Part shown: one piece after another, positions 1 to 64,000 of the stretch
Layout of the letters: the number at the start of each line of letters is the position of its first letter
How positions within the stretch are numbered: the stretch's first letter is position 1
Source of the DNA: Actinomycetota bacterium
GTDB lineage: Bacteria; Actinomycetota; Thermoleophilia; Gaiellales; Gaiellaceae
Reading direction: 5' to 3'
Length of the DNA stretch: 64,000 bases
Assembly (NCBI GenBank): GCA_003161615.1
Contig: PMOB01000014.1
Coordinates: 1 to 64,000 of the forward strand
The notes under the pieces: model-generated
Told to the model about the DNA's origin: nothing
The model's input: only the letters and a program-made list of their open reading frames with translations
Database searches by the model: none
Position numbers and translations under genes: made by a program

Positions 1-1406
1 CCGATGTCCTGCATCGCCGTGATCACGGTGGCGCGGCCGTCGGAGCCGACCCGCACCCAGGCGTAGGACGGAGGGCCGCCGCCGCCGTACCAGATCTGGC
101 TCGCCATCCCGACACCGCGCTTCCACGTCGCGTCGGACCGGCCGCGCACTTCGTGGCGCCGCTCCCAGTGCGGCTCGGCGAGGCGGTAGCAGTCCGCGAG
201 ATTCTTCGAGGAGAACGGCACGCCGTCGTTCGAGCCGGCGTAGTTGCGGCGGCGCAGCTCGAGCGGATCCATGTCCAGCTTCGCGGCGAGCTCGTCGACG
301 AGGCATTCGAGCCCGAACGTCCCCTCGACGAAGCCGGGCGCGCGGAACGCCTTCATCGGCGGCGTGTTGACCTTCGCGCCGTACGTGACCGTGCGGACGT
401 TCTCGCAGTCGTAGAGCATCTTCATCGGCCCCTCGGTCGAGGCGTTCCAGCCCGACCAGCCGACCGCGTTCGTGAACTCGCCGTCGAGCGCGACGATCGT
501 CCCGTCGCTGCGGGCGCCGGCGCGGAGCCGCTGGATCGTCGCGTTGCGGTTCCCGGCGGCCGTGTGCTCCTCGCGGCGCGTCAGCGCGCAGCGCACCGGC
601 CGTCCCGTCCGCTTCGCAAGCTCGGTGGCGACGTACGTGTACTCGTCCGGGCTGTTCTTCGAGCCGAAGCCGCCGCCCATGAACTCGCAGACGACGCGCA
701 CCTTGTCCTGCGGCAGCTCGAGCGTCTCGGCGATCGACTCCCGCACGCCCCAGATGAACTGCGTCGAGATGTAGACGTTGAGGACGTCGCCGCTCCACTC
801 GCAGATCGCCTGGTGCGTCTCCATCGAGTTGTGGAGGACGGTCTGCGTGCGGTAGGTCGCCTCGACGACGACGTCGGCCTCGGCGAGCGCGCGCTCGACG
901 TCGCCGCGGTCGTAGTGCCGCGGGTCGGCGGTGAACTGCTCGCGCCGGACGGCCTCGTGCGGATCGAGCACGACCTCGAGCTCCTCCCACTCGACGTCGA
1001 TCGCCGCTGCGGCGGCGAGCGCCTGGCGGTACGTGTCGGCGGCGACGGCAGCGACCGGCGCGCCGGAGAAGCCCGCCTCGTCGACGAGCCCGTGCGAGTC
1101 GCCGGGGCCGATCGCGGCGCGGACGCCGGGGAGCGTGAGCGCCGGAGCGAGGTCGATTCGCTTCACCTGCGCGTGTGCGTGCGGCGAGCGGAGGATGACG
1201 GCCTGGAGCATCCCGGGCAGGCGGATGTCGGCGGTGAAGCGCGCTTCGCCCCGCACGCGCTCGAGGCCGGACTTGCGCGGCGCGGGCCTGCCGACGACCG
1301 TGAGCGGCCCTTCCGGCCACTGCTCGAGCGGATCCTCCTCGACGACGACCCAGACCTCCTCGTAGCGCCCCTCGACCTCTTTCTCGGTCCGGATCAGCCT
1401 TGCCAC
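1..1406 (-). CDS. Xanthine dehydrogenase-family molybdenum-binding subunit (3' part missing)
   Basis: Large subunit of a molybdenum hydroxylase, which carries the molybdopterin cofactor and oxidises a purine or another heterocycle or aldehyde. The reading frame starts at a GTG that overlaps the stop of the 2Fe-2S gene by 13 bases and runs off the left edge of the window. Recognisable stretches are the N-terminal GEARFTADI, QVKRIDLAPAL, a FMGGGFGSK motif typical of the cofactor-binding domain, and AFRAPG in the loop where xanthine dehydrogenases have AFRGFG and form I CO dehydrogenases have AYRCSFR. The absence of AYRCSFR argues against a CO dehydrogenase. Substrate cannot be read from the sequence. 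No FAD subunit lies upstream; it could lie beyond the edge. Confidence 0.88.
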   Translation of the reverse strand, partial: MARLIRTEKEVEGRYEEVWVVVEEDPLEQWPEGPLTVVGRPAPRKSGLERVRGEARFTADIRLPGMLQAVILRSPHAHAQVKRIDLAPALTLPGVRAAIGPGDSHGLVDEAGFSGAPVAAVAADTYRQALAAAAAIDVEWEELEVVLDPHEAVRREQFTADPRHYDRGDVERALAEADVVVEATYRTQTVLHNSMETHQAICEWSGDVLNVYISTQFIWGVRESIAETLELPQDKVRVVCEFMGGGFGSKNSPDEYTYVATELAKRTGRPVRCALTRREEHTAAGNRNATIQRLRAGARSDGTIVALDGEFTNAVGWSGWNASTEGPMKMLYDCENVRTVTYGAKVNTPPMKAFRAPGFVEGTFGLECLVDELAAKLDMDPLELRRRNYAGSNDGVPFSSKNLADCYRLAEPHWERRHEVRGRSDATWKRGVGMASQIWYGGGGPPSYAWVRVGSDGRATVITAMQDI

Positions 1407-1834
1407 GTGAGAATCGCCTCCTCGATCTTCGGATACGTGCCGCAGCGGCAGATGTTCCCCGCCATCGCGTGCCGGATCTCCTCGCGCGTCGGCTGCGGGC
1501 TCGCAGCGACGAGGGCGGCCGCGGAGACGACCTGGCCCGGCGTGCAGAAGCCGCACTGGACGGCGTCGGTGCGGACAAACGCCTCGATGAGCGGGTGGTC
1601 GCGCAGGCCCTCGATCGTCGTCACCTCGCCGGCGACGGCGTGAACGAGCGTGATGCAGGAGAGGTGCGGCGCGCCGTCGATCTGGACGGTGCAGGCGCCG
1701 CAGTGACCCTCGTTGCACGCGATCTTGGTCCCGGTCAGGCCGAGCCGGTCGCGGAGCACCGACGCGAGACTCGTCCCGACTGCGGCATCGAGGACGTGCT
1801 CCTCGCCGTTGATCGTGAGCCGCACCTCGCTCAT
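1394..1834 (-). CDS. 2Fe-2S subunit of a molybdenum hydroxylase (CoxS/XdhC-type)
   Basis: Electron-transfer subunit of the same hydroxylase, 146 residues, the usual length for the family. The plant-type ferredoxin cluster ligands are visible in CNEGHCGAC with a later Cys (SCITL), and the second [2Fe-2S] cluster ligands in CGFCTPG and CRCGTYP. The ATG chosen overlaps the stop of the upstream amidohydrolase gene as ATGA; upstream in-frame codons read arginine-rich and are not protein-like. It passes electrons from the molybdenum centre of the downstream large subunit to an FAD subunit that is not present in this window. Confidence 0.93.
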   Translation of the reverse strand: MSEVRLTINGEEHVLDAAVGTSLASVLRDRLGLTGTKIACNEGHCGACTVQIDGAPHLSCITLVHAVAGEVTTIEGLRDHPLIEAFVRTDAVQCGFCTPGQVVSAAALVAASPQPTREEIRHAMAGNICRCGTYPKIEEAILTWQG

Positions 1835-2979
1835 GTCGAAGTCACCGCCACGGTGTCCGCGATCTGGATCAGCCGGACGGCGGTACGAGCGACGGTGCGC
1901 CGCTCGGCCTCGTCCTCCACGTCGGGCAGCGTGCGCCACAGGTCGCGCGCCGCGACGAGCAGCTCCCGGATCTGGTCGAGCTCCTCGCGGTGCGCGCCGT
2001 TCGGCTCCTCCGTTGCGTTGAGCGCGAGGCCGAGCGCGCCGAAGGCGTCGGGCTGGCGGATGAAGAGAAGTGGCATGGCCATCGAGAGGTACTGGTGGAT
2101 ACGCGCCTGCGCGAGCGGCTGCGCGAGCGTCTCGAGCCCCTGCGGCTGCGACGGCTCGAGCGGCTCGGAGCCGTCCGCGATCCGGTTCGCGTTGCCCGCG
2201 AACATGTCCCGCATCTGGCGGTCGTCGAAGCCGGCCACCTGCGCGACGCGCAGCGAGAGGAGGAGCGAGCCGGGCTGCTGGCCGTACGGATAGTCCGAGG
2301 CGTAGACGACCTGCTCGGGCGGCACGAGGCGCAGCAGGCAGAGCAGATCGATGGCGCTCCAGACGGAGGTGTCGAAGAAGACGCCTCGCTTGCCCGAGAA
2401 GCGGTTCGCGAGATTGGCGAGGTCGGCGATGCCGGCGTGGGCGAGGATCAGCTGGGAGCCGGGATGCGCGTCGACGAGCCGCTCGAGCCCTTCCGCGATC
2501 GGCGGCAGGCCGCGGCCTGCGTGGATCAGGACCGGGACGCGGCGCTCGGCGGCCAGCTCGAAAACCGGCGCGAGCCGGTCGTCGGTGAGGAGGAACTTCT
2601 GCGCGCGGGGATGGAGCTTGATGCCGCGCGCGCCGAGGTCGAGGCAGCGGCGCGCCTCCTCGATCGGCCCCTCGTCGAGTGCGAGCCGCACGAACGGGAC
2701 GAGCTTGCCGTCCGCGCGTGCGGCGAACTCCAGCGTCCGGTCGTTGCCAGCGCGGAAGCCGGGATGACGATCGGGCTCGTCGAGACAGAACATGTTGGCT
2801 CGCGAGACGCCGTAGCGCTCCATGCCGCCGACGAGCTCCTCGTAGACGCCGAGCATCCCGTCGATGTCGGTGCCGAGGTGGGTGTGCGCGTCGAAGATCT
2901 CCAGATCGGCTGGGAGAGCGGCACGCAGGCGTTCGTCCCAGCCTGCTACGACCTCCCGTCCTCGTTCGAGCGCGTCCAC
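1831..2979 (-). CDS. Amidohydrolase (Amidohydro_2-type TIM barrel) with C-terminal helical extension
   Basis: 382 residues. The N-terminal part has the metal-dependent hydrolase signature: FDAHTHLG (HxH), a lysine in GIKLHPRA, HAGRG, HAGIADL and SDYPYG with the late aspartate. The last 110 or so residues are a helical, acidic extension outside the barrel. It heads an operon with the two molybdenum hydroxylase genes (stop overlaps the next start as ATGA), so it probably acts on the same heterocycle or ring-opened product. The specific substrate is not inferable. Alternative: a decarboxylase of the same superfamily, since these also keep the HxH and late Asp. Confidence 0.8.
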   Translation of the reverse strand: MDALERGREVVAGWDERLRAALPADLEIFDAHTHLGTDIDGMLGVYEELVGGMERYGVSRANMFCLDEPDRHPGFRAGNDRTLEFAARADGKLVPFVRLALDEGPIEEARRCLDLGARGIKLHPRAQKFLLTDDRLAPVFELAAERRVPVLIHAGRGLPPIAEGLERLVDAHPGSQLILAHAGIADLANLANRFSGKRGVFFDTSVWSAIDLLCLLRLVPPEQVVYASDYPYGQQPGSLLLSLRVAQVAGFDDRQMRDMFAGNANRIADGSEPLEPSQPQGLETLAQPLAQARIHQYLSMAMPLLFIRQPDAFGALGLALNATEEPNGAHREELDQIRELLVAARDLWRTLPDVEDEAERRTVARTAVRLIQIADTVAVTST

Positions 2980-3064
2980 CTCAGGAATCTAGCGGCGTCC
3001 TTGACCCTTCCGTCCTGCTCTGTCACCTTGGTTGGCCAACAGAGGGATCCGGGAGGAGACTGCG

Positions 3065-3598
3065 GTGAAGGTCAAGGTTGTTCTGGCGTACGTGCTCGTG
3101 TGCGCGACTGCTCTGGGAATCGGCGCGGGGACGGCCGCCGCGAAGAAGAAGCCGAAGACGGCCGCGGCTCCAGTGGCGCTGAAGATCCTGCCCACGGCGA
3201 AGCTCAACTCGCTCACGGGCGGCAACTTCGCGATCGCCCCGCTCGGCTCCGGTGAGAAGAGGCCGAAGTCCGGCGCCGCCTGGAACGGCACGGCGACCGA
3301 TTACGCCACTCCCACCGACGACTACACCCAGAATCCGTTCGCGCACGACGTGACGCTGAACTTCTTCGTCGGCAAGGCGATGGTCGCCAGGGAGTGGAAG
3401 GTCTACACGCATCCTCGCGGCGCGACCGCGACGCCCGTCTCGGGGATCGGGACGAAGGCAGTCGAGGCGAACGACTACATCGCCGTCGTCAAGGGGCAGG
3501 AGATGTTCCAGATGTGGGCCGGCAACAACGGTGGCCAGCACATGACCTACGCCCAGCTCGAGACGGTCGCGAAGTACATCGTCTCCAAGCTCAAGTAG
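3065..3598 (+). CDS. Exported protein of unknown function
   Basis: 177 residues starting at a GTG preceded by a strong GGGAGGAG Shine-Dalgarno (3051-3058). The N-terminus VKVKVVLAYVLVCATALG is a signal peptide ending near TAAAKKK. The mature part is globular, with no cysteine and no transmembrane segment (for example LPTAKLNSLTGGNFAIAPLG, FFVGKAMVAREWKVYTH, QTYAQLETVAKYIVSKLK-like C-terminus). I do not recognise the family. It is followed by a long hairpin and by a second exported protein on the same strand. Export is well supported; function is not. Confidence 0.75.
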   Translation: MKVKVVLAYVLVCATALGIGAGTAAAKKKPKTAAAPVALKILPTAKLNSLTGGNFAIAPLGSGEKRPKSGAAWNGTATDYATPTDDYTQNPFAHDVTLNFFVGKAMVAREWKVYTHPRGATATPVSGIGTKAVEANDYIAVVKGQEMFQMWAGNNGGQHMTYAQLETVAKYIVSKLK

Positions 3599-3630
3599 CG
3601 GAACGCCCCCTGTCGGCCGCGTGCCGACTT

Positions 3631-3673
3631 CGTGCCAACTCCCGAAAGGACACTTTCGGGAGTCGGCGGCACG
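3631..3673 (+). terminator. Long perfect hairpin between two exported-protein genes
   Basis: Arms ACTCCCGAAAG (3638-3648) and CTTTCGGGAGT (3653-3663) are perfectly complementary around a GACA loop. The stem extends through CGTGCC (3631-3636) and GGCACG (3668-3673) across an asymmetric internal loop. There is no T-run after it, so it is either a terminator without a U-tract for the upstream gene or a structured 5' leader of the downstream gene, whose start lies 15 bases beyond. Confidence 0.6.
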
Positions 3674-3688
3674 CGGTACGACGGAGGG

Positions 3689-4732
3689 ATGAAGAAACTC
3701 CTCGCTCTCCTCTCGGTTCTCGCCGTCTCCCTCAGCGCCGCGGCTGCCGGTGCGAGCGGCGCAGGCAGCATCGTCGTCGCCGAGGTCTTTGCGGCAGGCG
3801 GCAACAGCGGCGCTGCGTACGCGAACGACTACGTCGAGCTCGTCAACCGCGGCAGCGGCTCGGTCGACGTCGGAGGCTGGACGCTCCAGTACGCGTCCGC
3901 GGCGGGCACGACATGGCAAACGACCGCGCTGACGGGGGCGATCCCCGCCGGCGGGCACTATCTCGTCGAGCTCGCCTCGGGCGGGTCGAACGGAGCCGCG
4001 CTGCCCACACCCGACGCGACAGGCACCCCGAACCTCGCGATGACGGGCGGCAAGGTCGCGGTGGTCAGCGGCGGGACGGCGCTCGCGTGCGGCGCGTCCG
4101 CGGAAAGCTGTTCGGCCGTAGCGTCCGTGGAAGACCTCGTCGGCTGGGGCAACGCAAGCGACTACGAAGGCGGCGCAGCGCCGGCGCTCAGCTCGACGAC
4201 CGCGCTCGCGCGCGCGGGTGGCGGTTGCACCGATGGCGACGACAACTCCGCGGACTTCGCGACCGCGACGCCGAATCCCGAGAACTCGTCGGCGAGCTCG
4301 GCCGCCTGCTCGTCGACAGGCTCGGGCGGCGGGAGCCAGTCCGGCAGCGTGGATCTCGACCTCCAGCCCGTTCTCTCGGTCGCCCTCGAGCACGACACGC
4401 TCAGCTTTGGCGCTGCGCTGCCGGGAACGACGCCCGCTCCGCTCGGCGAGCACGTCACCGTGACGAGCAACGACTCGAGCGGCTACACGCTCACGGTGCA
4501 GCGGACGGCGTTCACGCCGCACGACCTGCCGCTCGGGATCGGCGTCGGCAGCGGCGCGCTGGCGGCGGTTCCGGTCGCGCCCGACTCGGCGCTTCTCCTC
4601 GCGACCGCGACCGGACCGAGCGGTGCCGGAGGAGACGACTGGGCGACGAACGTCGGCTTCGTCTCGCCGCTCCCGAATCTGCCGTCGGGGCACTACACGG
4701 CGGCGATCACGTTCACGGTGATCGGACGGTGA
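3689..4732 (+). CDS. Exported lamin-tail-domain (LTD) protein
   Basis: 347 residues beginning MKKLLALLSVLAVSLSAAAAG, a clear signal peptide. Residues about 25-170 form a lamin tail domain: IVVAEVFAAGG, NDYVELVNRGSG, VGGWTLQY, IPAGGHYLVELA, then VEDLVGWGNASD and ARAGGGCTDGDDN. The remainder after a Gly/Ser linker (about 195-347) is a beta-rich domain (HDTLSFGAALPGT, VTVTSNDSSGYTLTV) resembling the cell-surface WxL/CalY-type fold; that comparison is inference. LTD domains are common in secreted nucleases and surface proteins. The stop overlaps the next start as GTGA, so it is coupled to the DUF916-like gene. Confidence 0.78.
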   Translation: MKKLLALLSVLAVSLSAAAAGASGAGSIVVAEVFAAGGNSGAAYANDYVELVNRGSGSVDVGGWTLQYASAAGTTWQTTALTGAIPAGGHYLVELASGGSNGAALPTPDATGTPNLAMTGGKVAVVSGGTALACGASAESCSAVASVEDLVGWGNASDYEGGAAPALSSTTALARAGGGCTDGDDNSADFATATPNPENSSASSAACSSTGSGGGSQSGSVDLDLQPVLSVALEHDTLSFGAALPGTTPAPLGEHVTVTSNDSSGYTLTVQRTAFTPHDLPLGIGVGSGALAAVPVAPDSALLLATATGPSGAGGDDWATNVGFVSPLPNLPSGHYTAAITFTVIGR

Positions 4733-5442
4733 GGCGGGTCGGAGCCGCGCTCCTGGTCGCGGCGGCGGTCTTCGCGCCAGGCGCCGCCGCCGCCACCGGG
4801 CTCAGCGTCAGCCCGCTGCGGCTTGCACTCGTCGGAGCGTCGCGCGCGACGCTCATCGTCGGCAATCCGAGCGGCCGGACGCTCTATGTCGACGTCGGCC
4901 CGGCGGGATTCGCGCGCACGCTGCGCGGGCGGCCGCGCGTCCAGGCGGCGCACGGCGCTGCGGGCTGGCTCAGCGTGCGTCCACGCCGGCTCCGGCTCGC
5001 GCCACACGCGAAGGCGACGCTGCGGCTGACCGTAAGGCCCCCGGCGAATGCGAGACCCGGCGACCATCCGGCCCTCGTCCTGCTCTCCACGCGGCAGCCG
5101 GGGGAGCGTCGGGTCCGCGTCCTGCTGCGCGTAGGAATCGTCGTGCTCCTCCGCGTCCCCGGCAAGATCGTGCGGCGGCTCCAGCCGCAGAAGCTCTCGG
5201 TGCGGCGGCGCGGCCGCATCCGCGTCTTCGACCTGCGCCTCGCCAATCGCGGCAACGTCACCGAGCGGCCGCGGCCTCGGCTCGAGCTCTGGCGGCACGG
5301 CAGGAAGCTGGCCGTCCTGCACGGGCGCCGCCTCGACCTGCTGCCACACAGCGCCGGCATCGCCCAGTTCGCCTATCGCGGCTCGGTGCGGGGCGCCGTC
5401 ATCGCGCGGATCATGGCCCGTTCGTTTCGGCTCCGGCTGTGA
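4729..5442 (+). CDS. Exported DUF916/WxL-interacting-like protein
   Basis: 237 residues from a GTG that overlaps the preceding stop. N-terminal signal peptide (VRRVGAALLVAAAVFAPGAAA), then LSVSPLRLAL and VGNPSGRTLYVDV, followed by LRLAPHAKATLRLTV and ARPGDHPALVLLSTR. The pattern of an N-terminal beta strand with a conserved SP.R, then L.P....L.V..P...PGDH, is that of DUF916 and related PapD-like periplasmic or surface-binding domains. The second half is very Arg/Leu rich. It probably binds the LTD protein or the cell wall. The last 32 bases overlap the 3' end of the convergent redox gene. No C-terminal anchor is evident. Confidence 0.6.
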   Translation: MRRVGAALLVAAAVFAPGAAAATGLSVSPLRLALVGASRATLIVGNPSGRTLYVDVGPAGFARTLRGRPRVQAAHGAAGWLSVRPRRLRLAPHAKATLRLTVRPPANARPGDHPALVLLSTRQPGERRVRVLLRVGIVVLLRVPGKIVRRLQPQKLSVRRRGRIRVFDLRLANRGNVTERPRPRLELWRHGRKLAVLHGRRLDLLPHSAGIAQFAYRGSVRGAVIARIMARSFRLRL

Positions 5443-6067
5443 TGCGGCGGATGAACTCCGCCTCGGGAACGGCGCCGTCCCACCGCGGCTCGCCGTCGAC
5501 GACGATCCGCGGCACGGCGTAGACGCCCATCTCCTGCGACAGCTGAGGAAACTCGTTCGCCTCGATCGCAGCGGCCGACACCCGCTCGGAGGCGAGGGCG
5601 CAACGGAACGCCAGCAGCACGGCCGGCGGGCAATGCGGTCAGGTCGGGGTGACGAAGACGTCGAGCGTGAGGTCGCGGTCGAGCTCCTCGAGCGCGGTGA
5701 TCGACTCCGGCCGCAGCGATGACTCGCTCCGCCCCGCCTCGACGACCCCGCCGACGAGCGAGCCCATCTCGTAGCCCCACGGCAGACCGTCGTAGCGCAC
5801 GCCGGCGTCGCGTCCGTCCGGCCGGATGGAGATGGACGGGAAGCGCGGGAATCCCGGCGGCTCCTCCTCGACCCGGCAGGTCACGCTCTCGCCGAGCGCG
5901 GCGAGCCCTTCCGCGAGCCGCAGCGTCTCGGCGCCGAAGTCCATGTCGCCGGCCCCCGCCGGCGGCGCCTCCTCCGGCCCCAGGGCGACAAGCAGCTCAA
6001 CGGGACGGTCGAGCTCGGCGAACCAGCCGCGGATCTTCACCTCGTCTTCGGCGCGCACGACTCCCAT
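5411..6067 (-). CDS. Selenocysteine-containing glutaredoxin-like protein disulfide oxidoreductase (in-frame TGA at 5639-5641)
   Basis: Read through TGA, this is a 218-residue protein of two thioredoxin folds, matching the archaeal-type glutaredoxin-like protein disulfide oxidoreductase family in length and layout. The N-terminal unit (1 to about 115) has no CxxC. The C-terminal unit reads DVFVTPT-U-PHC-PPAVLLAF, with Sec (residue 143) exactly where the first Cys of the CPxC motif sits, and continues to the cis-Pro motif YAVPRIVVDG. Without readthrough the protein would end one residue before its active site. The ATG lies 6 bases after the stop of the other Sec gene. A 7-bp stem-loop follows the TGA. 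The fold is certain; Sec insertion is inferred from context and selD. Confidence 0.85.
5609..5628 (-). promoter_or_regulatory. Candidate bacterial SECIS stem-loop of the disulfide oxidoreductase gene
   Basis: On the minus strand CGCCGGC pairs with GCUGGCG (7 bp, one G-U) around the loop CGUGCU. With the U of UGA as base 1, the stem starts at 14 and the loop covers 21-26, with GU at 22-23. This is almost the spacing and loop composition of the E. coli fdhF element, whose critical GU is at 23-24. Seen by eye, not folded computationally. Confidence 0.6.
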
Positions 6068-6073
6068 GCGCCG

Positions 6074-7486
6074 TTATGCCCGCGCCTGGAGGGATTCGAT
6101 CGCGCGCTCGAGCTCGTCGAGGCGCGCCGCGCCGAACTCGCGCACCGTCCCGTCGGCGTCGACGACGACGTTGGTCGGGACGCCGCGCACCCCGAGCTCG
6201 CCGGCGAGCTTCGCCTCGGGGTCGAGCAGGATCGGCCCTTTGATCCCCCACATGTCGCAGAAGCGCTCGACCTCCGGCCGCGGCTCTGTCCCTTCCCAGA
6301 TGTCCACCAGCACTACCTCGACGCCCGACCGGGCGGCCTCGCGTAGGCGCAGCTCCTCGAGGAACGGCGCCTCCGCGTTGCACGGTCCTCACCAGGAGGC
6401 GAAGAAGTTGAGGATGTACTTCTTCTCGGCCCAGTTCCGGTTCGTGCGGCGCTCGCCCGTCCAGTAGTCCTCGAGCGCGAACTCCGGGATCCGCTTGCCG
6501 ATCCACGGGCTCGGCTCCTCGATCACAGGCACCGGCGGCCGCGCCGCGAGCAGGTCCTCGACGATCGACAGGGTCTGGCTGCCCGCGTTGGCGACGAGGA
6601 CGCGCCCGTCGTGCGGGTCGACGACGACGCCGCCGGGCCCGTTGCCGACCGGGATCTGGGTCCACTCGGTGCGGTCGGCGACGCCGATCACGCTGAGGGA
6701 GCCGGCGCCGCGGTTCGTGACGTAGATCCGGTCGTGCGCCGGCGCGATGGTCAGGCCGACGGGCGCCTGGCCGGTGCGGATCTCCTCCACGATCTCGTAC
6801 GAGTCGAGGTCGACGCGCGAGACGGTGCCCGCGATCGAGTTGACGATGAACGCCTCGCCGCGCTCGGGAACGATTCCGATCGCGCAAGTGCCGGTGCCGA
6901 GCTCGAGCCGCCCGACCTCCTCGAACGAGTCGGCGTCGTAGAGATTCGCGGACGCGGCGACGAAGTTGACGCAGACGACGAGCTTGCGAGTCGGATCGAC
7001 GCCGATCGCGCCGGCGCCGGGCTCCGCATCGACGGTGGCGACCGTCTCGAGCGTGTCGAGGTCGATCACGCTCATCGTTGAGCCGAGCGAGTTGCCGACG
7101 TAGAGGCGCCGGAACTCGGGGACGTGGGTAAGCCCGGACGGATAGCCGCCGACCGGAATCACCGTCTCCACCGCGAGCGTCGCCGAGTCGATGATCGTCA
7201 CCTGGTCGGAGTGGGCGTCCGCGGTGAAGACACGGCCGGTCTCCTCGTCGAGGCCGATGTCGATCGGCTCGGCGCCCGTCGCGATCTCCGCGATCACAGC
7301 GTGCTCTTCGAGATCGACGACCGAGACGAAGTCGCTGCGGGAGCAGGCGACGAAGGCGCGGCGCCGTGCAACGTCCACCGCGATTCCCTCCGGATCGAGG
7401 CCGACGGGGATCTCGGCGATCTGCCGCCAGGGAGTCCGCGCGTCGATTCGGCAGGCTGCGCCGACGGGGAAGACGGCCTCCTCCAT
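6074..7486 (-). CDS. Beta-propeller/TlpA-like thioredoxin fusion with selenocysteine (in-frame TGA at 6389-6391)
   Basis: 470 residues if TGA is read as Sec. Residues 1 to about 325 are YVTN/NHL-type beta-propeller repeats (GLDPEGIAVD, TGAEPIDIGLDEETG, VGGYPSGLTHV, NGPGGVVVDPHDGRVLV). Residues about 335-470 are a TlpA/AhpC-type thioredoxin domain: IPEFALEDYWTGE, YILNFFASW-U-GPCNAEAPF, LVDIWEGTE, and GVRGVPTNVVVD with the cis-proline. U366 replaces the first Cys of WCGPC. No signal peptide is visible, so it appears cytoplasmic, unlike classical TlpA. It is first in a two-gene operon with the other Sec protein. The alternative of a nonsense mutation would require two identical lesions in adjacent genes. 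Confidence 0.85.
6363..6379 (-). promoter_or_regulatory. Candidate SECIS hairpin of the propeller-thioredoxin gene
   Basis: Minus-strand AAC-GCG pairs with CGC-(bulged C)-GUU around the tetraloop GAGG. Counting U of UGA as 1, the loop is at 19-22. Competing pairing CCGUG/CGCGG nearby is also possible, so the structure is less certain than for the neighbouring gene. Confidence 0.4.
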
Positions 7487-7545
7487 GGCCCGAGTATCCC
7501 GGTTTGCGCATCAAGCGCGAAGAGGGACCGTCTAGGATCGCCGCC

Positions 7546-8682
7546 ATGACCGACGTCCTGATTTACGCCGATTCGATGCGCTCTGCCGACATGCGGCACG
7601 CCGTGCCGCTCGCCGTGCCCGACCCCGTCCTCTACGCCGAGGCGAGCGGAACGAAGCACATGTTCACGCACTCGATGGAGGCCGCGCGCCTGCGCGAGCT
7701 CGGGCTGTTCGACGTCCACGTCTCCGAGGAGTTCGGGGTCGACGAGCTGATGCAGTCCGGGCTCAAGCGGCAGGAGATCCGCGCCCAGATCGCGGTTCGC
7801 CAGGTTGCGAGCCTCGGGCTGAAGAAGGCGTCCGTTCCCGAGGAGTTCCCCGTCTGGCTCGCCGATCGCCTGCGGTCCGAGGGCATCGAGATCGTGCCGG
7901 ACCAGGATCTCTTCGACGATCGCCGCCGCTCGAAGACCGAGGCGCAGCTCGCCGGGATGCGGCGCGCGCAACGCGCGGCCGAGGCGGCGATGGACACGTG
8001 CCGGGACATGCTCCGCCGCTCCGAGATCCGCGGCAACGACCTGATCCTCGACGGCGAGCCGCTCACGGTCGAGCGCGTCAAGGCGGCTATGAACGTCACG
8101 TTCGCCGAGCACGACACGACGCCCGACGAGTACATCGTCGCGCCGGGAGCGCAGGGCGCGGTCGGCCACGACATGGGCTCCGGCCCGATCGCCGCCAACA
8201 CGCCGCTCGTCGTCGACATCTTCCCCAAGGACAACTCCTCGGCCGTGTTCACGGACATGACACGCACGTTCGTCGTCGGCGAGGTGGCGGACGACGTGCG
8301 GGAGTGGCATCGCCTCTGCAAGGAGGCGCTCGACCGCGCGCTGTCAGAGATTCGCGCGGGCGTGGAGGGCAAGGCGGTCTTCGACGGCACGTGCGAGATC
8401 TTCGAAGCCGCCGGCGAGTTGACGCCCCGGACGAAGACGCCGGGCGAGCCGCTCGTGGACGGCTTCTTCCACGGGCTCGGCCACGGCGTCGGCCTCCAGG
8501 TGCACGAAGCGCCCGGGATGGGCCTCATCTCCGACAAGAAGCTCGTCGTGGGCGACGTCGTGACGGTCGAGCCGGGCCTCTACCGGCAGGGCTACGGCGG
8601 CGTCCGGCTCGAGGACATCGTCGTCGTCACCGAGAACGGCATCGAGAACCTCACGCAGTATCCGTACGACCTCGCGCCGTGA
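7546..8682 (+). CDS. M24-family metallopeptidase (Xaa-Pro aminopeptidase-like)
   Basis: 378 residues. The pita-bread catalytic domain occupies about 150-378 and shows all five metal ligands: Asp in VVDIFPKD, Asp in TDMTRTF, His in HGLGHGVGL, Glu in VVTVEPGLY and Glu in GVRLEDIVVV. The N-terminal 140 residues form the creatinase-like domain. The ATG was chosen because it opens the conserved region 60 bp from the divergent redox operon. The final stop overlaps the acetyl-CoA synthetase start as GTGA. It is likely a cytoplasmic dipeptidase or aminopeptidase; the exact specificity is not readable. Confidence 0.87.
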   Translation: MTDVLIYADSMRSADMRHAVPLAVPDPVLYAEASGTKHMFTHSMEAARLRELGLFDVHVSEEFGVDELMQSGLKRQEIRAQIAVRQVASLGLKKASVPEEFPVWLADRLRSEGIEIVPDQDLFDDRRRSKTEAQLAGMRRAQRAAEAAMDTCRDMLRRSEIRGNDLILDGEPLTVERVKAAMNVTFAEHDTTPDEYIVAPGAQGAVGHDMGSGPIAANTPLVVDIFPKDNSSAVFTDMTRTFVVGEVADDVREWHRLCKEALDRALSEIRAGVEGKAVFDGTCEIFEAAGELTPRTKTPGEPLVDGFFHGLGHGVGLQVHEAPGMGLISDKKLVVGDVVTVEPGLYRQGYGGVRLEDIVVVTENGIENLTQYPYDLAP

Positions 8683-10652
8683 GCGACCCCACGCCGGCGC
8701 ACTCGATCGAGACGATGCTCCTCGAGGAGCGGACGTATCCGCCGCCCGCGGACTTCGCGGCGCAGGCAAACGCGCGAGGCGACATCTACGACGTCCCGTT
8801 CGAGGAGTTCTGGGAGCGGGAGGGCCGGGAGCGGCTGACCTGGTTCGAAGCCTTCAACGAGCTCTACGAGTGGGAGCCGCCGTACGCGAAGTGGTACCTC
8901 GGCGGCAAGCTCAATGTCTGCTTCAACTGCGTCGACCGGCACGTCGAAGCGGGCGCGGGCGAGCAGGTCGCGTTCCACTGGGAGGGCGAGCCCGACGGCG
9001 AGACCCGCACGATCACCTACGCGGACCTCCAGCGCGACGTCGTCCGCTTCGCGAATGCGCTCAAGAAGCTCGGCGTGCGCAAGGGGACGCCGGTCGCGAT
9101 CTACATGGGGATGGTCCCGGAGCTGCCGGTGGCGATGCTGGCGTGCACGCGGCTCGGCGCTCCGCACACCGTCGTCTTCGGCGGCTTCTCCGCCGACTCG
9201 CTCTCGGGCCGGATGAACGACATGAAATGCGAGGTCCTCATCACCCAGGACGAGGCCTGGCGGCGCGGCTCGACCGTCCCGCTGAAGAAGGTGGCCGACG
9301 AGGCGATGGCCGACGCGCCCGCCGCGAAGAGCTGCGTCGTCCTCCGCCGCACCGGCAACGACGTGCCGATGCAGGAGGGCCGCGACCACTGGTGGCACGA
9401 GCTCGAGGCGGACTGCTCCGACGACGCCGAGTCGTGTCCGTGCGAGCCGATGGATAGCGAGGACCTGCTCTTCCTCATGTACACGAGTGGCACGACCGCG
9501 AAGCCGAAGGGAATCATCCACACGACTGCCGGCTACCTCACCGGCGTCGCGGCGACGCACAACTACATCTTCGACCTGAAGCCCGACTCCGACGTCTACT
9601 GGTGCGCCGCCGACATCGGCTGGATCACCGGCCACAGCTACATCGTCTACGGGCCGCTCTGCAACCGCACGACGTCCGTCCTCTACGAAGGGACGCCGGA
9701 CTTCCCCGACAAGGACCGCTGGTGGTCGATCGTGGAGAAGTACAAGGTGACGATCCTCTACACGGCGCCGACGGCGATCCGCTCGCACATGAAGTGGGGG
9801 CCGGAGTTCGCGCAGCAGCACGACCTCTCGTCGCTGCGCCTGCTCGGCTCGGTCGGCGAGCCGATCAACCCGGAGGCCTGGATCTGGTACCGCGAGAACA
9901 TCGGCGCCGACCGGACGCCGATCGTCGACACGTGGTGGCAGACCGAGACGGGGATGATCCTGATCACGCCGCTGCCGGGGATCACGACGCTGAAGCCGGG
10001 CTCGGCGACACGCCCCTTCCCGGGTGTCGATGCCGGGATCTACGACGAGCAGGGCAACGAGGTCGGTCCGGGCGGAGGCGGCTACCTCGTCCTCAAGAAG
10101 CCGTGGCCCGCGATGCTGCGCGGCATCTTCGGCGACGACGAGCGGTACCGCGAGACGTACTGGTCGCGCTACGAGGACGTCTACCTCGCCGGCGACGGCG
10201 CGCGGATCGACCGGGACGGCGACTTCTGGCTGCTCGGCCGGATCGACGACGTGATGAACGTCTCTGGCCACCGCATCTCCACGATCGAGGTCGAGTCGGC
10301 GCTCGTCGACCACCACGACGTCGCCGAGGCCGCGGTCTGCTCCCGCGCGGACGCGGTGACGGGCGAGGCGATCGTCGCCTACGTGACGCTGAAGGGTGGC
10401 GCCGACGGTTCGGTCGAGAAGCTCGAGGAGCTCCGCAACCACGTGGCGGAGAAGATCGGGCCGATCGCGAAGCCCGCGAACATCGTCTTCACGCCGGAGC
10501 TTCCCAAGACCCGCAGCGGCAAGATCATGCGCCGCCTGCTTCGGGACGTCGCGAACAACCGCCAGCTCGGCGATACCACGACGCTCGCCGATCCGACCGT
10601 GGTCTCCGAGATCGCGAAGCGGGCAACGGAGGAGAAGTCCGAAGACGCCTAG
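8679..10652 (+). CDS. acs: Acetyl-CoA synthetase
   Basis: 657 residues, the normal length for AMP-forming acetyl-CoA synthetase, converting acetate, ATP and CoA to acetyl-CoA. Diagnostic motifs are YTSGTTAKPKGIIHT (ATP loop), the IGWITGHSY block, WWQTETGM (acetate pocket with the family Trp), and the C-terminal PKTRSGKIMRR whose Lys is the acylation-regulated catalytic residue. The start is a GTG overlapping the preceding stop codon. A deacetylase partner is not seen nearby. A related propionyl- or acyl-CoA synthetase is the only realistic alternative. Confidence 0.93.
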   Translation: MSDPTPAHSIETMLLEERTYPPPADFAAQANARGDIYDVPFEEFWEREGRERLTWFEAFNELYEWEPPYAKWYLGGKLNVCFNCVDRHVEAGAGEQVAFHWEGEPDGETRTITYADLQRDVVRFANALKKLGVRKGTPVAIYMGMVPELPVAMLACTRLGAPHTVVFGGFSADSLSGRMNDMKCEVLITQDEAWRRGSTVPLKKVADEAMADAPAAKSCVVLRRTGNDVPMQEGRDHWWHELEADCSDDAESCPCEPMDSEDLLFLMYTSGTTAKPKGIIHTTAGYLTGVAATHNYIFDLKPDSDVYWCAADIGWITGHSYIVYGPLCNRTTSVLYEGTPDFPDKDRWWSIVEKYKVTILYTAPTAIRSHMKWGPEFAQQHDLSSLRLLGSVGEPINPEAWIWYRENIGADRTPIVDTWWQTETGMILITPLPGITTLKPGSATRPFPGVDAGIYDEQGNEVGPGGGGYLVLKKPWPAMLRGIFGDDERYRETYWSRYEDVYLAGDGARIDRDGDFWLLGRIDDVMNVSGHRISTIEVESALVDHHDVAEAAVCSRADAVTGEAIVAYVTLKGGADGSVEKLEELRNHVAEKIGPIAKPANIVFTPELPKTRSGKIMRRLLRDVANNRQLGDTTTLADPTVVSEIAKRATEEKSEDA

Positions 10653-10803
10653 AGGCTTGGCTCCGTCGGGGCCGAATGGTAGAAACGCACCTCTGCGGAT
10701 AGCGGCGCAGGTCGAAGGCACTCCAACGGGCGGCTCCGGGTCAGGTGCCAACTGGACCGCCGACCTCGCAACGAAACGCCGCTGTTCGCTTTCTTCGCTG
10801 GAT

Positions 10804-10828
10804 GCGCCGGGCCCTCGGGCCCGTGCGC
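10804..10828 (+). other. GC-rich hairpin downstream of acs
   Basis: GCGC-CGGGCC-CTCG-GGCCCG-T-GCGC forms a 10-bp stem with one bulged T, in the 200-base gap after acs. There is no T-run. It could act as a factor-dependent terminator or belong to the leader of the next gene. The rest of 10653-10850 shows nothing recognisable. Confidence 0.4.
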
Positions 10829-10853
10829 GCCCGCGTTGAGCCATAGTGCGGTG

Positions 10854-11144
10854 ATGTTCACCCTGGTCAACCACCATCACCTCTCGGAACCGATTCCGGA
10901 TTCGGCCTACGCGGAGCTCACCGCTCGTTTCCCCGAAATGCGTGAGCGCGGGCTGCGAACATTCCAGATCATCGAGGTGGCTGCCGACCACGTAATCCTG
11001 GTCGCTGTCTTCGACTCCGGCGAGGCAGCGGACACGGTCAGCGAACTAATAGGCAGCCCCTGGTTGCGCGAACACGTGATTCCACGACTCTCGAGCCCGA
11101 CCGAGCAAAGCGTCGGCGAAGCGATCTTCTCGCTCGGGTTCTAA
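10854..11144 (+). CDS. Small hypothetical protein, dimeric alpha/beta-barrel-like
   Basis: 96 residues (MFTLVNHHHLSEP...). The pattern beta strand, helix (SAYAELTARFPEMRERG), strand (FQIIEVAADHVILVAVFDS), helix (EAADTVSELIGSPWLREHV) recalls ABM/EthD-type ferredoxin-like folds, but no family motif fixes a function. A GTG three bases earlier is an equally possible start. It is flanked by the first copy of the 31-bp repeat. Codon choice is less biased than in the neighbours, hinting at an acquired gene. Confidence 0.55.
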   Translation: MFTLVNHHHLSEPIPDSAYAELTARFPEMRERGLRTFQIIEVAADHVILVAVFDSGEAADTVSELIGSPWLREHVIPRLSSPTEQSVGEAIFSLGF

Positions 11145-11196
11145 CGCCGGATCCGCAACACGTTCACCGCGTGAGCCAGGTGAGAGTCCCGCTGGG

Positions 11197-11227
11197 CTGC
11201 GCCAGTGTTCGGAAATGTCGCCCGACC
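11197..11227 (+). repeat. 31-bp dispersed repeat, copy 1
   Basis: Core GCCAGTGTTCGGAAATGTC; differs from copy 2 at five of 31 positions. It lies between the ABM-like gene and the 3' end of the phosphotransferase gene. Confidence 0.75.
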
Positions 11228-11275
11228 TCGGGTCGGACGCGGATCGCGTCCGGACGGTCGATTCGCTACTGCAGC

Positions 11276-12034
11276 TCAGGGCGCTCGGACTTCGGCGAGC
11301 CGCTCGGCTGCGAACTCGTGATACCCGCTGGTGTAGCCGAGGGCGGCGTCCCAGGCGGCCCACGCTTGCGCGGCAACGTCGTAGGTGTCGTCGTCGAGAC
11401 CGACGGCGTTGTATGGCAAAACCAGGTCGAGGTCGGGGACGTCGACCCGCGACTCATCCCAGTCGATCAGCCCGACCCGATCCGCGGTCATGCGGATGTT
11501 GCCCGGGGTGGGGTCGCCGTGCACGACGCACCGCTCTCGTCCGCTGAGCCGCGCCCAAACTGCTCGGCATCGAGCGACACCCTCCGGCGGCATCGCGCCA
11601 AGGTCGATCCTCGTCGCGGTTTCCACGTGCAGGAAGTCGATCGACGACCGCCAGCCCGGACGCTGGGGCCAGTCGCGCGTCAATCGGTGCAACTGGCGGA
11701 ACGTGTCGGCGACACGACGCCACTCGGCCTCCGTTTCGGGTGGCCCGCCCTCCACGTAGCTCATCACGACCAGACCATCGACGAAGTCCCGGCCGTCGGT
11801 GGTCGGAATCGGCACCGGCACCGCCATCCCTTCACGATCGAGGTATCGCAGCAACTCCGTTTCCCACGCCAGGTCGACGTCGCTGCGCCGATCGCTGCGC
11901 CTGCCGAGCCGAGCGACGGCGAGCTGCCCGTTGACGCGCACGCTCCACACCTCGTTGACGCCTCCGGCAGTGAGCGGTTCGATCCGAGCGACGTCCTCGC
12001 CCCACCGATCGAGTGCCTCCCATCCCACGGCCAC
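11276..12034 (-). CDS. Aminoglycoside-phosphotransferase-family kinase
   Basis: 252 residues. The APH/choline-kinase fold is shown by LTAGGVNEVWSV (nucleotide loop), VVHGDPTPGNIR (catalytic loop with the HGD and Asn of the family) and VGLIDWDES (metal-binding Asp). The family phosphorylates small hydroxylated molecules such as aminoglycosides, macrolides, homoserine or fructosamine. Nothing here points to a resistance role. The gene stands alone, bounded on both sides by copies of the 31-bp repeat, with reduced codon bias compared with the core genes around it. Confidence 0.82.
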   Translation of the reverse strand: MAVGWEALDRWGEDVARIEPLTAGGVNEVWSVRVNGQLAVARLGRRSDRRSDVDLAWETELLRYLDREGMAVPVPIPTTDGRDFVDGLVVMSYVEGGPPETEAEWRRVADTFRQLHRLTRDWPQRPGWRSSIDFLHVETATRIDLGAMPPEGVARCRAVWARLSGRERCVVHGDPTPGNIRMTADRVGLIDWDESRVDVPDLDLVLPYNAVGLDDDTYDVAAQAWAAWDAALGYTSGYHEFAAERLAEVRAP

Positions 12035-12059
12035 ATCATCACGGAAGGACGCGCATCGC

Positions 12060-12090
12060 CTGCGCCAGTGCTCGGGAATGTCACCTGACG
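12060..12090 (+). repeat. 31-bp dispersed repeat, copy 2
   Basis: Core GCCAGTGCTCGGGAATGTCA, identical over 20 bases to copy 3. Located just upstream of the phosphotransferase start and downstream of the next lipoprotein gene. Confidence 0.8.
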
Positions 12091-12127
12091 GGCGCGGCCG
12101 CGGGGCAGTTCGAGCGGCGGCCGCTTG

Positions 12128-12571
12128 CTACCTCAGCGACCTGATGGTGGCGTTGAGCGCACCAACGACCTTGCGTCGGGCTGCGGCGGAGGTGCCCCGG
12201 TGCAGCACCACGATGAGATTAGAGCGCCAGAAGTTCCTTTGCGTCGGAGCGGCCCCTTGTTCACCTGCCGTTGCGTCTCGGACAGTCGCGTAGACCGTCA
12301 GCGCGCCGACAACGCTCCTCAGGCCGGTTCCCAAGGAGGAAATCTGGATGAGGTAGGCCCGGATGACCGGTCGATCGCCGTCTCCGTAAATCAAGGTGTC
12401 GAAGAGGCGGATGCCATGCTGCGAGAAGGTTGTCTCGACTTGCTGCGGCGTCACCTTCAGTTGGGTCTGGCCGGTCGTCGTTTGCCTGGTGGCTGCTCCA
12501 CATCCGGCGAGGGTGACGGTGAGCGCGAGGGTGACGGTGAGCGCGATCGCCGCGAGAAGTGCCTTCCTCAT
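12128..12571 (-). CDS. Small lipoprotein, function unknown
   Basis: 147 residues. The N-terminus MRKALLAAIALTVTLALTVTLAGCG is a lipoprotein signal peptide with lipobox LAGC. The hydrophobic region contains a short internal duplication (ALTVTLALTVTLA) mirrored at DNA level. The mature part (about 125 residues: VETTFSQHGIRLFDT, YLIQISSLGTG) has no motif I recognise. It sits between copies 2 and 3 of the 31-bp repeat. Surface anchoring is well supported; role unknown. Confidence 0.72.
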   Translation of the reverse strand: MRKALLAAIALTVTLALTVTLAGCGAATRQTTTGQTQLKVTPQQVETTFSQHGIRLFDTLIYGDGDRPVIRAYLIQISSLGTGLRSVVGALTVYATVRDATAGEQGAAPTQRNFWRSNLIVVLHRGTSAAARRKVVGALNATIRSLR

Positions 12572-12626
12572 CGGGCTTGGAGTCTGCGCCGCCCTCCGCC
12601 TCCACGCAAGTGGGGGAATCGCTGAC

Positions 12627-12657
12627 TTGGGCCAGTGCTCGGGAATGTCACTCGACC
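12627..12657 (+). repeat. 31-bp dispersed repeat, copy 3
   Basis: Same 20-base core as copy 2; flanks differ at both ends. Placed upstream of the 147-residue lipoprotein gene and downstream of the 212-residue one. Confidence 0.8.
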
Positions 12658-12680
12658 GGTTCGGGGCGACCTCGCCGGTG

Positions 12681-13319
12681 TTATTGGAGAGCCGGTCGCA
12701 TACGGGCCGCGAGGTGATGGGCCATCGATGGGAAGTTGACTCCCGCCCCTCCGCTATAAACGACGACGAGCAGCGCGCGGCCTTCTTGCAGGAGCATTCT
12801 CCAGATCATTCCCGGAGGCCTACCAGTCGGCGTCTGGGGCTGCAGACCAAATGCGAGAAGCGTGGCGTGGGCGCGCCCGACGGTGAGTCCCCGTTCGGCG
12901 TGCAGAGAGATCCCGTCCGTGAACCCGTCGGGGGTCGTGATGGTGCGCTTGGTGGTGTAGCTGCGTGTCGCGTTCGTGTAGGTGGCAGCTGCCCTGGAGG
13001 TGGTGGCGAACACCTGCACGGTGGCAGCCAGGGTCTTGTGGGGATAGACGGTGTGACTGCCCGGAGGCCCGGGCGGGAAGAAGGCGCGGACTGCGCAACC
13101 GGTTGCCGGCGGTGGACAGGCAGTGGTCCGATGGTTCGCCTGAACAGGTGTGCGGGCTGCCTTCCAGCGGGGTGCGAGATCGGCGGCGATGGGCGCAATG
13201 CGAGTTGCGAGCCGCTGATCGGCCGGTCGTAGAGGCACGGCGGATCCGCAGGCGCAAAGGAAGACCGCTGCGCCGATCGCGGCTGACGAGCCGATGGCGA
13301 GAACGCGGTGTCGCTTCAC
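12681..13319 (-). CDS. Lipoprotein of unknown function
   Basis: 212 residues from a GTG start (VKRHRVLAIGSSAAIGAAVFLCACGS). Longer in-frame starts add a region that does not look like a signal peptide. Lipobox LCAC. The mature protein contains CPPPATGC, strand-rich segments (TVQVFATTSRAAATYTNA) and a C-terminal GRALLVVVYSGG block, similar in layout to PknH-type or other actinobacterial sensor-like lipoproteins, but that is a loose resemblance. Function unknown. Another member of the repeat-flanked accessory group. Confidence 0.65.
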   Translation of the reverse strand: MKRHRVLAIGSSAAIGAAVFLCACGSAVPLRPADQRLATRIAPIAADLAPRWKAARTPVQANHRTTACPPPATGCAVRAFFPPGPPGSHTVYPHKTLAATVQVFATTSRAAATYTNATRSYTTKRTITTPDGFTDGISLHAERGLTVGRAHATLLAFGLQPQTPTGRPPGMIWRMLLQEGRALLVVVYSGGAGVNFPSMAHHLAARMRPALQ

Positions 13320-13419
13320 GGGTCGAACGGTAGGAGTTCCTCTCGCTGGCTGCAACGGTGCCTAGGCGAAGTGGCGTAAGCAGTTGGTCGTGTGCGCCAG
13401 TGAGCCCTCTCGCCTGAGA

Positions 13420-14685
13420 TCAGCCGTCGAGTAGCGGCTCGAAGCGGGCCGGATCGTCGAACGGCCCGATCACCGCGAGGCGGAAGCGGTCGGCTGAGAT
13501 CAGCTCCTGCGCGACACGCGCGACGTCCTCGCCGGTAACCGCGTCGAGTCCGGCGACCACCTCGTCCGGATCGGGCAGGCGCCTCTCCAGAACCTCGCGC
13601 CTCAGCCCGAACATCATCAGCCCTTGCGGGCTCTCGAGCTGGAGGACGAAGCGGCCCTTCGCGAAGCTCCGCGCTTTCTCCAGCTCGTCGGTGGGGAGCG
13701 GCTCGGCGGCGATCTTCCGCAGTTCCGCGGCGATCGTGCCGACCGCCTCGTCGATCCGGGCGATGTCGACTCCCGCCTGCGTGTAGAACGTCCCCGCATC
13801 GGTGTAGCTGTGGTTCAGCGCGTAGACGTAGTAGGCGAGGCCGCGCCGCTCCCGCACCTCGGTGAAGAGGCGCGAGGACATGCCGCCGCCGAGCGCGGTG
13901 GCGAGGAGTTGGACGGCGTAGCGATCGGGGTGCCCGATCGGGATGCTGTGGACGCCGAGGCAGACGTGCGCCTGGTCGGACTGCTTGGAGAAGACGCGGA
14001 CGCGGCCGTTCGCGTACGGCGCGACCGGTTCCGGCTCGCCCGTGTCCGCCGCGGCGAGATCGCCGAGCAGCTCCTGCGCCCGCTCGAGGACGCCGCCGCC
14101 GACGCGGCCGGCGACGCCGAGCACCATCCGCGACGGCTTGTACCAGCGGTCGAGATAGCCCATGAACGTCTCGCGCGTCGCGCCGCGCACGGTCTCCTTG
14201 CGGCCGATGATCTCCCGGCCGAGAGGCTGGTCGCCGTAGAGGAGCTCCTCGTAGACGCCGCCGATGAAGTCGCGCGGCGTGTCGAAGTACATGTTCATCT
14301 CCTCGACGATCACGCCCTTCTCGCGCTCGATCTCCTCCTCCGCGAAACGGGAGTTACGGAGCATGTCGACGAGGACGTCGAGCGCGACGTCGCGGTTCTC
14401 GGCGGCACACCTGACGTAGTACGTCGTCGTCTCCTTGCCGGTGAACGCGTTGAACTCGCCGCCGATCGCATCGATCTCGCCGGCGATGTCCCGCGCGGTC
14501 GGCCGCCGCTCCGTTCCCTTGAAGAACATGTGCTCCGAGAAGTGCGCAATGCCGCCCGTGTCGGCCGTCTCGTAGCGGGAGCCGACCGCGAGCCCCAGCA
14601 TCACCGTGACCGACTGCGCGTGCGGCAGATCGGCCGTGAGCACGCGAAGGCCGTTGTCGAGCGTGGTGCGTTCGAAGATCGTCAC
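13420..14685 (-). CDS. M16-family zinc peptidase (processing-peptidase type)
   Basis: 421 residues, the single-unit size typical of bacterial M16B peptidases. The inverted zinc motif is HFSEH (HxxEH) in IAHFSEHMFFKG, and the distal Glu ligand is in EKGVIVEEMNMY. FNAFTGKETTTYYV is the usual following strand. The C-terminal half contains the catalytically inactive repeat with the R/Y loop (RRGLAYYVYALNHSYTDAGTF). It acts on peptides in the cytoplasm. In many actinobacteria this gene follows pnp, which is not the case here. Confidence 0.9.
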   Translation of the reverse strand: MTIFERTTLDNGLRVLTADLPHAQSVTVMLGLAVGSRYETADTGGIAHFSEHMFFKGTERRPTARDIAGEIDAIGGEFNAFTGKETTTYYVRCAAENRDVALDVLVDMLRNSRFAEEEIEREKGVIVEEMNMYFDTPRDFIGGVYEELLYGDQPLGREIIGRKETVRGATRETFMGYLDRWYKPSRMVLGVAGRVGGGVLERAQELLGDLAAADTGEPEPVAPYANGRVRVFSKQSDQAHVCLGVHSIPIGHPDRYAVQLLATALGGGMSSRLFTEVRERRGLAYYVYALNHSYTDAGTFYTQAGVDIARIDEAVGTIAAELRKIAAEPLPTDELEKARSFAKGRFVLQLESPQGLMMFGLRREVLERRLPDPDEVVAGLDAVTGEDVARVAQELISADRFRLAVIGPFDDPARFEPLLDG

Positions 14686-14714
14686 CCCTCGTCGATCGTA
14701 TAGACCTCCTTCTC

Positions 14715-15596
14715 GTGCTCGGCGACCAGACCAGACGCGCCATCGCCGCGCAGCCCGAGTGGCTCGCGCAGGTGCCGACCGGCCTGCGCCTCCCCGACGG
14801 TGCGCGTGTCCTTTTCACCGGCTGCGGGACGTCCTTCCACGCGGCGATGACCGGAGGAGACGCCGTGCAGGCGCTCGAGCTCGTGCTGCGTCCCGGCCGC
14901 GATGCCGATCTCCTAGTGCTCGTCTCGCACGAGGGAGAGACGCCGCTGACGCTCGCCGCGGCGCAGGCGTGGGAGGGCCCGCGCTGGCTCGTCACCGGCA
15001 AGGCCGACGGGCCGATCGCCGAGCTCTGCGAGGAGGTGATCGTCTGCACGCCGGCGATCGAGGAGAGCTGGTGCCACACGGCGAGCTACACATCCGCCGT
15101 CGCCGCGCTCGCGGCGCTGCGCGGCGAGGACATCTCGTGGCTGCCGGACGCTGTCGCCGCCGAGCTCGAAGCGCCTCTTCCCACGTTCGGCGAGCAGGAA
15201 CGCTTCCTCGTTGCAGGCGCCGGACGCGAACTCGCAACGGCGCACGAGGCGGTGCTGAAGCTGCGCGAGGGAGCCTGGGTTGCGGCCGAGGCGGACGAGA
15301 CCGAGCAGCTCCTGCACGGCTACCTCGCCGCCGTCGACGAGTCGGTGCGCGCCTTCGTCCTCGAAGGAGAGGGAGTCGCGGCGCAGCGCGCGGCGGCCGC
15401 GGCGGCGGCGCTCGCAAAGCTCGGCTGCGAGGTCGACCTCGTCCCGACGCGGCATCCCGTCGTCGACATCGTCCGCTTTCAGAGGCTGACGCTGGCCATC
15501 GCCGAGGCGCGCGGGCGCGAACCGGACCGGATCCGGCGCCACGACCAGCGCTGGGCCGACGCCGCCGCGGCGGCCAAGGCCGACAACGCGTCGTAG
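14715..15596 (+). CDS. SIS-domain protein (GlmS isomerase-domain-like)
   Basis: 293 residues from a GTG start. Two SIS-type sugar-phosphate domains: VLFTGCGTSFHAA is the phosphosugar-binding loop, followed by VSHEGETPLTL; the second domain starts at FLVAGAGRELATA and has LKLREGAWVAAEADETEQLLHG. It resembles the C-terminal isomerase half of GlmS without the glutaminase half. It may deaminate or isomerise an amino-sugar phosphate. The intergenic distance to the divergent M16 gene is only 29 bp. Substrate unknown. Confidence 0.8.
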   Translation: MLGDQTRRAIAAQPEWLAQVPTGLRLPDGARVLFTGCGTSFHAAMTGGDAVQALELVLRPGRDADLLVLVSHEGETPLTLAAAQAWEGPRWLVTGKADGPIAELCEEVIVCTPAIEESWCHTASYTSAVAALAALRGEDISWLPDAVAAELEAPLPTFGEQERFLVAGAGRELATAHEAVLKLREGAWVAAEADETEQLLHGYLAAVDESVRAFVLEGEGVAAQRAAAAAAALAKLGCEVDLVPTRHPVVDIVRFQRLTLAIAEARGREPDRIRRHDQRWADAAAAAKADNAS

Positions 15597-16751
15597 CTAG
15601 ATCTCCGCGAGCGCGGCGAGCAGCCGGTCGACCTCGCCCGGCGTGTTGTAGTGGACGAAGCCCGCGCGCACCGCGCCGTCCGGCTGCAGCCCGAGCCGCT
15701 CCATCCCTTCGACGGCGTAGTAGTCGCCGTCCCAGACCGCGATGCCGCGCTCGGCTAGGCGCTCCGCCGTCGCGCGCGGCGTCTCTCCCTCGACTCTGAA
15801 GGCGAAGGTCGGCACTCGGCCGTCCATCGTCGGCAGTCCGAAGAGCGTGCAGCGGTCCGGCAAGCCCTCGAGGAAGCGCTGCCCGAGCCCGCGTTCGTGC
15901 GCCCGGATCGCGTCCCAGCCGAGCTCCTCGACGTGCTCGACCGCCGCGACGAAGCCTGCGAGGAGCTCGTGCGCGAGGGTCCCCGTCTCGAAGCGGCGGC
16001 CGACCGGCTCGTCCGCAGCGGGTCGCACCTTGTACGGCCGCCACGAGCGCAGCAGCTCCTCCCGGCCGAAGGCGATGCCGAGATGGGGCCCGAAGAACTT
16101 GTACGGCGAGCAGAGGAGGACGTCGACGCCGAGAGCCGTCACGTCGATCGGGCCGTGCGGCGCGAAGTGGACGGCGTCCGCCCAGGCGAGCGCGCCGGCG
16201 GCGTGCGCGAGATCGACGATCTGCGCTGCGTCGGTCAGCGTGCCGAAGGCGTTCGACGCGAGCGGGAAGGCGACGACGCGCGTCCGGTCGCTCAACTTCC
16301 GTTCGAGGTCGGCGAGGTCGAGGCTCGTGTCGTCGCCGATCTCCACGAAGCCGACGCGCAGATCGCGATCCGCGGCGATCTCGAGCCACGGCGAGACGTT
16401 GGCGTCGTGGTCGAGGCGCGTGACGAGGATCTCGTCGCCCGCCTGCAGCGTCCGCGTGAGCGCGCGCGTGAGCGCGAAGTTGAGCGTCGTCATGTTGGGG
16501 CCGAAGGCGATCTCCTCCGGCCGGCAGTGGAGAAAGCGCGCGGCGGTGTCGTGCGCCCGCTCGACGAGCTCGTCGCTCCGGCGGCTCGCCTCGAACGCGC
16601 CGCCGAGGTTCGCGTTCGAGTCGCGGAGATAGCCGGCGATCGTCTCGATCACCGAGTCCGGGCACTGCGTTCCGCCCGGCCCATCGAAGCAGGCGATGCC
16701 CGAGGAAAGCGCCGGAAAGCGCGCGCGGATCGCGTCGACGTCGAAGCTCAT
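15597..16751 (-). CDS. Class V aminotransferase / cysteine desulfurase-like protein
   Basis: 384 residues. PLP fold type I: NMTTLNFALTRAL, LDHDANVSPW, AWADAVHFAPHGPIDV, and the Schiff-base lysine in SPYKFFGPHLG. The shape (FDGPGGTQCPDSV near the N-terminus) fits the VC1184 subfamily of cysteine desulfurase-like proteins rather than IscS or SufS; the conserved catalytic Cys loop of true desulfurases is not obvious. Last gene of a three-gene operon with OsmC-like and ClpS, start overlapping the clpS stop as ATGA. Confidence 0.82.
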   Translation of the reverse strand: MSFDVDAIRARFPALSSGIACFDGPGGTQCPDSVIETIAGYLRDSNANLGGAFEASRRSDELVERAHDTAARFLHCRPEEIAFGPNMTTLNFALTRALTRTLQAGDEILVTRLDHDANVSPWLEIAADRDLRVGFVEIGDDTSLDLADLERKLSDRTRVVAFPLASNAFGTLTDAAQIVDLAHAAGALAWADAVHFAPHGPIDVTALGVDVLLCSPYKFFGPHLGIAFGREELLRSWRPYKVRPAADEPVGRRFETGTLAHELLAGFVAAVEHVEELGWDAIRAHERGLGQRFLEGLPDRCTLFGLPTMDGRVPTFAFRVEGETPRATAERLAERGIAVWDGDYYAVEGMERLGLQPDGAVRAGFVHYNTPGEVDRLLAALAEI

Positions 16752-17041
16752 CCCTGCTCCAGCGGAGCGAGCGTCAAGCCGTGCTCTCCGAGCTGTTCCC
16801 AGTAGAGCTCCGCCTGCTCGCGCAGGCCCGACCAGACGATCGCCTGTCCCGTGCTGTGGATTCGCTCGGCGAGCTTCATCCCGCCGTCATAGGAGACGCC
16901 CGGGATGACGCTCGAAAGCGCGAAGGCGACTCCCTGGAATGTGTTGTGACTGTCGTTGAGGACGATCACGTGCCACGGCCTGCCGAGGCCGGTGCCCTCG
17001 CCGCGGTCGAGCCGTTCCCGCGGCGGCGTCAGTGTGCTCAC
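16748..17041 (-). CDS. clpS: ATP-dependent Clp protease adaptor ClpS
   Basis: 97 residues from GTG. The core is unmistakable: PWHVIVLNDSHNTF, then a helix ending GMKLAERIHSTGQAIVW, which forms the pocket for N-degron residues and docks on the Clp ATPase N domain. The usual position of the DDxxT and H residues is occupied by LNDSHNTF and the IHSTG segment. Both ends overlap neighbours (GTGA with the OsmC-like gene, ATGA with the aminotransferase), so all three are likely translated together. Confidence 0.9.
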   Translation of the reverse strand: MSTLTPPRERLDRGEGTGLGRPWHVIVLNDSHNTFQGVAFALSSVIPGVSYDGGMKLAERIHSTGQAIVWSGLREQAELYWEQLGEHGLTLAPLEQG

Positions 17042-17454
17042 GCGACGGGACGGCCGTTGACCGTCCAGCCGTACCGCGGCTTGGCGGTGAGGGACGCGCC
17101 GACGAAGCAGTCCCGCTCGGCCCTTGCGAGCAGCTCCGCGAGCTCCTCCGGTCCCGGCTCCGGCTCGATCTCCACGGCAAGGTCGACTTCGGCCTCGACG
17201 ACGGCGTAGCGCTCGTCGGACTCGCGCTTCGTGACGAGCGCGCGGCCCGAGCCGGACGCAACGCGCACCTCGAAACGAGCGCGATCGGCGTGATAGCGGA
17301 GGCTCTTGAGCGAGCAGCGGGCGAGCGCCGCGAGCAGGAGATGCTCGGGCGTCCACTCCGGCGGCAGCTCGAGACGGACGCCGTTCTCGTCCCTGAGCTC
17401 GCCGGACGGCGTGAGGTCGACGGCAAAGCGGAGCTCGCGGGCGGGACCGGGCAT
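17038..17454 (-). CDS. OsmC-family peroxiredoxin-like protein
   Basis: 138 residues. OsmC/Ohr fold with the first reactive Cys in LLAALARCSLKSL and the second in AERDCFVGASL, the spacing used for organic hydroperoxide reduction. Also visible is the N-terminal strand pattern before PEWTPEHLLL. First gene of the OsmC-ClpS-aminotransferase operon. It could instead be an OsmC member with another thiol function; both Cys are present, so peroxidase activity is plausible. Confidence 0.85.
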   Translation of the reverse strand: MPGPARELRFAVDLTPSGELRDENGVRLELPPEWTPEHLLLAALARCSLKSLRYHADRARFEVRVASGSGRALVTKRESDERYAVVEAEVDLAVEIEPEPGPEELAELLARAERDCFVGASLTAKPRYGWTVNGRPVA

Positions 17455-17503
17455 GCCGGGATCGTCTCAGATGCCGTCCGGGGCGGCTCGTACGCTGCGG
17501 TTC

Positions 17504-17701
17504 GTGCGTCGCTTGCGCACTCTGTCGGAGGCTGAGTGCTATGTCCGCTGTTACGGCGGCTGGGACCCGACGGTCACGATCGTCCGGCTCGAGCCTCGGC
17601 GCCCGCGCTACGACCTCGCGGTCACGGGCGAGCATCTGCGGCGCGAGTTCGAGGCGCGCATCGACGCGCGTCCGGACGAGGCCCAGCCCGAAGCTGCTTG
17701 A
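17504..17701 (+). CDS. Small hypothetical protein upstream of the uracil-DNA glycosylase
   Basis: 65 residues from a GTG (VRRLRTLSEAECYVRCYGGWD). It ends in TGA overlapping the TTG start of the glycosylase, an arrangement that supports a real, coupled gene. Two cysteines lie in ECYVRC; a WDPTVTIVRLE stretch follows. I know no function. Small upstream partners of this type occur with Mug genes in related actinobacteria only as inference from the coupling. Confidence 0.55.
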   Translation: MRRLRTLSEAECYVRCYGGWDPTVTIVRLEPRRPRYDLAVTGEHLRREFEARIDARPDEAQPEAA

Positions 17702-18204
17702 CGACGAGCGACGTCCCCGACGTCCTCGGGCCCGACCTCCGCGTGGTCTTCGTCGGGATCAACCCGGGGCGCGTCTCCGCCGCGGCCCACGCCCACTTCG
17801 CCAACCCGCGCAACGACTTCTGGCGCCTCCTCCACGCGGCCGGGTTCACGTCCCGCCTCTACGAGCCCGAGGAGCAGTTCGCTCTGCTCGAGGAGGGAAT
17901 CGGGGTGACGAACGCGGCGCAGCGCACGACTCCCGGTTCGGGCGATCTCCGCCGCGCCGACTTCGCCGGCTCCGCCGAGCGGCTGGAGGGGATCGCGCGC
18001 GAGCTGCGGCCCGGCTGGCTCGGTTTCGTCGGCAAAGAGGCCTACCGCGGCGCTTTCGGCGAGCGGCCCGAGCTCGGCCTCCAGGAGAGCCGGCTCGCTG
18101 CGACCCGTCTCTTCGTCCTGCCATCGACTTCGCCTGCGAACGCGGCGGTGCCGTGGGAGGAGCGGCTGCGCTGGTTCAGGTCGCTGGCCGGCGCGTCACG
18201 TTGA
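17698..18204 (+). CDS. mug: G/U mismatch-specific uracil-DNA glycosylase
   Basis: 168 residues from TTG, overlapping the previous stop. TDG/Mug family signature: VFVGINPGRVSA (GINPG motif with catalytic Asn), HFANPRNDFWRLL, and PSTSPANA near the C-terminus. It removes uracil or thymine from G:U/G:T mispairs in DNA. The gene runs 29 bases into the convergent P450 gene. Length and motif order match the standard family well, so the call is firm. Confidence 0.9.
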   Translation: MTTSDVPDVLGPDLRVVFVGINPGRVSAAAHAHFANPRNDFWRLLHAAGFTSRLYEPEEQFALLEEGIGVTNAAQRTTPGSGDLRRADFAGSAERLEGIARELRPGWLGFVGKEAYRGAFGERPELGLQESRLAATRLFVLPSTSPANAAVPWEERLRWFRSLAGASR

Positions 18205-19321
18205 CGCGGACGCCGTCCCCGAGCTGCCGCCGTCCCCGCGCCGCGACGTCGACCGCTGCGAAGGAGAGCTCCCACTCCCGCGCGACCGTTTCGAGCAGCG
18301 CGGTGAGGCTGCGTAGCGCGATCGCCTCGCCGAGGCAGCGGCGGTCGCCGATCCCGAACGCGGTGTAGGAGAAGCGGTGCTCGGCGGTGCGGCCGTCGAG
18401 CCAGCGCTCGGGGAGGAATCGCTCCGGCTCGGAGAAGACCGCGGCGTCGCGGTGCAGCGCTCCGACGTGCACGACGACGAGCGAGCCCGTGGGCACCGGC
18501 TCGCCGCCGACGCTCGTGTCCTCGGTTGCGACGCGGACGATGAGTGGATTCGTGGGATGAAGCCGCGTCACCTCGCGGACGAACGCCTCGCGGTCTGCGG
18601 CCTCGGGCTCGGTGCCGAGGCGGAAGAGCGTCCAGCCGCTCTCCTGCACGAGCGGCCCGATCGCGCCGAGGAGCAGCTCGCCGGCGAGCGCCTGCCGCTC
18701 GCGCGGCGCGAGATCCACGACGGCACTCAGCTCCGACGGCCGACTGAGGTCGGCGTTCGCGAGGAGGCTCTTCACGACGACCGAGAGCCGCGCGAGCATG
18801 AGCGGGCGCGAGACTCGCGGCACGGCGAACCGCGGCAGCACCCGCGGTGCCTGGCCGGCCCAGCGGACGACGGCGGCCAGCTGGTTGAACTCGTCTTCCG
18901 AGAGGTCGCTTGCGAAGGCGCCGCGGACGACCGCGCGCGCGCCGCGCACGCGCAACCACGGCATGAGGGGGAACGACTCGCCGTCCTCCCACTCCACCGG
19001 CGCGCCGAGCACGGCGGCCACCTCCTCGGCGCGGTCCGCGCCCATCCCTTTCGACAGCTCCCGCCGCAGCTGCGCGATGCCCTCGCCCGGCGGCGCAACC
19101 GCGCGCCTGCCAAGCGGGATCGCCTGTGAGCGCGGCTTCGCGAGCTCGCCCGCCCGCTCGACGAGCACCTCCCGCGCGCCGTCGGGGCTGCTGACGAGCA
19201 GCAGCCGCCGCCGGCCGGCGCGCACCCAGACGAGCCCGCCGAGCGCCGCCGCTCCGAGCAGCGCCTGCTCGGGATCCCGCCGCAGTTCCGCGACCCCGGG
19301 CGCCGCCTCCGGGACCGGCAT
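18176..19321 (-). CDS. Cytochrome P450 lacking the usual I-helix acid-alcohol pair
   Basis: 381 residues. The heme-thiolate loop FGIGDRRCLG (FxxGxRxCxG) and K-helix EVTRLHP (ExxR) are intact. The I-helix reads LLLGAIGPLVQES, without the (A/G)Gx(D/E)T oxygen-activating motif, replaced by Pro-Leu. This could mean a peroxide-using enzyme or a modified oxygen site. It overlaps the NAD synthetase stop as ATGA and is thus coupled to it. No ferredoxin or reductase gene lies adjacent. Substrate unknown. Confidence 0.85.
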   Translation of the reverse strand: MPVPEAAPGVAELRRDPEQALLGAAALGGLVWVRAGRRRLLLVSSPDGAREVLVERAGELAKPRSQAIPLGRRAVAPPGEGIAQLRRELSKGMGADRAEEVAAVLGAPVEWEDGESFPLMPWLRVRGARAVVRGAFASDLSEDEFNQLAAVVRWAGQAPRVLPRFAVPRVSRPLMLARLSVVVKSLLANADLSRPSELSAVVDLAPRERQALAGELLLGAIGPLVQESGWTLFRLGTEPEAADREAFVREVTRLHPTNPLIVRVATEDTSVGGEPVPTGSLVVVHVGALHRDAAVFSEPERFLPERWLDGRTAEHRFSYTAFGIGDRRCLGEAIALRSLTALLETVAREWELSFAAVDVAARGRRQLGDGVRVNVTRRPAT

Positions 19322-20922
19322 CAGCTCCGCCAGCGGTTCGTGATCGGCGTGCGCCGGTCGCGCCCGAACGCCTTGGGGCGCAGCCGCACGCCCGGCGGCG
19401 CCTGGCGCCGCTTGTACTCGGAGCGGTCGATCAGCGCCACCGCCCGCTCGACGACGTCCGGGTCGAAGCCGTCCGCGCTCAACTCCTCGAGCGTCCGGTC
19501 ATCCTCGACATACGCCTCGAGGACGCGGTCGAGCTCGGAGTAGGGCGGGAGGGAGTCCTCGTCGAGCTGGCCTTCGCGGAGCTCGGCGGTCGGCGGCCGG
19601 TCGATCGTGGACTGTGGGATCAGCTCGCGACCTGCGCGCTCGTTCAGATGGTGTGCCAGCCGGAACACGTCCGTCTTGAACACGTCCTTGAGCAGCGCGA
19701 AGCCGCCGGCCATGTCGCCGTAAAGCGTCGCGTAGCCGACCGAGAGCTCCGACTTGTTTCCGGTCGTGACCACGAGCCAGCCGAACTTGTTCGACAAAGC
19801 CATCAGCAACGTCCCGCGCACGCGAGCCTGGAGGTTCTCCTCCGTGAGATCCGGCTCGCGCCCGGCGAAAGAGGAGGCAAGGACATCGGTCGCCGCCTCG
19901 ACGACCGGCTCGATCGCGAGCTCGCGGAAATCGCAACCGAGGTTCTCGGCGAGCCGGCGCGCGTCCTCCCGCGTCTCATGCGACGAGTAGCGCGACGGCA
20001 TCGAGACGCAGTGGACCCGGTCCGCCCCGAGCGCTTCGACCGCGAGCGCAGCGGTCAACGCGGAGTCGATGCCGCCGGAGACGGAGACGACAACGTCGCC
20101 GAAGCCGTTCTTCGCCACGTAGTCGCGGAGGCCGAGGACGAGGGCTTGCCTCATCTCCTCGAGGTCGTCCTCGAGTGGCGCGAGCGTCATCGTCTCCGGC
20201 TGCTCGAGGTCGACGACGAGGAGAACTTCCTCGAAGCCGGGCGCGCGTGCGAGCACGGTGCCGTCCTTGGCGATCACGAGCGAATGGCCGTCGAAGACGA
20301 GCTCGTCCTGCCCGCCGACCGCGTTACAGAGCGCGACCCGGACGCCGCTCTCCCGCGCTCGCGCGGAGAAGATCGCCTCGCGCTCCTGCGCGCGGCCGAT
20401 GTGGAACGGCGAGGCGGAGAGATTGACGACGAGCTCTGCTCCCGCTGCGGCGAGCTCGGTGGTGGGCGGCCCGGGAATCCACATGTCCTCGCAGATCGTG
20501 ACCCCGACCGTCGAGCCCGCGACATCGACGAGCGCGAGCTCGGTGCCCGAGGCGAAGTAGCGCTTCTCGTCGAAGACGCCGTAGTTCGGGAGATGCCGCT
20601 TCTTCGCCCAGCCGGTCACCGCTCCGTCGGCGCAGATCGCGCACGCGTTGTAGAGCTCGCCCTCGTCGAGGAGCGGCGCGCCGACGAGCGCAACGATGCC
20701 GGTCACCTCGCGCGCGATCGCCTCGACACACTCGCGCGCGGCGCGCACGAAGCCGGGCCGCAGGAGCAGATCCTCCGGCGGATAGCCCGTCACCACGAGC
20801 TCGGGGAGGACGACGAGATCGGCGCCGGCCTCGCGCGCCTCCCGGATCCTCTGCAGGATCAAAGCGCGGTTCCCGTCGAGGTCGCCCACGACCGGATCGA
20901 CCTGGGCAAGCGCCAGTCTCAT
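19321..20922 (-). CDS. nadE: Glutamine-dependent NAD+ synthetase
   Basis: 533 residues, two domains. The N-terminal nitrilase-type glutaminase (1 to about 255) has the catalytic Glu in LVVLPELVVTGYP, Lys in GWAKKRHLPNYGV and Cys in VTICEDMW. The C-terminal synthetase (about 275-533) has the P-loop VVSVSGGIDSAL, TTGNKSELSVGYAT and the PPTAEL region. It produces NAD+ from nicotinate adenine dinucleotide, ATP and glutamine-derived ammonia, the final step of NAD synthesis. Its start is head to head with the MFS gene. Confidence 0.96.
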   Translation of the reverse strand: MRLALAQVDPVVGDLDGNRALILQRIREAREAGADLVVLPELVVTGYPPEDLLLRPGFVRAARECVEAIAREVTGIVALVGAPLLDEGELYNACAICADGAVTGWAKKRHLPNYGVFDEKRYFASGTELALVDVAGSTVGVTICEDMWIPGPPTTELAAAGAELVVNLSASPFHIGRAQEREAIFSARARESGVRVALCNAVGGQDELVFDGHSLVIAKDGTVLARAPGFEEVLLVVDLEQPETMTLAPLEDDLEEMRQALVLGLRDYVAKNGFGDVVVSVSGGIDSALTAALAVEALGADRVHCVSMPSRYSSHETREDARRLAENLGCDFRELAIEPVVEAATDVLASSFAGREPDLTEENLQARVRGTLLMALSNKFGWLVVTTGNKSELSVGYATLYGDMAGGFALLKDVFKTDVFRLAHHLNERAGRELIPQSTIDRPPTAELREGQLDEDSLPPYSELDRVLEAYVEDDRTLEELSADGFDPDVVERAVALIDRSEYKRRQAPPGVRLRPKAFGRDRRTPITNRWRS

Positions 20923-20962
20923 GGTTTTAGCCTACCAGGCGAAAACTAACGGCGTGTCTAGA

Positions 20963-22420
20963 GTGAAGCGGGTGAGAGTTCGCATTCTGGCGATCCTGGT
21001 CGCCGAGGAGAACCGCAAGTGGTGGACGCTCCTGGCCGTCTCGTTCGGCCTGTTCATGATCATGCTCGACAACACCGTCGTGAACGTGGCGCTGCCGACG
21101 ATGGAGAAGGACCTCCATGTCACGCTCGCATCTCTCGAGTGGGTCGTGGTCGCGTACGCGCTGACCTTCGCCTCCCTGATGATCACCGGCGGCAAGCTCG
21201 CGGACATGTTCGGCCGGAGACGCATCTTCATGGCCGGGCTCGTGATCTTCACGCTGTCCTCGCTCGCCTGCGGCCTGTCCTCGACGATCGACACCCTGAT
21301 CGCCGCGCGCGCGGTGCAGGGCGCCGGTGCCGCGCTGATGAACCCGGCGACGCTCTCCATCGTCGTTGCGACGTTCCCGCCGAAGCAGCGCGGCCAGGCG
21401 ATCGGGATCTGGGCAGGCGTCTCGGCGCTCGCGCTGGCGATCGGCCCGCTCATCGGCGGCCTGATCACCCAGAACATCAACTGGAACTGGATCTTCTTCA
21501 TCAACGTCCCGATCGGCGCGCTCGGCTTGGTCGTCTCGCGCCTCGTGATCCGCGAGTCGCGCGACACGTCGCACGAGCAGAGCATCGACCTGCCCGGGTT
21601 GCTCACCTCCATCGGCTTCCTCTTCTCGCTGAGCTATGCGCTCATCGAGGGGAACAGGCACGGCTGGACGTCGCCGGAGATCCTCGGTCTGTTCGCGGCC
21701 GCGGCCGTCTTCCTCGTCGTGTTCCTCCTTCTCGAGGCCCGGCAGCGGCTGCCGATGCTCGACCTGCCACTGTTCCGGATCGGCGCTTTTACGGGCGCGA
21801 ACCTCGTCGCGATGCTCGTCTCGCTCGCGATGTTCGGCGTTTTCTTCTTCGTCTCGCTCTACGTCCAGAACATCCTCGGCTACTCGGCGACGCAGGCCGG
21901 CGCAATCTTCCTACCGATGACGGTGCTCATCATTCTCATCGCTCCGATCGCCGGACGTTTCTCCGACCGCGTTGGCTCGCGGTGGCTGATGGGCGGCGGG
22001 ATGACGCTGCTCGGCGTCTCGCTCCTGCTCTACCAGCGCGTCGGTCTCCACTCGAACTTCTGGACGCTGCTGCCGGCACTTCTCCTCGGTGGGCTGGGGA
22101 TGGCGCTGACGATGTCGCCGATGACGTCGGCGGCGATGGGCGCGGTTCCGGTGGACAAAGCCGGCGTGGGCTCGGGCGTCCTCAACAGCTTCCGCCAGGT
22201 CGGCGGCTCGCTCGGGATCGCGGTCATGGGGGCGATCCTCGCGTCCTACATCCACCACCCACTCCACACGCTCGGCGCTGCGCAGGACTACGTCAACGGG
22301 CTCCACGCCGCTCTTGCGGTGAGCGCGGCCATCAGCTTCGGCGCCGCGATCGTCGCGGTGGTCTTGGTACGAACGCGCCCCGACGTCGAGCGGGCGCACA
22401 TCGCAGAAGTCGCGGCGTAG
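20963..22420 (+). CDS. MFS drug:proton antiporter, DHA2 family (EmrB/QacA type)
   Basis: 485 residues with 14 predicted transmembrane segments. Signatures: FMIMLDNTVVNVALP (family motif D1 at the first helix), WVVVAYALTFASLMI, GKLADMFGRRRIF (motif A), RAVQGAGAALMNP. It likely exports toxic organics in exchange for protons. Start uncertain: GTGs at 20954, 20963 and 20972 and a first ATG at 20921 overlapping the nadE start are all in frame; 20963 precedes the arginine-rich N-terminus. A stem-loop with short T-run follows. The regulator is not adjacent on the same strand. Confidence 0.88.
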   Translation: MKRVRVRILAILVAEENRKWWTLLAVSFGLFMIMLDNTVVNVALPTMEKDLHVTLASLEWVVVAYALTFASLMITGGKLADMFGRRRIFMAGLVIFTLSSLACGLSSTIDTLIAARAVQGAGAALMNPATLSIVVATFPPKQRGQAIGIWAGVSALALAIGPLIGGLITQNINWNWIFFINVPIGALGLVVSRLVIRESRDTSHEQSIDLPGLLTSIGFLFSLSYALIEGNRHGWTSPEILGLFAAAAVFLVVFLLLEARQRLPMLDLPLFRIGAFTGANLVAMLVSLAMFGVFFFVSLYVQNILGYSATQAGAIFLPMTVLIILIAPIAGRFSDRVGSRWLMGGGMTLLGVSLLLYQRVGLHSNFWTLLPALLLGGLGMALTMSPMTSAAMGAVPVDKAGVGSGVLNSFRQVGGSLGIAVMGAILASYIHHPLHTLGAAQDYVNGLHAALAVSAAISFGAAIVAVVLVRTRPDVERAHIAEVAA

Positions 22421-22423
22421 TAA

Positions 22424-22586
22424 GTAAAGAAAAGGCCCCGGCTGCGGCTCCGGGGCCTTTCCATGAGGTGCGCCCTTCAAGTGGCTCCGGGGGCGGGTCT
22501 GCGGCGATCCCGACTCCCGTACACCGCCAGAAGTGCTGGCGCACCCCCTGCAAGCCTCGGCCTGGCGTCCGGCCCGGTTGCAAGGT
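22424..22586 (-). ncRNA. Candidate structured small RNA
   Basis: About 160 nt bounded by a consensus promoter and an intrinsic terminator on the minus strand, in a 300-base gap with no gene. Three hairpins are visible: I (22546-22585) with arms CCUUGCAA/UUGCAGGG; II (22467-22545) closed by GGUGCGCC/GGCGCACC with a nested CUUC-UGG/CCA-CUU-GAAG; III, the terminator. It has no clear reading frame. It does not carry the GGAAG/GCAGC core of SRP RNA, nor tRNA or tmRNA ends. Family not recognised. Also opposite strand to the MFS gene's end, so it might be antisense-acting there. Confidence 0.6.
22431..22460 (-). terminator. Intrinsic terminator, best on the minus strand
   Basis: Arms AAAGGCCCCGG (22431-22441) and CCGGGGCCTTT (22450-22460), 11 bp, perfect, with an 8-base loop. 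On the minus strand it is followed by TTTTCTTTACTTAC, a good U-tract; on the plus strand only TTT, though it may also stop the MFS transcript. Confidence 0.8.
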
Positions 22587-22592
22587 GAGCTC

Positions 22593-22621
22593 ACTATAGG
22601 ACGTGAAGGCCAACCCGTCAA
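22593..22621 (-). promoter_or_regulatory. Consensus sigma-70 promoter for the sRNA
   Basis: Minus strand TTGACG (22616-22621), 17-base spacer, TATAGT (22593-22598). This is the strongest housekeeping-type promoter seen in the window; the start would be the A at about 22586. Confidence 0.75.
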
Positions 22622-22691
22622 GTAGCTCGGTCAAGTGATTCTGGGGCTTGCGCGGTTGACCGCCTTTTCCCATGAACACGCCCAAAAGAGG

Positions 22692-22710
22692 GATGTCCGG
22701 CCTGGACATC
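22692..22710. promoter_or_regulatory. Perfect palindrome upstream of the XRE-TPR regulator
   Basis: GATGTCC-GGCCT-GGACATC, 7-bp arms around a 5-base centre, ending 10 bases before the first ATG of the regulator and about 70 bases from the sRNA promoter. Its position suits autoregulation by the dimeric HTH protein; binding is inference. Confidence 0.6.
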
Positions 22711-22720
22711 TTGCGTTTGG

Positions 22721-24097
22721 ATGAACTATGCGCTTGACTACGCACATCGCATGAGCGCCAGAGATTCCACCACTCACGAGCGGCGGCGCGCCCCCGAGGC
22801 GATGCGCCTCGGCGATCGGCTGCGCCAGCTCCGTTCCGCCGCCGGGATGACGCAAAGCGACCTCGCCGGCGACCGCTTCTCGAAGGAGTACGTCTCGCAG
22901 ATCGAGCGCGGCAAGACGCGCCCCACGCGCGAGACGATCGAGTGGCTCGCTGCGCAGCTTGGCGTCGATGCGGGATTCCTCACGAGCGGTGTCGCGTCCG
23001 ACGAGCGCGGCCGGATCGAGGGAGCGCTCGCGCGCGCCGAGGCGCTGTACGAGGCGAGCGAGGACGGCGAGGCGGCGGAGGCATTCGAGCAACTCGTCTC
23101 CGCGGCTCGCGCGACCGGCATCGCCGAACTGCAGGTGCGCGCCCTCGTCGGTGCGGGCCTGGCGAAGATGCGCGTGAGCGACCATCGCGCTGCACTCGCA
23201 CTCCTGAACGAGGCGCGGGCGATCACGGAGGCGGCGTCGTTCTCCGACGTGGAGCGGGCCGACGTTCTGCTGCGGCTCGGCGCTTGCCGCTACCAGCTGA
23301 ACAGCGTCCAGTCGGCGCTCGGCCTGTTCAACGAGGCGTTCTCGCTCGCCGACCGGTCGGGCCTGCCCTGCGACGCCCTCAAGGCGGACATTCTTTCCTG
23401 GCGCTCGCGCTGCTGGCGCCGCCAGCGCGACTACGAAGCGGCTCGCGACGACGTCCAGGCCGCTCTCGAGCTTGCCCGCGGCGTCGACAACCTGAGGACG
23501 ATCGGGGCCGCCTACTTCCAGGCTTCCCTCGTCGCCGACCGCGAGGGCCACTGGGTTCTCGCGCGCACGTACGCGGAGCGCGCGCGCGAGGCGTACGCAC
23601 AGCTCGCCGACCGCGCGCATGTCGGGGAGCTCACGAACAACCTCGGCGGTCTCAACTTCCTGCTCGGGAACACCGACGACGCGATCGCGCTTCTGAAGGA
23701 CGCGTTCGCCATCGCTCTCGAGACCGGCCGGGACGCCGACGCCGGCCGCGCCGTTTCTTCGCTCGCCCAGATCCATCTCCGCACCGGCGATCTCGAGCAG
23801 GCCGAGGAGCAGGCCCGCCACGCGCTCCAGCTGCTCGACGGTCGCGTCGACTACGTCGACGAGATCGGCAACGCTCAGCTCGTCCTCGGGCGCTCTCTGC
23901 TCGAGCAGGGCAGGCTCGACGACGCAGAGGCGGTCTTCGCGGCCGCCGAGACGAGCTTCGCCGAGCTCGGCTCAGGGAGTCACCGCGCGGCTACGTGGGT
24001 CGCGCGTGGCGACCTCGCCACTCGGCGCGGCGACCACCAGAAGGCGGCAGAGCTGTACCGCACCGCCGCCGAGGCGCTTCAGGATGTCCGGTTCTAG
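22721..24097 (+). CDS. XRE-type HTH regulator with C-terminal TPR array (RRNPP-like architecture)
   Basis: 458 residues from the first ATG (later in-frame ATGs at 22751 and 22802 are possible; none has a good Shine-Dalgarno). HTH_3 domain at about 28-88: RLGDRLRQLRSAAGMTQSDLA, SKEYVSQIERGKTRPTRETIEWLA. The rest is TPR repeats (ALLNEARAI, QSALGLFNEAFSLAD, DYEAARDDVQAALELA, NTDDAIALLKDAFAIA, DLEQAEEQARHALQLL, RLDDAEAVFAAAE, DHQKAAELYRTAAEAL). HTH plus TPR is the layout of peptide-sensing RRNPP regulators (PlcR, Rgg, NprR). A tiny exported-peptide gene starts 20 bases downstream. Confidence 0.85.
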   Translation: MNYALDYAHRMSARDSTTHERRRAPEAMRLGDRLRQLRSAAGMTQSDLAGDRFSKEYVSQIERGKTRPTRETIEWLAAQLGVDAGFLTSGVASDERGRIEGALARAEALYEASEDGEAAEAFEQLVSAARATGIAELQVRALVGAGLAKMRVSDHRAALALLNEARAITEAASFSDVERADVLLRLGACRYQLNSVQSALGLFNEAFSLADRSGLPCDALKADILSWRSRCWRRQRDYEAARDDVQAALELARGVDNLRTIGAAYFQASLVADREGHWVLARTYAERAREAYAQLADRAHVGELTNNLGGLNFLLGNTDDAIALLKDAFAIALETGRDADAGRAVSSLAQIHLRTGDLEQAEEQARHALQLLDGRVDYVDEIGNAQLVLGRSLLEQGRLDDAEAVFAAAETSFAELGSGSHRAATWVARGDLATRRGDHQKAAELYRTAAEALQDVRF

Positions 24098-24104
24098 GAA
24101 TGAG

Positions 24105-24113
24105 AGGAGGTGA
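24105..24113 (+). promoter_or_regulatory. Perfect Shine-Dalgarno AGGAGGTGA
   Basis: AGGAGGTGA, fully complementary to the conserved 3' end of 16S rRNA, with a 4-base spacer before the GTG of the peptide gene. It is the most complete ribosome binding site noticed in the window and decides the start of a gene otherwise too short to call. Confidence 0.85.
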
Positions 24114-24117
24114 CAAC

Positions 24118-24237
24118 GTGACGAAGCTGCGGTTGATCCTCGTTTTGGTCGTCGCCTCGCTGTCCGCTTACTGGCTGGCTATAGCAGCCATGGTGACCGT
24201 GGGAGGCTTTGGAATGAGCGACGGAGGCGGCTTCTAG
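24118..24237 (+). CDS. 39-residue exported peptide, candidate signal for the upstream regulator
   Basis: 39 codons from GTG: VTKLRLILVLVVASLSAYWL, then AIAAMVTVGGFGMSDGGGF. A charged start (Lys3, Arg5) and an 18-residue hydrophobic core make a signal peptide; what remains is a short Gly/Phe-rich tail. The gene has a perfect Shine-Dalgarno and follows the HTH-TPR regulator by 20 bases. Peptide genes immediately 3' of their receptor (papR after plcR, nprX after nprR) are the rule in RRNPP systems. The tail could be the mature signal. Alternatively it is a small membrane protein. Confidence 0.7.
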   Translation: MTKLRLILVLVVASLSAYWLAIAAMVTVGGFGMSDGGGF

Positions 24238-24251
24238 CCGCTGTCCCTGAC

Positions 24252-24276
24252 GGGCGCGCCCGTGGCGGGCGCGCCG
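24252..24276. terminator. Hairpin between convergent genes
   Basis: GGCGCGCCC (24253-24261) and GGGCGCGCC (24267-24275) around GTGGC. No T-run. It lies between the peptide gene and the convergent SDR gene and could end both transcripts. Confidence 0.55.
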
Positions 24277-24287
24277 GCCGGCAGTAG

Positions 24288-24986
24288 CTACGGAACGTCG
24301 CCGTTCGTCGAGCCCATCCGCTCGACCACGACCTGCGGGATGCGCGCGGCGGGACTGAGGCGCAGGCACATGCGCACGATCTCCGCGCAGTCCTCCGGAC
24401 GGATCATCTCGTCTTGTCCGAGCCCCGACCACTGCGCCATGGGCGTATCGACGAAACCCGGGCAGATGGCGATCGCCCGCACGCCGTCAGCATCCAGCTC
24501 GGCGTTAAGCGAGCGCGTGAGCGAGATCACGGCGGCCTTCGTCGCGCCGTAGGTCGCGAGGCCGGGCGTGGGGAGCGTCCCGGCGATCGAGGCGAGGTTG
24601 ACGATCCACCCGCGCGACTCGCGGAGAAGCGGGATCGCCGCCTGTGTGACGAGGAAGAGCCCGCGCAGGTTGATGTCCAGCTGGAGATCGAGCTTCTTCA
24701 GGTCGAGGTCCGCGACCATGCCTCCGATCCCGACGCCGGCCGAGTTGACGAGGACGTCGAGGCGGCCGAAGCGCTCGCGGTGCTCGGCCACGGCGCGTGC
24801 GCAATCCTCCGGATCGGCGACGTTCGCCGCAATGGCGGCTGCGCCGAGCTCGGCCGCGGCGGCCTCCACTTTCTCCGCCGTGCGCGAGACGAGCGTCAGG
24901 TCGAAGCCCTCCTCGTGCAGGAGCCGCGCGATCGCGAGCCCGATGCCCGAGGAGCCGCCGGTAACGAGAGCCGCCCGATCTGCCAT
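24288..24986 (-). CDS. Short-chain dehydrogenase/reductase
   Basis: 232 residues. Classical SDR: TGGSSGIG cofactor loop at about residues 9-16, LVNSAGVG (NAG motif), catalytic Ser in NLASIAG and YGATK with the YxxxK pair, then PGFVDTPM. NADP(H) preference is possible given an Arg after the second strand (LVSRTAEK). The ATG chosen begins MADRAALVTGG and leaves 22 bases to the divergent selD gene. Substrate cannot be predicted. Confidence 0.88.
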   Translation of the reverse strand: MADRAALVTGGSSGIGLAIARLLHEEGFDLTLVSRTAEKVEAAAAELGAAAIAANVADPEDCARAVAEHRERFGRLDVLVNSAGVGIGGMVADLDLKKLDLQLDINLRGLFLVTQAAIPLLRESRGWIVNLASIAGTLPTPGLATYGATKAAVISLTRSLNAELDADGVRAIAICPGFVDTPMAQWSGLGQDEMIRPEDCAEIVRMCLRLSPAARIPQVVVERMGSTNGDVP

Positions 24987-25008
24987 TGCGCCGCCTACAG
25001 TAAACGCC

Positions 25009-26007
25009 GTGGAGACGGCAGGACTGACGAGCCTCACCGTCGGGGGCGGCTGCGCGGCGAAGTATTCGGCGGCGCGGCTCGAGGAGCTGCTGCGCGGCTT
25101 CGTGCCGGCGGAGGCGGAGGATCTCCTCGTCGGCCTCGATCCGGCGGACGACGCAGCGGTCTACCGGCTGGACGACGAGCGCGCGCTCGTCTTCACGGTC
25201 GACTTCTTCCCGCCGCTCGTCGACGACCCGCGCCTCTTCGGCCGCATCGCCGCGACGAACGCTCTCAACGACGTCTTCGCGATGGGCGGGACGCCGCTCC
25301 TCGCCCTTTCGATCGCGGCGTTTCCCGAGGAGCTGCCGACCGAGACGGTCGCCGCCGTCTTCGCCGGAGCGGACGAGCAGGTGCGCGCCGCGGGGGCGAT
25401 CCTCGCCGGCGGCCACACGATCCGCGACGCCGAGCCGAAGTACGGGCTCGCGGTCGTCGGCACCGTCCACCCCGACGGCATCTGGGTGAAGAGCGGCGCG
25501 CGGCCCGGCGACGCCGTCTTCCTGACGAAGCCGCTCGGCACCGGTCTCGTGCTCGCGAGCAAGGGCGACGCGGAGGAGGCGGCACGCTGGATGACAACCC
25601 TCAACGACCGCGCCGCCGAGGTGCTCCGCTCCTTCTCGCCGCACGCGGTCACGGACGTCACAGGCTTCGGGCTCTTCGGGCACACGCACGAGACGGCCGA
25701 GCGCAGCGGCGTGCGGATCGTCCTCGAGGCCGCGTTGTTCCCGGCTCTGGCGGGCGCGCTCGAGGCTGCACGGGCCGGGACGCGAACGGGCGGCGACCCG
25801 CGCAACCGCGAGTTCGCGCCGGTCGAGGCGGACGGCGTTCCCGAGGAGCTGCTCGCGCTTGGTTACGACGCGCAGACGGCGGGCGGCCTGCTCGTAACGC
25901 TGCCGGCGGACAAGGCGCTCTCGCTCGAGGCGGAGTTCCAGCGGCAAGACCTCTTCCTCGCCCGGATCGGGTCGGTGGAGGAAGGCGAGGGCGTTGTCGT
26001 CCGTTAG
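25009..26007 (+). CDS. selD: Selenide, water dikinase (selenophosphate synthetase)
   Basis: 332 residues from GTG. The N-terminal loop LTVGGGCAAKYSA matches the E. coli GAGCGCK segment, with Cys and Lys at the positions of Cys17 and Lys20; the second Cys is Ala, as often tolerated. ATP-binding elements follow: DDAAVYRLDDE, FTVDFFPPLVDDP, NALNDVFAMGG, LAGGHTIRDAEPKYG, TDVTGFGLFGH and DAQTAGGLLVTLP. It makes selenophosphate from selenide and ATP, the donor for selenocysteyl-tRNA (and selenouridine). Agrees with the two UGA-interrupted redox genes at 5411-7486. selA, selB and selC are not in the window. Confidence 0.92.
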   Translation: METAGLTSLTVGGGCAAKYSAARLEELLRGFVPAEAEDLLVGLDPADDAAVYRLDDERALVFTVDFFPPLVDDPRLFGRIAATNALNDVFAMGGTPLLALSIAAFPEELPTETVAAVFAGADEQVRAAGAILAGGHTIRDAEPKYGLAVVGTVHPDGIWVKSGARPGDAVFLTKPLGTGLVLASKGDAEEAARWMTTLNDRAAEVLRSFSPHAVTDVTGFGLFGHTHETAERSGVRIVLEAALFPALAGALEAARAGTRTGGDPRNREFAPVEADGVPEELLALGYDAQTAGGLLVTLPADKALSLEAEFQRQDLFLARIGSVEEGEGVVVR

Positions 26008-26917
26008 CGTCGCGCACCGCCGGCTGGCGCTCGAGCTCTCGCCCGTCGCCTTCCGGCGAGTCGCGCTCGCAGCGGTCGCCGCGCTCGTCCTCATCGTCGC
26101 CACCGGCGCGACCGTCCGTCTGACGGGCTCCGGCCTCGGCTGCCCGCACTGGCCGACCTGCACCACCGCACACGCGCTGCCGCGCGGCTACCACTCCTAC
26201 ATCGAGTTCGGCAACCGCGTCGTCTCCGCGATCACGATCCTCACGACTCTCGCCCTCGCGGTCGCCGCTTGGAGGACGCCGGCGCTCGGCCGCCGCGGGC
26301 GCTGGCTCGCCACCGGCGTCTTCGTCGGGACGCTCGCGCAGGCGCCGCTCGGCGCGATCACCATCTACTACGACCTCAATCCGTACCTCGTCATCTCGCA
26401 CCTGCTCCTCTCGTTCACAGTGCTCTCGCTCGGCGTCCTGACGCTGCTCGAGGCGTCCCGCCTCGTGCGCGGAAGCGGCACGCCGCTGCCGGAGCTCGTC
26501 CGGCTCGGCGGTCTCGTCCTCTTCGTCGTCGTTGTCGTCCTTGCGATCAGCGGCACGGTCGCGACGGCTGCGGGACGCTTCCCCGGCAGCTCCGGCACCC
26601 AGGTCGTGCCGCGGCTCGGCTCGTTCTATCCCGCGGTCTACTGGCACGTCCGGGCGGTGGCCACCTTCGGGATCGTCTTCCTCGCGCTCGCTGTCTGGGC
26701 GTGGACCCGGCGCCGCGCCTACCCGTGGCTGCTGCGCGGCTGCGGCGGGCTGCTCGCGATCCTGGCCGCGCAGATGACGATCGGCGAGGTGCAATACCGC
26801 ACCTACGGCGACGTGCCGTGGTGGCTCGTCCTCCTCCACGTCGCGACTGCGGCGATGCTCGTCGGCTGGACGATCGGCCTCGTGGCGCGGTTCTGGCGTC
26901 CTGTGGACGGGAACTAG
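25994..26917 (+). CDS. ctaA: Heme A synthase (COX15/CtaA)
   Basis: 307 residues, eight hydrophobic segments. The family fingerprints are VATGATVRLTGSGLGCPHWPTC with the Cys-containing extracytoplasmic loop, YIEFGNRVVSAI with a heme-ligand His usually nearby, LAQAPLGAITIYYDLNPYLVISHLLLS, VYWHVRAVATF and VLLHVATAAML. Oxidises the methyl group of heme O to give heme A for cytochrome oxidase. The TTG start overlaps the end of selD. This implies aerobic respiration with an aa3-type oxidase. Confidence 0.9.
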   Translation: MSSVSVAHRRLALELSPVAFRRVALAAVAALVLIVATGATVRLTGSGLGCPHWPTCTTAHALPRGYHSYIEFGNRVVSAITILTTLALAVAAWRTPALGRRGRWLATGVFVGTLAQAPLGAITIYYDLNPYLVISHLLLSFTVLSLGVLTLLEASRLVRGSGTPLPELVRLGGLVLFVVVVVLAISGTVATAAGRFPGSSGTQVVPRLGSFYPAVYWHVRAVATFGIVFLALAVWAWTRRRAYPWLLRGCGGLLAILAAQMTIGEVQYRTYGDVPWWLVLLHVATAAMLVGWTIGLVARFWRPVDGN

Positions 26918-26926
26918 ACTGGCCCA

Positions 26927-27826
26927 ATGTCGGAGCTGATCATCTCCTCGCGGCCCGACCTGCGGCGGCCGGTTCTCCTCGCCGGGTTCCGTGGCTGGAA
27001 CGACGGCGGCCAGGGCGCGACGCTCGGCGCCGGCTATCTCGCGCGGCAGTGGGAGGCCGAGGAGTTCGCCACGATCGACCCGGAGAACTTCTACGACTTC
27101 CAGGCCGTGCGCCCCCAGGTCTCGCTCGAGGACGGGTTGACACGGAAGCTCGAGTGGCCGAGCAACACGTTCCTCCACGCGCCGATTCCCGGGCTCGACC
27201 GCGACGTCGTGATCCTCCTCGGCGTCGAGCCGAACCTCCGCTGGAAGACGTACTCGAAGCTCGTCGTCGAGCTGACCCAGGAGCTTGGGGTCGAACTCGT
27301 CGCGACGTTCGGGTCGCTGCTTGCGGACGTGCCGCACACGCGGCCGGCGCCGGTCAGCGCGGCTGCGAGCGACGCGTCTTTGGTCGAGGAGCTCGGCGTC
27401 GAGCCGTCCCGCTACGAAGGCCCGACCGGGATCCTCGGCGTCCTCCTCGACGACTACCGCCGCGCCGGCGTCCCAGCGGTCAGCCTCTGGGCGGCGGTTC
27501 CGCATTACGTCTCTCTCGCGCCGAGCCCGCGCGCAGCGCTGGCGCTCTGCCAGCGCTTCGGTGAGCTGCTCGAAGTCGACATCGACCTCGACGAGCTCGA
27601 ACAGGCCTCGGAGGAGTACAGCGAGCAGGTGACCGAGGCAGTCTCGTCGGATACGGAGACCGCTTCGTACGTCGAGGAGCTCGAGCGCCGCGTCGACCTC
27701 ATGGAGGCGGCGGAGGAAGAGGAGGATCTCCCCTCGGGCGAGAGCCTCGCGGCCGAGTTGACGCGCTTCCTACGCGAACGCGAGCAGAACGGCGAGGACG
27801 AGAGCGCCGACGGGCCGGCGAGCTAG
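26927..27826 (+). CDS. PAC2-family protein
   Basis: 299 residues. The PAC2 fold is shown by PVLLAGFRGWNDGGQGAT, FYDFQAVRP, DVVILLGVEPNLRWKTY, VATFGSLLADVPHTRPAPV and YEGPTGILGVLLD. Actinobacterial members are associated with the proteasome-bearing lineages, where the archaeal-type PAC2 proteins are assembly chaperones; the bacterial role is unknown. An acidic, Glu-rich C-terminal tail (VEELERRVDLMEAAEEEED) follows. Stops convergently 4 bases inside the helicase gene. Confidence 0.87.
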   Translation: MSELIISSRPDLRRPVLLAGFRGWNDGGQGATLGAGYLARQWEAEEFATIDPENFYDFQAVRPQVSLEDGLTRKLEWPSNTFLHAPIPGLDRDVVILLGVEPNLRWKTYSKLVVELTQELGVELVATFGSLLADVPHTRPAPVSAAASDASLVEELGVEPSRYEGPTGILGVLLDDYRRAGVPAVSLWAAVPHYVSLAPSPRAALALCQRFGELLEVDIDLDELEQASEEYSEQVTEAVSSDTETASYVEELERRVDLMEAAEEEEDLPSGESLAAELTRFLREREQNGEDESADGPAS

Positions 27827-30288
27827 TTGGCCGGCTGCTCGGGGGTCTGCGCTTCGGGCGAATGCGCGGCCTTCGCCTCGCCAGCCTGAGCCGCCGCCGT
27901 CGCCGGCGTGCCCTTCTTCCTCCGCCGCCTGCGCCGCCGGCTGCGGCTCGAGCCCTGCTTCGGCGCCGGGAGGTTCTCGGCCAGCCCGAGTGCGACTTCC
28001 TGGATCGTGCCGAGCTTCTCGCGCGCGTCGTCGAGAAGCTTCGTCGCACGCGGCGTGTAGCCCTCCGCGGAGGCGAGGAGCGCGGCGCCGACCGGCAGCG
28101 GCAGCTCGAGCGCAGCCTTGACGAGCTTCGCTGCGTTCTCCTCATGCCGGTGGCCGCGCGAGTTCGCCAGCGCGCCGAGGAGCCGCTTCGCCTCCGGATA
28201 CTCCGCCGAGGCGCGCCGGTCCTGCACCTTGCGGCTCGCGCGCGCGAGCCGCCACGTCCAGCGCTCGAGGATCTGCTCCGGCGCGTCGGGCTTGTCCTCG
28301 GAGATCGCGCGGAGGAGGATCCGGACTCCCGCCTGGCGCTCCTTCTCCCAGGTCGGTGCCTGCGTCACGAGCGTGACGAGATCGTCGAAGTCGGCGCGCT
28401 CGACGCGCATCGAGACACGGTCTTGCAGCGCCATCATCCGCAGCCGCCGGTTCGGGTTCTCGGCGGCGGCTGTGGCGAGGAACTGCTCGAGCGCCGCCTT
28501 GCTCGCGCTGCGGTCGGTGAGCTTCTGGACGAAGTTGGAGCGCTCCTCGAAGCGGATCTGGCGGCCGGCGATCGTCGCCCAGTAGCGCTGCTCGTCCTCG
28601 TCGAGGTACTTCGGGTCGATCCGCTGCCACTCCCGCTGGATGACGCCGATGCGGCGGCGGACGTCCGGTGTGACCGGAACGAGCCACGGCGCCGGGGTCA
28701 GCTTGCGGCGGGCGCGGCGCTGCGAGCGGCGGCGCGGCGCCGGCGTGACGCGCGCCCCCTCGCGGTAGAAGTCGGCGTCGAGGAGCGAGTGAAGGGAGAC
28801 GACGCGCTCGTTGTGCGTCGCACCCTTCGGGACGAAGTCGACGACGATGCCCGCTTCCTTGCGGGGATGAAGACGCATGATCCGGCCGATCCGCTGCTGG
28901 TAGACGCGCTTCGAGGCGGTCGGCGCGAGATGCATGCAGATGGTCGCGCGCGGCGAGTTCCAGCCTTCGGCGAGCAGCTGCGCGTTGATCAGGACGTTGA
29001 TCTCGCCGCGCTCGTAGGCGGCGAGCGTCTCGGCGAGGCGCACCGGCGGCGTCCTTCCCGACACGGCCTCCGCCTTCAGTCCGGCGGCCCGGAACTCCTG
29101 CGCGAGGTTGTAGGCGTGGTCGACTCCGGCTGCGTAGACGATGCCCGGCGTGTTGTCGAAGCGGTCGCGGTACATCCCGGCGGCGGCCTGGTTGAGCGCC
29201 TGGTGGTCGAGTGTCTTGGCGAGGATCTCCTGGTCGAAGTCGCCGCCGACGATCGGCACGGAGTTGATCGCGGCCACCGGCGGGACACGCAGGTCGCGGA
29301 GCGGCGCGATGAGGCCGCGGCGGGCTGCGTCCTGCAGCGGCAGGTCGTCGACGGAGGCGGGGAAGACGTCTGAGACCTGCTTCGCGATCAGCTGCTCGGT
29401 CGCGGTCATGCCGATGTAGAGGGGCTCCGGGAAGGAGCGGATCGCAGCCGAAGTCTTCTCCCCGAGCGCCGTGTGCGCCTCGTCGCAGATCACGAGCTGG
29501 TACGCGTCGCGGTCGATCGAGTCGACGTGGCGCGCGAACCACGCGTACGTCTGGATGGTTAGCGGCGCCTTCTTCGGGAGCTTGCCGCCGCTCGTGATCA
29601 CGTCGACGAAGCGGTCGCCGTAGCCCTCCGTCGTCAGGTCGCCGGTGAACTGGGAGACGAGGAGCCGGCGGTGGGTGAGGATCAGAACGCCGAGGGTGCG
29701 AGCCGCGTCGACGAAGCCGGCGGCGGCGATCGTCTTGCCGGACGCGGTCGGGTGGCGGAAGCGGTAGCGGCGGACGGCGCCGGGATCGTCCTGGGGCTGC
29801 GTCTCCGGCTCTTCCGGCAGCTCGGCTTCCTCGATCGCGACGACGAGGGTCGAGTCCTCGTCCTCGTCGTCGACCTCCTCCTCGGCGATCTCCGCGTGAC
29901 CGTTCCCGTTGGCCGCCACTTCGTCGTAGCGCTGGCTTGCGGCGATCAACTCGGTGAGCATCCCGGCGAGCGCGTCGACCTGGTGGCGGCGAAGCGCGGT
30001 GCCCGAAGCAGTGCGGGGCTCCGGCTCTGCGAGGACGCGCTCGAGCCCGAGCATGAGCCCGTACCGCACCTTCCACTTCGAGGACGGCGCTTTGAGCTTG
30101 GCGTCCATCTCCGCGATCGCGTCGTCGAGCGCACGGCGCCGAGCGGTTCCCTCGGCGAGCACTTGCGCGGGATCCTCGCCCTCGCGAAGGAATGGCTCGC
30201 CCGCCCACGGCTCTGCGCGGAACGCTGCGACGGCGACGGGGTCCGTCGCCGACTCGGTGCTGGTCGGTTGCTGAATAGCTTCCTGCAT
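27823..30288 (-). CDS. Superfamily 2 DEAH helicase with acidic insertion and basic tail
   Basis: 821 residues. Motif I is HPTASGKTIAAAGF, motif II CDEAHTA, motif III MTAT, motif V VLINAQLLAEGWNSP and motif VI QRIGRIMRLHP, as in SF2 helicases of the type III/XPB-like restriction class. A 40-residue acidic stretch (EEEVDDEDEDS) separates the Q region (LRRHQVDALAGML) from motif I, and the C-terminus is Arg/Lys rich (RSRRRRRRRKKG). Beyond motif VI, a long helical region (about 500-790) is unlike common helicases. It may remodel nucleic acid under stress. No nuclease or methylase adjacent. Leader carries a strong hairpin. Confidence 0.82.
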   Translation of the reverse strand: MQEAIQQPTSTESATDPVAVAAFRAEPWAGEPFLREGEDPAQVLAEGTARRRALDDAIAEMDAKLKAPSSKWKVRYGLMLGLERVLAEPEPRTASGTALRRHQVDALAGMLTELIAASQRYDEVAANGNGHAEIAEEEVDDEDEDSTLVVAIEEAELPEEPETQPQDDPGAVRRYRFRHPTASGKTIAAAGFVDAARTLGVLILTHRRLLVSQFTGDLTTEGYGDRFVDVITSGGKLPKKAPLTIQTYAWFARHVDSIDRDAYQLVICDEAHTALGEKTSAAIRSFPEPLYIGMTATEQLIAKQVSDVFPASVDDLPLQDAARRGLIAPLRDLRVPPVAAINSVPIVGGDFDQEILAKTLDHQALNQAAAGMYRDRFDNTPGIVYAAGVDHAYNLAQEFRAAGLKAEAVSGRTPPVRLAETLAAYERGEINVLINAQLLAEGWNSPRATICMHLAPTASKRVYQQRIGRIMRLHPRKEAGIVVDFVPKGATHNERVVSLHSLLDADFYREGARVTPAPRRRSQRRARRKLTPAPWLVPVTPDVRRRIGVIQREWQRIDPKYLDEDEQRYWATIAGRQIRFEERSNFVQKLTDRSASKAALEQFLATAAAENPNRRLRMMALQDRVSMRVERADFDDLVTLVTQAPTWEKERQAGVRILLRAISEDKPDAPEQILERWTWRLARASRKVQDRRASAEYPEAKRLLGALANSRGHRHEENAAKLVKAALELPLPVGAALLASAEGYTPRATKLLDDAREKLGTIQEVALGLAENLPAPKQGSSRSRRRRRRRKKGTPATAAAQAGEAKAAHSPEAQTPEQPAN

Positions 30289-30292
30289 ATGC

Positions 30293-30312
30293 GCAGCACG
30301 TCTCCGTGCTGC
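30293..30312 (-). promoter_or_regulatory. Hairpin over the ribosome binding site of the helicase gene
   Basis: On the minus strand GCAGCACG-GAGA-CGTGCTGC, 8-bp perfect stem with a GNRA tetraloop, ending 5 bases before the ATG. The only Shine-Dalgarno-like GGAG lies at its apex, so translation could be gated by this structure. Confidence 0.55.
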
Positions 30313-30368
30313 AGTCCTTCAAGAGGTACGCGCTCGGCTGATTCCCCTAGAGCGAGCGGCGCGGAGTA

Positions 30369-30396
30369 AGGATACCCCGCATAACGGGGTCGTCAA
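30369..30396 (-). promoter_or_regulatory. Promoter of the helicase gene with a palindromic spacer
   Basis: Minus-strand TTGACG (30391-30396), 16-base spacer, TATCCT (30369-30374). The spacer holds the inverted repeat ACCCCG-TTATG-CGGGGT (30374-30390), which overlaps the -10 by one base. A repressor bound there would block polymerase. Confidence 0.6.
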
Positions 30397-30402
30397 CCGG
30401 CT

Positions 30403-30996
30403 TTATTGGCCTAGGCCGCCAAAGATGGCAAACGGATGCGGTTCGGCGCCCATCGCCTCGAGCACCACCTCGCCGCCCGCCTCGACCTCGCCGTGCAGGC
30501 GCGTGGCCAGCGCGTCGGCGTCCTCCTTGCTTGCCGCGCCGACGATCAGGTACTCGGAGTGGCGCAAAGGCTTGTAGCCGTCCAGTTCGAGGCGCACCGC
30601 GAGGTCGCCCGCCTCCTGACGGGAGCCGCACTGAACACGCACTTCCCACGGCGCGTAACCGCGCTCGAGCTCCTGTTGTTCCCAACTCTCGTGGGCCGGC
30701 TCGTTGTCCCAGCGTTCCTCGGAGTCGAGCCAGTGCTCAACGCGGCTCGTCTTTGCCTCGATGCCGTGCTCGCGCAGCTCGGCTTCGACGACGGCGTGTG
30801 CCTTCTCGGCCTCGTCGTGCGTGCCCGCGTAGATGAAGATCGTCTCGCCATCGCGGGAGACGGCAAGACGATGCGACTCGAGGTCCTTCGCGAGCTCGCG
30901 CGCCTCGGAGCCGAGCTCGCCGCCGAGCCGCTCGAGGAGACCCTTGGCCTGCTCCTCCTCGACCTCGATCTGGATCCGCCAGTCGTCGTTCGCCAT
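30403..30996 (-). CDS. Conserved-looking hypothetical protein, two similar alpha/beta halves
   Basis: 197 residues, acidic and soluble. Two segments look alike: SHRLAVSRDGETIFIYAGTHDEAEKA and YKPLRHSEYLIVGAASKEDADALA, each a strand followed by a helix with D.A, suggesting a duplicated ferredoxin-like or SPOR-like module. No catalytic residues are evident. A start codon preceded by no close Shine-Dalgarno. Family not recognised. It is transcribed separately from the helicase, which has its own promoter downstream of this stop. Confidence 0.7.
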   Translation of the reverse strand: MANDDWRIQIEVEEEQAKGLLERLGGELGSEARELAKDLESHRLAVSRDGETIFIYAGTHDEAEKAHAVVEAELREHGIEAKTSRVEHWLDSEERWDNEPAHESWEQQELERGYAPWEVRVQCGSRQEAGDLAVRLELDGYKPLRHSEYLIVGAASKEDADALATRLHGEVEAGGEVVLEAMGAEPHPFAIFGGLGQ

Positions 30997-31022
30997 GTCG
31001 GCGCGAGCGTAACCTCCAGCGT

Positions 31023-31619
31023 GTGGACTGGCGCGGGCGATACGAGTCGGCGGCGGCGCGCTACGCGGCCGGCGAGGAGCGCGCGCACGACGAGCGGCAG
31101 CTCGTGCAGCTCGGCAACGCGGCCTGGGCGGCCGGGTTGTCGCTGTTGATGGCGGATGATCGGGCGGCCGCGGCGGAGTGGCTCATACGGGCGGCCGCGC
31201 GCTATCGCGAGAGCTGGGACGCCGGCGCCGCGACCGATGCGTGGGGCAGGCCAATTGCAACGATCAAGGCGCTCCTGCTCGCGGGCGAGAACGCGGGCGA
31301 TGCGGCTCGCTGGGCGCTCGATGCGGGCGCGGCGGAGGCCGAGTCGCCGATCGGTCGCTATGCGGGGACGCTCGCGCTGCTCGTGCTCGGACGCGACGAG
31401 GAGGCGGCGCAGGTCGCGGCGGCGTTGACGGGCGATTTTCCGCAGGACGTCGCGGCCGCGCTGCAGGCGCTCGCTGCCGGCGACGGCGTTGCGTTTGCCC
31501 CTGCCGTCGAGGCCGTCCGCCGCTCGTTCGACGAGCGCGACGCGTTCCTCGAGGATGTCCCGGTCGCGGACACGGCGCTCGTCCTCGACGTTCTCGCGAC
31601 AGCTCGCGGGATCGCCTAG
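31023..31619 (+). CDS. Helical-repeat hypothetical protein
   Basis: 198 residues from GTG (VDWRGRYESAAARYAAGEERA). Nearly all Ala-rich helices with TPR-like spacing (LMADDRAAAAEWLIRAAARYRESW, AGTLALLVLGRDEEAAQVAAAL), so it may be a protein-binding scaffold. No motif gives a function. It starts head to head with the gene at 30403-30996 (26 bases apart) and its stop overlaps the 3' end of the 6-phosphogluconolactonase gene. Confidence 0.65.
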   Translation: MDWRGRYESAAARYAAGEERAHDERQLVQLGNAAWAAGLSLLMADDRAAAAEWLIRAAARYRESWDAGAATDAWGRPIATIKALLLAGENAGDAARWALDAGAAEAESPIGRYAGTLALLVLGRDEEAAQVAAALTGDFPQDVAAALQALAAGDGVAFAPAVEAVRRSFDERDAFLEDVPVADTALVLDVLATARGIA

Positions 31620-32293
31620 AGCTTTGCCGCTGCTGCGCGGTCGAGGACTGCCCGGGTGCGCGCGCCGCGCGCGAGGCTGCCGGGCGTGTCGTGCGACGGC
31701 TCGCCGGAGAAGGAGCGCGCGACCGCGTCCGCCTTGTCCTCGCCGGTGACGAGGAAGAGCAGCTCGCGCGTCTCGGCGAGGCGCGGGAGCGTGAGCGTGA
31801 TCCGGTCGACGAACGGCTCGTGTCCCGCCTCCGTGCCCACGACGTCGCGGTCTGCGATGTCGAGCGTCGGGAAGCCGGGAAAGAGCGAGGCGATGTGGCC
31901 GTCCGGGCCGAGCCCGAGCAGGACGACGTCGAACGTCCCGGCTCCGGCGAGCTCTTCCGCGTATTCGTCCGCGCCGGCGTCGCGCCCCAGCTCGCCGCGC
32001 ATCCGGTGGACGGTGGCCGGCGCTGCGTCGAGCCGGTCGAGGAGCACCTTCTTTGCCATGCCGAAGTTCGAGCGCTCGTCGCCGGGCGGCACACAGCGCT
32101 CGTCTCCCCACCAGAGCTCGACGCTGCTCCAGTCCGGCTCGAGCCCAGCTGCGAGCTCATACGCGCGCCGCGGCGTCGCGCCGCCGGTGAGAACGATCGA
32201 GCCCCCGGAGCGCGCCTGACCGGCGAGGCGCTCGGCGACGAGTCGTGCGGCCTCCTCCTTGTCGTCGACGATCGTGATCTCGACGTCGCTCAT
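31616..32293 (-). CDS. pgl: 6-phosphogluconolactonase
   Basis: 225 residues. DevB/SOL-type enzyme of the oxidative pentose phosphate pathway, hydrolysing 6-phosphoglucono-lactone. Diagnostic stretches: LTGGATPRRAYELA, VELWWGDERCVPP, DERSNFGMAK and the phosphate-binding LGLGPDGHIASLFPG. It directly follows the AlkA-like gene (stop and start adjacent), though glucose-6-phosphate dehydrogenase, the usual neighbour, is absent. Confidence 0.93.
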   Translation of the reverse strand: MSDVEITIVDDKEEAARLVAERLAGQARSGGSIVLTGGATPRRAYELAAGLEPDWSSVELWWGDERCVPPGDERSNFGMAKKVLLDRLDAAPATVHRMRGELGRDAGADEYAEELAGAGTFDVVLLGLGPDGHIASLFPGFPTLDIADRDVVGTEAGHEPFVDRITLTLPRLAETRELLFLVTGEDKADAVARSFSGEPSHDTPGSLARGARTRAVLDRAAAAKL

Positions 32294-33145
32294 CTAGGCG
32301 GCCTGCGTCGCCGCGGCCGGGATCAAGCCGCGGCCGAGGCCGGCGAGGAAATAGACGCTCGCGAGGCCCGCCCACTCGCCATATGGCTCGAGCAACTCGG
32401 CCGTCTCCCAGGTCTCGACCTCGCGGCCGCGCGCGGCGCGGAGGTACTTGACCAGGCCGAGGTCTCCGACGAGCCCGTGCTCGAAGCGGCCGAGCCCTTC
32501 GAGGCAGACGACGCCGGCCGACCACGGGCCGAGCCCGCGCTCGCGACTGATCCTCGCGACGACGGCGGCGGTCGGGAGGTCGTGCAACCGCTCGAGCTCG
32601 AGGGAGCGGCAGAGGCGCACGATCGCGGCGCCGCGACGCTCGTGCAGCCCGAGCCGCCGCAGCTCGTACGGCGCCGCCGCGGCAAGAGTGGAGGTTTGCG
32701 GAGGTTCGAGCAGACCGGTGGCAGCCACCGCATGTGGGTGTAACGCACGGATCACGCGGCGTTCGAGAGTTCGCGCCGTCTTCCAGTCGACGAGCTGGCC
32801 GCAGACCGCGCGGAGGAGCGCCTGCGCGACGGTCGCCGTGCGCACCGGCCGCAGCCCGCGCAGGTGGACGGTCGCGCGCCCGAGCAGCGGGTCATCACGG
32901 AAGCGGCGGAGGAATTCCGAGTGGTCGTCGTCGAGCGCGAGCACCCAGCGGAGCTTCTCGGCGGCTTCCGCCGACCCCGACCGGATCGTCACCACGCCGT
33001 CCGGCGCCTGCCACGCGCGGGCGACCGAGTCTGAGCACCGAGCTGTGACAACTCCGTCGCGAAAGCGTCTCGTTGCGTCGCCGGCGAGCTTCGCGGAGAG
33101 CGCCAGGGAGTACGGCCCGCGCGGCTTGACGGCGATTTCGACCAT
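32294..33145 (-). CDS. DNA-3-methyladenine glycosylase-like (AlkA, HhH-GPD)
   Basis: 283 residues from the ATG starting MVEIAVKPRGPYSL; an earlier start at 33232 would overlap the divergent promoter region. The C-terminal HhH-GPD domain reads VARISRERGLGPWSAGVVCL (helix-hairpin-helix) followed by VGDLGLVKYLR with the catalytic Asp, as in AlkA. The N-terminal TBP-like domain is present (DGVVTARCSD, WQAPDGVVTI). It removes alkylated bases from DNA. The Cys-rich FeS cluster of other HhH-GPD enzymes is absent, which fits AlkA. Confidence 0.82.
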   Translation of the reverse strand: MVEIAVKPRGPYSLALSAKLAGDATRRFRDGVVTARCSDSVARAWQAPDGVVTIRSGSAEAAEKLRWVLALDDDHSEFLRRFRDDPLLGRATVHLRGLRPVRTATVAQALLRAVCGQLVDWKTARTLERRVIRALHPHAVAATGLLEPPQTSTLAAAAPYELRRLGLHERRGAAIVRLCRSLELERLHDLPTAAVVARISRERGLGPWSAGVVCLEGLGRFEHGLVGDLGLVKYLRAARGREVETWETAELLEPYGEWAGLASVYFLAGLGRGLIPAAATQAA

Positions 33146-33192
33146 CTCCGCGAGCGTACTCCCCGAGCGGGACACGTCCGCAAGAGCGTCTT

Positions 33193-33705
33193 GTGGCGCA
33201 CTCAGGGCAGCCTTACCTTCGGCGGACGTCAACCAAGCGCGTTACTCCGCTCGACCTGCTCATCGCGGCCCTGCTCGTCGCGGTGGTGGTCGTCGCGTTC
33301 GCCCACCACGGCGGCCCGTCCAACCGCATCGTCGCCGACCCGACGCGCACGCCCGGCGTTCTCAACCCGGACGTGACGCAGGCGAACATCCGCTCGACGA
33401 TCTGCAAGCGCGGCTGGACGTCGACCATCCGCCCGCCTGTCTCCTACACCGACGATCTGAAGCGGAAGCAGATGCGGCAGTACGCGGAGACCGGGCCGAT
33501 GTCCGCCTACCAGGAGGACCACCTGATCAGCCTCGAGATGGGCGGCAACCCGACCGACCCACGCAACCTGTGGCCGGAGCCGTACCCACGCGCCACGCAG
33601 ATGGACCAGATCGAGAACCAGCTCAACTCGGAGATCTGCGACGGGCAGCTGACCCTCGCGCAGGCGCAGGCGAAAGAGTCGGAGATCAAGCACACGGATG
33701 GATAG
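33193..33705 (+). CDS. Membrane-anchored HNH-like nuclease-fold protein
   Basis: 170 residues from GTG. One N-terminal transmembrane helix (TPLDLLIAALLVAVVVVAFA), then an extracytoplasmic domain. The motif AYQEDHLISLEMGG...NLWPEP is the HNH/endonuclease-like fragment widespread in actinobacterial secreted proteins, with His and Asn at the expected positions; the last HNH His is not clear. Cys in STICKRGW and SEICDGQ may form a disulfide outside. It precedes the VOC gene by 9 bases. Nuclease activity is unproven. Confidence 0.72.
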   Translation: MAHSGQPYLRRTSTKRVTPLDLLIAALLVAVVVVAFAHHGGPSNRIVADPTRTPGVLNPDVTQANIRSTICKRGWTSTIRPPVSYTDDLKRKQMRQYAETGPMSAYQEDHLISLEMGGNPTDPRNLWPEPYPRATQMDQIENQLNSEICDGQLTLAQAQAKESEIKHTDG

Positions 33706-33714
33706 GGTCCGGGC

Positions 33715-34194
33715 ATGGCGCTCGATCCACGCGTGGACATCGGCCACGTCCACCTCAAGGTGTCCGACCTCGACCGCGCGCTCGCCTTCTACGAGGGCGT
33801 GCTCGGCTTCGACGTCGTCGTCCGCCACGGCGACCAGGCGGCGTTCATCTCCGCGGGCGGCTACCACCACCACATCGGCCTTAACACGTGGGAGTCGAAG
33901 GGCGCCGGCCCGCCACCGCGCAACACGACCGGCCTCTTCCACACCGCGATCCGCTTCCCTGACCGCAAGACACTCGCGCAGGCGGTGAAGCGGGTTCTCG
34001 ACGCCGGCATCCCGCTCGACGGCGCGAGCGACCACGGCGTCTCGGAGGCCGTCTACCTCCGCGACCCGGATGACAACGGCGTCGAGCTCTACCGTGACCG
34101 GCCGCGGGAAGAGTGGCCGACGACGCCCGACGGCGAGCCGACGATGTACACGCGGCCGCTCGACGTCGCGGCGCTGCTCGCCGAAGCGGACTAG
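33715..34194 (+). CDS. Glyoxalase/VOC-family dioxygenase-like protein
   Basis: 159 residues. A vicinal-oxygen-chelate fold with paired beta-alpha-beta modules: IGHVHLKVSDLDRALAFYEGVLGF, then LFHTAIRFPD and YLRDPDDNGVELY. Metal ligands His (GHVHL), His (LFHTA) and Glu (NGVELY) are all in place, as in CatE-like extradiol dioxygenases. The chemistry of the family is diverse (lyase, dioxygenase, resistance), so substrate stays open. ATG preceded by a short spacer after the HNH-like gene; probably co-transcribed. Confidence 0.85.
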   Translation: MALDPRVDIGHVHLKVSDLDRALAFYEGVLGFDVVVRHGDQAAFISAGGYHHHIGLNTWESKGAGPPPRNTTGLFHTAIRFPDRKTLAQAVKRVLDAGIPLDGASDHGVSEAVYLRDPDDNGVELYRDRPREEWPTTPDGEPTMYTRPLDVAALLAEAD

Positions 34195-34198
34195 CTGT

Positions 34199-34984
34199 TC
34201 AGGACGTCGGGTTCGGCACCCAGCTGAAGCGCCACAAGGCGATCGCGAGGCCGATCGCCGCCCAGATTGCGAGCACGCCGATGTCGGTCCAGACGATCCC
34301 GATTCCGGTCAGCATCGGGTTGTAGGCGTCGTGGAGCCCATCGGCCAGGTGCGCGACGGGGAAGACCAGCGCGACGTGCTGCAGCCACGACGGAATGTTC
34401 GAGTTCGCGATGAAGATGCCCGAGATGAAGTAGAGCGGCAGCATGATCGCCTGCACCATCGGCTGAGCAGCGTCCTCGTTGTGGATCGCCGTCGAAAGCG
34501 CGTAACCGAGCACGCAGAACGTGATCGAGCCGACCACGACGGTGAAGGCCACGCCGGGGAGCGCCGCAGTCCGCAGCGTGACCCCGAAGACGATGCGCCC
34601 GATGCTGAGCAGGACGGTCACGACGGCGAGAGACATCACGACCGCGGTCAGCGTCCGGCCGGCGATCAGCACCCATGCCGGCACGGGAGTCGCGCGACGC
34701 CGCTTGAGGATGCCTTCCTCCCGCTGCACCGTGATCGAGATGACGAGATTGATGAACGAGGCCGAGATGACCCCGAGGGCCGAGAGCCCGGGGACGTAGG
34801 TGGTCGACAGCTTCACGCCGGCCACGACGTGGTTGCCGAAGATGCCGACGAAGATGAAGAGGAAGAGAACGGGCAGGATCAGCGTGAAGAAGCGCGCCTG
34901 CCGGTTGCGGAGGACCGCGAGCAGGTCGTAGCGCGCCTGATGGAGGACGAGGAAGAGGGGTCCGCGGGCGGCGGGCGTCTTCAC
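34199..34984 (-). CDS. ABC-2 type exporter permease
   Basis: 261 residues from a GTG overlapping the ATPase stop (GTGA). Six hydrophobic segments: FFTLILPVLFLFIFVGIF, LSALGVISASFINLVISI, VVMSLAVVTVLLSIG, GVAFTVVVGSITFCVLGYA, AIMLPLYFISGIFI, and the C-terminal IGVLAIWAAIGLAIAL. The EEGILKRRRATPVP loop is the coupling region of ABC-2 (DrrB/YadH) exporters. It forms a half-transporter pair with the upstream ATPase; the substrate (drug, polysaccharide or lipid) is unknown. Confidence 0.87.
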   Translation of the reverse strand: MKTPAARGPLFLVLHQARYDLLAVLRNRQARFFTLILPVLFLFIFVGIFGNHVVAGVKLSTTYVPGLSALGVISASFINLVISITVQREEGILKRRRATPVPAWVLIAGRTLTAVVMSLAVVTVLLSIGRIVFGVTLRTAALPGVAFTVVVGSITFCVLGYALSTAIHNEDAAQPMVQAIMLPLYFISGIFIANSNIPSWLQHVALVFPVAHLADGLHDAYNPMLTGIGIVWTDIGVLAIWAAIGLAIALWRFSWVPNPTS

Positions 34985-35889
34985 GGCGTCGACTCCGTCA
35001 GGTTGAGGTAGACGTCCTCGAGCGTCGGCCGCCGCAGGGCGAGGTCGGACAGGTCGAGTTCGCGGCCGATTGCCCAGTCGGCGAGATCGCGGACGTGGAT
35101 GAGCGGCGTGTGGGTCGTCAGCGTGACGCGCTCGCCCGCGCCGGAGAGCAGTCCGCGCAGCTCCTCGGGCAACTCGTCCGCGCCGACTCCCTCCGGCAGC
35201 GTGAAGCTGATCGTCGCCGCCATGGTGTTGCGGCCGCCAAGCGAGCCCGGCGTTCCCTCGGCGACGATGCGGCCGCCTGCGATCACGGCGATTCGGTCGG
35301 CAAGGTGCTCGGCCTCGTCCATGTAGTGCGTCGTCAGGAAGACGGTCTTGCCGAGCTGCCGGAGACCCTCGATCACGTGCCACGCCGTGCGGCGAGCCGA
35401 CGGATCGAAGCCCGTCGTCGGTTCGTCGAGGAAGATCAGCTCCGGGTCGCCGATCAGCGCGAGCGCGACGTCGAGCCGTCGCCGCTGGCCGCCGGAGAGC
35501 TGCGCGCCCTTCGTCTCGGCCTTCTCCTCGAGCCCGACGAGCGCGATCGTCTCGTCGATGTCGCGCGGCTCGAGGTAGTAGCCGGAGTAGAGCTGCAGGC
35601 ACTCGCGGACGGTGAATCCCGGCTCGGCGCTCGACTCCTGCAGGACGGCGCCGACGCGGTTGCGCCACGAGGAACCCGCATGGGCAGGGTCGACTCCGAG
35701 GACGCTCACCTCGCCGGCCGTCCGGTCGCGGAATCCTTCGAGGATCTCGACCGTCGTCGTCTTGCCCGCGCCATTCGGGCCGAGGAAGGCGAAGATCTCC
35801 CCGCGCTCCACCTCGAGGTCGATGCCGGCTACCGCCTCGAAGGGTCCGTAGCTCTTGCGCAGTCCTCGAACGGAGACGACCGGCTCCAC
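34981..35889 (-). CDS. ABC exporter ATP-binding protein
   Basis: 302 residues from GTG (VEPVVSVRGLRKSYG). Walker A GPNGAGKTTT, Q-loop VLQESSAEPG, signature LSGGQRRRLDVA, Walker B LIFLDEPTTGFDP and the H-loop TTHYMDEAE. The C-terminal 90 residues (TMAATISFTLPEG, TLEDVYLNLT) are the DrrA-type accessory domain of daunorubicin-family exporters. It energises the permease encoded next. The gene is divergent from korA, with a 63-base gap. Confidence 0.92.
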   Translation of the reverse strand: MEPVVSVRGLRKSYGPFEAVAGIDLEVERGEIFAFLGPNGAGKTTTVEILEGFRDRTAGEVSVLGVDPAHAGSSWRNRVGAVLQESSAEPGFTVRECLQLYSGYYLEPRDIDETIALVGLEEKAETKGAQLSGGQRRRLDVALALIGDPELIFLDEPTTGFDPSARRTAWHVIEGLRQLGKTVFLTTHYMDEAEHLADRIAVIAGGRIVAEGTPGSLGGRNTMAATISFTLPEGVGADELPEELRGLLSGAGERVTLTTHTPLIHVRDLADWAIGRELDLSDLALRRPTLEDVYLNLTESTP

Positions 35890-35952
35890 CGCGAGTAGTT
35901 TCTCACGGATTTCTGCGGAGTCGCCGAGAACACATTGCGCTATACCTCGCGC

Positions 35953-37809
35953 ATGGGCATTAAGCCTGTCGAGCAGCTCTCCCAGGTGATCGTCCGCTTT
36001 GCGGGCGACTCCGGCGACGGTATGCAGCTCACCGGCTCGCAGTTCACCTCGGAGGCGGCGCTCCTCGGCAACGACATCTCGACGCTGCCGGACTTCCCGG
36101 CGGAGATCCGCGCGCCGGCCGGCTCTCTTCCCGGAGTCTCGGGCTTCCAGCTCCACTTCGCCGACCACGACATCCTCACGCCGGGCGACGCGCCGAACGT
36201 CCTCGTCGCGATGAACCCGGCCGCGCTCAAGACGAATCTCGCCGACCTGCCGAAGGGCGGCACGCTGATCGTCGACGCCGACGCGTTCACCGACCGGAAC
36301 CTCCAGAAGGCCGGCTACGCGCAGAGTCCGCTCGAGGACGGCTCGCTCGACGAGTACCAACTGCACCCGGTACCACTCACGACGCTGACCGTCGGCGCGC
36401 TGAAGGACGTGGAGGGAGTGACGCCGCGCGAGGCCGAGCGCTCGAAGAACATGTTCTCGCTCGGGCTGATGTCCTGGCTCTACGGGCGGTCGATCGACCC
36501 CACAATCGCGTTCCTCGAAGAGAAGTTCGCGGCGAAGCGGCCGGAGATCTACCAGGCGAACGTCAAGGCGCTTCAGGCCGGCTACGCGTTCGGCGAGACG
36601 ACGGAGTCGTTCGCGGTCACGTACGAGGTGAAGCCGGCAAAGCTGACGCCCGGCAGGTACCGCAACATCACCGGCAACCAGGCGCTCTCGCTCGGCCTCG
36701 TCGCCTCGTCGCGTCTCTCCGGGCTGCCTCTGTTCCTCGGCGCCTACCCGATCACGCCGGCGAGCTCGATCCTCGAGGAGCTCGCGGACTACAAGGAGTT
36801 CGGAGTCAGGACGTTCCAGGCGGAGGACGAGATCGCCGCTGCCGGCGCCGCGGTCGGCGCAGCCTTCGGTGGCGCGCTCGCCATCACCACGTCCGCCGGT
36901 CCCGGGGTCGTCCTCAAGGCGGAGACGGTCGGTCTGGCGATCATGCTCGAGCTGCCGCTCGTGATCTGCGACATCCAGCGCGCCGGCCCGTCGACGGGAA
37001 TGCCGACCAAGCCGGAGCAGGGCGACCTGCTGATGGTCCTGTACGGCCGCAACAGCGAGTCGCCGGTGCCGGTCGTCGCTGCGCGCTCGCCGTCGGACTG
37101 CTTCGACGCGGCGATCGAGGCCTGCCGCATCGCGCTCAAGTACCGCACGCCTGTCTATCTCCTCTCCGACGCCTATCTCGCGAACGGCTCTGAGCCGTGG
37201 CTCCTGCCGGAGCTCGAGACTCTCCCCGATCTGACGCCGACGTTCGCGACCGAGCCGAACGCGGGCGACGAGTTCCTGCCGTACCTCCGCGACGAGCAGA
37301 CGCTCGCGCGGCCGTGGGCGGTGCCGGGGACGCCGGGGCTCGAGCACCGGATCGGCGGGCTCGAGAAGGCCGACCGGACCGGGAACATCTCCTACGACCC
37401 CGACAACCATGACCTGATGACGCGCCTGCGCGCGCAAAAGGTGGCCGGGATTGCGAGCGACATCCCGGAACTCGAGGTCGACGACCCCGACGGCGACGCG
37501 AAGGTTTTGGTGCTCGGCTGGGGCGGCACGTACGGCCCGGTCGCGGCGGCGGCGCGGCGCGTACGCGAGCGGGGCAAGCCCGTCGCGCACGCGCACCTGC
37601 GTCACCTCAACCCGCTCCCGCGCAACACCGGTGATGTGCTGCGCCGCTACGAGAAGGTGCTCGTGCCGGAGATGAACCTCGGCCAGCTCCTGCAGCTCGT
37701 GCGGGCGCAGTTCCTCGTCGACGCGGCCGGCTACAACCAGGTGCGCGGGGTGCCGCTGCGGGCGGCCGAGCTCGCGGACGCGATCGAGGCATTGGTGGAT
37801 TCGGAATGA
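35953..37809 (+). CDS. korA: 2-oxoacid:ferredoxin oxidoreductase, alpha (gamma-alpha fused) subunit
   Basis: 618 residues. The N-terminal gamma-type domain (VIVRFAGDSGDGMQLTG, ... about 1-200) is fused to the alpha pyrimidine-binding domain (NQALSLGLVAS, AYPITPASSILEELA, FQAEDEIAAAGAAVGAAFGG, TTSAGPGVVLKAE) and a C-terminal transketolase-like domain (VLVLGWGGTYGPV). It converts 2-oxoglutarate (or pyruvate) and CoA to the acyl-CoA and reduced ferredoxin. Start is the ATG of MGIKPVEQLS, though a TTG 18 bases upstream is in frame. Stop overlaps korB as ATGA. The two-subunit arrangement is typical of actinobacteria. Confidence 0.93.
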   Translation: MGIKPVEQLSQVIVRFAGDSGDGMQLTGSQFTSEAALLGNDISTLPDFPAEIRAPAGSLPGVSGFQLHFADHDILTPGDAPNVLVAMNPAALKTNLADLPKGGTLIVDADAFTDRNLQKAGYAQSPLEDGSLDEYQLHPVPLTTLTVGALKDVEGVTPREAERSKNMFSLGLMSWLYGRSIDPTIAFLEEKFAAKRPEIYQANVKALQAGYAFGETTESFAVTYEVKPAKLTPGRYRNITGNQALSLGLVASSRLSGLPLFLGAYPITPASSILEELADYKEFGVRTFQAEDEIAAAGAAVGAAFGGALAITTSAGPGVVLKAETVGLAIMLELPLVICDIQRAGPSTGMPTKPEQGDLLMVLYGRNSESPVPVVAARSPSDCFDAAIEACRIALKYRTPVYLLSDAYLANGSEPWLLPELETLPDLTPTFATEPNAGDEFLPYLRDEQTLARPWAVPGTPGLEHRIGGLEKADRTGNISYDPDNHDLMTRLRAQKVAGIASDIPELEVDDPDGDAKVLVLGWGGTYGPVAAAARRVRERGKPVAHAHLRHLNPLPRNTGDVLRRYEKVLVPEMNLGQLLQLVRAQFLVDAAGYNQVRGVPLRAAELADAIEALVDSE

Positions 37810-38816
37810 GCGACGACAACGGACACACGCTGACGGCGAAAGACTTCCGCACCGACCAGGAGGTGCGCTGGTGCCCGGGCTGCGGCGACTACGCGATCCT
37901 CGCCGCGATGCAGTCCTTCATGCCCGAGCTCGGGATCGCGCGCGAGAACACCGTTTTCGTGAGCGGGATCGGCTGCGCGGCCCGCTTCCCGTACTACATG
38001 AACACGTACGGGATGCACTCGATCCACGGCCGCGCGCCCGCGATCGCGACCGGGTTGGCGACGACGCGGCCGGACCTCTCCGTGTGGGTCGTGACCGGCG
38101 ACGGCGACGCGCTCTCGATCGGCGGCAACCACCTGATCCACGCGCTGCGCCGCAACATCAACTTCAAGATCCTCCTCTTCAACAACCGCATCTACGGGCT
38201 GACCAAGGGGCAGTACTCGCCGACGAGCGAGCTGGGGAAGGTCACGAAGTCGACGCCGATGGGATCGCTCGACTGGCCCTTCAACCCGATCTCGCTCGCG
38301 ATCGGCGCCGAGGCGACCTTCGTCGGGCGCGCGATCGACACCGACAAGAAGGGGATGACCGAGGTGCTGCGCGCGGCGGCCGAGCATCGCGGCAGCGCGT
38401 TCGTCGAGATCTTCCAGAACTGCCCGATCTTCAACGACGACGCCTTCGAGTTCGTCCGTGACGACAAGGAGGGCGTCAACCGGATCGCCCTGCACCACGG
38501 CGAGCCGATCACATGGGGCGCCGACGGTGAGAAGGCGCTGCGCCAGCTGCCGGACGGGACGATCGAGGTGTGCGCTGCGTCCGAGGACGGCGTGCTCGTC
38601 CACGACTCGTCGCACACGGAGCCGTCGCTCGCGTTCGCGCTTTCGCGCGTGACGCAGGGGACGCACGGCGGCACGCCGGTCGGCGTCTTCCGGAACGTCG
38701 AACGGGCGGTCTACGACGACCTGATGGCAGAGCAGCTCCGGGTCGCGGAGAAGAAGCGCGGCAAGGGCGACCTCGCCAAGCTCCTCCACTCCGGCGAGAC
38801 CTGGGTCGTCAGCTAG
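37806..38816 (+). CDS. korB: 2-oxoacid:ferredoxin oxidoreductase, beta subunit
   Basis: 336 residues. The thiamine-diphosphate and 4Fe-4S subunit. Cysteines of the cluster are in VRWCPGCGDYAIL and GIGCAARFPYYM. ThDP motif: VWVVTGDGDALSIGGNHLIHALRRNIN with GDGD and the Asn following. Then NNRIYGLTKGQYSP, conserved in the Kor beta group. Works with the alpha subunit encoded upstream (overlapping ATGA). Common in actinobacteria, where it replaces the E1-E2 dehydrogenase complex in the TCA cycle. Confidence 0.94.
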   Translation: MSDDNGHTLTAKDFRTDQEVRWCPGCGDYAILAAMQSFMPELGIARENTVFVSGIGCAARFPYYMNTYGMHSIHGRAPAIATGLATTRPDLSVWVVTGDGDALSIGGNHLIHALRRNINFKILLFNNRIYGLTKGQYSPTSELGKVTKSTPMGSLDWPFNPISLAIGAEATFVGRAIDTDKKGMTEVLRAAAEHRGSAFVEIFQNCPIFNDDAFEFVRDDKEGVNRIALHHGEPITWGADGEKALRQLPDGTIEVCAASEDGVLVHDSSHTEPSLAFALSRVTQGTHGGTPVGVFRNVERAVYDDLMAEQLRVAEKKRGKGDLAKLLHSGETWVVS

Positions 38817-38849
38817 GGAGGTCGCGGCAGAGGCGTTACCGTCTGGGCG

Positions 38850-39863
38850 GTGGGCGATTCGGCGGTAGAGGTTGAGACGGAGGCCGGGCCGCTCCTGCTT
38901 CCGTCGTGGGACCGGGTCATCGCGCCGGTCCTGCAGCGTGATCGGATTTGGGAGCCTGGTGAGACGCGTTTTCTCCGCAGGACGCTCCTACCCGGCCAGA
39001 CCTTCGTCGACGTCGGCGCCCACGTCGGCTACTTCACCGTGCTGGCTTCGAAGCGAGTCGGCGCTGCCGGGCGCGTCTTTGCGGTCGAGCCCGAAGCGCG
39101 GAATCTCGAGCTGCTGCGGCTCAATCTGATCCGGAACGCGTGCACGAACGTCGTCGTGCTTCCGTACGCAGCGGCGGCGGCGCCCGGCCCGGCCGTGCTG
39201 GAGCTCGACGAGGAGAACAGCGGCAGGCACCGGCTCCGCCCGCTGGGCGAGACCGGAACGCGCGTCGAGTGCGTCCGGTTGGACGATGTCATCCCTGTCC
39301 CACCGGACGTCGTCAAGATCGACGCGCAGGGCTACGACCACGAGGTTCTCGAGGGCCTCGAGCGTTCGCTGGCCGCGAATCCCGACGTGGTCGTCGTAGC
39401 CGAGCTGTCGCTGAGCGAGCTAGCGGTGCGAGGAATCGATCCGGCCACGGTGCTCGAGGGCTACGCTGCCCGCGGCTTAGCGATCTCGACGCTCGACGAC
39501 CGCGGCCGGCTGCACCGGTCGTCAGCCGAAGAGGTGCTTCGCGGCTGCAAGGACGGCCGGTTCCCGAGCGATTTCGCGATCGTCCTCGACCATCCGCCGG
39601 CGGGCTCCGGAGACTTTCCGCGCCGGGTCGGTGGGCTCGAGATGAGGGAGACTCCGGATGGTTTGCGTGTCCACGACCCTGGCCGGGATCGCTTTCACTT
39701 GCTCAACGAAACGGCTGCGGTCGTGTTCGATCTCTGCACCGGAGTGAACTCCGTCGCGGCGATCGTCGAGCATGTCCAGGCTGCGTATGAGCTTGAGGCC
39801 CCGCCGACGACCGAGGTCGAGCAGTGCCTTGCTCACCTGCGCGCCGAGCGGCTCGTCGCCTGA
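38850..39863 (+). CDS. FkbM-type methyltransferase fused to a PqqD-like domain
   Basis: 337 residues from GTG. Residues about 40-245 are an FkbM-family SAM methyltransferase: TFVDVGAHVGYFTVLA (motif I), VFAVEPEARNLELLR, and VVKIDAQGYDHEVLEGL. A C-terminal 80-residue domain (LRVHDPGRDRFHLLNETAAVVFDLCTGVNSVAAIVEHVQ) is PqqD-like, the fold used as RiPP recognition element. Fusion of an O-methyltransferase to this domain is unusual and suggests that a leader-bearing peptide or protein is the methyl acceptor. The neighbours are glycosyltransferases, a second PqqD protein and a Tat-exported protein. The convergent glycosyltransferase overlaps its 3' end by 31 bases. Confidence 0.83.
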   Translation: MGDSAVEVETEAGPLLLPSWDRVIAPVLQRDRIWEPGETRFLRRTLLPGQTFVDVGAHVGYFTVLASKRVGAAGRVFAVEPEARNLELLRLNLIRNACTNVVVLPYAAAAAPGPAVLELDEENSGRHRLRPLGETGTRVECVRLDDVIPVPPDVVKIDAQGYDHEVLEGLERSLAANPDVVVVAELSLSELAVRGIDPATVLEGYAARGLAISTLDDRGRLHRSSAEEVLRGCKDGRFPSDFAIVLDHPPAGSGDFPRRVGGLEMRETPDGLRVHDPGRDRFHLLNETAAVVFDLCTGVNSVAAIVEHVQAAYELEAPPTTEVEQCLAHLRAERLVA

Positions 39864-41761
39864 GCCTCCTCCACCGCCGCCCGGAACTCGGCTGCGACCG
39901 CGGCCGGGCTGTAGCGGCGGCGGATCTCCTCGGCGCGTTCAGCGGCAAACCGCCTGGCATCGCCAGGAGCGGCGACGACTGCCTGCAGGAGGGTCGCGGC
40001 GTGGTCGAGGTCGGGCTCGGCCCAGTGCTGGTCGCGCGTGTAGCTCGGACGGCCGGCCGGGTCGAGGACGGGAACGAGGTCGAAGCGGACGAGCGTCGGC
40101 GAGTCGCCGAGGAAGTCGAGCTGGCCGCCGTAGCCGGTCGTCACCACAGGATTGCCATATGCGGCGGCGTCGAACGAGCCGAGTCCCCACCCCTCGCCGC
40201 GGGCGAGCGAGACGAAGCAGTCGGCGCGCCGGTGCAGAGCCGCTACGTCGCGGTGGCTGAGCGGGGCGGTCACGAGCCGCACCTCGGGCGGGTCGGCGCG
40301 ACCTGCGAGCAGGCTGGCGAGCGCCCGCACCGTCGTCCCGGCCCCAGCGATCCGGCTTTCCACCAACGAGGCGCGCATGTCGCGCTGGGACGTCTTGACT
40401 ACGAGAAGCACCCGGTCGCGGCCCGAGAAGGCGCGCAGATACGCCTCGATCGTCTTGAAGACGGCCTTGCGCTCCGTCCATTCCGCGATCGTGTAGAAGA
40501 CGAGAGTGTCCTCTGGGATCCCAGCCCAGAGAGACGATCTCGCCTCGATGACCGGCGGTGCGACGTGCGGCACGACCGCGACGGGAGTCCTCGAGGAGGC
40601 CGCGAAGACGTTTGCGGTGAACGTGGACGGGACGACGAGCAGGTCGGGCGCAGCCAGGTAACGCCGCCAGTGTCCCGGCAGGCGATCGGTCTCCCAGGCC
40701 GTGTTGCCGACGAGAAACGCGTCCGGGCTCCGTTCTCGGATGCTCCAGTACGTCTCGGGCACAAGGTGCGCGACGACTACACCGGTGCGCGCCGGGGGGC
40801 GGGCGCCTGGTGTGGTCGGGATCCACTCGATGTCGAGCCCGGAGTCGGCCAGGGCTTCGACACAGCGGGATGCGGCGATCGCGTAGCCGGAGTAGCCGTC
40901 CCACGAGAGGTACGACCACCGCCCGCCGGGCCGCGGCTTGCGGGTCGGCAGATATGGCCGCGTGAGGTCGGCGAGCGTAGTCCGCGCCTGCTCGAGCTCG
41001 GCCGGAGAGCAGGAGCTCGCGTGAACGTTGCTGAAGTCGCGGCGGTGACGCTCCCACCAGAGGTGTGCCCAGAGGTGGACGCTCGCCGCGGCCTTCGGCA
41101 CGGCGTGTCGTTCCTCGAGCAGTTGCGCGAGACCGAGCCGCGTCGCCGGGAACGAGAAGAACGCGGTCTCGGGCTCGACACGGACAGCGTCGGGCAGCTC
41201 CTCGCTCAGCTCCTGGGCCAGGAAGCCGCTGTGGTTGCTCCACGTCCCGTCGAGCGCCCCGGGCATGCGTTCCCGCCAGACACGGGCGAACTGCGAGCCG
41301 GGCTCGGCCATCAGCAGCGCGTTGCACAGTGAGGGCCGCATGACACCCGTCCCTGCGTCACGGACGGCCGTTTCGCGGCCGATCACGAACGGAGACTCGA
41401 AGAGGTCGTCCGGCAGCGGCCGGACGAAGATGGTGTCGATGTCGGCGTAGATGCCGCCGTGCTCGAGCAGGACGTCGAGGCGGATGAAGTCGGCGTGATG
41501 TGCGTAGCGGTAGGCGGCGGGGATGCGGCTGACGGAGTAGTCGGCCGCCAGCACCTCCGGCACGACGTCGACCTCGGCCAGCGTCAGGTGCGGCCGGATC
41601 CGGTCCCACCACGGGCCGGTCGGCAGGTGCTTGTGGTGGAACCAGATCGTCTCGGGCTGGAGCACGCGGCGGCATGACTCGAGGGCGACGTAGTGGAGGA
41701 AGTGGAAGGGCTCCTCCTGCGGCTCGAGGCCGAAGACGAAGTGCGCGAGGCGGGGGATCAT
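39833..41761 (-). CDS. Two-domain glycosyltransferase (DXD sugar transferase + GT4-like)
   Basis: 642 residues. The N-terminal part (about 1-240) has the Gly_transf_sug/OCH1-like pattern: IPRLAHFVFG, DFIRLDVLLEHGGIYADIDTIFVRPL (DXD metal motif), NALLMAEPGSQF. The C-terminal part (about 270-630) is a GT-B enzyme: LLVVPSTFTANVF, FYTIAEWTERKAVF, FVSLARGEGWGLGSFDAAAYGNPVVTT, with the acidic EGWG...D/E pattern of GT4. Two transferases in one chain suggest sequential sugar additions. It sits divergent from the small PqqD gene with 29 bases between starts. Confidence 0.85.
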   Translation of the reverse strand: MIPRLAHFVFGLEPQEEPFHFLHYVALESCRRVLQPETIWFHHKHLPTGPWWDRIRPHLTLAEVDVVPEVLAADYSVSRIPAAYRYAHHADFIRLDVLLEHGGIYADIDTIFVRPLPDDLFESPFVIGRETAVRDAGTGVMRPSLCNALLMAEPGSQFARVWRERMPGALDGTWSNHSGFLAQELSEELPDAVRVEPETAFFSFPATRLGLAQLLEERHAVPKAAASVHLWAHLWWERHRRDFSNVHASSCSPAELEQARTTLADLTRPYLPTRKPRPGGRWSYLSWDGYSGYAIAASRCVEALADSGLDIEWIPTTPGARPPARTGVVVAHLVPETYWSIRERSPDAFLVGNTAWETDRLPGHWRRYLAAPDLLVVPSTFTANVFAASSRTPVAVVPHVAPPVIEARSSLWAGIPEDTLVFYTIAEWTERKAVFKTIEAYLRAFSGRDRVLLVVKTSQRDMRASLVESRIAGAGTTVRALASLLAGRADPPEVRLVTAPLSHRDVAALHRRADCFVSLARGEGWGLGSFDAAAYGNPVVTTGYGGQLDFLGDSPTLVRFDLVPVLDPAGRPSYTRDQHWAEPDLDHAATLLQAVVAAPGDARRFAAERAEEIRRRYSPAAVAAEFRAAVEEAQATSRSARR

Positions 41762-41790
41762 CAGCGTGGATGCTAGGGTCGCCGCCGTCG

Positions 41791-42054
41791 ATGGAGGGTC
41801 CGCCGCGCAAGATCGAATCGCTCGAGGTGAACGAGGCCGACGACGGCCTCGTCGTCTACGACTCCTCGCGGGACCAGGTGCACCACCTGAACCCGTCGGC
41901 TGCCGTGATCTTCGACCTCTGTGACGGAGTCCGCGACGCGGACGAGATCGCCGCCGCGCTGGCGGCGGTGTACGGGCTGGCGGCGCCGCCGGTCGCGGAC
42001 ACGCGTGCTGGGCTCGACGAGCTCGCCGCGCGCGGCCTCATTCACGCCGGCTGA
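41791..42054 (+). CDS. PqqD-family protein (stand-alone RRE-like domain)
   Basis: 87 residues (MEGPPRKIESLEVNEADDG). The pattern LVVYDSSRDQVHHLNPSAAVIFDLCDGVRDADEIAAALA is the PqqD winged-helix core: a strand pair with the H.LN motif followed by helices, then DELAARGLI. It is clearly related to the C-terminal domain of the FkbM fusion 2 kb away. Such small proteins bind the leader segment of a precursor in RiPP pathways, but no radical SAM partner is present here. Convergent overlap with the next GT4 gene of 13 bases. Confidence 0.85.
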   Translation: MEGPPRKIESLEVNEADDGLVVYDSSRDQVHHLNPSAAVIFDLCDGVRDADEIAAALAAVYGLAAPPVADTRAGLDELAARGLIHAG

Positions 42055-43202
42055 CGCCGACCGGCTGCACGGTCGAAGAACTCGCGAATCGCCGGGAGAA
42101 CCACATCGGTCGAGTATCGACGGCAAACAAGGTCGTACGCAGCCTCGGCAAGCCGCCGCCCCAGTGCGTCGTCGGTGAGGAGCCGGTCGACTGCGGCGGC
42201 GAGCCCGGCTGCGTCTCCGGCGATCAGTAGGTGGCGTCCGGGCTCGCAATCGAGGCCCGCGGCAGCGACCGGCGTGGCCACGACTGGAACGCGGTGCGCG
42301 AACGCCTCGAGGAGCTTGAGCCGCGTTCCCGCGCCGGTCCGGAGCGGCGCGACAACGACGTCCGCCGCGGCGTAGGCGCCCGCGATGTCCGTGACGAAGC
42401 CGGCCACTTCGACGTTCGCTGCGGCGAGCCTGTCGACCCGTCCGTCGTGGAGGCCGACGAGCGCCACTCGCGCCGAGGGCCCCAGCGCCGGCAGGACCTC
42501 GCGAACGAGCGTCCGGGACGCCTCGAGATTCGGCAGGTACGTCAGGTTCCCAACGAAGAGGAGCGAACCAGTCGAACGGGAGGGGCGGGTGGTCTCCGCC
42601 GGGACGTCGACCGCGTTGGGCAAGCAGGCGACGTCGAGGCCGTGCCGCCGGCCGATTGCGTCGGCCTCGGCGGCGGAGGCTGCGGAGAGGCCGTCGAAGA
42701 GCGGGCCGAAGGTGGCGAGCAGCCGGTCGTACGCCGCCGCCTCCTCAGGCGTAGCGAGTACGGCGTCGTCTTCGTCGAGGTCGAGGGTCGCCCACGCCAC
42801 GTCGAGCAACTCGGCGACCATCGCGCCCAGCGGCGCAAGGTAGGACCGCATGACGTGGAGCGCTCGCACCGGCCCACCGACCGCGTCCGCGACCGCTTCC
42901 GCCAGCGCAGGCGAGGCGACCCGAGCCGGCAACGTGCCGGCGCGCGTCAGCCGGTCGCGCCAAACCGGGTCGGCGAGCAGTCGCAACGCGTCCGCTTTGG
43001 TGCCGGCGTGCCGCGCGACGGTCAGGTGCGGACTGGTCTCGACGTCGGTGGGCAGCGAGCCGGCGACCGGGACGACGATCGTCCGGACGTCGAACTCGGA
43101 GGATGCAGCGCGGCGGAAGAGGTCGGTGCGCATCGCGAGCCCGTTCCCTGTGGGCGCCGGCGCGATCGGCGCCAGAACGACGAGTCCGCTTCTTACGCCC
43201 AT
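42042..43202 (-). CDS. GT4-family glycosyltransferase
   Basis: 386 residues. GT-B fold: N-terminal APIAPAPTGNGLAMRTDLF (donor/acceptor loop), FVGNLTYLPNLEASRTLV, VALVGLHDGRVDRLA, VVVAPLRTGAGTRLKLLEAFAHRVPVVATPVAAAGL with the E...G...E-like donor-binding motif. Start ATG begins MGVRSGLVVLAP; a longer frame reaching 43385 would run into the divergent Tat gene. It very probably transfers a sugar-nucleotide-derived hexose. The gap to the divergent Tat gene is 52 bases, so a shared promoter region is likely. Confidence 0.87.
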   Translation of the reverse strand: MGVRSGLVVLAPIAPAPTGNGLAMRTDLFRRAASSEFDVRTIVVPVAGSLPTDVETSPHLTVARHAGTKADALRLLADPVWRDRLTRAGTLPARVASPALAEAVADAVGGPVRALHVMRSYLAPLGAMVAELLDVAWATLDLDEDDAVLATPEEAAAYDRLLATFGPLFDGLSAASAAEADAIGRRHGLDVACLPNAVDVPAETTRPSRSTGSLLFVGNLTYLPNLEASRTLVREVLPALGPSARVALVGLHDGRVDRLAAANVEVAGFVTDIAGAYAAADVVVAPLRTGAGTRLKLLEAFAHRVPVVATPVAAAGLDCEPGRHLLIAGDAAGLAAAVDRLLTDDALGRRLAEAAYDLVCRRYSTDVVLPAIREFFDRAAGRRQPA

Positions 43203-43254
43203 CGGCTGCGCGATCGTTGCACACGTCCACAGCCTGACGTATCCTCGGAAAGCG

Positions 43255-43698
43255 ATGAGTGACGAGCGCCTACAGGAACTCGGCCTGCCCCGGAGGGAGT
43301 TTCTGAAGAAGGCAGCCGTCGGCGCCTTCGCCGCTCCCCTGATCGTCTCCTTCGGTCTTGCCGGGACAGCCGAAGCGGCTCCCACCTGCTATCCGAACCA
43401 GACCTTCTCGAACCAGACCTACACCGTCTTCCACGAACTCACAACGATCGCGTTCTACGTCTGGGAGGGCGAGCAAGAGAGCCTTGTCTCCTCCAGGATC
43501 GGCCAGCAACTCCGCAGCAAGTACCTGACCGTCGCGGCAGACGTGCTGGACGACAATACGAGGGACTTCTGCCGCAGACTCGCCGACCTCCAGCGTCTGA
43601 TCACGCAGCAGAGCGGCAGGGCGATCGACCCGGGCTTCGCCTCCGATCGGTTGGCCGAGATCAACTCGCTCCAGTCGGCGTACTGCCAGTGCGACTAG
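43255..43698 (+). CDS. Tat-exported small protein with four cysteines
   Basis: 147 residues. The N-terminus carries a twin-arginine signal, LPRREFLKKAAVGAFAAPLIVSF, with cleavage likely at TAEAAP. The mature domain is about 105 residues, helical (YVWEGEQESLVSSRIGQQL, LADLQRLITQQSG), with cysteines in APTCYPN, DFCRRL and the C-terminal YCQCD. Four cysteines outside suggest two disulfides or modification sites. It has no enzyme motif, and its neighbours (glycosyltransferases and PqqD-like proteins) make it a candidate substrate. Not a known RiPP precursor. Confidence 0.7.
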   Translation: MSDERLQELGLPRREFLKKAAVGAFAAPLIVSFGLAGTAEAAPTCYPNQTFSNQTYTVFHELTTIAFYVWEGEQESLVSSRIGQQLRSKYLTVAADVLDDNTRDFCRRLADLQRLITQQSGRAIDPGFASDRLAEINSLQSAYCQCD

Positions 43699-43729
43699 GA
43701 GCAACCGCGGGGGCGCGTAACCTCGGCTC

Positions 43730-44824
43730 GTGCTGCTCAGCGCGGCGCTGATCGTCCGCGACGAGGCGGCTGTCCTCGCCGATTGCCTTGCCTCGATCCG
43801 GCCGGTCGTCGACGAGATCATCGTCGTCGACACGGGCTCCGTCGATCGCTCGCCCGAGATCGCCGGGGAGTACGGCGCCCGTCTGATCCGCCACCCGTGG
43901 CGGGACGACTTCGCCGACGCGCGCAATGTGGCGCTCGACGCCGCCCAGGGCGAGTGGATCCTCTACATCGACGCCGACGAGCGGCTGGCGCCGACCGGGC
44001 CGGTCGTGGTCGAGGCGCTCCTGACCGACGCGGCGGAGGTCGCCTTCCGGCTGCTGCTGCGTCCGGATTCGGTCTCCAGCCCCTACCTCGAGTACCGCCT
44101 CTGGCGAAACGATCCGAGGATCCGCTTCGTCGGCCGGATCCACGAGAAGGTGACACCGGCGATCCAGCGCGTATCGCTCGCCGACGGCCGCCCGATCGGA
44201 GCCTGCGACCTGCTCCTGACCCATGTCGGCTACGAGGGCGACCAGACACGTAAGCACCGGCGGAACCTGCCCCTCCTGCGGGAGCAACTCGCCCGCGAGC
44301 CGAACAACCTCTTCAACCGCCACCACCTGGCACGCGTTCTCCGCGGCCTCGGCGACGAGAGCGAGGCGGAGGCCGTCCTCGAGGATGCCGTCGAGTTGGC
44401 GCGCCGCCGCCCGTACGACCCGACCGGCGTGCTGGCCTTCACCGACCTCGTCCGGCTACGCCGCGACCGTGGCGGGGACGTCGCCGACCTCCTGGCCGAT
44501 GCCCGCCGGCTCTATCCCGCGAACAAGCTCCTCTGGTGGCTCGAGGCGACCTCTCTTCTGGCGGCTGAGAACTATCTCGAGGCGCTGGAGCTGCTGGACG
44601 CCCTCCTCGCGGTCGACCTCGGCTCGCTTCCCCTCGAGGGGCCGGGCTACGACGAACGGATCTTCGGCGAGTACGCGCACGAGGCGCGCGGCATCGCCCT
44701 CTTCCGGCTCGAGCGATACATCGAGGCCGCCGAGGCGTTCGCCGCCGCATCGCGACTCGATCCTGGGAACGTCGGTTACCGGTCGAAGGCGGCCGCCGCC
44801 CGCGGCCGCGCGCAGCCCGCCTGA
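43730..44824 (+). CDS. GT2 glycosyltransferase with C-terminal TPR-like repeats
   Basis: 364 residues from GTG (VLLSAALIVRDEAAVLADCLASI). GT-A fold: LIVRDEAAVLADCL, EIIVVDTGSVDRSPEIA, ARNVALDAAQGEWILYIDADERL (DXD as DADE). Residues about 185-364 are helical repeats (RHHLARVLRGLGDESEAEAVLEDAVEL, YIEAAEAFAAASRLDPGN). The same architecture occurs in the SunS S-glycosyltransferase of glycocin pathways and in many uncharacterised enzymes, so the acceptor could be a peptide. It follows the Tat protein gene by 31 bases on the same strand, which supports co-transcription. Confidence 0.85.
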   Translation: MLLSAALIVRDEAAVLADCLASIRPVVDEIIVVDTGSVDRSPEIAGEYGARLIRHPWRDDFADARNVALDAAQGEWILYIDADERLAPTGPVVVEALLTDAAEVAFRLLLRPDSVSSPYLEYRLWRNDPRIRFVGRIHEKVTPAIQRVSLADGRPIGACDLLLTHVGYEGDQTRKHRRNLPLLREQLAREPNNLFNRHHLARVLRGLGDESEAEAVLEDAVELARRRPYDPTGVLAFTDLVRLRRDRGGDVADLLADARRLYPANKLLWWLEATSLLAAENYLEALELLDALLAVDLGSLPLEGPGYDERIFGEYAHEARGIALFRLERYIEAAEAFAAASRLDPGNVGYRSKAAAARGRAQPA

Positions 44825-44880
44825 GCCTGTCGCAGCCGCTACTGGCCACGCGCGCGGGCAGCGGCGTATCGTCAACGGGC

Positions 44881-45573
44881 GTGAAGACCGCTCAGATCCT
44901 GGTCGTCGACGACGATGCCGACATCCGTGGGCTCGTTCGTACGCTGCTCGAGAAGGAAGGCGCGACGGTTTACGAGGCGGCCGACGGGCGCGCCGCGCTC
45001 CGCGAGTTCCACGCCCGCAACCCCGACCTCGTCGTTCTCGACGTTGGCCTGCCCGAGCTCGACGGCTGGTCGGTGCTCGAGCGGATCCGCGACCTCGCCG
45101 ACGTCCCCGTCCTCATGCTCACCGCGCTCGGCCAGGAGACCGACCGCGTCCGCGGCCTGCAGGCCGGCGCCGACGACTACGTCGTCAAGCCGTTCGGGCG
45201 GCAGGAGCTCGTCGCGCGCGCCCAGGCGCTGCTGCGGCGCGCACGCAAGTCCGGAGGCGCGAGCGAGCCTCAGACGTACGCCGACGGCTACCTCGCGATC
45301 GACTACGCCAAGCTCCGCGTCACCGTCGGGGAGCGGGAGGTCACTCTGACCCCGCTCGAGTTCAAGCTCCTCACGTGCTTCGTCCGCAACCCGCGCCAGG
45401 TACTGAGTCGCGATCAGCTGCTCGAGCTCGTCTGGGGAGGGACGATCGGGATCGGCGCCGAGCAGGTGAAGCTCTACGTCGGCTACCTCCGCCGCAAGCT
45501 CGATCCCGACGCGCCCGGCGCGGTGCCGATCAAGACGGTGCGCGGTTTCGGGTACCGCTACGAGCCGACCTGA
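44881..45573 (+). CDS. OmpR-family response regulator
   Basis: 230 residues from GTG. Receiver domain (1-120): ILVVDDDADIRGL (acidic pocket), LVVLDVGLPELDGW (phospho-acceptor Asp at about 54), LMLTALG, DDYVVKPFG (Lys). Winged-helix DNA-binding domain (about 135-230): LTPLEFKLLTCFVRNPRQVLSRDQLLE, RRKLDPD, VRGFGYRYEP. A standard transcription factor of a two-component pair. The histidine kinase lies on the opposite strand 370 bases downstream past a single-domain receiver, so this may be their shared output. Confidence 0.93.
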   Translation: MKTAQILVVDDDADIRGLVRTLLEKEGATVYEAADGRAALREFHARNPDLVVLDVGLPELDGWSVLERIRDLADVPVLMLTALGQETDRVRGLQAGADDYVVKPFGRQELVARAQALLRRARKSGGASEPQTYADGYLAIDYAKLRVTVGEREVTLTPLEFKLLTCFVRNPRQVLSRDQLLELVWGGTIGIGAEQVKLYVGYLRRKLDPDAPGAVPIKTVRGFGYRYEPT

Positions 45574-45947
45574 TCGTCCCCGACGAGCTCGGCGACCTTC
45601 TCCGAAAGCTCCGCGAGACCGAACGGCTTACGGATGTAACCGTCCGCGCCCGCCTCGAAAGCACGGCGGACGTCGTGCTCCTGCGCCATCGCGGGGAGGA
45701 GAACGACGCGCGTCGAGGCGAGCTGCTCGTCGCCGCGGATCCGGGCCAGCACCTCGAGACCGTCGAGCGCCGGCATCGAGACGTCGAGGAGGGCGAGGGC
45801 GGGCCGCCGCTCCCGCACCGCCGCGAGCGCTTGTGCGCCGTCGCGTGTCTGGATGACCTCGTAGCCGTCGCGGTCGAGCCGCGTCGCGACGAGCCGCAGG
45901 ATGTCCTCGTCGTCCTCGGCGACGACGATCACAGGACGGTCGTTCAC
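45558..45947 (-). CDS. Single-domain response regulator receiver
   Basis: 129 residues, receiver only: VIVVAEDDEDILRLV, ALLDVSMPALDGL (Asp), VVLLPAMAQ (where T/S is Ala or Met), GYIRKPFGLAEL (Lys). With no output domain it probably works as a phosphate sink or shuttle or interacts with a partner. The stop lies 16 bases inside the OmpR gene convergently, and its start overlaps the histidine kinase stop, so it is transcribed with the kinase. Confidence 0.9.
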   Translation of the reverse strand: MNDRPVIVVAEDDEDILRLVATRLDRDGYEVIQTRDGAQALAAVRERRPALALLDVSMPALDGLEVLARIRGDEQLASTRVVLLPAMAQEHDVRRAFEAGADGYIRKPFGLAELSEKVAELVGDDQVGS

Positions 45948-47683
45948 GCCACCATCTCGACGCCGGTCGCGCGCGCGTCCTCCGGCGGGGGGGCCGCAGG
46001 CAGCTCGACGTGGAAGATCGTGCCGCCGCCGTCGCGTGGCCGGGCTGTGATGCGGCCGGCATGTGCCACGGCGATCGCCTCCGCGATATACAAACCAAGC
46101 CCTGTGCCCGGGATCTGAGCGGATGTCGCGCGCTCGGTGCGGTAGAAGCGCTCGAACAGGCGCCCCGCGTCGGCGGGGTCAAGGCCGATCCCCGTGTCCT
46201 GCACCTCCAGCGTCACCGTCTCGCTGTCTCCGGCGGCGGTGACCTCGACGAGCCCGCCCGCCGGCGTGAACTTGATCGCATTGCCGACGAGGTTGTCGAG
46301 CAGCTGGAAGATGCGGCCGCGGTCGGCGATCAGCGCCACCGTCTCCTCGCCGGTGTAGCGGAGGTGAAGCCCCTTGTCGCGCGCGCGCGGCTGCGCCTCG
46401 AGCACCGCCTGCTGCGTGACGAGCGCGAGATCGAGTTCCGTTGGAGCCAGCTCGAGCCCACGCCCCGCCTGGAGACGCGCGATGAAAAGGAGGTCGTCGA
46501 CGAGGCGCAGCAGCCGCTGCGCGTTGCGGGCGACGATCTCGAGATAGCGGCGCCCGTTGGCGTCCTCTCCGGCCTCCTCGAGCGCGAGCTCCGTGTAGCC
46601 GATCACCGAGGTGAGCGGCGTGCGCAGGTCGTGGGAGACGAGCGACACGAACTCGTCCTTCAGCTGGTCGGCCTCCTGCAGCCGCGCGTTCTGCTCGGCG
46701 AGGAGCATTTGCGCCGCCTCCGCCTCGCCGCGAACGGCGCGCTCGCGCATCCGCAGGCCCTCGAGTGCCCGCAGGATCCCGATCAGGCGCCAGAGGACGA
46801 GGATCGAGATCGCCACCGTCGCCGCGGTGATCGCCGGCACCTCGAGCGGCTTGTTGCGCGCCCACTGGAAGACGAGGATTCCAACCGGCGTCAGGAGCGC
46901 GCCCATGAGCAGCGCGATCCGGGCGTTGCTGACGCGGAGAGTCGAGCTGCGGCGCGACTCGGAGAGATCCCGCATCGACGGGTGCAGTGCCGCGACGCCG
47001 AAGAGGAGATACGACGTGAGCCAGGTTGCGTCGAGCGGCGACCCGGTGTAGTAGCTCGACGATGTCAGCGCGTAGAGCTCGTCCCCGAGCAGCAGGCAGG
47101 CGGCGCCGCAGACGAGCAGGACGAAGGACGGCTTCTTCCACGCGGCCGAGACGAAGAAGCCCGCGAAGCCCGCGAGCAGGACGAGGTCGGCCTGCGTGTA
47201 GGCGAGGTTGATCGAGCGGGTCAGGGTGGAGCCGTCCCCGTTCAACGCGGGCCGCGCGACGAAGACCCATTGGAAGATCGCGAACGCGAATGTCGCGATT
47301 CCCGCTTCGTCGATCGCGGCCAACCGGTGGTGGCCACCGGCGTAGAAGATGAGGACGATCAGCGCCGCCGCGATTAGCGGGTAGCCGGCGAGGTAGAAGG
47401 CCTCATTGAGAAGCAGGCGGTTGGGGAAGGCATCCGAGAGGATGTCCCCGGTCACGAACGACGTCGTACCGACCGCGAAGAGCATCCACGGGATCGGTGT
47501 CGCGGGCCGGTGGAGCCGGATCCCTACGCACAGCGCCGCCGCCCCCGACGCGCCGATCAAGTCATAGAGCGAGTTCTGGACGTTCCCCGCCGGCAGCAGG
47601 AAGTAGACGCCGATGGCGACGGCGCCGACCGCGGCGTACGCCGCGCCGACGCGGAACTCAGGTTCGAGCCGGATCCGCAGCAT
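45944..47683 (-). CDS. Membrane sensor histidine kinase
   Basis: 579 residues. The N-terminal half has about nine hydrophobic segments (AAYAAVGAVAIGVYFLL, LYDLIGASGAAALCVG, YPLIAAALIVLIFYA, LVLLAGFAGFFVSAA, FVLLVCGAACLLLG, ARIALLMGALLTPVGILVF). A coiled stretch then leads to the HisKA domain FVSLVSHDLRTPLTSVIGY (phospho-His), and the HATPase domain has LLDNLVGNAIKFTPAGG (N box), VQDTGIGLDPAD (G1) and PGTGLGLYIAEAI (G2). The membrane input domain is not one I recognise. The adjacent receiver gene overlaps its end. Confidence 0.92.
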   Translation of the reverse strand: MLRIRLEPEFRVGAAYAAVGAVAIGVYFLLPAGNVQNSLYDLIGASGAAALCVGIRLHRPATPIPWMLFAVGTTSFVTGDILSDAFPNRLLLNEAFYLAGYPLIAAALIVLIFYAGGHHRLAAIDEAGIATFAFAIFQWVFVARPALNGDGSTLTRSINLAYTQADLVLLAGFAGFFVSAAWKKPSFVLLVCGAACLLLGDELYALTSSSYYTGSPLDATWLTSYLLFGVAALHPSMRDLSESRRSSTLRVSNARIALLMGALLTPVGILVFQWARNKPLEVPAITAATVAISILVLWRLIGILRALEGLRMRERAVRGEAEAAQMLLAEQNARLQEADQLKDEFVSLVSHDLRTPLTSVIGYTELALEEAGEDANGRRYLEIVARNAQRLLRLVDDLLFIARLQAGRGLELAPTELDLALVTQQAVLEAQPRARDKGLHLRYTGEETVALIADRGRIFQLLDNLVGNAIKFTPAGGLVEVTAAGDSETVTLEVQDTGIGLDPADAGRLFERFYRTERATSAQIPGTGLGLYIAEAIAVAHAGRITARPRDGGGTIFHVELPAAPPPEDARATGVEMVA

Positions 47684-47735
47684 CTCCCTGCAAACACTGT
47701 ATTCCGTGTTCGGGGACCGAAATCCCCCGTTTGGA

Positions 47736-48983
47736 CTACGCGTGCTGCGGCGTGTGGGCGCGGCGGCGCGCCGCGAGGCGCGGCGTCCACCCGAAGCTCA
47801 GCGCGGCGAGCACCATCGCGACGAGCCCGATGATCCCGGACGCGGCGAAGGCAAGCTCGGTTCCGCCGGTCGCGCAGAGCCAGCCGGTCAGGAGCCCGGC
47901 GATCGCGCCCGTCCCGTTGAAGGCGTAGAAGTAGAGCCCGATCACGCGGCCGCGCAGGTGGTCGGGCGCGGCGAGCTGCATGCTCGCGTTCGAGTTCGCC
48001 GACCAGGCCGTGAAGCCGGCGCCGACGAAGAAGAGGAGGACGCCGGCGAGCACTGCGGAGTGGAGCGGCGCGAGTACGAGCTCGCCGGCGACGAAGACCA
48101 TCCCGCCGATCAGCAGCACCTTCGTCGACGCGCGGCCGAGCGACGCCGCGGCGAGCGCCCCGACGAGCGCGCCGGCGCCGAAGACCGCGGAGAGGAGCCC
48201 GTAGACGTAGCTGTGTCCGTGCAGCGTGACCTTTGCGAGCACCGGCAGCGTGACGTTGAAGTTGAAGCAGAACGTGCTGAGGACGAAGGTCAGCGCGAGG
48301 ATCACGACCATCCGCGGCTGCTCGCGCACCCACGCGAGCCCCTCGCGGGTGCCTGCGAGGATCTTCGGGCGCTCGAACTCCTCGAGCGGGAAGAATTCCG
48401 AGACCCGCATCGCGAGCAGTCCGATCAGGACGGCGAGGAAACTGACGGCGTTGAGCAGAAAGCAGACGCCGGCGCCGGCGACGAGGATGACGCCCGCGAC
48501 GGCCGGGCCGAAGATCCGCGAGGCGTTGAACAGCGTCGAGTTGAGCGCGATCGCGTTCGGCAGGTCCTCGCGGCCGACCATCCGGTAGGTGAGCTGCTGG
48601 CGCGAGGGAACGTCGAGGACGAGCACCGTGCCGTTGATGAATGCGATCAGGTAGAGGATCCACGGCTGGGCGAAGCCGCCGAGCGCGATCCAGGCGAGTG
48701 CCGAGGCGGAGACGAGCTGCGCGACCTGCGTCGCGATCACGGTGCGACGTGCGTCGAGCCGGTCGGTGAGGACGCCCGCGAAGAGGCCGAACGCCATGTA
48801 CGGGAAGAACTGCGCGAAGGCCATCACGCCGACGTCGAACGCCGAATGCGTGATCTGCAGGACGTACCAGCCGAGCGCGATCCGCTGCATCCACGAGCCG
48901 GTCTGGGAGACGATCTGGCCGCCGAAGAAGAGCTGGTAGTTGCGGTAGCGGAGGCTGTGGAACGTGCGCCGCGCGGTCGTCAA
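47736..48983 (-). CDS. MFS transporter, EntS/MFS_3-like
   Basis: 415 residues, TTG start overlapping the marR stop (TTGA), about twelve membrane segments. Recognisable parts: FFGGQIVSQTGSWMQRIALGWYVLQIT, AGVLTDRLDARRTVI (motif A), NGTVLVLDVPSRQQLTYRMV, LNSTLFNASRIFGPAVAGVIL. This is the MFS_3 group of exporters for siderophores or drugs. Coupling to a MarR regulator with clear operators indicates an inducible efflux pump. Inducer and substrate are unknown. Confidence 0.88.
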   Translation of the reverse strand: MTTARRTFHSLRYRNYQLFFGGQIVSQTGSWMQRIALGWYVLQITHSAFDVGVMAFAQFFPYMAFGLFAGVLTDRLDARRTVIATQVAQLVSASALAWIALGGFAQPWILYLIAFINGTVLVLDVPSRQQLTYRMVGREDLPNAIALNSTLFNASRIFGPAVAGVILVAGAGVCFLLNAVSFLAVLIGLLAMRVSEFFPLEEFERPKILAGTREGLAWVREQPRMVVILALTFVLSTFCFNFNVTLPVLAKVTLHGHSYVYGLLSAVFGAGALVGALAAASLGRASTKVLLIGGMVFVAGELVLAPLHSAVLAGVLLFFVGAGFTAWSANSNASMQLAAPDHLRGRVIGLYFYAFNGTGAIAGLLTGWLCATGGTELAFAASGIIGLVAMVLAALSFGWTPRLAARRRAHTPQHA

Positions 48984-49435
48984 CGTCGCCCTTCTTCGTC
49001 GGCGGCCAGCCGCATGAGCGGCTCGACGGCGGCGCCGATCGCGGTCAGCTCGGCGCGCGAAAGCGTCTCGAGGCGGCTCGCGAGCCAGGCGGTGCGGCGA
49101 GAACGGACGCGGCGCAGGGTGCGCTGTCCCTCGTCGGTCAATGTCAGTCCGACGCAGCGGCGGTCGGTCTCGCTCTGCGTGCGTGCGACGAGGCCGTCGC
49201 GCTCGAGCCGCGAGACGCGCTTCGACATCGCGGCGGTCGAGACGCGCTCTTCCGTCGCGAGCTCGCCGACGGTGATGCCCGGCGCGTACTTGATCGAGAC
49301 GAGGAGGCCGACCTGCTGCGGCGAGACGCCTGCGATCTTCTCGCGGCGCAGCTCGCGGGCGAGGTGGAGGAGCGTGGGCCGGAGGCGATCGGCGACTGCC
49401 ATCACATCCTGTACTTGCTTCGCCGCCGCCGCCAT
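48980..49435 (-). CDS. MarR-family transcriptional regulator
   Basis: 151 residues. Winged helix: GVSPQQVGLLVSIKYAPGITVGELATEERVSTAAMSKRVSRLERDGLVARTQSETDRRCVGLTLTDEG, with the recognition helix STAAMSKRVSRLE and wing RTQSETDRR. It represses the downstream MFS gene with which it overlaps. Two inverted repeats just upstream of the ATG are the probable operators, so it is likely autoregulated and released by an efflux substrate. Confidence 0.92.
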   Translation of the reverse strand: MAAAAKQVQDVMAVADRLRPTLLHLARELRREKIAGVSPQQVGLLVSIKYAPGITVGELATEERVSTAAMSKRVSRLERDGLVARTQSETDRRCVGLTLTDEGQRTLRRVRSRRTAWLASRLETLSRAELTAIGAAVEPLMRLAADEEGRR

Positions 49436-49437
49436 TC

Positions 49438-49471
49438 GCTAACCAGGTTAGCAAAACGCCTAACCTGGTTA
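49438..49471. promoter_or_regulatory. Double MarR operator
   Basis: Site 1: GCTAACC-A-GGTTAGC (49438-49452), perfect, 7-bp arms. Site 2: TAACC-T-GGTTA (49461-49471), the same half-site. Centres are 21 bases apart, two helical turns, so two dimers could bind the same face, starting 3 bases beyond the marR start codon and ending 10 bases before the 3' end of the convergently placed ABC gene. Confidence 0.85.
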
Positions 49472-49480
49472 ACGGATTCG

Positions 49481-50245
49481 TTACAGGATCTTCGACAGGA
49501 ACTGCTTCGTCCGCTCGTGCTCCGGCGCGACGAAGAAGTGCTCGGGAGTTCCCTCTTCGATGATCAGCCCGTCGTCCATCATCACGACGCGGTCCGCGGC
49601 CTCCCGCGCGAAGCCCATCTCGTGGGTGACGACGATCATCGTCATGCCTGCGTGCGCGAGCTCCTCCATCACCGACAGCACCTCGCCGGTGACCTCCGGG
49701 TCGAGCGCGCTCGTCGGCTCGTCGAAGAGCATCAGCGCCGGCTCCATCGCGAGCGCGCGGGCGATCGCGACGCGCTGCTGCTGGCCGCCCGAGAGCTTGC
49801 CGGGATAGGTGTCGAGCTTGTCCGCGAGCCCGACTCGGCCGAGCAGGACCTTCGCCTTGTCGACCGCGTGCTCCTTCGGTAGCCCCAGGACTTGCAGCGG
49901 CGCCTCGATCACGTTCTCGAGGGCGGTCTTATGCGGGAAGAGGTTGAAGCGTTGGAAGACCATCCCGATCTGCGTGCGCTGGCGCGCGATGTTCCGCTCG
50001 CTGTCCTCGACGAGCTTGCCGTTGCGCTGTCGATAGCCGATCAGCTGGCCGTTCACCTCGACTCGGCCGCTGCCGATCTTTTCGAGGTGGTTGATGCACC
50101 GGATGAAGGTCGTTTTGCCGGACCCGGAGGGACCGATGATGCAAACGGTCTCGCCCTTCGTTACCTCGAGGGAGACGCCTTTCAACACCTCGAGCCGTCC
50201 GAAGCTCTTGTGCACGTCCTCCGCAAGCATCACCACGTCGCTCAT
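49481..50245 (-). CDS. Polar amino-acid ABC transporter ATP-binding protein
   Basis: 254 residues. Walker [17 protein letters not shown]-loop [10 protein letters not shown], signature [17 protein letters not shown], Walker [15 protein letters not shown] and [16 protein letters not shown]. The [10 protein letters not shown] and [13 protein letters not shown] sequences are diagnostic for the GlnQ/HisP group. Powers the permease and binding protein encoded upstream, overlapping the permease stop as ATGA. A near-duplicate set lies at 52465-54805. Confidence 0.94.
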
Positions 50246-51015
50246 CGGGCTCCTCTCGCCCAAGCGTTGACGGGGTTCCACGCGGCGATGAGCTGCTCGC
50301 GGAAAGTCAGGTCGTCCGCGCGCTCGCTCGCTGCGAGCCGGCGTTCGATCCAGGCCTGCACGAACGTCCACGCGGTCGTGAGCACGAGGTACCAGAACGC
50401 GACCGCGATGAAGTACTCGCTAAGGAAGGTCTGCGAGTAGCCCTGCTCGGCGTCGGCGAAGAGTTCGTAGAGGCCGATCGTGTAGGCCAGCGAGGTCGTC
50501 TTCATCATGTTGTTGAACTCGTTACCGAGCGGCGGGATGATCACGCGAGCCGCTTGCGGCAGGATGATCCGCCGCATCGCCTGGCCGTAGCTCATGCCGA
50601 GGGACTTCGCCGCCTCCATCTGGCCCTTGTCGATCGAGTCGATGCCGGCGCGGATGATCTCGCGCATGTAGGCGCCTTCGTTGATGCTCAGAGCGACGAT
50701 CGCGGTGAGCGCCTCGGACGGGATCGTCCAGATGCCGAGGTTGATGATCGGCAGGTTGAAGGCGGTGTAGATGAAGAAGAGCTGGACGAGTACCGGCGTG
50801 CCGCGGAAGATCCAGACGTAGATCGCCGAAAGCCAGCGGAACGGCGGGAACTGCGACATCCGCATGAGCGCCGCTATGAGGCCAAGCGCGACGCCCGCGA
50901 CCTGGGAAATGATCGAGACGTAGATCGTGACCCAGAGTGCGCGGGCGAAGACGCCGTTCGGATGGAAGACCCGCAGCCAGATGACGTGCCAGTCGAAAGC
51001 GACTAACCCGTGCAT
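50242..51015 (-). CDS. Polar amino-acid ABC transporter permease
   Basis: 257 residues, five or six membrane segments. HisM/GlnP-type: [15 protein letters not shown], the EAA loop [35 protein letters not shown], and [16 protein letters not shown]. Partner of the ATPase encoded immediately downstream and of the binding protein upstream. Substrate likely a polar or cationic amino acid, not further defined. Confidence 0.93.
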
Positions 51016-51028
51016 CCGGCCGCGTCTC

Positions 51029-51811
51029 CTACTTCTTCAGTGCGAACTGGCTGGCCTGCCATTTCGCGAGAATCTTCGTCATCTTGCCGTTGGCGTAGAG
51101 CTTGTTGACCGCCGTCTGGATCTCGCTGCCGAGGGGGTCTCCCTTGCGGGTCGCGATGCCCTCAGGCGCCGTCTCGACCTGTTTCCCCACGGTCTGGAAC
51201 TTCCCGTGGGTGGTCCGGATGTAGTACAGGACCGGCGGAGCATCGGCGAAGTACGCATCGGCGTGGCCGCTGAGGATCGCCGCGGCTGCGCTCGTATCGG
51301 CCGGATAGATCTTGATCGTGATCTGCGCCTTGCCGTGCTTCTTGAGCACCTTGTTCTCCGCCACGAGGCCCGCTTGCTCCGTCGTGGACGACTCGACCGC
51401 CACCGTTTTGCCCGAGAGGCTCGCGAGGGTCGAGATGTGCGCCGGGTTGCCCTTCTTCACCATCAAGAACGCGCCGACGGTGATGTAGGGGACAAAGTGA
51501 ACCTGCTTGGCCCGCGATGCCGTGATCGTCATCGAGCTGATGATCGCGTTGCACTTGTTGTGCTGGAGCGACGGGATGATCACGTCGAACCCGGTCGTCT
51601 TGATCTGCGCAGTCGAGCCGAGCTGCTTCGCGACGGCGTTCGCGATGTCGACGTCTGCGCCTGCGGCTTTGCCGTTGACGATCGACTCCATCGGCGGATA
51701 GGTCGTGTCACTGCAGAAGACGATCGGCTTCGGCACCGAGCTCCGGTTAGCCGCCGCGACCGGAACCGCAATGAGCGCTGCGAGCGCCAGCAGCGGGAAA
51801 AGACGCTTCAC
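51029..51811 (-). CDS. Extracytoplasmic amino-acid-binding protein (SBP_bac_3), non-lipoprotein
   Basis: 260 residues from GTG with AGGAGG ahead of it. Signal peptide VKRLFPLLALAALIAVPVAAA with no lipobox Cys; the paralogue 3 kb upstream has one. SBP_bac_3 family: IVFCSDTTYPPMESI, GADVDIANAVAKQLG, FDVIIPSLQHNKCNAIISSMTIT, GKTVAVESSTTEQAG, ADAYFADAPPVLYYI. It must be released or loosely held, unlike its paralogue. Forms a set with the permease and ATPase downstream. Confidence 0.92.
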   Translation of the reverse strand: MKRLFPLLALAALIAVPVAAANRSSVPKPIVFCSDTTYPPMESIVNGKAAGADVDIANAVAKQLGSTAQIKTTGFDVIIPSLQHNKCNAIISSMTITASRAKQVHFVPYITVGAFLMVKKGNPAHISTLASLSGKTVAVESSTTEQAGLVAENKVLKKHGKAQITIKIYPADTSAAAAILSGHADAYFADAPPVLYYIRTTHGKFQTVGKQVETAPEGIATRKGDPLGSEIQTAVNKLYANGKMTKILAKWQASQFALKK

Positions 51812-51877
51812 GAGTTGCCCTCCTATTTCTTCGAAACCGACGAGAGCCGTGACTCTACCGCGGTGCGATGAGAAGCT

Positions 51878-52468
51878 CTAGCCCGTCACGATCGGCGCGC
51901 CGCCGCTCGTCAGCTCGACAGGGGGCGGCGGCACCGCAGGCCCCTCCATCCCCCGACGGCGCCGGACTTCGAGCGCGACGACCACGAGGATCGCAGCGAG
52001 CGCGATTCCGATCGTCGCGAATCCGATCTGATGCGCGGTCGTCCGCGCGTTCTGCTCCCACTCGCCGCGCAGAGCTAGATCCTGCGGACTGTGTTGCGGG
52101 ATGTTGTCGACGCCGAGCGGATATCGCTTCGTGTGGCCGGCGGCCCAGGTTGCGAGCGGGACCATGAGCAGGGCCGAAGCTGCAATGGCCGTGAGCGAAG
52201 GGATGACGACCGCGAGCCGCGACCGCAGCAGCGTGGCGAGCAGACCCACCACGACGAGGGCCACCGACACAGCGAACGCGAGCGCGTAGATCGTCCCCAC
52301 GGTGCCCTTCGTCGGGTCGCCGAGGGCGAGCGCGCCGCTCTTCGTCAGGTGGTGCGACGGTTTGTCGAGCCTCAGCGACAACGCCAATAGCCCGACGAAG
52401 AAGAGCGGCACGGCCAGGATCCCTGCTACCGCGAGCGGCGCCTTCGACGCGCCTCGTAGCCTGCTCAC
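51878..52468 (-). CDS. Membrane protein of unknown function
   Basis: 196 residues with about four hydrophobic segments (APLAVAGILAVPLFFVGLLALSL, TIYALAFAVSVALVVVGLLATLL, VVIPSLTAIAASALLMVPLA, IGFATIGIALAAILVVVALEV). The loop between segments 3 and 4 carries HTKRYPLGVDNIPQHSPQDLALRGEWEQ. It is coupled to the upstream ATPase gene by overlap and lies between two amino-acid transporters, which suggests a role with one of them. Family not recognised. Confidence 0.72.
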   Translation of the reverse strand: MSRLRGASKAPLAVAGILAVPLFFVGLLALSLRLDKPSHHLTKSGALALGDPTKGTVGTIYALAFAVSVALVVVGLLATLLRSRLAVVIPSLTAIAASALLMVPLATWAAGHTKRYPLGVDNIPQHSPQDLALRGEWEQNARTTAHQIGFATIGIALAAILVVVALEVRRRRGMEGPAVPPPPVELTSGGAPIVTG

Positions 52469-53226
52469 AGCCTGCCTCCCTCGAGCACACGGGCGAGGAA
52501 CTCGCGGGTCCGCTCTTCGCGCGGCGCCGACAAGATCTCCTTGGGGGTTCCCTCTTCACCGATGACGCCTGCGTCGAGGAAGCAGACCTTGTTCGCCACC
52601 TCGCGGGCAAAGCTCATCTCGTGGGTGGCGACGATCATCGTCATCCCCGACTCGGCGAGCTCGCGGACGAGCTCGAGCACTTCGCCGATCAGCTGCGGGT
52701 CGAGGGCCGACGTGATCTCGTCGAGCAGCATCAGCTTTGGCTCCATCGCAAGCGCGCGGGCGATCGCCACGCGCTGCTGCTGTCCGCCGGAAAGGCGATC
52801 GGGGAACTCATCCGCTTTCTCCTCGAGGCCGATGCGGTGGAGGAGCGCGCGAGCGCGATCGAGGGCGTCGGCGCGTGACGCGCCCCGAGCCTTGCGCGGC
52901 GCGAGCGTCAGGTTCTGGAGCACCGTCATGTGCGGGAACAGGTTGTACGCCTGGAAGACGATCCCGATCTTCTGGCGCAGTCGGTTCACATCGACCTTCC
53001 CGTCCGTGATCGTCTGGCCGTCGACGACGATCGTGCCGGCGTCGACCTGCTCGAGCAGGTTGATGCAGCGAAGGAGCGTCGACTTGCCCGATCCCGACGC
53101 TCCGATCAGGCAGACCACGCTGTGCTCGTCCACGTCGAGGTCGATCCCGTGCAGGACCTCGAGGTTGTCGAAGCGCTTGCTGACGCCCTTGAGCGAGACG
53201 AAGTGCCCGTTCCCGTTCGCGCTCAT
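52465..53226 (-). CDS. Polar amino-acid ABC transporter ATP-binding protein (second set)
   Basis: 253 residues. Walker [45 protein letters not shown], Walker B LMLLDEITSALDP (Ile replaces the usual Pro after DE) and THEMSFAREVANKV. GlnQ-type. The ATG overlaps the permease stop (ATGA) and its end overlaps the membrane protein gene. Paralogue of the gene at 49481. Confidence 0.93.
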   Translation of the reverse strand: MSANGNGHFVSLKGVSKRFDNLEVLHGIDLDVDEHSVVCLIGASGSGKSTLLRCINLLEQVDAGTIVVDGQTITDGKVDVNRLRQKIGIVFQAYNLFPHMTVLQNLTLAPRKARGASRADALDRARALLHRIGLEEKADEFPDRLSGGQQQRVAIARALAMEPKLMLLDEITSALDPQLIGEVLELVRELAESGMTMIVATHEMSFAREVANKVCFLDAGVIGEEGTPKEILSAPREERTREFLARVLEGGRL

Positions 53227-53927
53227 ACCGCCGTCGCCCGCTCGCGCTTCTCCCGCTCTTTGATGATGTGATCGGTGAAGCGGGCGAGCGGGATCGTGAG
53301 GAAGATGAAGAACACCGCCGTCACTGTGAGAGCCGAGAAGTTGGCGTAGTCGTTCTGGAAGAAGTTGGCCCCGGCCAGTGCTTCCGTCAGGCCGATGACG
53401 GTGATCAGCACGGTGTCCTTTTGCAGGCCGATGAAGTCGTTGAGAAGCGGCGGGACTACACGCCGGATCGCCTGCGGGAGGACGACGTAACGCATCGCCT
53501 GCATGTAGCTCAACCCAAGCGAGCGAGCGGCCATCCGCTGGCTGGGATGGACCGATTCGATCCCGGCGCGATAAACCTCGGTGACGTAAGCCGTATAGAC
53601 GAGGATGAGGGCGATCGCTCCGTTCCGGAAGAGCGTCCCGCTCGACAGGCCCACGTAGTCGAGGGTCGCAAACCCTTGCACCATGAAGAGCACGAGCAGG
53701 AGCGGCGTGCCGCGAAAGACGTCCGTGTACGCGATCGCCAGCCACCGGAGCGGCGCCGCGCCTCGTCCGGGCAGGCCGCGCACGATCGCGAGCGCCAGGG
53801 CGAGCACGAGGATGAACGCCTCGGCGACGACCATCAGCTTCAGGTTGAACAGAAACCCGTTCCAGACCGTCGGCACCGCCCGGAGGAAGTCGAGCGGGTT
53901 GAAGAACTCGTGGAGAAACTGTCCCAC
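53223..53927 (-). CDS. Polar amino-acid ABC transporter permease (second set)
   Basis: 234 residues. FRGTPLLLVLFMVQGF, YVTEVYRAGIESVHPSQRMAARSLGLSYMQAMRYVVLPQAIRRVVPPLLNDFIGLQKDT is the EAA loop and adjoining segment; the C-terminal FFIFLTIPLARFTDHII closes the transport unit. Operates with the binding protein and ATPase on either side; coupled to the ATPase by overlap. Confidence 0.93.
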   Translation of the reverse strand: MGQFLHEFFNPLDFLRAVPTVWNGFLFNLKLMVVAEAFILVLALALAIVRGLPGRGAAPLRWLAIAYTDVFRGTPLLLVLFMVQGFATLDYVGLSSGTLFRNGAIALILVYTAYVTEVYRAGIESVHPSQRMAARSLGLSYMQAMRYVVLPQAIRRVVPPLLNDFIGLQKDTVLITVIGLTEALAGANFFQNDYANFSALTVTAVFFIFLTIPLARFTDHIIKEREKRERATAV

Positions 53928-53965
53928 TCGACCTCCTCCTGGCTGCGGTTAGACCACGCCCTTGC

Positions 53966-54805
53966 CTACTTCAGAACCGGAACCTTCGCCGGGTCGAAGC
54001 CGAACCAGCGCTTCGTCAGCTTGCTGATCGTCCCGTTCTTCTGCAGCGCCTTGATTGCGCGGCTGACGTAGGGGATCAGCGGGCTGTTCTTCTGGAACAC
54101 CGCCCCATAGCCCTCGTGGGTGTCGATCTGGCCGACCACGCCGCCGAACGCGCCCGACTGCTTCTGGTTCTGCGCCTCGATGATCGGCACGTCGAGGATC
54201 AGGGCCTGGCACGCCCCCGACTGCACGGCATTGAACGCGGAGCTGTTGGACGCCGAGTACACGAGCGGCGCCGTCGTTGGGTGCAGCTTGTGCTGGATCC
54301 AGTCGAGGCCGGTCGTTCCGGCTTGCGCGCAGGTCTTCAAGCTCTTGAGGTCGGCGATCGACGTCGGCGTCTTCACGCCCTTGGCGATCAGGACGCCCTG
54401 GTTCGCGTCGAAGTACGGCGACGAGAAGCCGATCACCTTTGCGCGCTGCGCCGTGATCGTCGTCTCCTCCATGGCGAAGTCGTACGGCTTCTTGCCGGCG
54501 AGCAGAATCGTCGCGAACGGTGCGCGGAGGAACGTGACGTTGGCCGCGCTGATGCCGAGCTGCTTCGCGACGTCGAGGGCCAGTCCGTATTCGAAGCCCG
54601 ATGGATTCTTGATCGTGTTTCCGGACGCCTCGCCGTTCCAGAACGCGGTAGCCGGGAGGTCGAAGCCGACGACGAGCTTGCCCGCATGCAGCGTCGGCGC
54701 GGCGCCAGTCGAGGATGTGGTTGTCGGAGCCTTGCTACCGCCGCCGCAGGCGGTCAGCGTGGCAATGAGCGCTGCGACTCCAAGCAGCGGCAGTAGACGC
54801 TTCAC
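53966..54805 (-). CDS. Amino-acid-binding lipoprotein (SBP_bac_3, second set)
   Basis: 279 residues from GTG with GGAGGAGGG upstream. Signal peptide VKRLLPLLGVAALIATLTACGGG ends in the lipobox LTAC. SBP_bac_3 family: LVVGFDLPATAFWNG, LALDVAKQLGISAANVTFLRAPF, DFAMEETTITAQRAKVIGFSSPYF, LKTCAQAGTTGLDWIQ, FGGVVGQIDTHEGYGAVFQ. First gene of the second HAAT transporter. The first 60 bases match the other binding-protein gene closely, indicating recent duplication with loss of the lipid anchor in the other copy. Confidence 0.93.
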   Translation of the reverse strand: MKRLLPLLGVAALIATLTACGGGSKAPTTTSSTGAAPTLHAGKLVVGFDLPATAFWNGEASGNTIKNPSGFEYGLALDVAKQLGISAANVTFLRAPFATILLAGKKPYDFAMEETTITAQRAKVIGFSSPYFDANQGVLIAKGVKTPTSIADLKSLKTCAQAGTTGLDWIQHKLHPTTAPLVYSASNSSAFNAVQSGACQALILDVPIIEAQNQKQSGAFGGVVGQIDTHEGYGAVFQKNSPLIPYVSRAIKALQKNGTISKLTKRWFGFDPAKVPVLK

Positions 54806-54848
54806 GGGATGCCCTCCTCCTGTCGAGACTCGAGAGAGCGCGACTCTA

Positions 54849-55880
54849 CTACTCGCTCAGCGCTCCAGCCGTGAGCGCCTCGAAGTGGCCGATCAGCTGC
54901 TCGCTGCGACCCATCAGGACGCCGCGCTCGAGCGCGCCCGACCCGATCCCGCGCTGAACCGCCTCGACGAGGGCTCGATCCTCCTTGCCGACCTGGTCGT
55001 CGAAGGCCATCAGCTCGTCGATCCACGCGGGCTCGACGTCCGGACCGAAGAAATAGTCGAGGAAGCGGTACGTCCGGTCGGGCGCGAGCGGGACGATCGG
55101 CCCGATCGAGAGGTTCGGGTGCCCGCCGAAGATGTTGATCCCGAGATTCGGCCAGAGGAAATGGAACTGCGCGCGCGGCAACTCGTCTTGGGGCGTCGCC
55201 GTTCGCAGCTGCCCGCGCTGGGTCGAGAGGCGCCCCTCCGTCGAGAGGAGATACGCGTCGGGCGAGACGTCCACGACCTCGCTGAAGGCGGGATGCGCGA
55301 CCTGGCAGTGGTAGCACTCGAGGAAGTTCTCGCAGACGATCTTCCAGTTCGCGTCGAGCTCGGTCTCCCAGCGCGAGTGGTGGACGAGCGAGTCGACATC
55401 GAGCCCGAGCTCCGCGACCTGCGCGGGCAGTGAGCCGAGCGCGCCCGCGAGAGGCTCCGCGTCGGCCGTGGCGTTGACGAAAACGAACGGCCCCCACGTG
55501 CCGACCGCCACCGGGACGAGGCCGAGCTCGTCCTGCGGGAAGCCCGGCTCCTCCTCGCTGCGCGGCGCGGCGCGGAGGCGGCCGTCGAGCCCGTACGTCC
55601 ACGCGTGGTACGGGCACTGCAGCGTCTCGCGCGAGCCCTCTCCCTCGGCGACGACGGAGCCGCGGTGGCGGCAGACGTTGACGAAGGCGCGGAGCTCGCC
55701 GCCGCGGTCGCGTGTGACGACGACCGGCGTGCGGCCGGCCCGCGTGGCGAAGTAGCCCGCTCCGTCGCCGAGCTGGCCCGTGTGCCCGGCGTACTGCCAG
55801 GCGCCGCGGAAGATCCGCTCCTGCTCGCGGCGCAGGATCTCGGGATCCGAGTACCAGCTATATGGGAGCGTCTGTTCCAT
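54849..55880 (-). CDS. Rieske-type oxygenase alpha subunit (choline monooxygenase-like)
   Basis: 343 residues from the ATG of MEQTLPYSWY. The Rieske [2Fe-2S] ligands are VCRHRGS and CPYHAW; the mononuclear iron site is NFLECYHCQVAHP with the distal Asp. Residues in between, VPVAVGTWGPFVFVNATADAEPL, are typical of quaternary-ammonium-type oxygenases (choline, carnitine, stachydrine). A reductase gene is not adjacent. Downstream are two amino-acid transporters, suggesting uptake and oxidation of an amine or betaine. A 51-codon frame overlaps its start. Confidence 0.87.
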   Translation of the reverse strand: MEQTLPYSWYSDPEILRREQERIFRGAWQYAGHTGQLGDGAGYFATRAGRTPVVVTRDRGGELRAFVNVCRHRGSVVAEGEGSRETLQCPYHAWTYGLDGRLRAAPRSEEEPGFPQDELGLVPVAVGTWGPFVFVNATADAEPLAGALGSLPAQVAELGLDVDSLVHHSRWETELDANWKIVCENFLECYHCQVAHPAFSEVVDVSPDAYLLSTEGRLSTQRGQLRTATPQDELPRAQFHFLWPNLGINIFGGHPNLSIGPIVPLAPDRTYRFLDYFFGPDVEPAWIDELMAFDDQVGKEDRALVEAVQRGIGSGALERGVLMGRSEQLIGHFEALTAGALSE

Positions 55881-56013
55881 CGAGGCCTTCGAGTTGAGCG
55901 GCGAGGTAGAGGAGCGTGCACTTGGACCCTTCCGGCGCGTGGAAGGCGTGAATCTTCGGCTCGAGCTCGTCAATCCGTACCAGGCACTCGCTTGTCGTTG
56001 GCAGGTCGGTCAT
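55858..56013 (-). CDS. Possible 51-residue protein overlapping the Rieske oxygenase start
   Basis: ATG to TAG, 51 codons with high G/C third positions: MTDLPTTSECLVRIDELEPK, then IHAFHAPEGSKCTLLYLAAQ. It overlaps the first 23 bases of the oxygenase gene in another frame. Two Cys and an amphipathic C-terminal helix. Unusually protein-like for a frame this short, and the overlap is suited to translational coupling, but no family is recognised. It could be a leader peptide or a chance frame. Confidence 0.4.
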   Translation of the reverse strand: MTDLPTTSECLVRIDELEPKIHAFHAPEGSKCTLLYLAAQLEGLDGTDAPI

Positions 56014-56032
56014 GGTCGGATATTCGCCGTGC

Positions 56033-59000
56033 TCACAACACGCGGTCGATCACGAGGTCGGCGAAGTTCGCGGAGCTCTTGCCGAACTCCCACCAGCCGT
56101 GCACCGATGGCTGGACGAAGGCGGTGCTCCTTCCGTACACGAGCGGGATCACGGCGACGCGTTCGGCGACGGCGTAGCGGTCGGCCTCGTGGAAGCGCTC
56201 GAGGCGGCCCCGGTCGCTCCGCTCCTGTCGCGCGGCCTCGATCAGCTCGTCGAAGACTGGATCGGCGAAGCCGCCTTCGTTCGTGCGGCTCGTCGACTGG
56301 AAGAGCAGGCGCAGGTAGTACTCCGGATCCGGGTATCCCGGCAGCCAGCCGGTTACTCGGATCGGCGCCGTCTCAATGCGGCTCCCGACGGAGCGCGCCT
56401 CTTCCTCGCGCCATGTCCATGACGAGACCGAGACGCGATCGCCGAAGACTTCGCGCCAGCTCGCGCCGATCGTCTCGAGGATGTCGTCCCAGACCATCAT
56501 CCCGGCGAGCTCGAGCTTGCCGTTGAAGCCGGAGCGTGCGAGACATTCGCGTGCGAGGTCCGGATCGAAACGGAGCGCGATGTCGGGCGTGTGGCCCTGG
56601 AGTGCCGGTGGCACGACACCGCCGTTCGCGACCACGAGGTTTGCCGGACAGACGGCAGCCAGCGCCTCCCGGTCGACCGCGTGCGCGAGTGCCCGGCGCA
56701 AGTCGGCGTTTCCGGCGACCGGATCGGTGTGGTCGAAGCGGATGTATGCGGACCACGAGGGCTCGCCGAGCACGGCGTCCTCGCGCACCGCGCCCGGCAT
56801 GAGGTCCGCGAGTCGGGGGGTGTAGCGGACGAGGATGAGATCGGTCTCGCCGCGCTCGTAGGCGGGTAGCGCGTCCGCGATGGCCGTCCGGTACAGCTCG
56901 ACCTCGGCCACGTTGCCCGGCCGATCCGAGCGCCGCCGCAGCACGAGGCGGTCGTCGGTCCGTTCCGCCACCTCGAACGCGCCGCTCACGACGCCTGCTT
57001 CGGCCACGCGGTCGATCGCGTGCCGCGGCTGCGGACCGCTGTCGGGCCGGTTCATCACGCTCATGAAGTACGGAGCCGGAGCGCTGAGGCGGAATTCGAC
57101 GGTCCGGTCGTCGAGTGCGCGGACGCCGATCGCATCCCAGTCGGTGTTGCGGCCGAGGTAGGTCTCCTCGCCCTGCTCGAGCACGAAGTAGACCGCGACC
57201 GAGGAGCCCGGGCTCTCCGGGTCGAGGACGCGCTTGATCCCGAACTCGACGTCGTGCGCAGTGAGCGGCGTCCCGTCCGACCAGGTCAAGCCCTCGCGCA
57301 GGTGGAAGACGTAGCGGAGCCCGTCGTCGGAGATCTCCCAGCGCTCGGCGAGAGAGGGGACGATCGTCCGTTCCGGCCATGCCTCGACGAGGCGGTCGAA
57401 GAGCTGCATGCAGGTCTGGATGTTCGGCCACGCGATCGCGCTCTTAGGGTCGAGGTCGTTTGGGAGGAAGCTCGTCGCGACGCGGATCCGCTCGGTCGGG
57501 GTCTGCGGCTGCGGTGGCGTCCAGTGCTCGAACGCCCGCTGGTATGCCTCGTTCGCCTCTGCGAAACGGAGCGAGGTGTGGAGCGCGAGCGCGAGCTTGA
57601 AGAGAACGAGCGCGATCTCTTGCCGCTCGCCGCGCCGCTCGAGCAGCGGCAGCAGCGCTCGATAGTCCTCGATCGCCTCGTCGAGCGCGTACTCGAGCCG
57701 CGCCTTGTCACCGGCTCGGAGGAGGTAGCCGGCCGCCTTCTCCTCGTCCTCCGCCCGCAGCCAGTGGTGGGCAAGCAGCCCAAGCGCCTCGCCCTCGTTC
57801 CCCGCGTAGCGATCCTCCAGCCACTCCGCCGCCTGCCGGTGCAGCCGTGTGCGCCGCTCGGCGAGCAGCGTGCGGTACGCCGTCTCCTGGATCAGGGCGT
57901 GGCGGAAGCGGTACTCCGGCTGCGGCCAACGGCGGCTCTGGCGGAGAAGCCCGAGCCGCTGCAGCTCATGGAGGAGATCGCCGGAAACTTCGCCGAGCAC
58001 ACCCTCGAGCAGCGGGAGCGCGAAGCTTCGCCCGAGCGCCGACGCGGCCGTGACGAGCTCGTGGCCCGGCGGCGAGAGCCGGTCGAGGCGGGCGAGGATG
58101 ACCTTCTCCACCGTCGGCGGCACCTCGACCTCGACCGCGTGGTCGAAGCGCCATCCGTCGCCCTCGCGCACGAGCGCCCCCACGTCGGCGAGCGAGCGGA
58201 CGAGCTCCTCGAGGAAGAACGGGTTGCCGTCGGCGGCCTCGAGCACGCGACGCTCCAGTTCCGTCGGCAGCGCCGCCGGCGCGACGAGCGCGGCGAGCAG
58301 CTCCCCGTCGCTGTCTCCTAGCGGGCCGAGGTCGACCTCGTGCAGCAGGTGCGGGAACTCGCGGCCGGCGTGCTCGCGCAACCCCCACGCCGCGTGGTCG
58401 CGCTCCGGTCGCAGCGAGAGGACGAGCAGGACGGGCGCCTCCTCCGCCAGCGAGAGCAGCTGTTCGAGCAGGAGAACCGAAGTCGCGTCGGCCCAGTGGA
58501 GATCCTCGAACGCGAGCACGAGCGGCGCATCCTCCGCGAGCCGCGCGAACAGCTGGCCGACGACCTCGAACGTCCGCCACTGCAGCGCCTCCGGCGAGAG
58601 CTGCGCGGTGCGCGCCGCCGCCTCGTGCTCGAGCGCGACTTCGAGCAATCCGCCGAGATAGGGATAGAGCTCGGCCGCCTTCCCGTCCAGAAGCTGCTCG
58701 AGCCGGCGGCGGAGGCCGACCCGCACCCGCAGCTCCGGCTCGTCGGCGCCCGCCCCGATCCACTCGCCGCGGAGGAGGTCGCGGAACGGCCAGTAGGGCA
58801 GCGACTCGCCGTACGAGACGCAGCGTCCCTCGAGCCAGCGGATCCCGTCGCGCTCGGCGAGCAAGCGCAGCTCGGCGAGGAGGCGGCTCTTTCCGATCCC
58901 TGCGTCCCCGGAGACGACGAGGACACCACCGCGACCCGCGCGCAACGACTCGAGCGCTTCGCGGCCGATCCCGAGCTCGCGCGAGCGGCCGACGAGACGC

Positions 59001-59623
59001 GTCTCGACACCGGCCAGTCCACGCTGCGTTCGCGCTCCGGCGGCAATTCCCGCGACCGGCCACGCCGCAATCAGGCCGCTCTTCCCCTTCAGCTCGAGCT
59101 CGCGCGGCTCGCCCCACTCGAACAGCCGCTCGACGGCATGGTATGTCGCTTCGTCGACGAGGACGGAGCCCGGATCGGCGACGGCCTGGAGCCGCGCCGC
59201 GACGTTGACGGTGTCGCCGAAGGCCGCGTACTCGACACGCGATCCCGCCCCGACCTCACCGACGACCACGGCGCCGGTCGCCGCGGCGACCCGCACGCCG
59301 AACCCCTCGGCGCCCCAGCCGCGCCGCACCTCGAGCGCGTACTCCTCCATCTCGCCCACGATTCGCAGCGCGCAGCGGACGGCGCGCTCGGCGTCGTCCT
59401 CGCGCGTCGTCGGCGCACCGAAAAAGGCGAGGACCCCGTCGCCGGCGAGATCCTTGACGTGGCCGCCGAGCGCTTCCACGTCGCCGACGATGCGCGCCAC
59501 AGCCTCGCCGACAATGAGCTTCACGTCCTCGGGGTCAAGCCGTTCCGCGAGCGCGGTCGAGCCGACGATGTCCGCGAACAAGGCGGTCACCACCTTCCGC
59601 TCCTCGCGCGCAGCGATCGTCAT
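56033..59623 (-). CDS. Class III nucleotide cyclase + AAA-like ATPase + helical region + SBP_bac_5 domain
   Basis: 1196 residues from the ATG of [12 protein letters not shown]. Cyclase domain about 8-185: [14 protein letters not shown] (metal Asp18), [13 protein letters not shown] (metal Asp62), and [12 protein letters not shown]. STAND/AAA-like ATPase about 210-500: [20 protein letters not shown] (Walker A), [14 protein letters not shown] (Walker B). A helical part follows to about 700. The final ~480 residues are SBP_bac_5: [77 protein letters not shown]. No signal peptide exists, so the peptide-binding domain must be in the cytoplasm. Confidence 0.87.
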   Translation of the reverse strand: [1196 protein letters not shown]

Positions 59624-59658
59624 CGGCAACAGAAGGCTAACTGCGCCTGGAGTCTGAG

Positions 59659-60375
59659 TCAGACCTCCAGCTCGAGGCCGTCGTAGGCGCGCTCGACGCC
59701 GTCCGGGAGCGGAAGCTCGTCCGGCCGGTGGATGACGACGATCCTTCCCGCGCCCGAGGCCGCGAAGGCATCGAGCGCCTCGGCTGCGGTGAGGTGCCCC
59801 CGGATGCCCGGCTCCGGCTCGGCAAGCGTCGCCTCGCAAAGGAAGACGTCGGCATCGCGGGCGAGCTCGACCAGACCAAGGCAGGGAGCCGTGTCGGCGC
59901 TGTAGGCGAGCGTCCGCTCCTTGCTCGTGACCCGTAGCCCGTAGCTCTCGATTGCGTAGTGGAGCATCCGGTGGGCGATGACGTCGAAGCCGGCAGCGGT
60001 AAACGGCGTCTGCCCCTCGTACTCCCGCACCTCGAACAGCTCGAGCACCGCGTTCGCGTAGAGCACGGGATCGAGGCCATGCAGCGTCTCCCGGCCGCCG
60101 GGCGGCAGCCACAGTGTCGGCGGCTGCACGTCGCGGCCGGCGCCGAACAGACCGCCGAACGCCCACGGGATGAGATCGCCCCAGTGGTCGAGGTGGAAGT
60201 GGCTGATCACGATCGCGTCGAGGCGGGGCCAGCCCTCCTTCGCGCGCAGGCTCGGCAGGACGCCGGGACCGCAGTCGAGCAGCAACCGTCGGCCGTCCTC
60301 CTCGACGAGGTAGCCGGACTGGGCGCCCCCCGGATTGGGCCACGCAGGCGAACAGCCGACGACTTGGAGCCGCAT
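59659..60375 (-). CDS. MBL-fold metallo-hydrolase (RNase Z-like)
   Basis: 238 residues. Metal-binding motif VISHFHLDHWGD (HxHxDH), then LAYSADTAPC (Asp) and VVIHRPDELP with the late His. The N-terminal LLLDCGPGVL, SGYLVEEDG and the C-terminal shape fit tRNase Z/ElaC-like or phosphodiesterase members that cleave cyclic nucleotides or RNA ends. The neighbouring genes for cyclic nucleotide synthesis and binding make a cAMP phosphodiesterase role conceivable, as inference. 33 bases from the next cyclase gene. Confidence 0.83.
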   Translation of the reverse strand: MRLQVVGCSPAWPNPGGAQSGYLVEEDGRRLLLDCGPGVLPSLRAKEGWPRLDAIVISHFHLDHWGDLIPWAFGGLFGAGRDVQPPTLWLPPGGRETLHGLDPVLYANAVLELFEVREYEGQTPFTAAGFDVIAHRMLHYAIESYGLRVTSKERTLAYSADTAPCLGLVELARDADVFLCEATLAEPEPGIRGHLTAAEALDAFAASGAGRIVVIHRPDELPLPDGVERAYDGLELEV

Positions 60376-60439
60376 CAGCCAATCCTCCCTGCGCGCGCCG
60401 CTTCTCGCAAAGGGAAGCGGTCCTGTATAACTCGGCGCA

Positions 60440-60835
60440 ATGAGCGCAGCCGCCACAGACGCTTTGAAGAAGGTGCCCCTCTTCGCGGGTCTCGACGACC
60501 GCGAGCTCGAGAACATCGGGAGCGTCATGCGCGAGCGCCGTTACCAGGCAGGAGACACGGTGACCCAGGAGGGAGCGGGAGGCGTCGGCTTCTTCGTGGT
60601 CGAGGAAGGCGAGGCCGACGTCACGGTCGGCAGCGACCCGAAGGGCTCGATCGGGCCTGGCGACTACTTCGGCGAGATCGCTCTTCTCACCGACTCGATC
60701 CGTACCGCCACCATCACCGCTCGCACCGACATGCTCTGTTACGGCATGACGGCCTGGGAGTTCCGGCCGCTCGTCGAGAGCAACTCCACGCTCGCGTGGA
60801 AGCTGCTCACCGCGATGGCCGAGAAGCTCGGCTGA
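60440..60835 (+). CDS. Cyclic nucleotide-binding domain protein
   Basis: 131 residues, one CRP-like cNMP-binding domain and nothing else. VPLFAGLDDRELENIG is the helix before the barrel; the phosphate cassette is YFGEIALLTDSIRTATI (the FGE and R.A pattern, with the Glu and Arg that bind the cyclic phosphate). No DNA-binding domain and no signal peptide, so it is a sensor or a regulator of a partner. Lies between two class III cyclases, suggesting a local cAMP-responsive module. Confidence 0.9.
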   Translation: MSAAATDALKKVPLFAGLDDRELENIGSVMRERRYQAGDTVTQEGAGGVGFFVVEEGEADVTVGSDPKGSIGPGDYFGEIALLTDSIRTATITARTDMLCYGMTAWEFRPLVESNSTLAWKLLTAMAEKLG

Positions 60836-60884
60836 GCCAAGTCGCCCGCTCGACTTCCTGGCCGACCGGAGTTAGCTTCCACGT

Positions 60885-63800
60885 GTGATCGCCTGCCCGC
60901 AGTGTGGGTTCGAGAACGCGGCCGACCGCAAGTTCTGCGGCGACTGCGGGACGCCGCTCGCCGTGAGTTGCCCGTCATGCGGCGCCACGAACGAACCCGG
61001 CATGCGCTTCTGCGGCCAGTGCGGCACCGCGCTCGGCGGCGGCGCGCCACCGGCAACCGCAGTGGCGGCGGCGGAACGCCGGCTCGTCTCCGTCCTCTTC
61101 GCCGACCTCGTCGGCTTCACCCCACTGTCCGAATCGCGCGACGCCGAGGAGGTGCGCGAGCTCCTCTCACGCTACTTCGACCGCTGCAGGCGGCTGATCG
61201 AGATCTACGGCGGCACGGTGGAGAAGTTCATCGGCGACGCGGTGATGGCGGTCTGGGGGACTCCGGTCGCGCAGGAGGACGACGCCGAGCGGGCCGTACG
61301 CACCGCGCTCGACCTCGTCGCGGCGGTGGCGGCGCTCGGCGAGGAGGTCGGCGCCGAGCTCCAGGCTCGCGCCGGCGTGCTCACGGGCGAGGCGGCGGTG
61401 ACGCTGAACGCCCAGGCGGAGAGCATGGTCGCCGGCGATCTCGTGAACACCGCGGCGCGCATCCAGGCCGCAGCAGAGCCTGGCTCGGTGCTCGTCGGCG
61501 AGGCGACGAAGCGCGCGAGCGACGCGGCGATCGCCTATGAGGAGGCCGGCTCCTTCGAGCTCAAGGGCAAGAGCGAGCCGATGGCGCTGTTCCACGCCGT
61601 CCGCGTCACCTCGGTGCGCCGCGGCACGCTGCGCGCCGGCGAACTCGAGCCCCCCTTCGTCGGCCGGCAGCGCGAACTGAACCTCGTCAAGGATCTGTTC
61701 CACGCGACCGCCGAGGAGCGGAAGGCGCAACTCGTCTCCGTGATCGGGATCGGCGGGATCGGCAAGTCCCGCCTGGCGTGGGAGTTCGAGAAGTACCTCG
61801 ACGGCGTGGCGGACACCGCCTACTGGCACCGCGGCCGCTGCCTCGCCTACGGCGACGGCGTCGCCTACTGGGCTCTCGCCGAGATGGTGCGGATGCGCGC
61901 GCTGATCGCCGAGGAGGATTCGACGGACGAGGCGCGCATGAAGCTCGACGCGATGCTCGACGAGTGGCTACCGGACGCCGACGAGCGGGCGTGGGTACAG
62001 CCGCGGCTCGCCCAGTTGTTGGGCGTCGGAGAGCAAACCGCGGACGAGCGTCAGAACCTCTTCTCCGCCTGGCGGCTCTTCTTCGAGCGGCTCGCTGCGC
62101 GTGGCCCGGTCGTGCTCGTCTTCGAAGACCTGCAGTGGGCGGACGCGAGCCTCCTCGACTTCGTCGAGCACCTGCTCGACTGGTCGCGGGCACACCCGAT
62201 CTTCGTGGTTGCGCTCGCGCGCCCCGAGCTCGCCGAGCGGCGGCCGGGCTTCGGCGCGGGCGGCCGCAACGCGACGATGCTCTCCCTCGAGCCGCTCCCC
62301 GAGCGCGCGATGGCAGAGCTGCTCGACGGCTTCGTGCCGGGCCTGCCGCGCGACCTGCACGCGCAGATCCTCGAGCGCGCCGAGGGCGTGCCGCTCTACG
62401 CGGTCGAGACGGTCCGGATGCTGCTCGACCGAGGGCTGCTCGCCCGGGACGGCGACGTCTACCGGCCCACAGGCCCGATCGAGGCGCTCGAGGTCCCCGA
62501 AACGCTGCACGCGCTCGTCGCGGCCCGGCTCGACGGCCTCTCGGCGGACGAGCGGAGCCTGCTGCAGGACGCGGCCGTGCTCGGCAAGAGCTTCACGAAG
62601 GCCGGCGTCGCCGCGCTTTCCGGCCTCGACGACGCGACGCTCGAGCAGCTCCTCATGTCGCTCGTCCGCAAGGAGGTCCTCTCCGTCCAGGCCGACCCGC
62701 GCTCGCCGGAGCGCGGCCAGTACGGGTTCCTCCAGGACCTGCTGAAACGGATCGCCTACGACACGCTCTCGCGCCCCGAGCGGAAGGCACGCCATCTCGC
62801 TGCAGCCGCGCACCTGGAGGGGACAGTCGTCGCCGCAGAGGCGGAGCTCGTCGAGGTGATCGCGGCGCACTACCTCGACGCGTACGAGGCCGCGCCCGAC
62901 GCCGACGACGCGCCCTTGCTCCGCGCAAAGGCAGCCGAGCACCTGACGCTCGCCGGCGAGCGCGCCGCGTCGCTGGCGGCGAACGAGGAGGCGCAGCGCT
63001 ACTTCGAGAAGGCCGCCGTGCTCGCGGACGACGACTTCATCCGCGCGCGTCTGTACGAGCAGGCGGGGCTCGCGGCCCTGAAGGGCGCGAGCTACGCCGC
63101 GTCCGTCGAGCTTCTCGACCGCGCTGCCGAGCTCTACAACGAAGCCGATTCGACCCACGCGGCGGCGCGCGTGACGGCGCGCCTCGGCCTCGCCATGTGG
63201 CGTGGCGGCGATCTGCGCGGCGGAGCCGACCGGCTTGCCCAGGCGCTCGACGTTCTCGCCGACGACGAACCGGACGCAGAGATCGCGGGGCTTATCGAGA
63301 TGCTCGCGCGCCTGACGTACTTCCTCGGTGACCATGAGCTCGCGAGGCAGCGCGTCGAGCGCGCCCTCGAGATCGCGGAGGCGCTACCCGCACCGGAGGT
63401 GCTCGCGGACGCGCTCAACACGAAGAATCTCCTCCTCTACACGGGCGGCCATTATGAGGAGGCTGCCGCGCTGCTCCAGCGCTCGATCAAGCTCGGCCGC
63501 GAGCACGACCTTGGCCTCCCGCTGCTCCGGGCGATCAACAATTTCTGCGTCGACCTCTCCACTCGGGCGCTCTTCACGGAGATGGACTCGGCGGCGCGGG
63601 AGGGCGCTGAGCTCGCGAGCCGCCTCGGAGTGCGAGAGCAGGAGCAGCAGCTCCTGAGCTTCGTCGGTCTGGCGGCGTGGATCCTGGGCGACTGGGAGAC
63701 GAGCGCCTCGCTTGTCGAGCGCCTCACGGCCGGCGGGGCATATCCGACGATGTTCCGCGCGGGGATCGTCATCTTCCTCGCTGTACCGCGAGGGCAGCTC

Positions 63801-64000
63801 GCGGAGGCGAGGCGCGCGCTCGAGGATCTCGAGGGGTCTCGGGATTCTGAGGATGCGCAGATCACGTCGAGCATTCTCAGGCTCGAGGGGCTTGTGCTCC
63901 ACGCGGAGGGCCGGTTCGGCGACGCAGTTGAGGCGCTCCGCGCCTCGCAGGACCTCGAGGCGACAGTGCATCGCCGACTCAACGCGCTGACATGGGGAAT
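60885..64000 (+). CDS. Zinc-ribbon class III cyclase with AAA-like ATPase and TPR region (3' end missing)
   Basis: At least 1038 residues from GTG, running off the right edge. N-terminal double zinc ribbon: [19 protein letters not shown] and [19 protein letters not shown]. Cyclase domain about 65-245: [47 protein letters not shown]. ATPase: [17 protein letters not shown] (Walker A), [13 protein letters not shown] (Walker B). Then helical repeats ([30 protein letters not shown]). Similar to the 56033-59623 protein but with a zinc ribbon at the N-terminus and without a visible SBP domain in the part available. Confidence 0.88.
   Translation, partial: [1038 protein letters not shown]

Follow-up and report, generated by a model that had tools for sequence, protein, structure and literature searches.

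The minus-strand gene at 5411-6067 of the window (the whole 64,000-nucleotide stretch of DNA that was analysed) almost certainly inserts selenocysteine (Sec) at an in-frame TGA, and on sequence grounds this residue would lie in the single active site of the enzyme. The gene starts with ATG at 6067-6065 and stops with TGA at 5413-5411. In the standard code the open reading frame ends after 142 aa at the TGA of codon 143 (5641-5639, minus strand), which stands where a CPHC site would have its first cysteine (FVTPT-U-PHC); with this TGA read through, the product is of 218 aa and has UPHC at residues 143-146. The codon of the resolving cysteine C146 (5630-5632, minus strand) specifies a residue that is invariant in a 56-protein alignment. 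An earlier sequence-only reading had the coordinates, the motif and both lengths correct, the strand being absent from it. We consider it very probable that the gene encodes a Sec-containing thiol:disulfide oxidoreductase of the PDO/AhpF-N-terminal-domain kind, in which UGA codon 143 is read as Sec via SelB and a SECIS element.

A set of 129 genomes of the order (Gaiellales) was used to search for orthologues of this PDO-like gene. Orthologues spanning the site were found in 18 genomes including the window's own, which represent three genera of one family in separate assemblies, and all 18 have TGA at the position of codon 143. A nineteenth match (G111) spans the N-terminal part only and is left out of this count. 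The named records of the relatives are mostly separate MAGs of Thermoleophilia/Actinomycetota, one of them labelled Gaiella sp. The lineage therefore always has U at this position as far as the same-family sequences spanning the site are concerned, which the earlier reading had asked, and either U or C is found in sequences from other families. Comparison with the Cys homologues, also proposed there, shows that Cys fills the same alignment column as U143. On counting differences among the five closest sequences, we obtained 172 silent and 78 replacement differences for the part that follows the SECIS codons, and 373 and 328, respectively, for the part upstream. By this measure the sequence 3′ of the TGA is under protein-level coding constraint. 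It could be argued that the TGA is really TGC or TGT, altered by a sequencing or assembly error, or that it is a true nonsense mutation in a decayed gene, as the assemblies are MAG-type drafts and in one relative (G110, locus L030) the C-terminal PDO half occurs a second time in decayed form. But sequencing error is ruled out since all 18 orthologues share the TGA codon, and decay does not agree with a downstream half that is intact and under constraint in a genome with Sec machinery, which leaves this explanation with next to no probability. The earlier claim that the TGA cannot be sequencing noise is thus confirmed at the sequence level; it is real, with conserved orthologues, and due neither to chance nor to noise.

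The window's genome encodes SelA, SelB and SelD together with a tRNA-Sec with UCA anticodon, and the gene for SelD (selenophosphate synthetase, Cys form, GGGCAAK) is present in the window itself at 25024-25914 on the plus strand. SelA was found in 82 of the 129 genomes of the order and in all 5 PDO-bearing genomes that are at least 90% complete. The search for SelA did not find it in four less complete PDO-bearing genomes (G106, G108, G059 and G063), where draft incompleteness could be the reason. A candidate bacterial SECIS hairpin, CGCCGGC-CGUGCU-GCUGGCG, is located at 5609-5628 on the minus strand (apical loop CGUGCU, 5616-5621), corresponding to nt 14-33 when counted from the U of UGA, with nt 14-20 pairing with nt 27-33 and the loop at nt 21-26. 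It has a 7-bp stem, a 6-nt loop with G-U at loop positions 2-3, a spacing of 17 nt and an energy of -11.4 kcal/mol. All these values lie within the criteria quoted for bSECIS elements, namely a loop of 3-9 nt, a stem of 4-16 bp, an early G[G/U] in the loop, a spacing of 16-37 nt and MFE <= -7.5 (PMC13188914). Along with the UGA aligned to the Cys of homologues and the SelA, SelB, SelD and tRNA-Sec genes of the genome, a bSECIS by published criteria is a further sequence feature expected of a bacterial selenoprotein.

The hairpin by itself is weak evidence, because, with our own coding of the bSECIS criteria (stem of at least 6 pairs), such a hairpin is found by chance after about 5% of the window's TGA triplets (about 1% at -11.4 kcal/mol). 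Also, the window's own 51-nt segment has a different structure as its MFE fold, and the SECIS hairpin appears there as the centroid structure, as well as being the alignment consensus. The strong evidence for a SECIS is the conservation of the hairpin codons and not the hairpin alone. Codons +4 to +10 (CCG CCG GCC GTG CTG CTG GCG) are nearly frozen in the 18 PDO genes, for which protein identity goes down to 47%. Pairwise comparison of these codons gives no replacement difference and 62 silent ones, of which 45 are one C/U site in the loop (position 25) and the remaining 17 one change of the bottom pair. From codon +14 onward, conservation is back at background. Silent-site conservation over codons +1 to +10, a range chosen with the hairpin location already known, is higher than in other conserved codons (permutation p = 0.0006). 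Covariation support for the stem was not found in the 18-gene alignment, as the stem hardly varies.

Such a freeze of silent sites 3′ of the TGA fits a SECIS as judged from these codons, and not a plain stop. If the UGA were a real stop, the product would be the 142-residue N-terminal fold seen as an ORF in the standard code, with the downstream half perhaps translated separately; but this form would be without any conserved redox residue and the TGA is fixed at the Cys position of the homologues, which makes this reading very improbable. A similarly small chance is given to decoding of the UGA as another amino acid, either Trp or Cys by near-cognate readthrough, which does occur in general, or under a changed code. 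Against this, the PDO-like gene and the convergent gene (at 5440-5442) both terminate with TGA, and both in-frame TGAs of the locus, the other being in the upstream gene described below, take the position of the first active-site Cys in a genome that has SelABCD.

Pfam identifies Thioredoxin_3 in the C-terminal half of the protein, and its best NCBIfam match is TIGR02187 (PDO_seleno_TRX, E 2.1e-44), followed by AhpF (2e-18). The TIGR02187 score of 151.4 bits is lower than the NCBI equivalog cut-off of 185, so that the protein is filed with the kind and not as a strict TIGR02187 equivalog. An AlphaFold2 model, for which 56 window and locus sequences were the input and Cys was modelled in place of Sec, has two thioredoxin folds with a pLDDT of 94.7, and its best Foldseek matches are PDO of P. 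horikoshii and P. furiosus (TM 0.86-0.88) and the AhpF NTD (0.81-0.84). The UxxC site, U143-P-H-C146, belongs to the second thioredoxin fold, and in the model U143-C146 is just ahead of helix 146-159, as in thioredoxin sites. These analyses agree with the earlier description of the downstream half as thioredoxin/glutaredoxin-like. The N-terminal CxxC is missing from all 18 PDOs of the clade; residues 42-45 of the window protein (5933-5944, minus strand) are MDFG in the alignment, as against CATC, CASC or CHEC in class relatives. Since the N-terminal CxxC is lost throughout the clade, U143/C146 is the only redox pair that the alignment shows as conserved, in line with the earlier view that the Sec site is the only redox centre.

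The class relatives carry a CxxC in their N-terminal fold, their C-terminal site is mostly of the Cys form, and one (L033) has CASC along with UPHC. Ten genomes from elsewhere in the phylum, belonging to the three families f29, f46 and f49 (L121-L127 and L129-L131), have Sec, with TGA at the same active-site column, and, unlike the window PDO, all keep the N-terminal CxxC. The Sec-PDO genes of L129-L131 have predicted hairpins with a CGUG loop. In a quick tree, the window's clade forms one side of a branch (100*), all its members having Sec and none the N-terminal CxxC, and at least 4 U/C changes are required across the tree. The genome scan outside the clade used patterns that contain active-site Cys codons, because of which Sec forms there are under-counted. 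Some Cys relatives have lost the N-terminal CxxC as well. Since the quick tree does not place the PDO of the clade within the AhpF-type group, the clade seems to have lost its N-terminal centre independently of that group.

Sec-containing homologues of the TIGR02187/AhpF-N-terminal family have been catalogued since 2006 (PMC1794560, PMC13188914), and the novelty seen by the sequence-only reading was therefore too high. With the catalogued selenoprotein, the window protein shares the best NCBIfam model, the UxxC site and a bacterial SECIS-like hairpin directly 3′ of the UGA, but it scores below the cut-off, and its clade is without the N-terminal CxxC, which may be a further difference. Archaeal and Aquifex PDOs (1a8l, 1j08, 2ayt) are alike in their two fused thioredoxin folds (TM-score 0.83-0.88), and the C-terminal site is the same in Pyrococcus (FVTPTCPYCP), whereas the archetypal PDO has CxxC in both folds and no Sec, as opposed to one centre with Sec here. 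The AhpF N-terminal domain also has two thioredoxin folds, with CxxC only in the second among the AhpF-type relatives seen, but the window protein is not fused to flavin domains and lies outside the AhpF-type group of the quick tree. Judged by these comparisons, the protein is a genuine, well-conserved addition to a catalogued selenoprotein family, distinguished by the loss of the first redox centre, and no new class of system is opened by it. New here is a variant found throughout the lineage, in which a PDO-type protein retains a single redox centre, based on selenium, and which in the closest relatives has another Sec gene beside it, in a conserved amidohydrolase/molybdenum hydroxylase neighbourhood. 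No literature on selenoproteins in Thermoleophilia or Gaiellales was found, judged by title and abstract. A sequence-conserved SECIS candidate is now available for this Thermoleophilia lineage, and the use of selenoproteins is documented throughout a lineage for which metagenome assemblies are the main source and in which taking the TGA as a stop would truncate the gene at 142 aa.

In the proposed mechanism, the hairpin directly 3′ of the UGA would, as the SECIS, bind SelB, which brings Sec-tRNA-Sec (UCA), so that codon 143 becomes selenocysteine, as the machinery, conservation and hairpin suggest. The predicted product would have two fused thioredoxin folds, the N-terminal one without a redox centre and the C-terminal one bearing U143-P-H-C146 at the start of the active-site helix. 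By analogy with PDO biochemistry, the selenolate of U143 may attack the substrate disulfide, C146 may then resolve the mixed selenide-sulfide to give an Se-S bond, which a thioredoxin-reductase-type enzyme may reduce; a TrxR gene is present in the window's genome. Attack, resolution and reduction by TrxR have been reported for archaeal PDOs (PMC7278568).

The gene immediately upstream (6074-7486, minus strand) encodes a YVTN beta-propeller with a TlpA/ResA-like domain and stops 6 nt before the PDO-like gene on the same strand. It has its own Sec-UGA at 6391-6389 (FFASW-U-GPC), and all six close relatives with sequence at this site (L012-L016 and L029) have TGA there, which bears out the earlier claim of an adjacent redox gene with the same substitution. 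Its DNA is near-invariant for about 35 nt 3′ of the TGA, and with the bSECIS criteria in our coding, where a stem needs 6 pairs or more, no hairpin was found at this UGA. In relatives with long contigs, the gene order is a divergent M24 peptidase, the Sec TlpA-like gene (in the window's subclade), the Sec-PDO, an amidohydrolase, a [2Fe-2S] subunit and molybdenum hydroxylase. This neighbourhood is seen at 3-2979 (minus strand) of the window and in L041-L055. In the window it comprises the M24 peptidase bounding it (7546-8682, plus strand), an Amidohydro_2 protein (1831-2979, minus), which comes immediately after the PDO gene in many relatives, the [2Fe-2S] subunit of the molybdenum hydroxylase (1394-1834, minus) and its large subunit (3-1400, minus), partial and cut by the window edge. 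The amidohydrolase and hydroxylase genes thus occupy 2979-1, with plus-strand genes (about 3032-5442) between them and the PDO gene. In L041 (3100-4001) and L044 (3082-4001), about 0.9 kb lies between the TlpA-like and PDO genes. From this conserved neighbourhood, the adjacent Sec TlpA-like protein or the amidohydrolase/molybdenum hydroxylase may be guessed as candidate substrates or partners. That the single-centre Sec oxidoreductase is dedicated to its neighbours, keeping the amidohydrolase or molybdenum hydroxylase (and the Sec TlpA-like protein of the subclade) reduced or matured, seems doubtful, though if true it would mean that this Thermoleophilia lineage depends on selenium for the pathway concerned. 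The neighbourhood also raised the possibility of a labile-selenium molybdenum hydroxylase, for which the marker yqeB was looked for and not found. No promoter- or terminator-like sites were found in 5000-7700, and the Rfam scan of 1-12000 gave no match above the gathering score. In G110 (L014/L030), the intact gene is followed about 1.3 kb downstream by the degenerate second copy of the PDO C-terminal half, which is without UPHC. The clade's PDO (63% identity) and the same gene order are also present in L049 (JAGWRZ010000060.1), a record labelled Acidobacteriota that is probably a mislabelled MAG.
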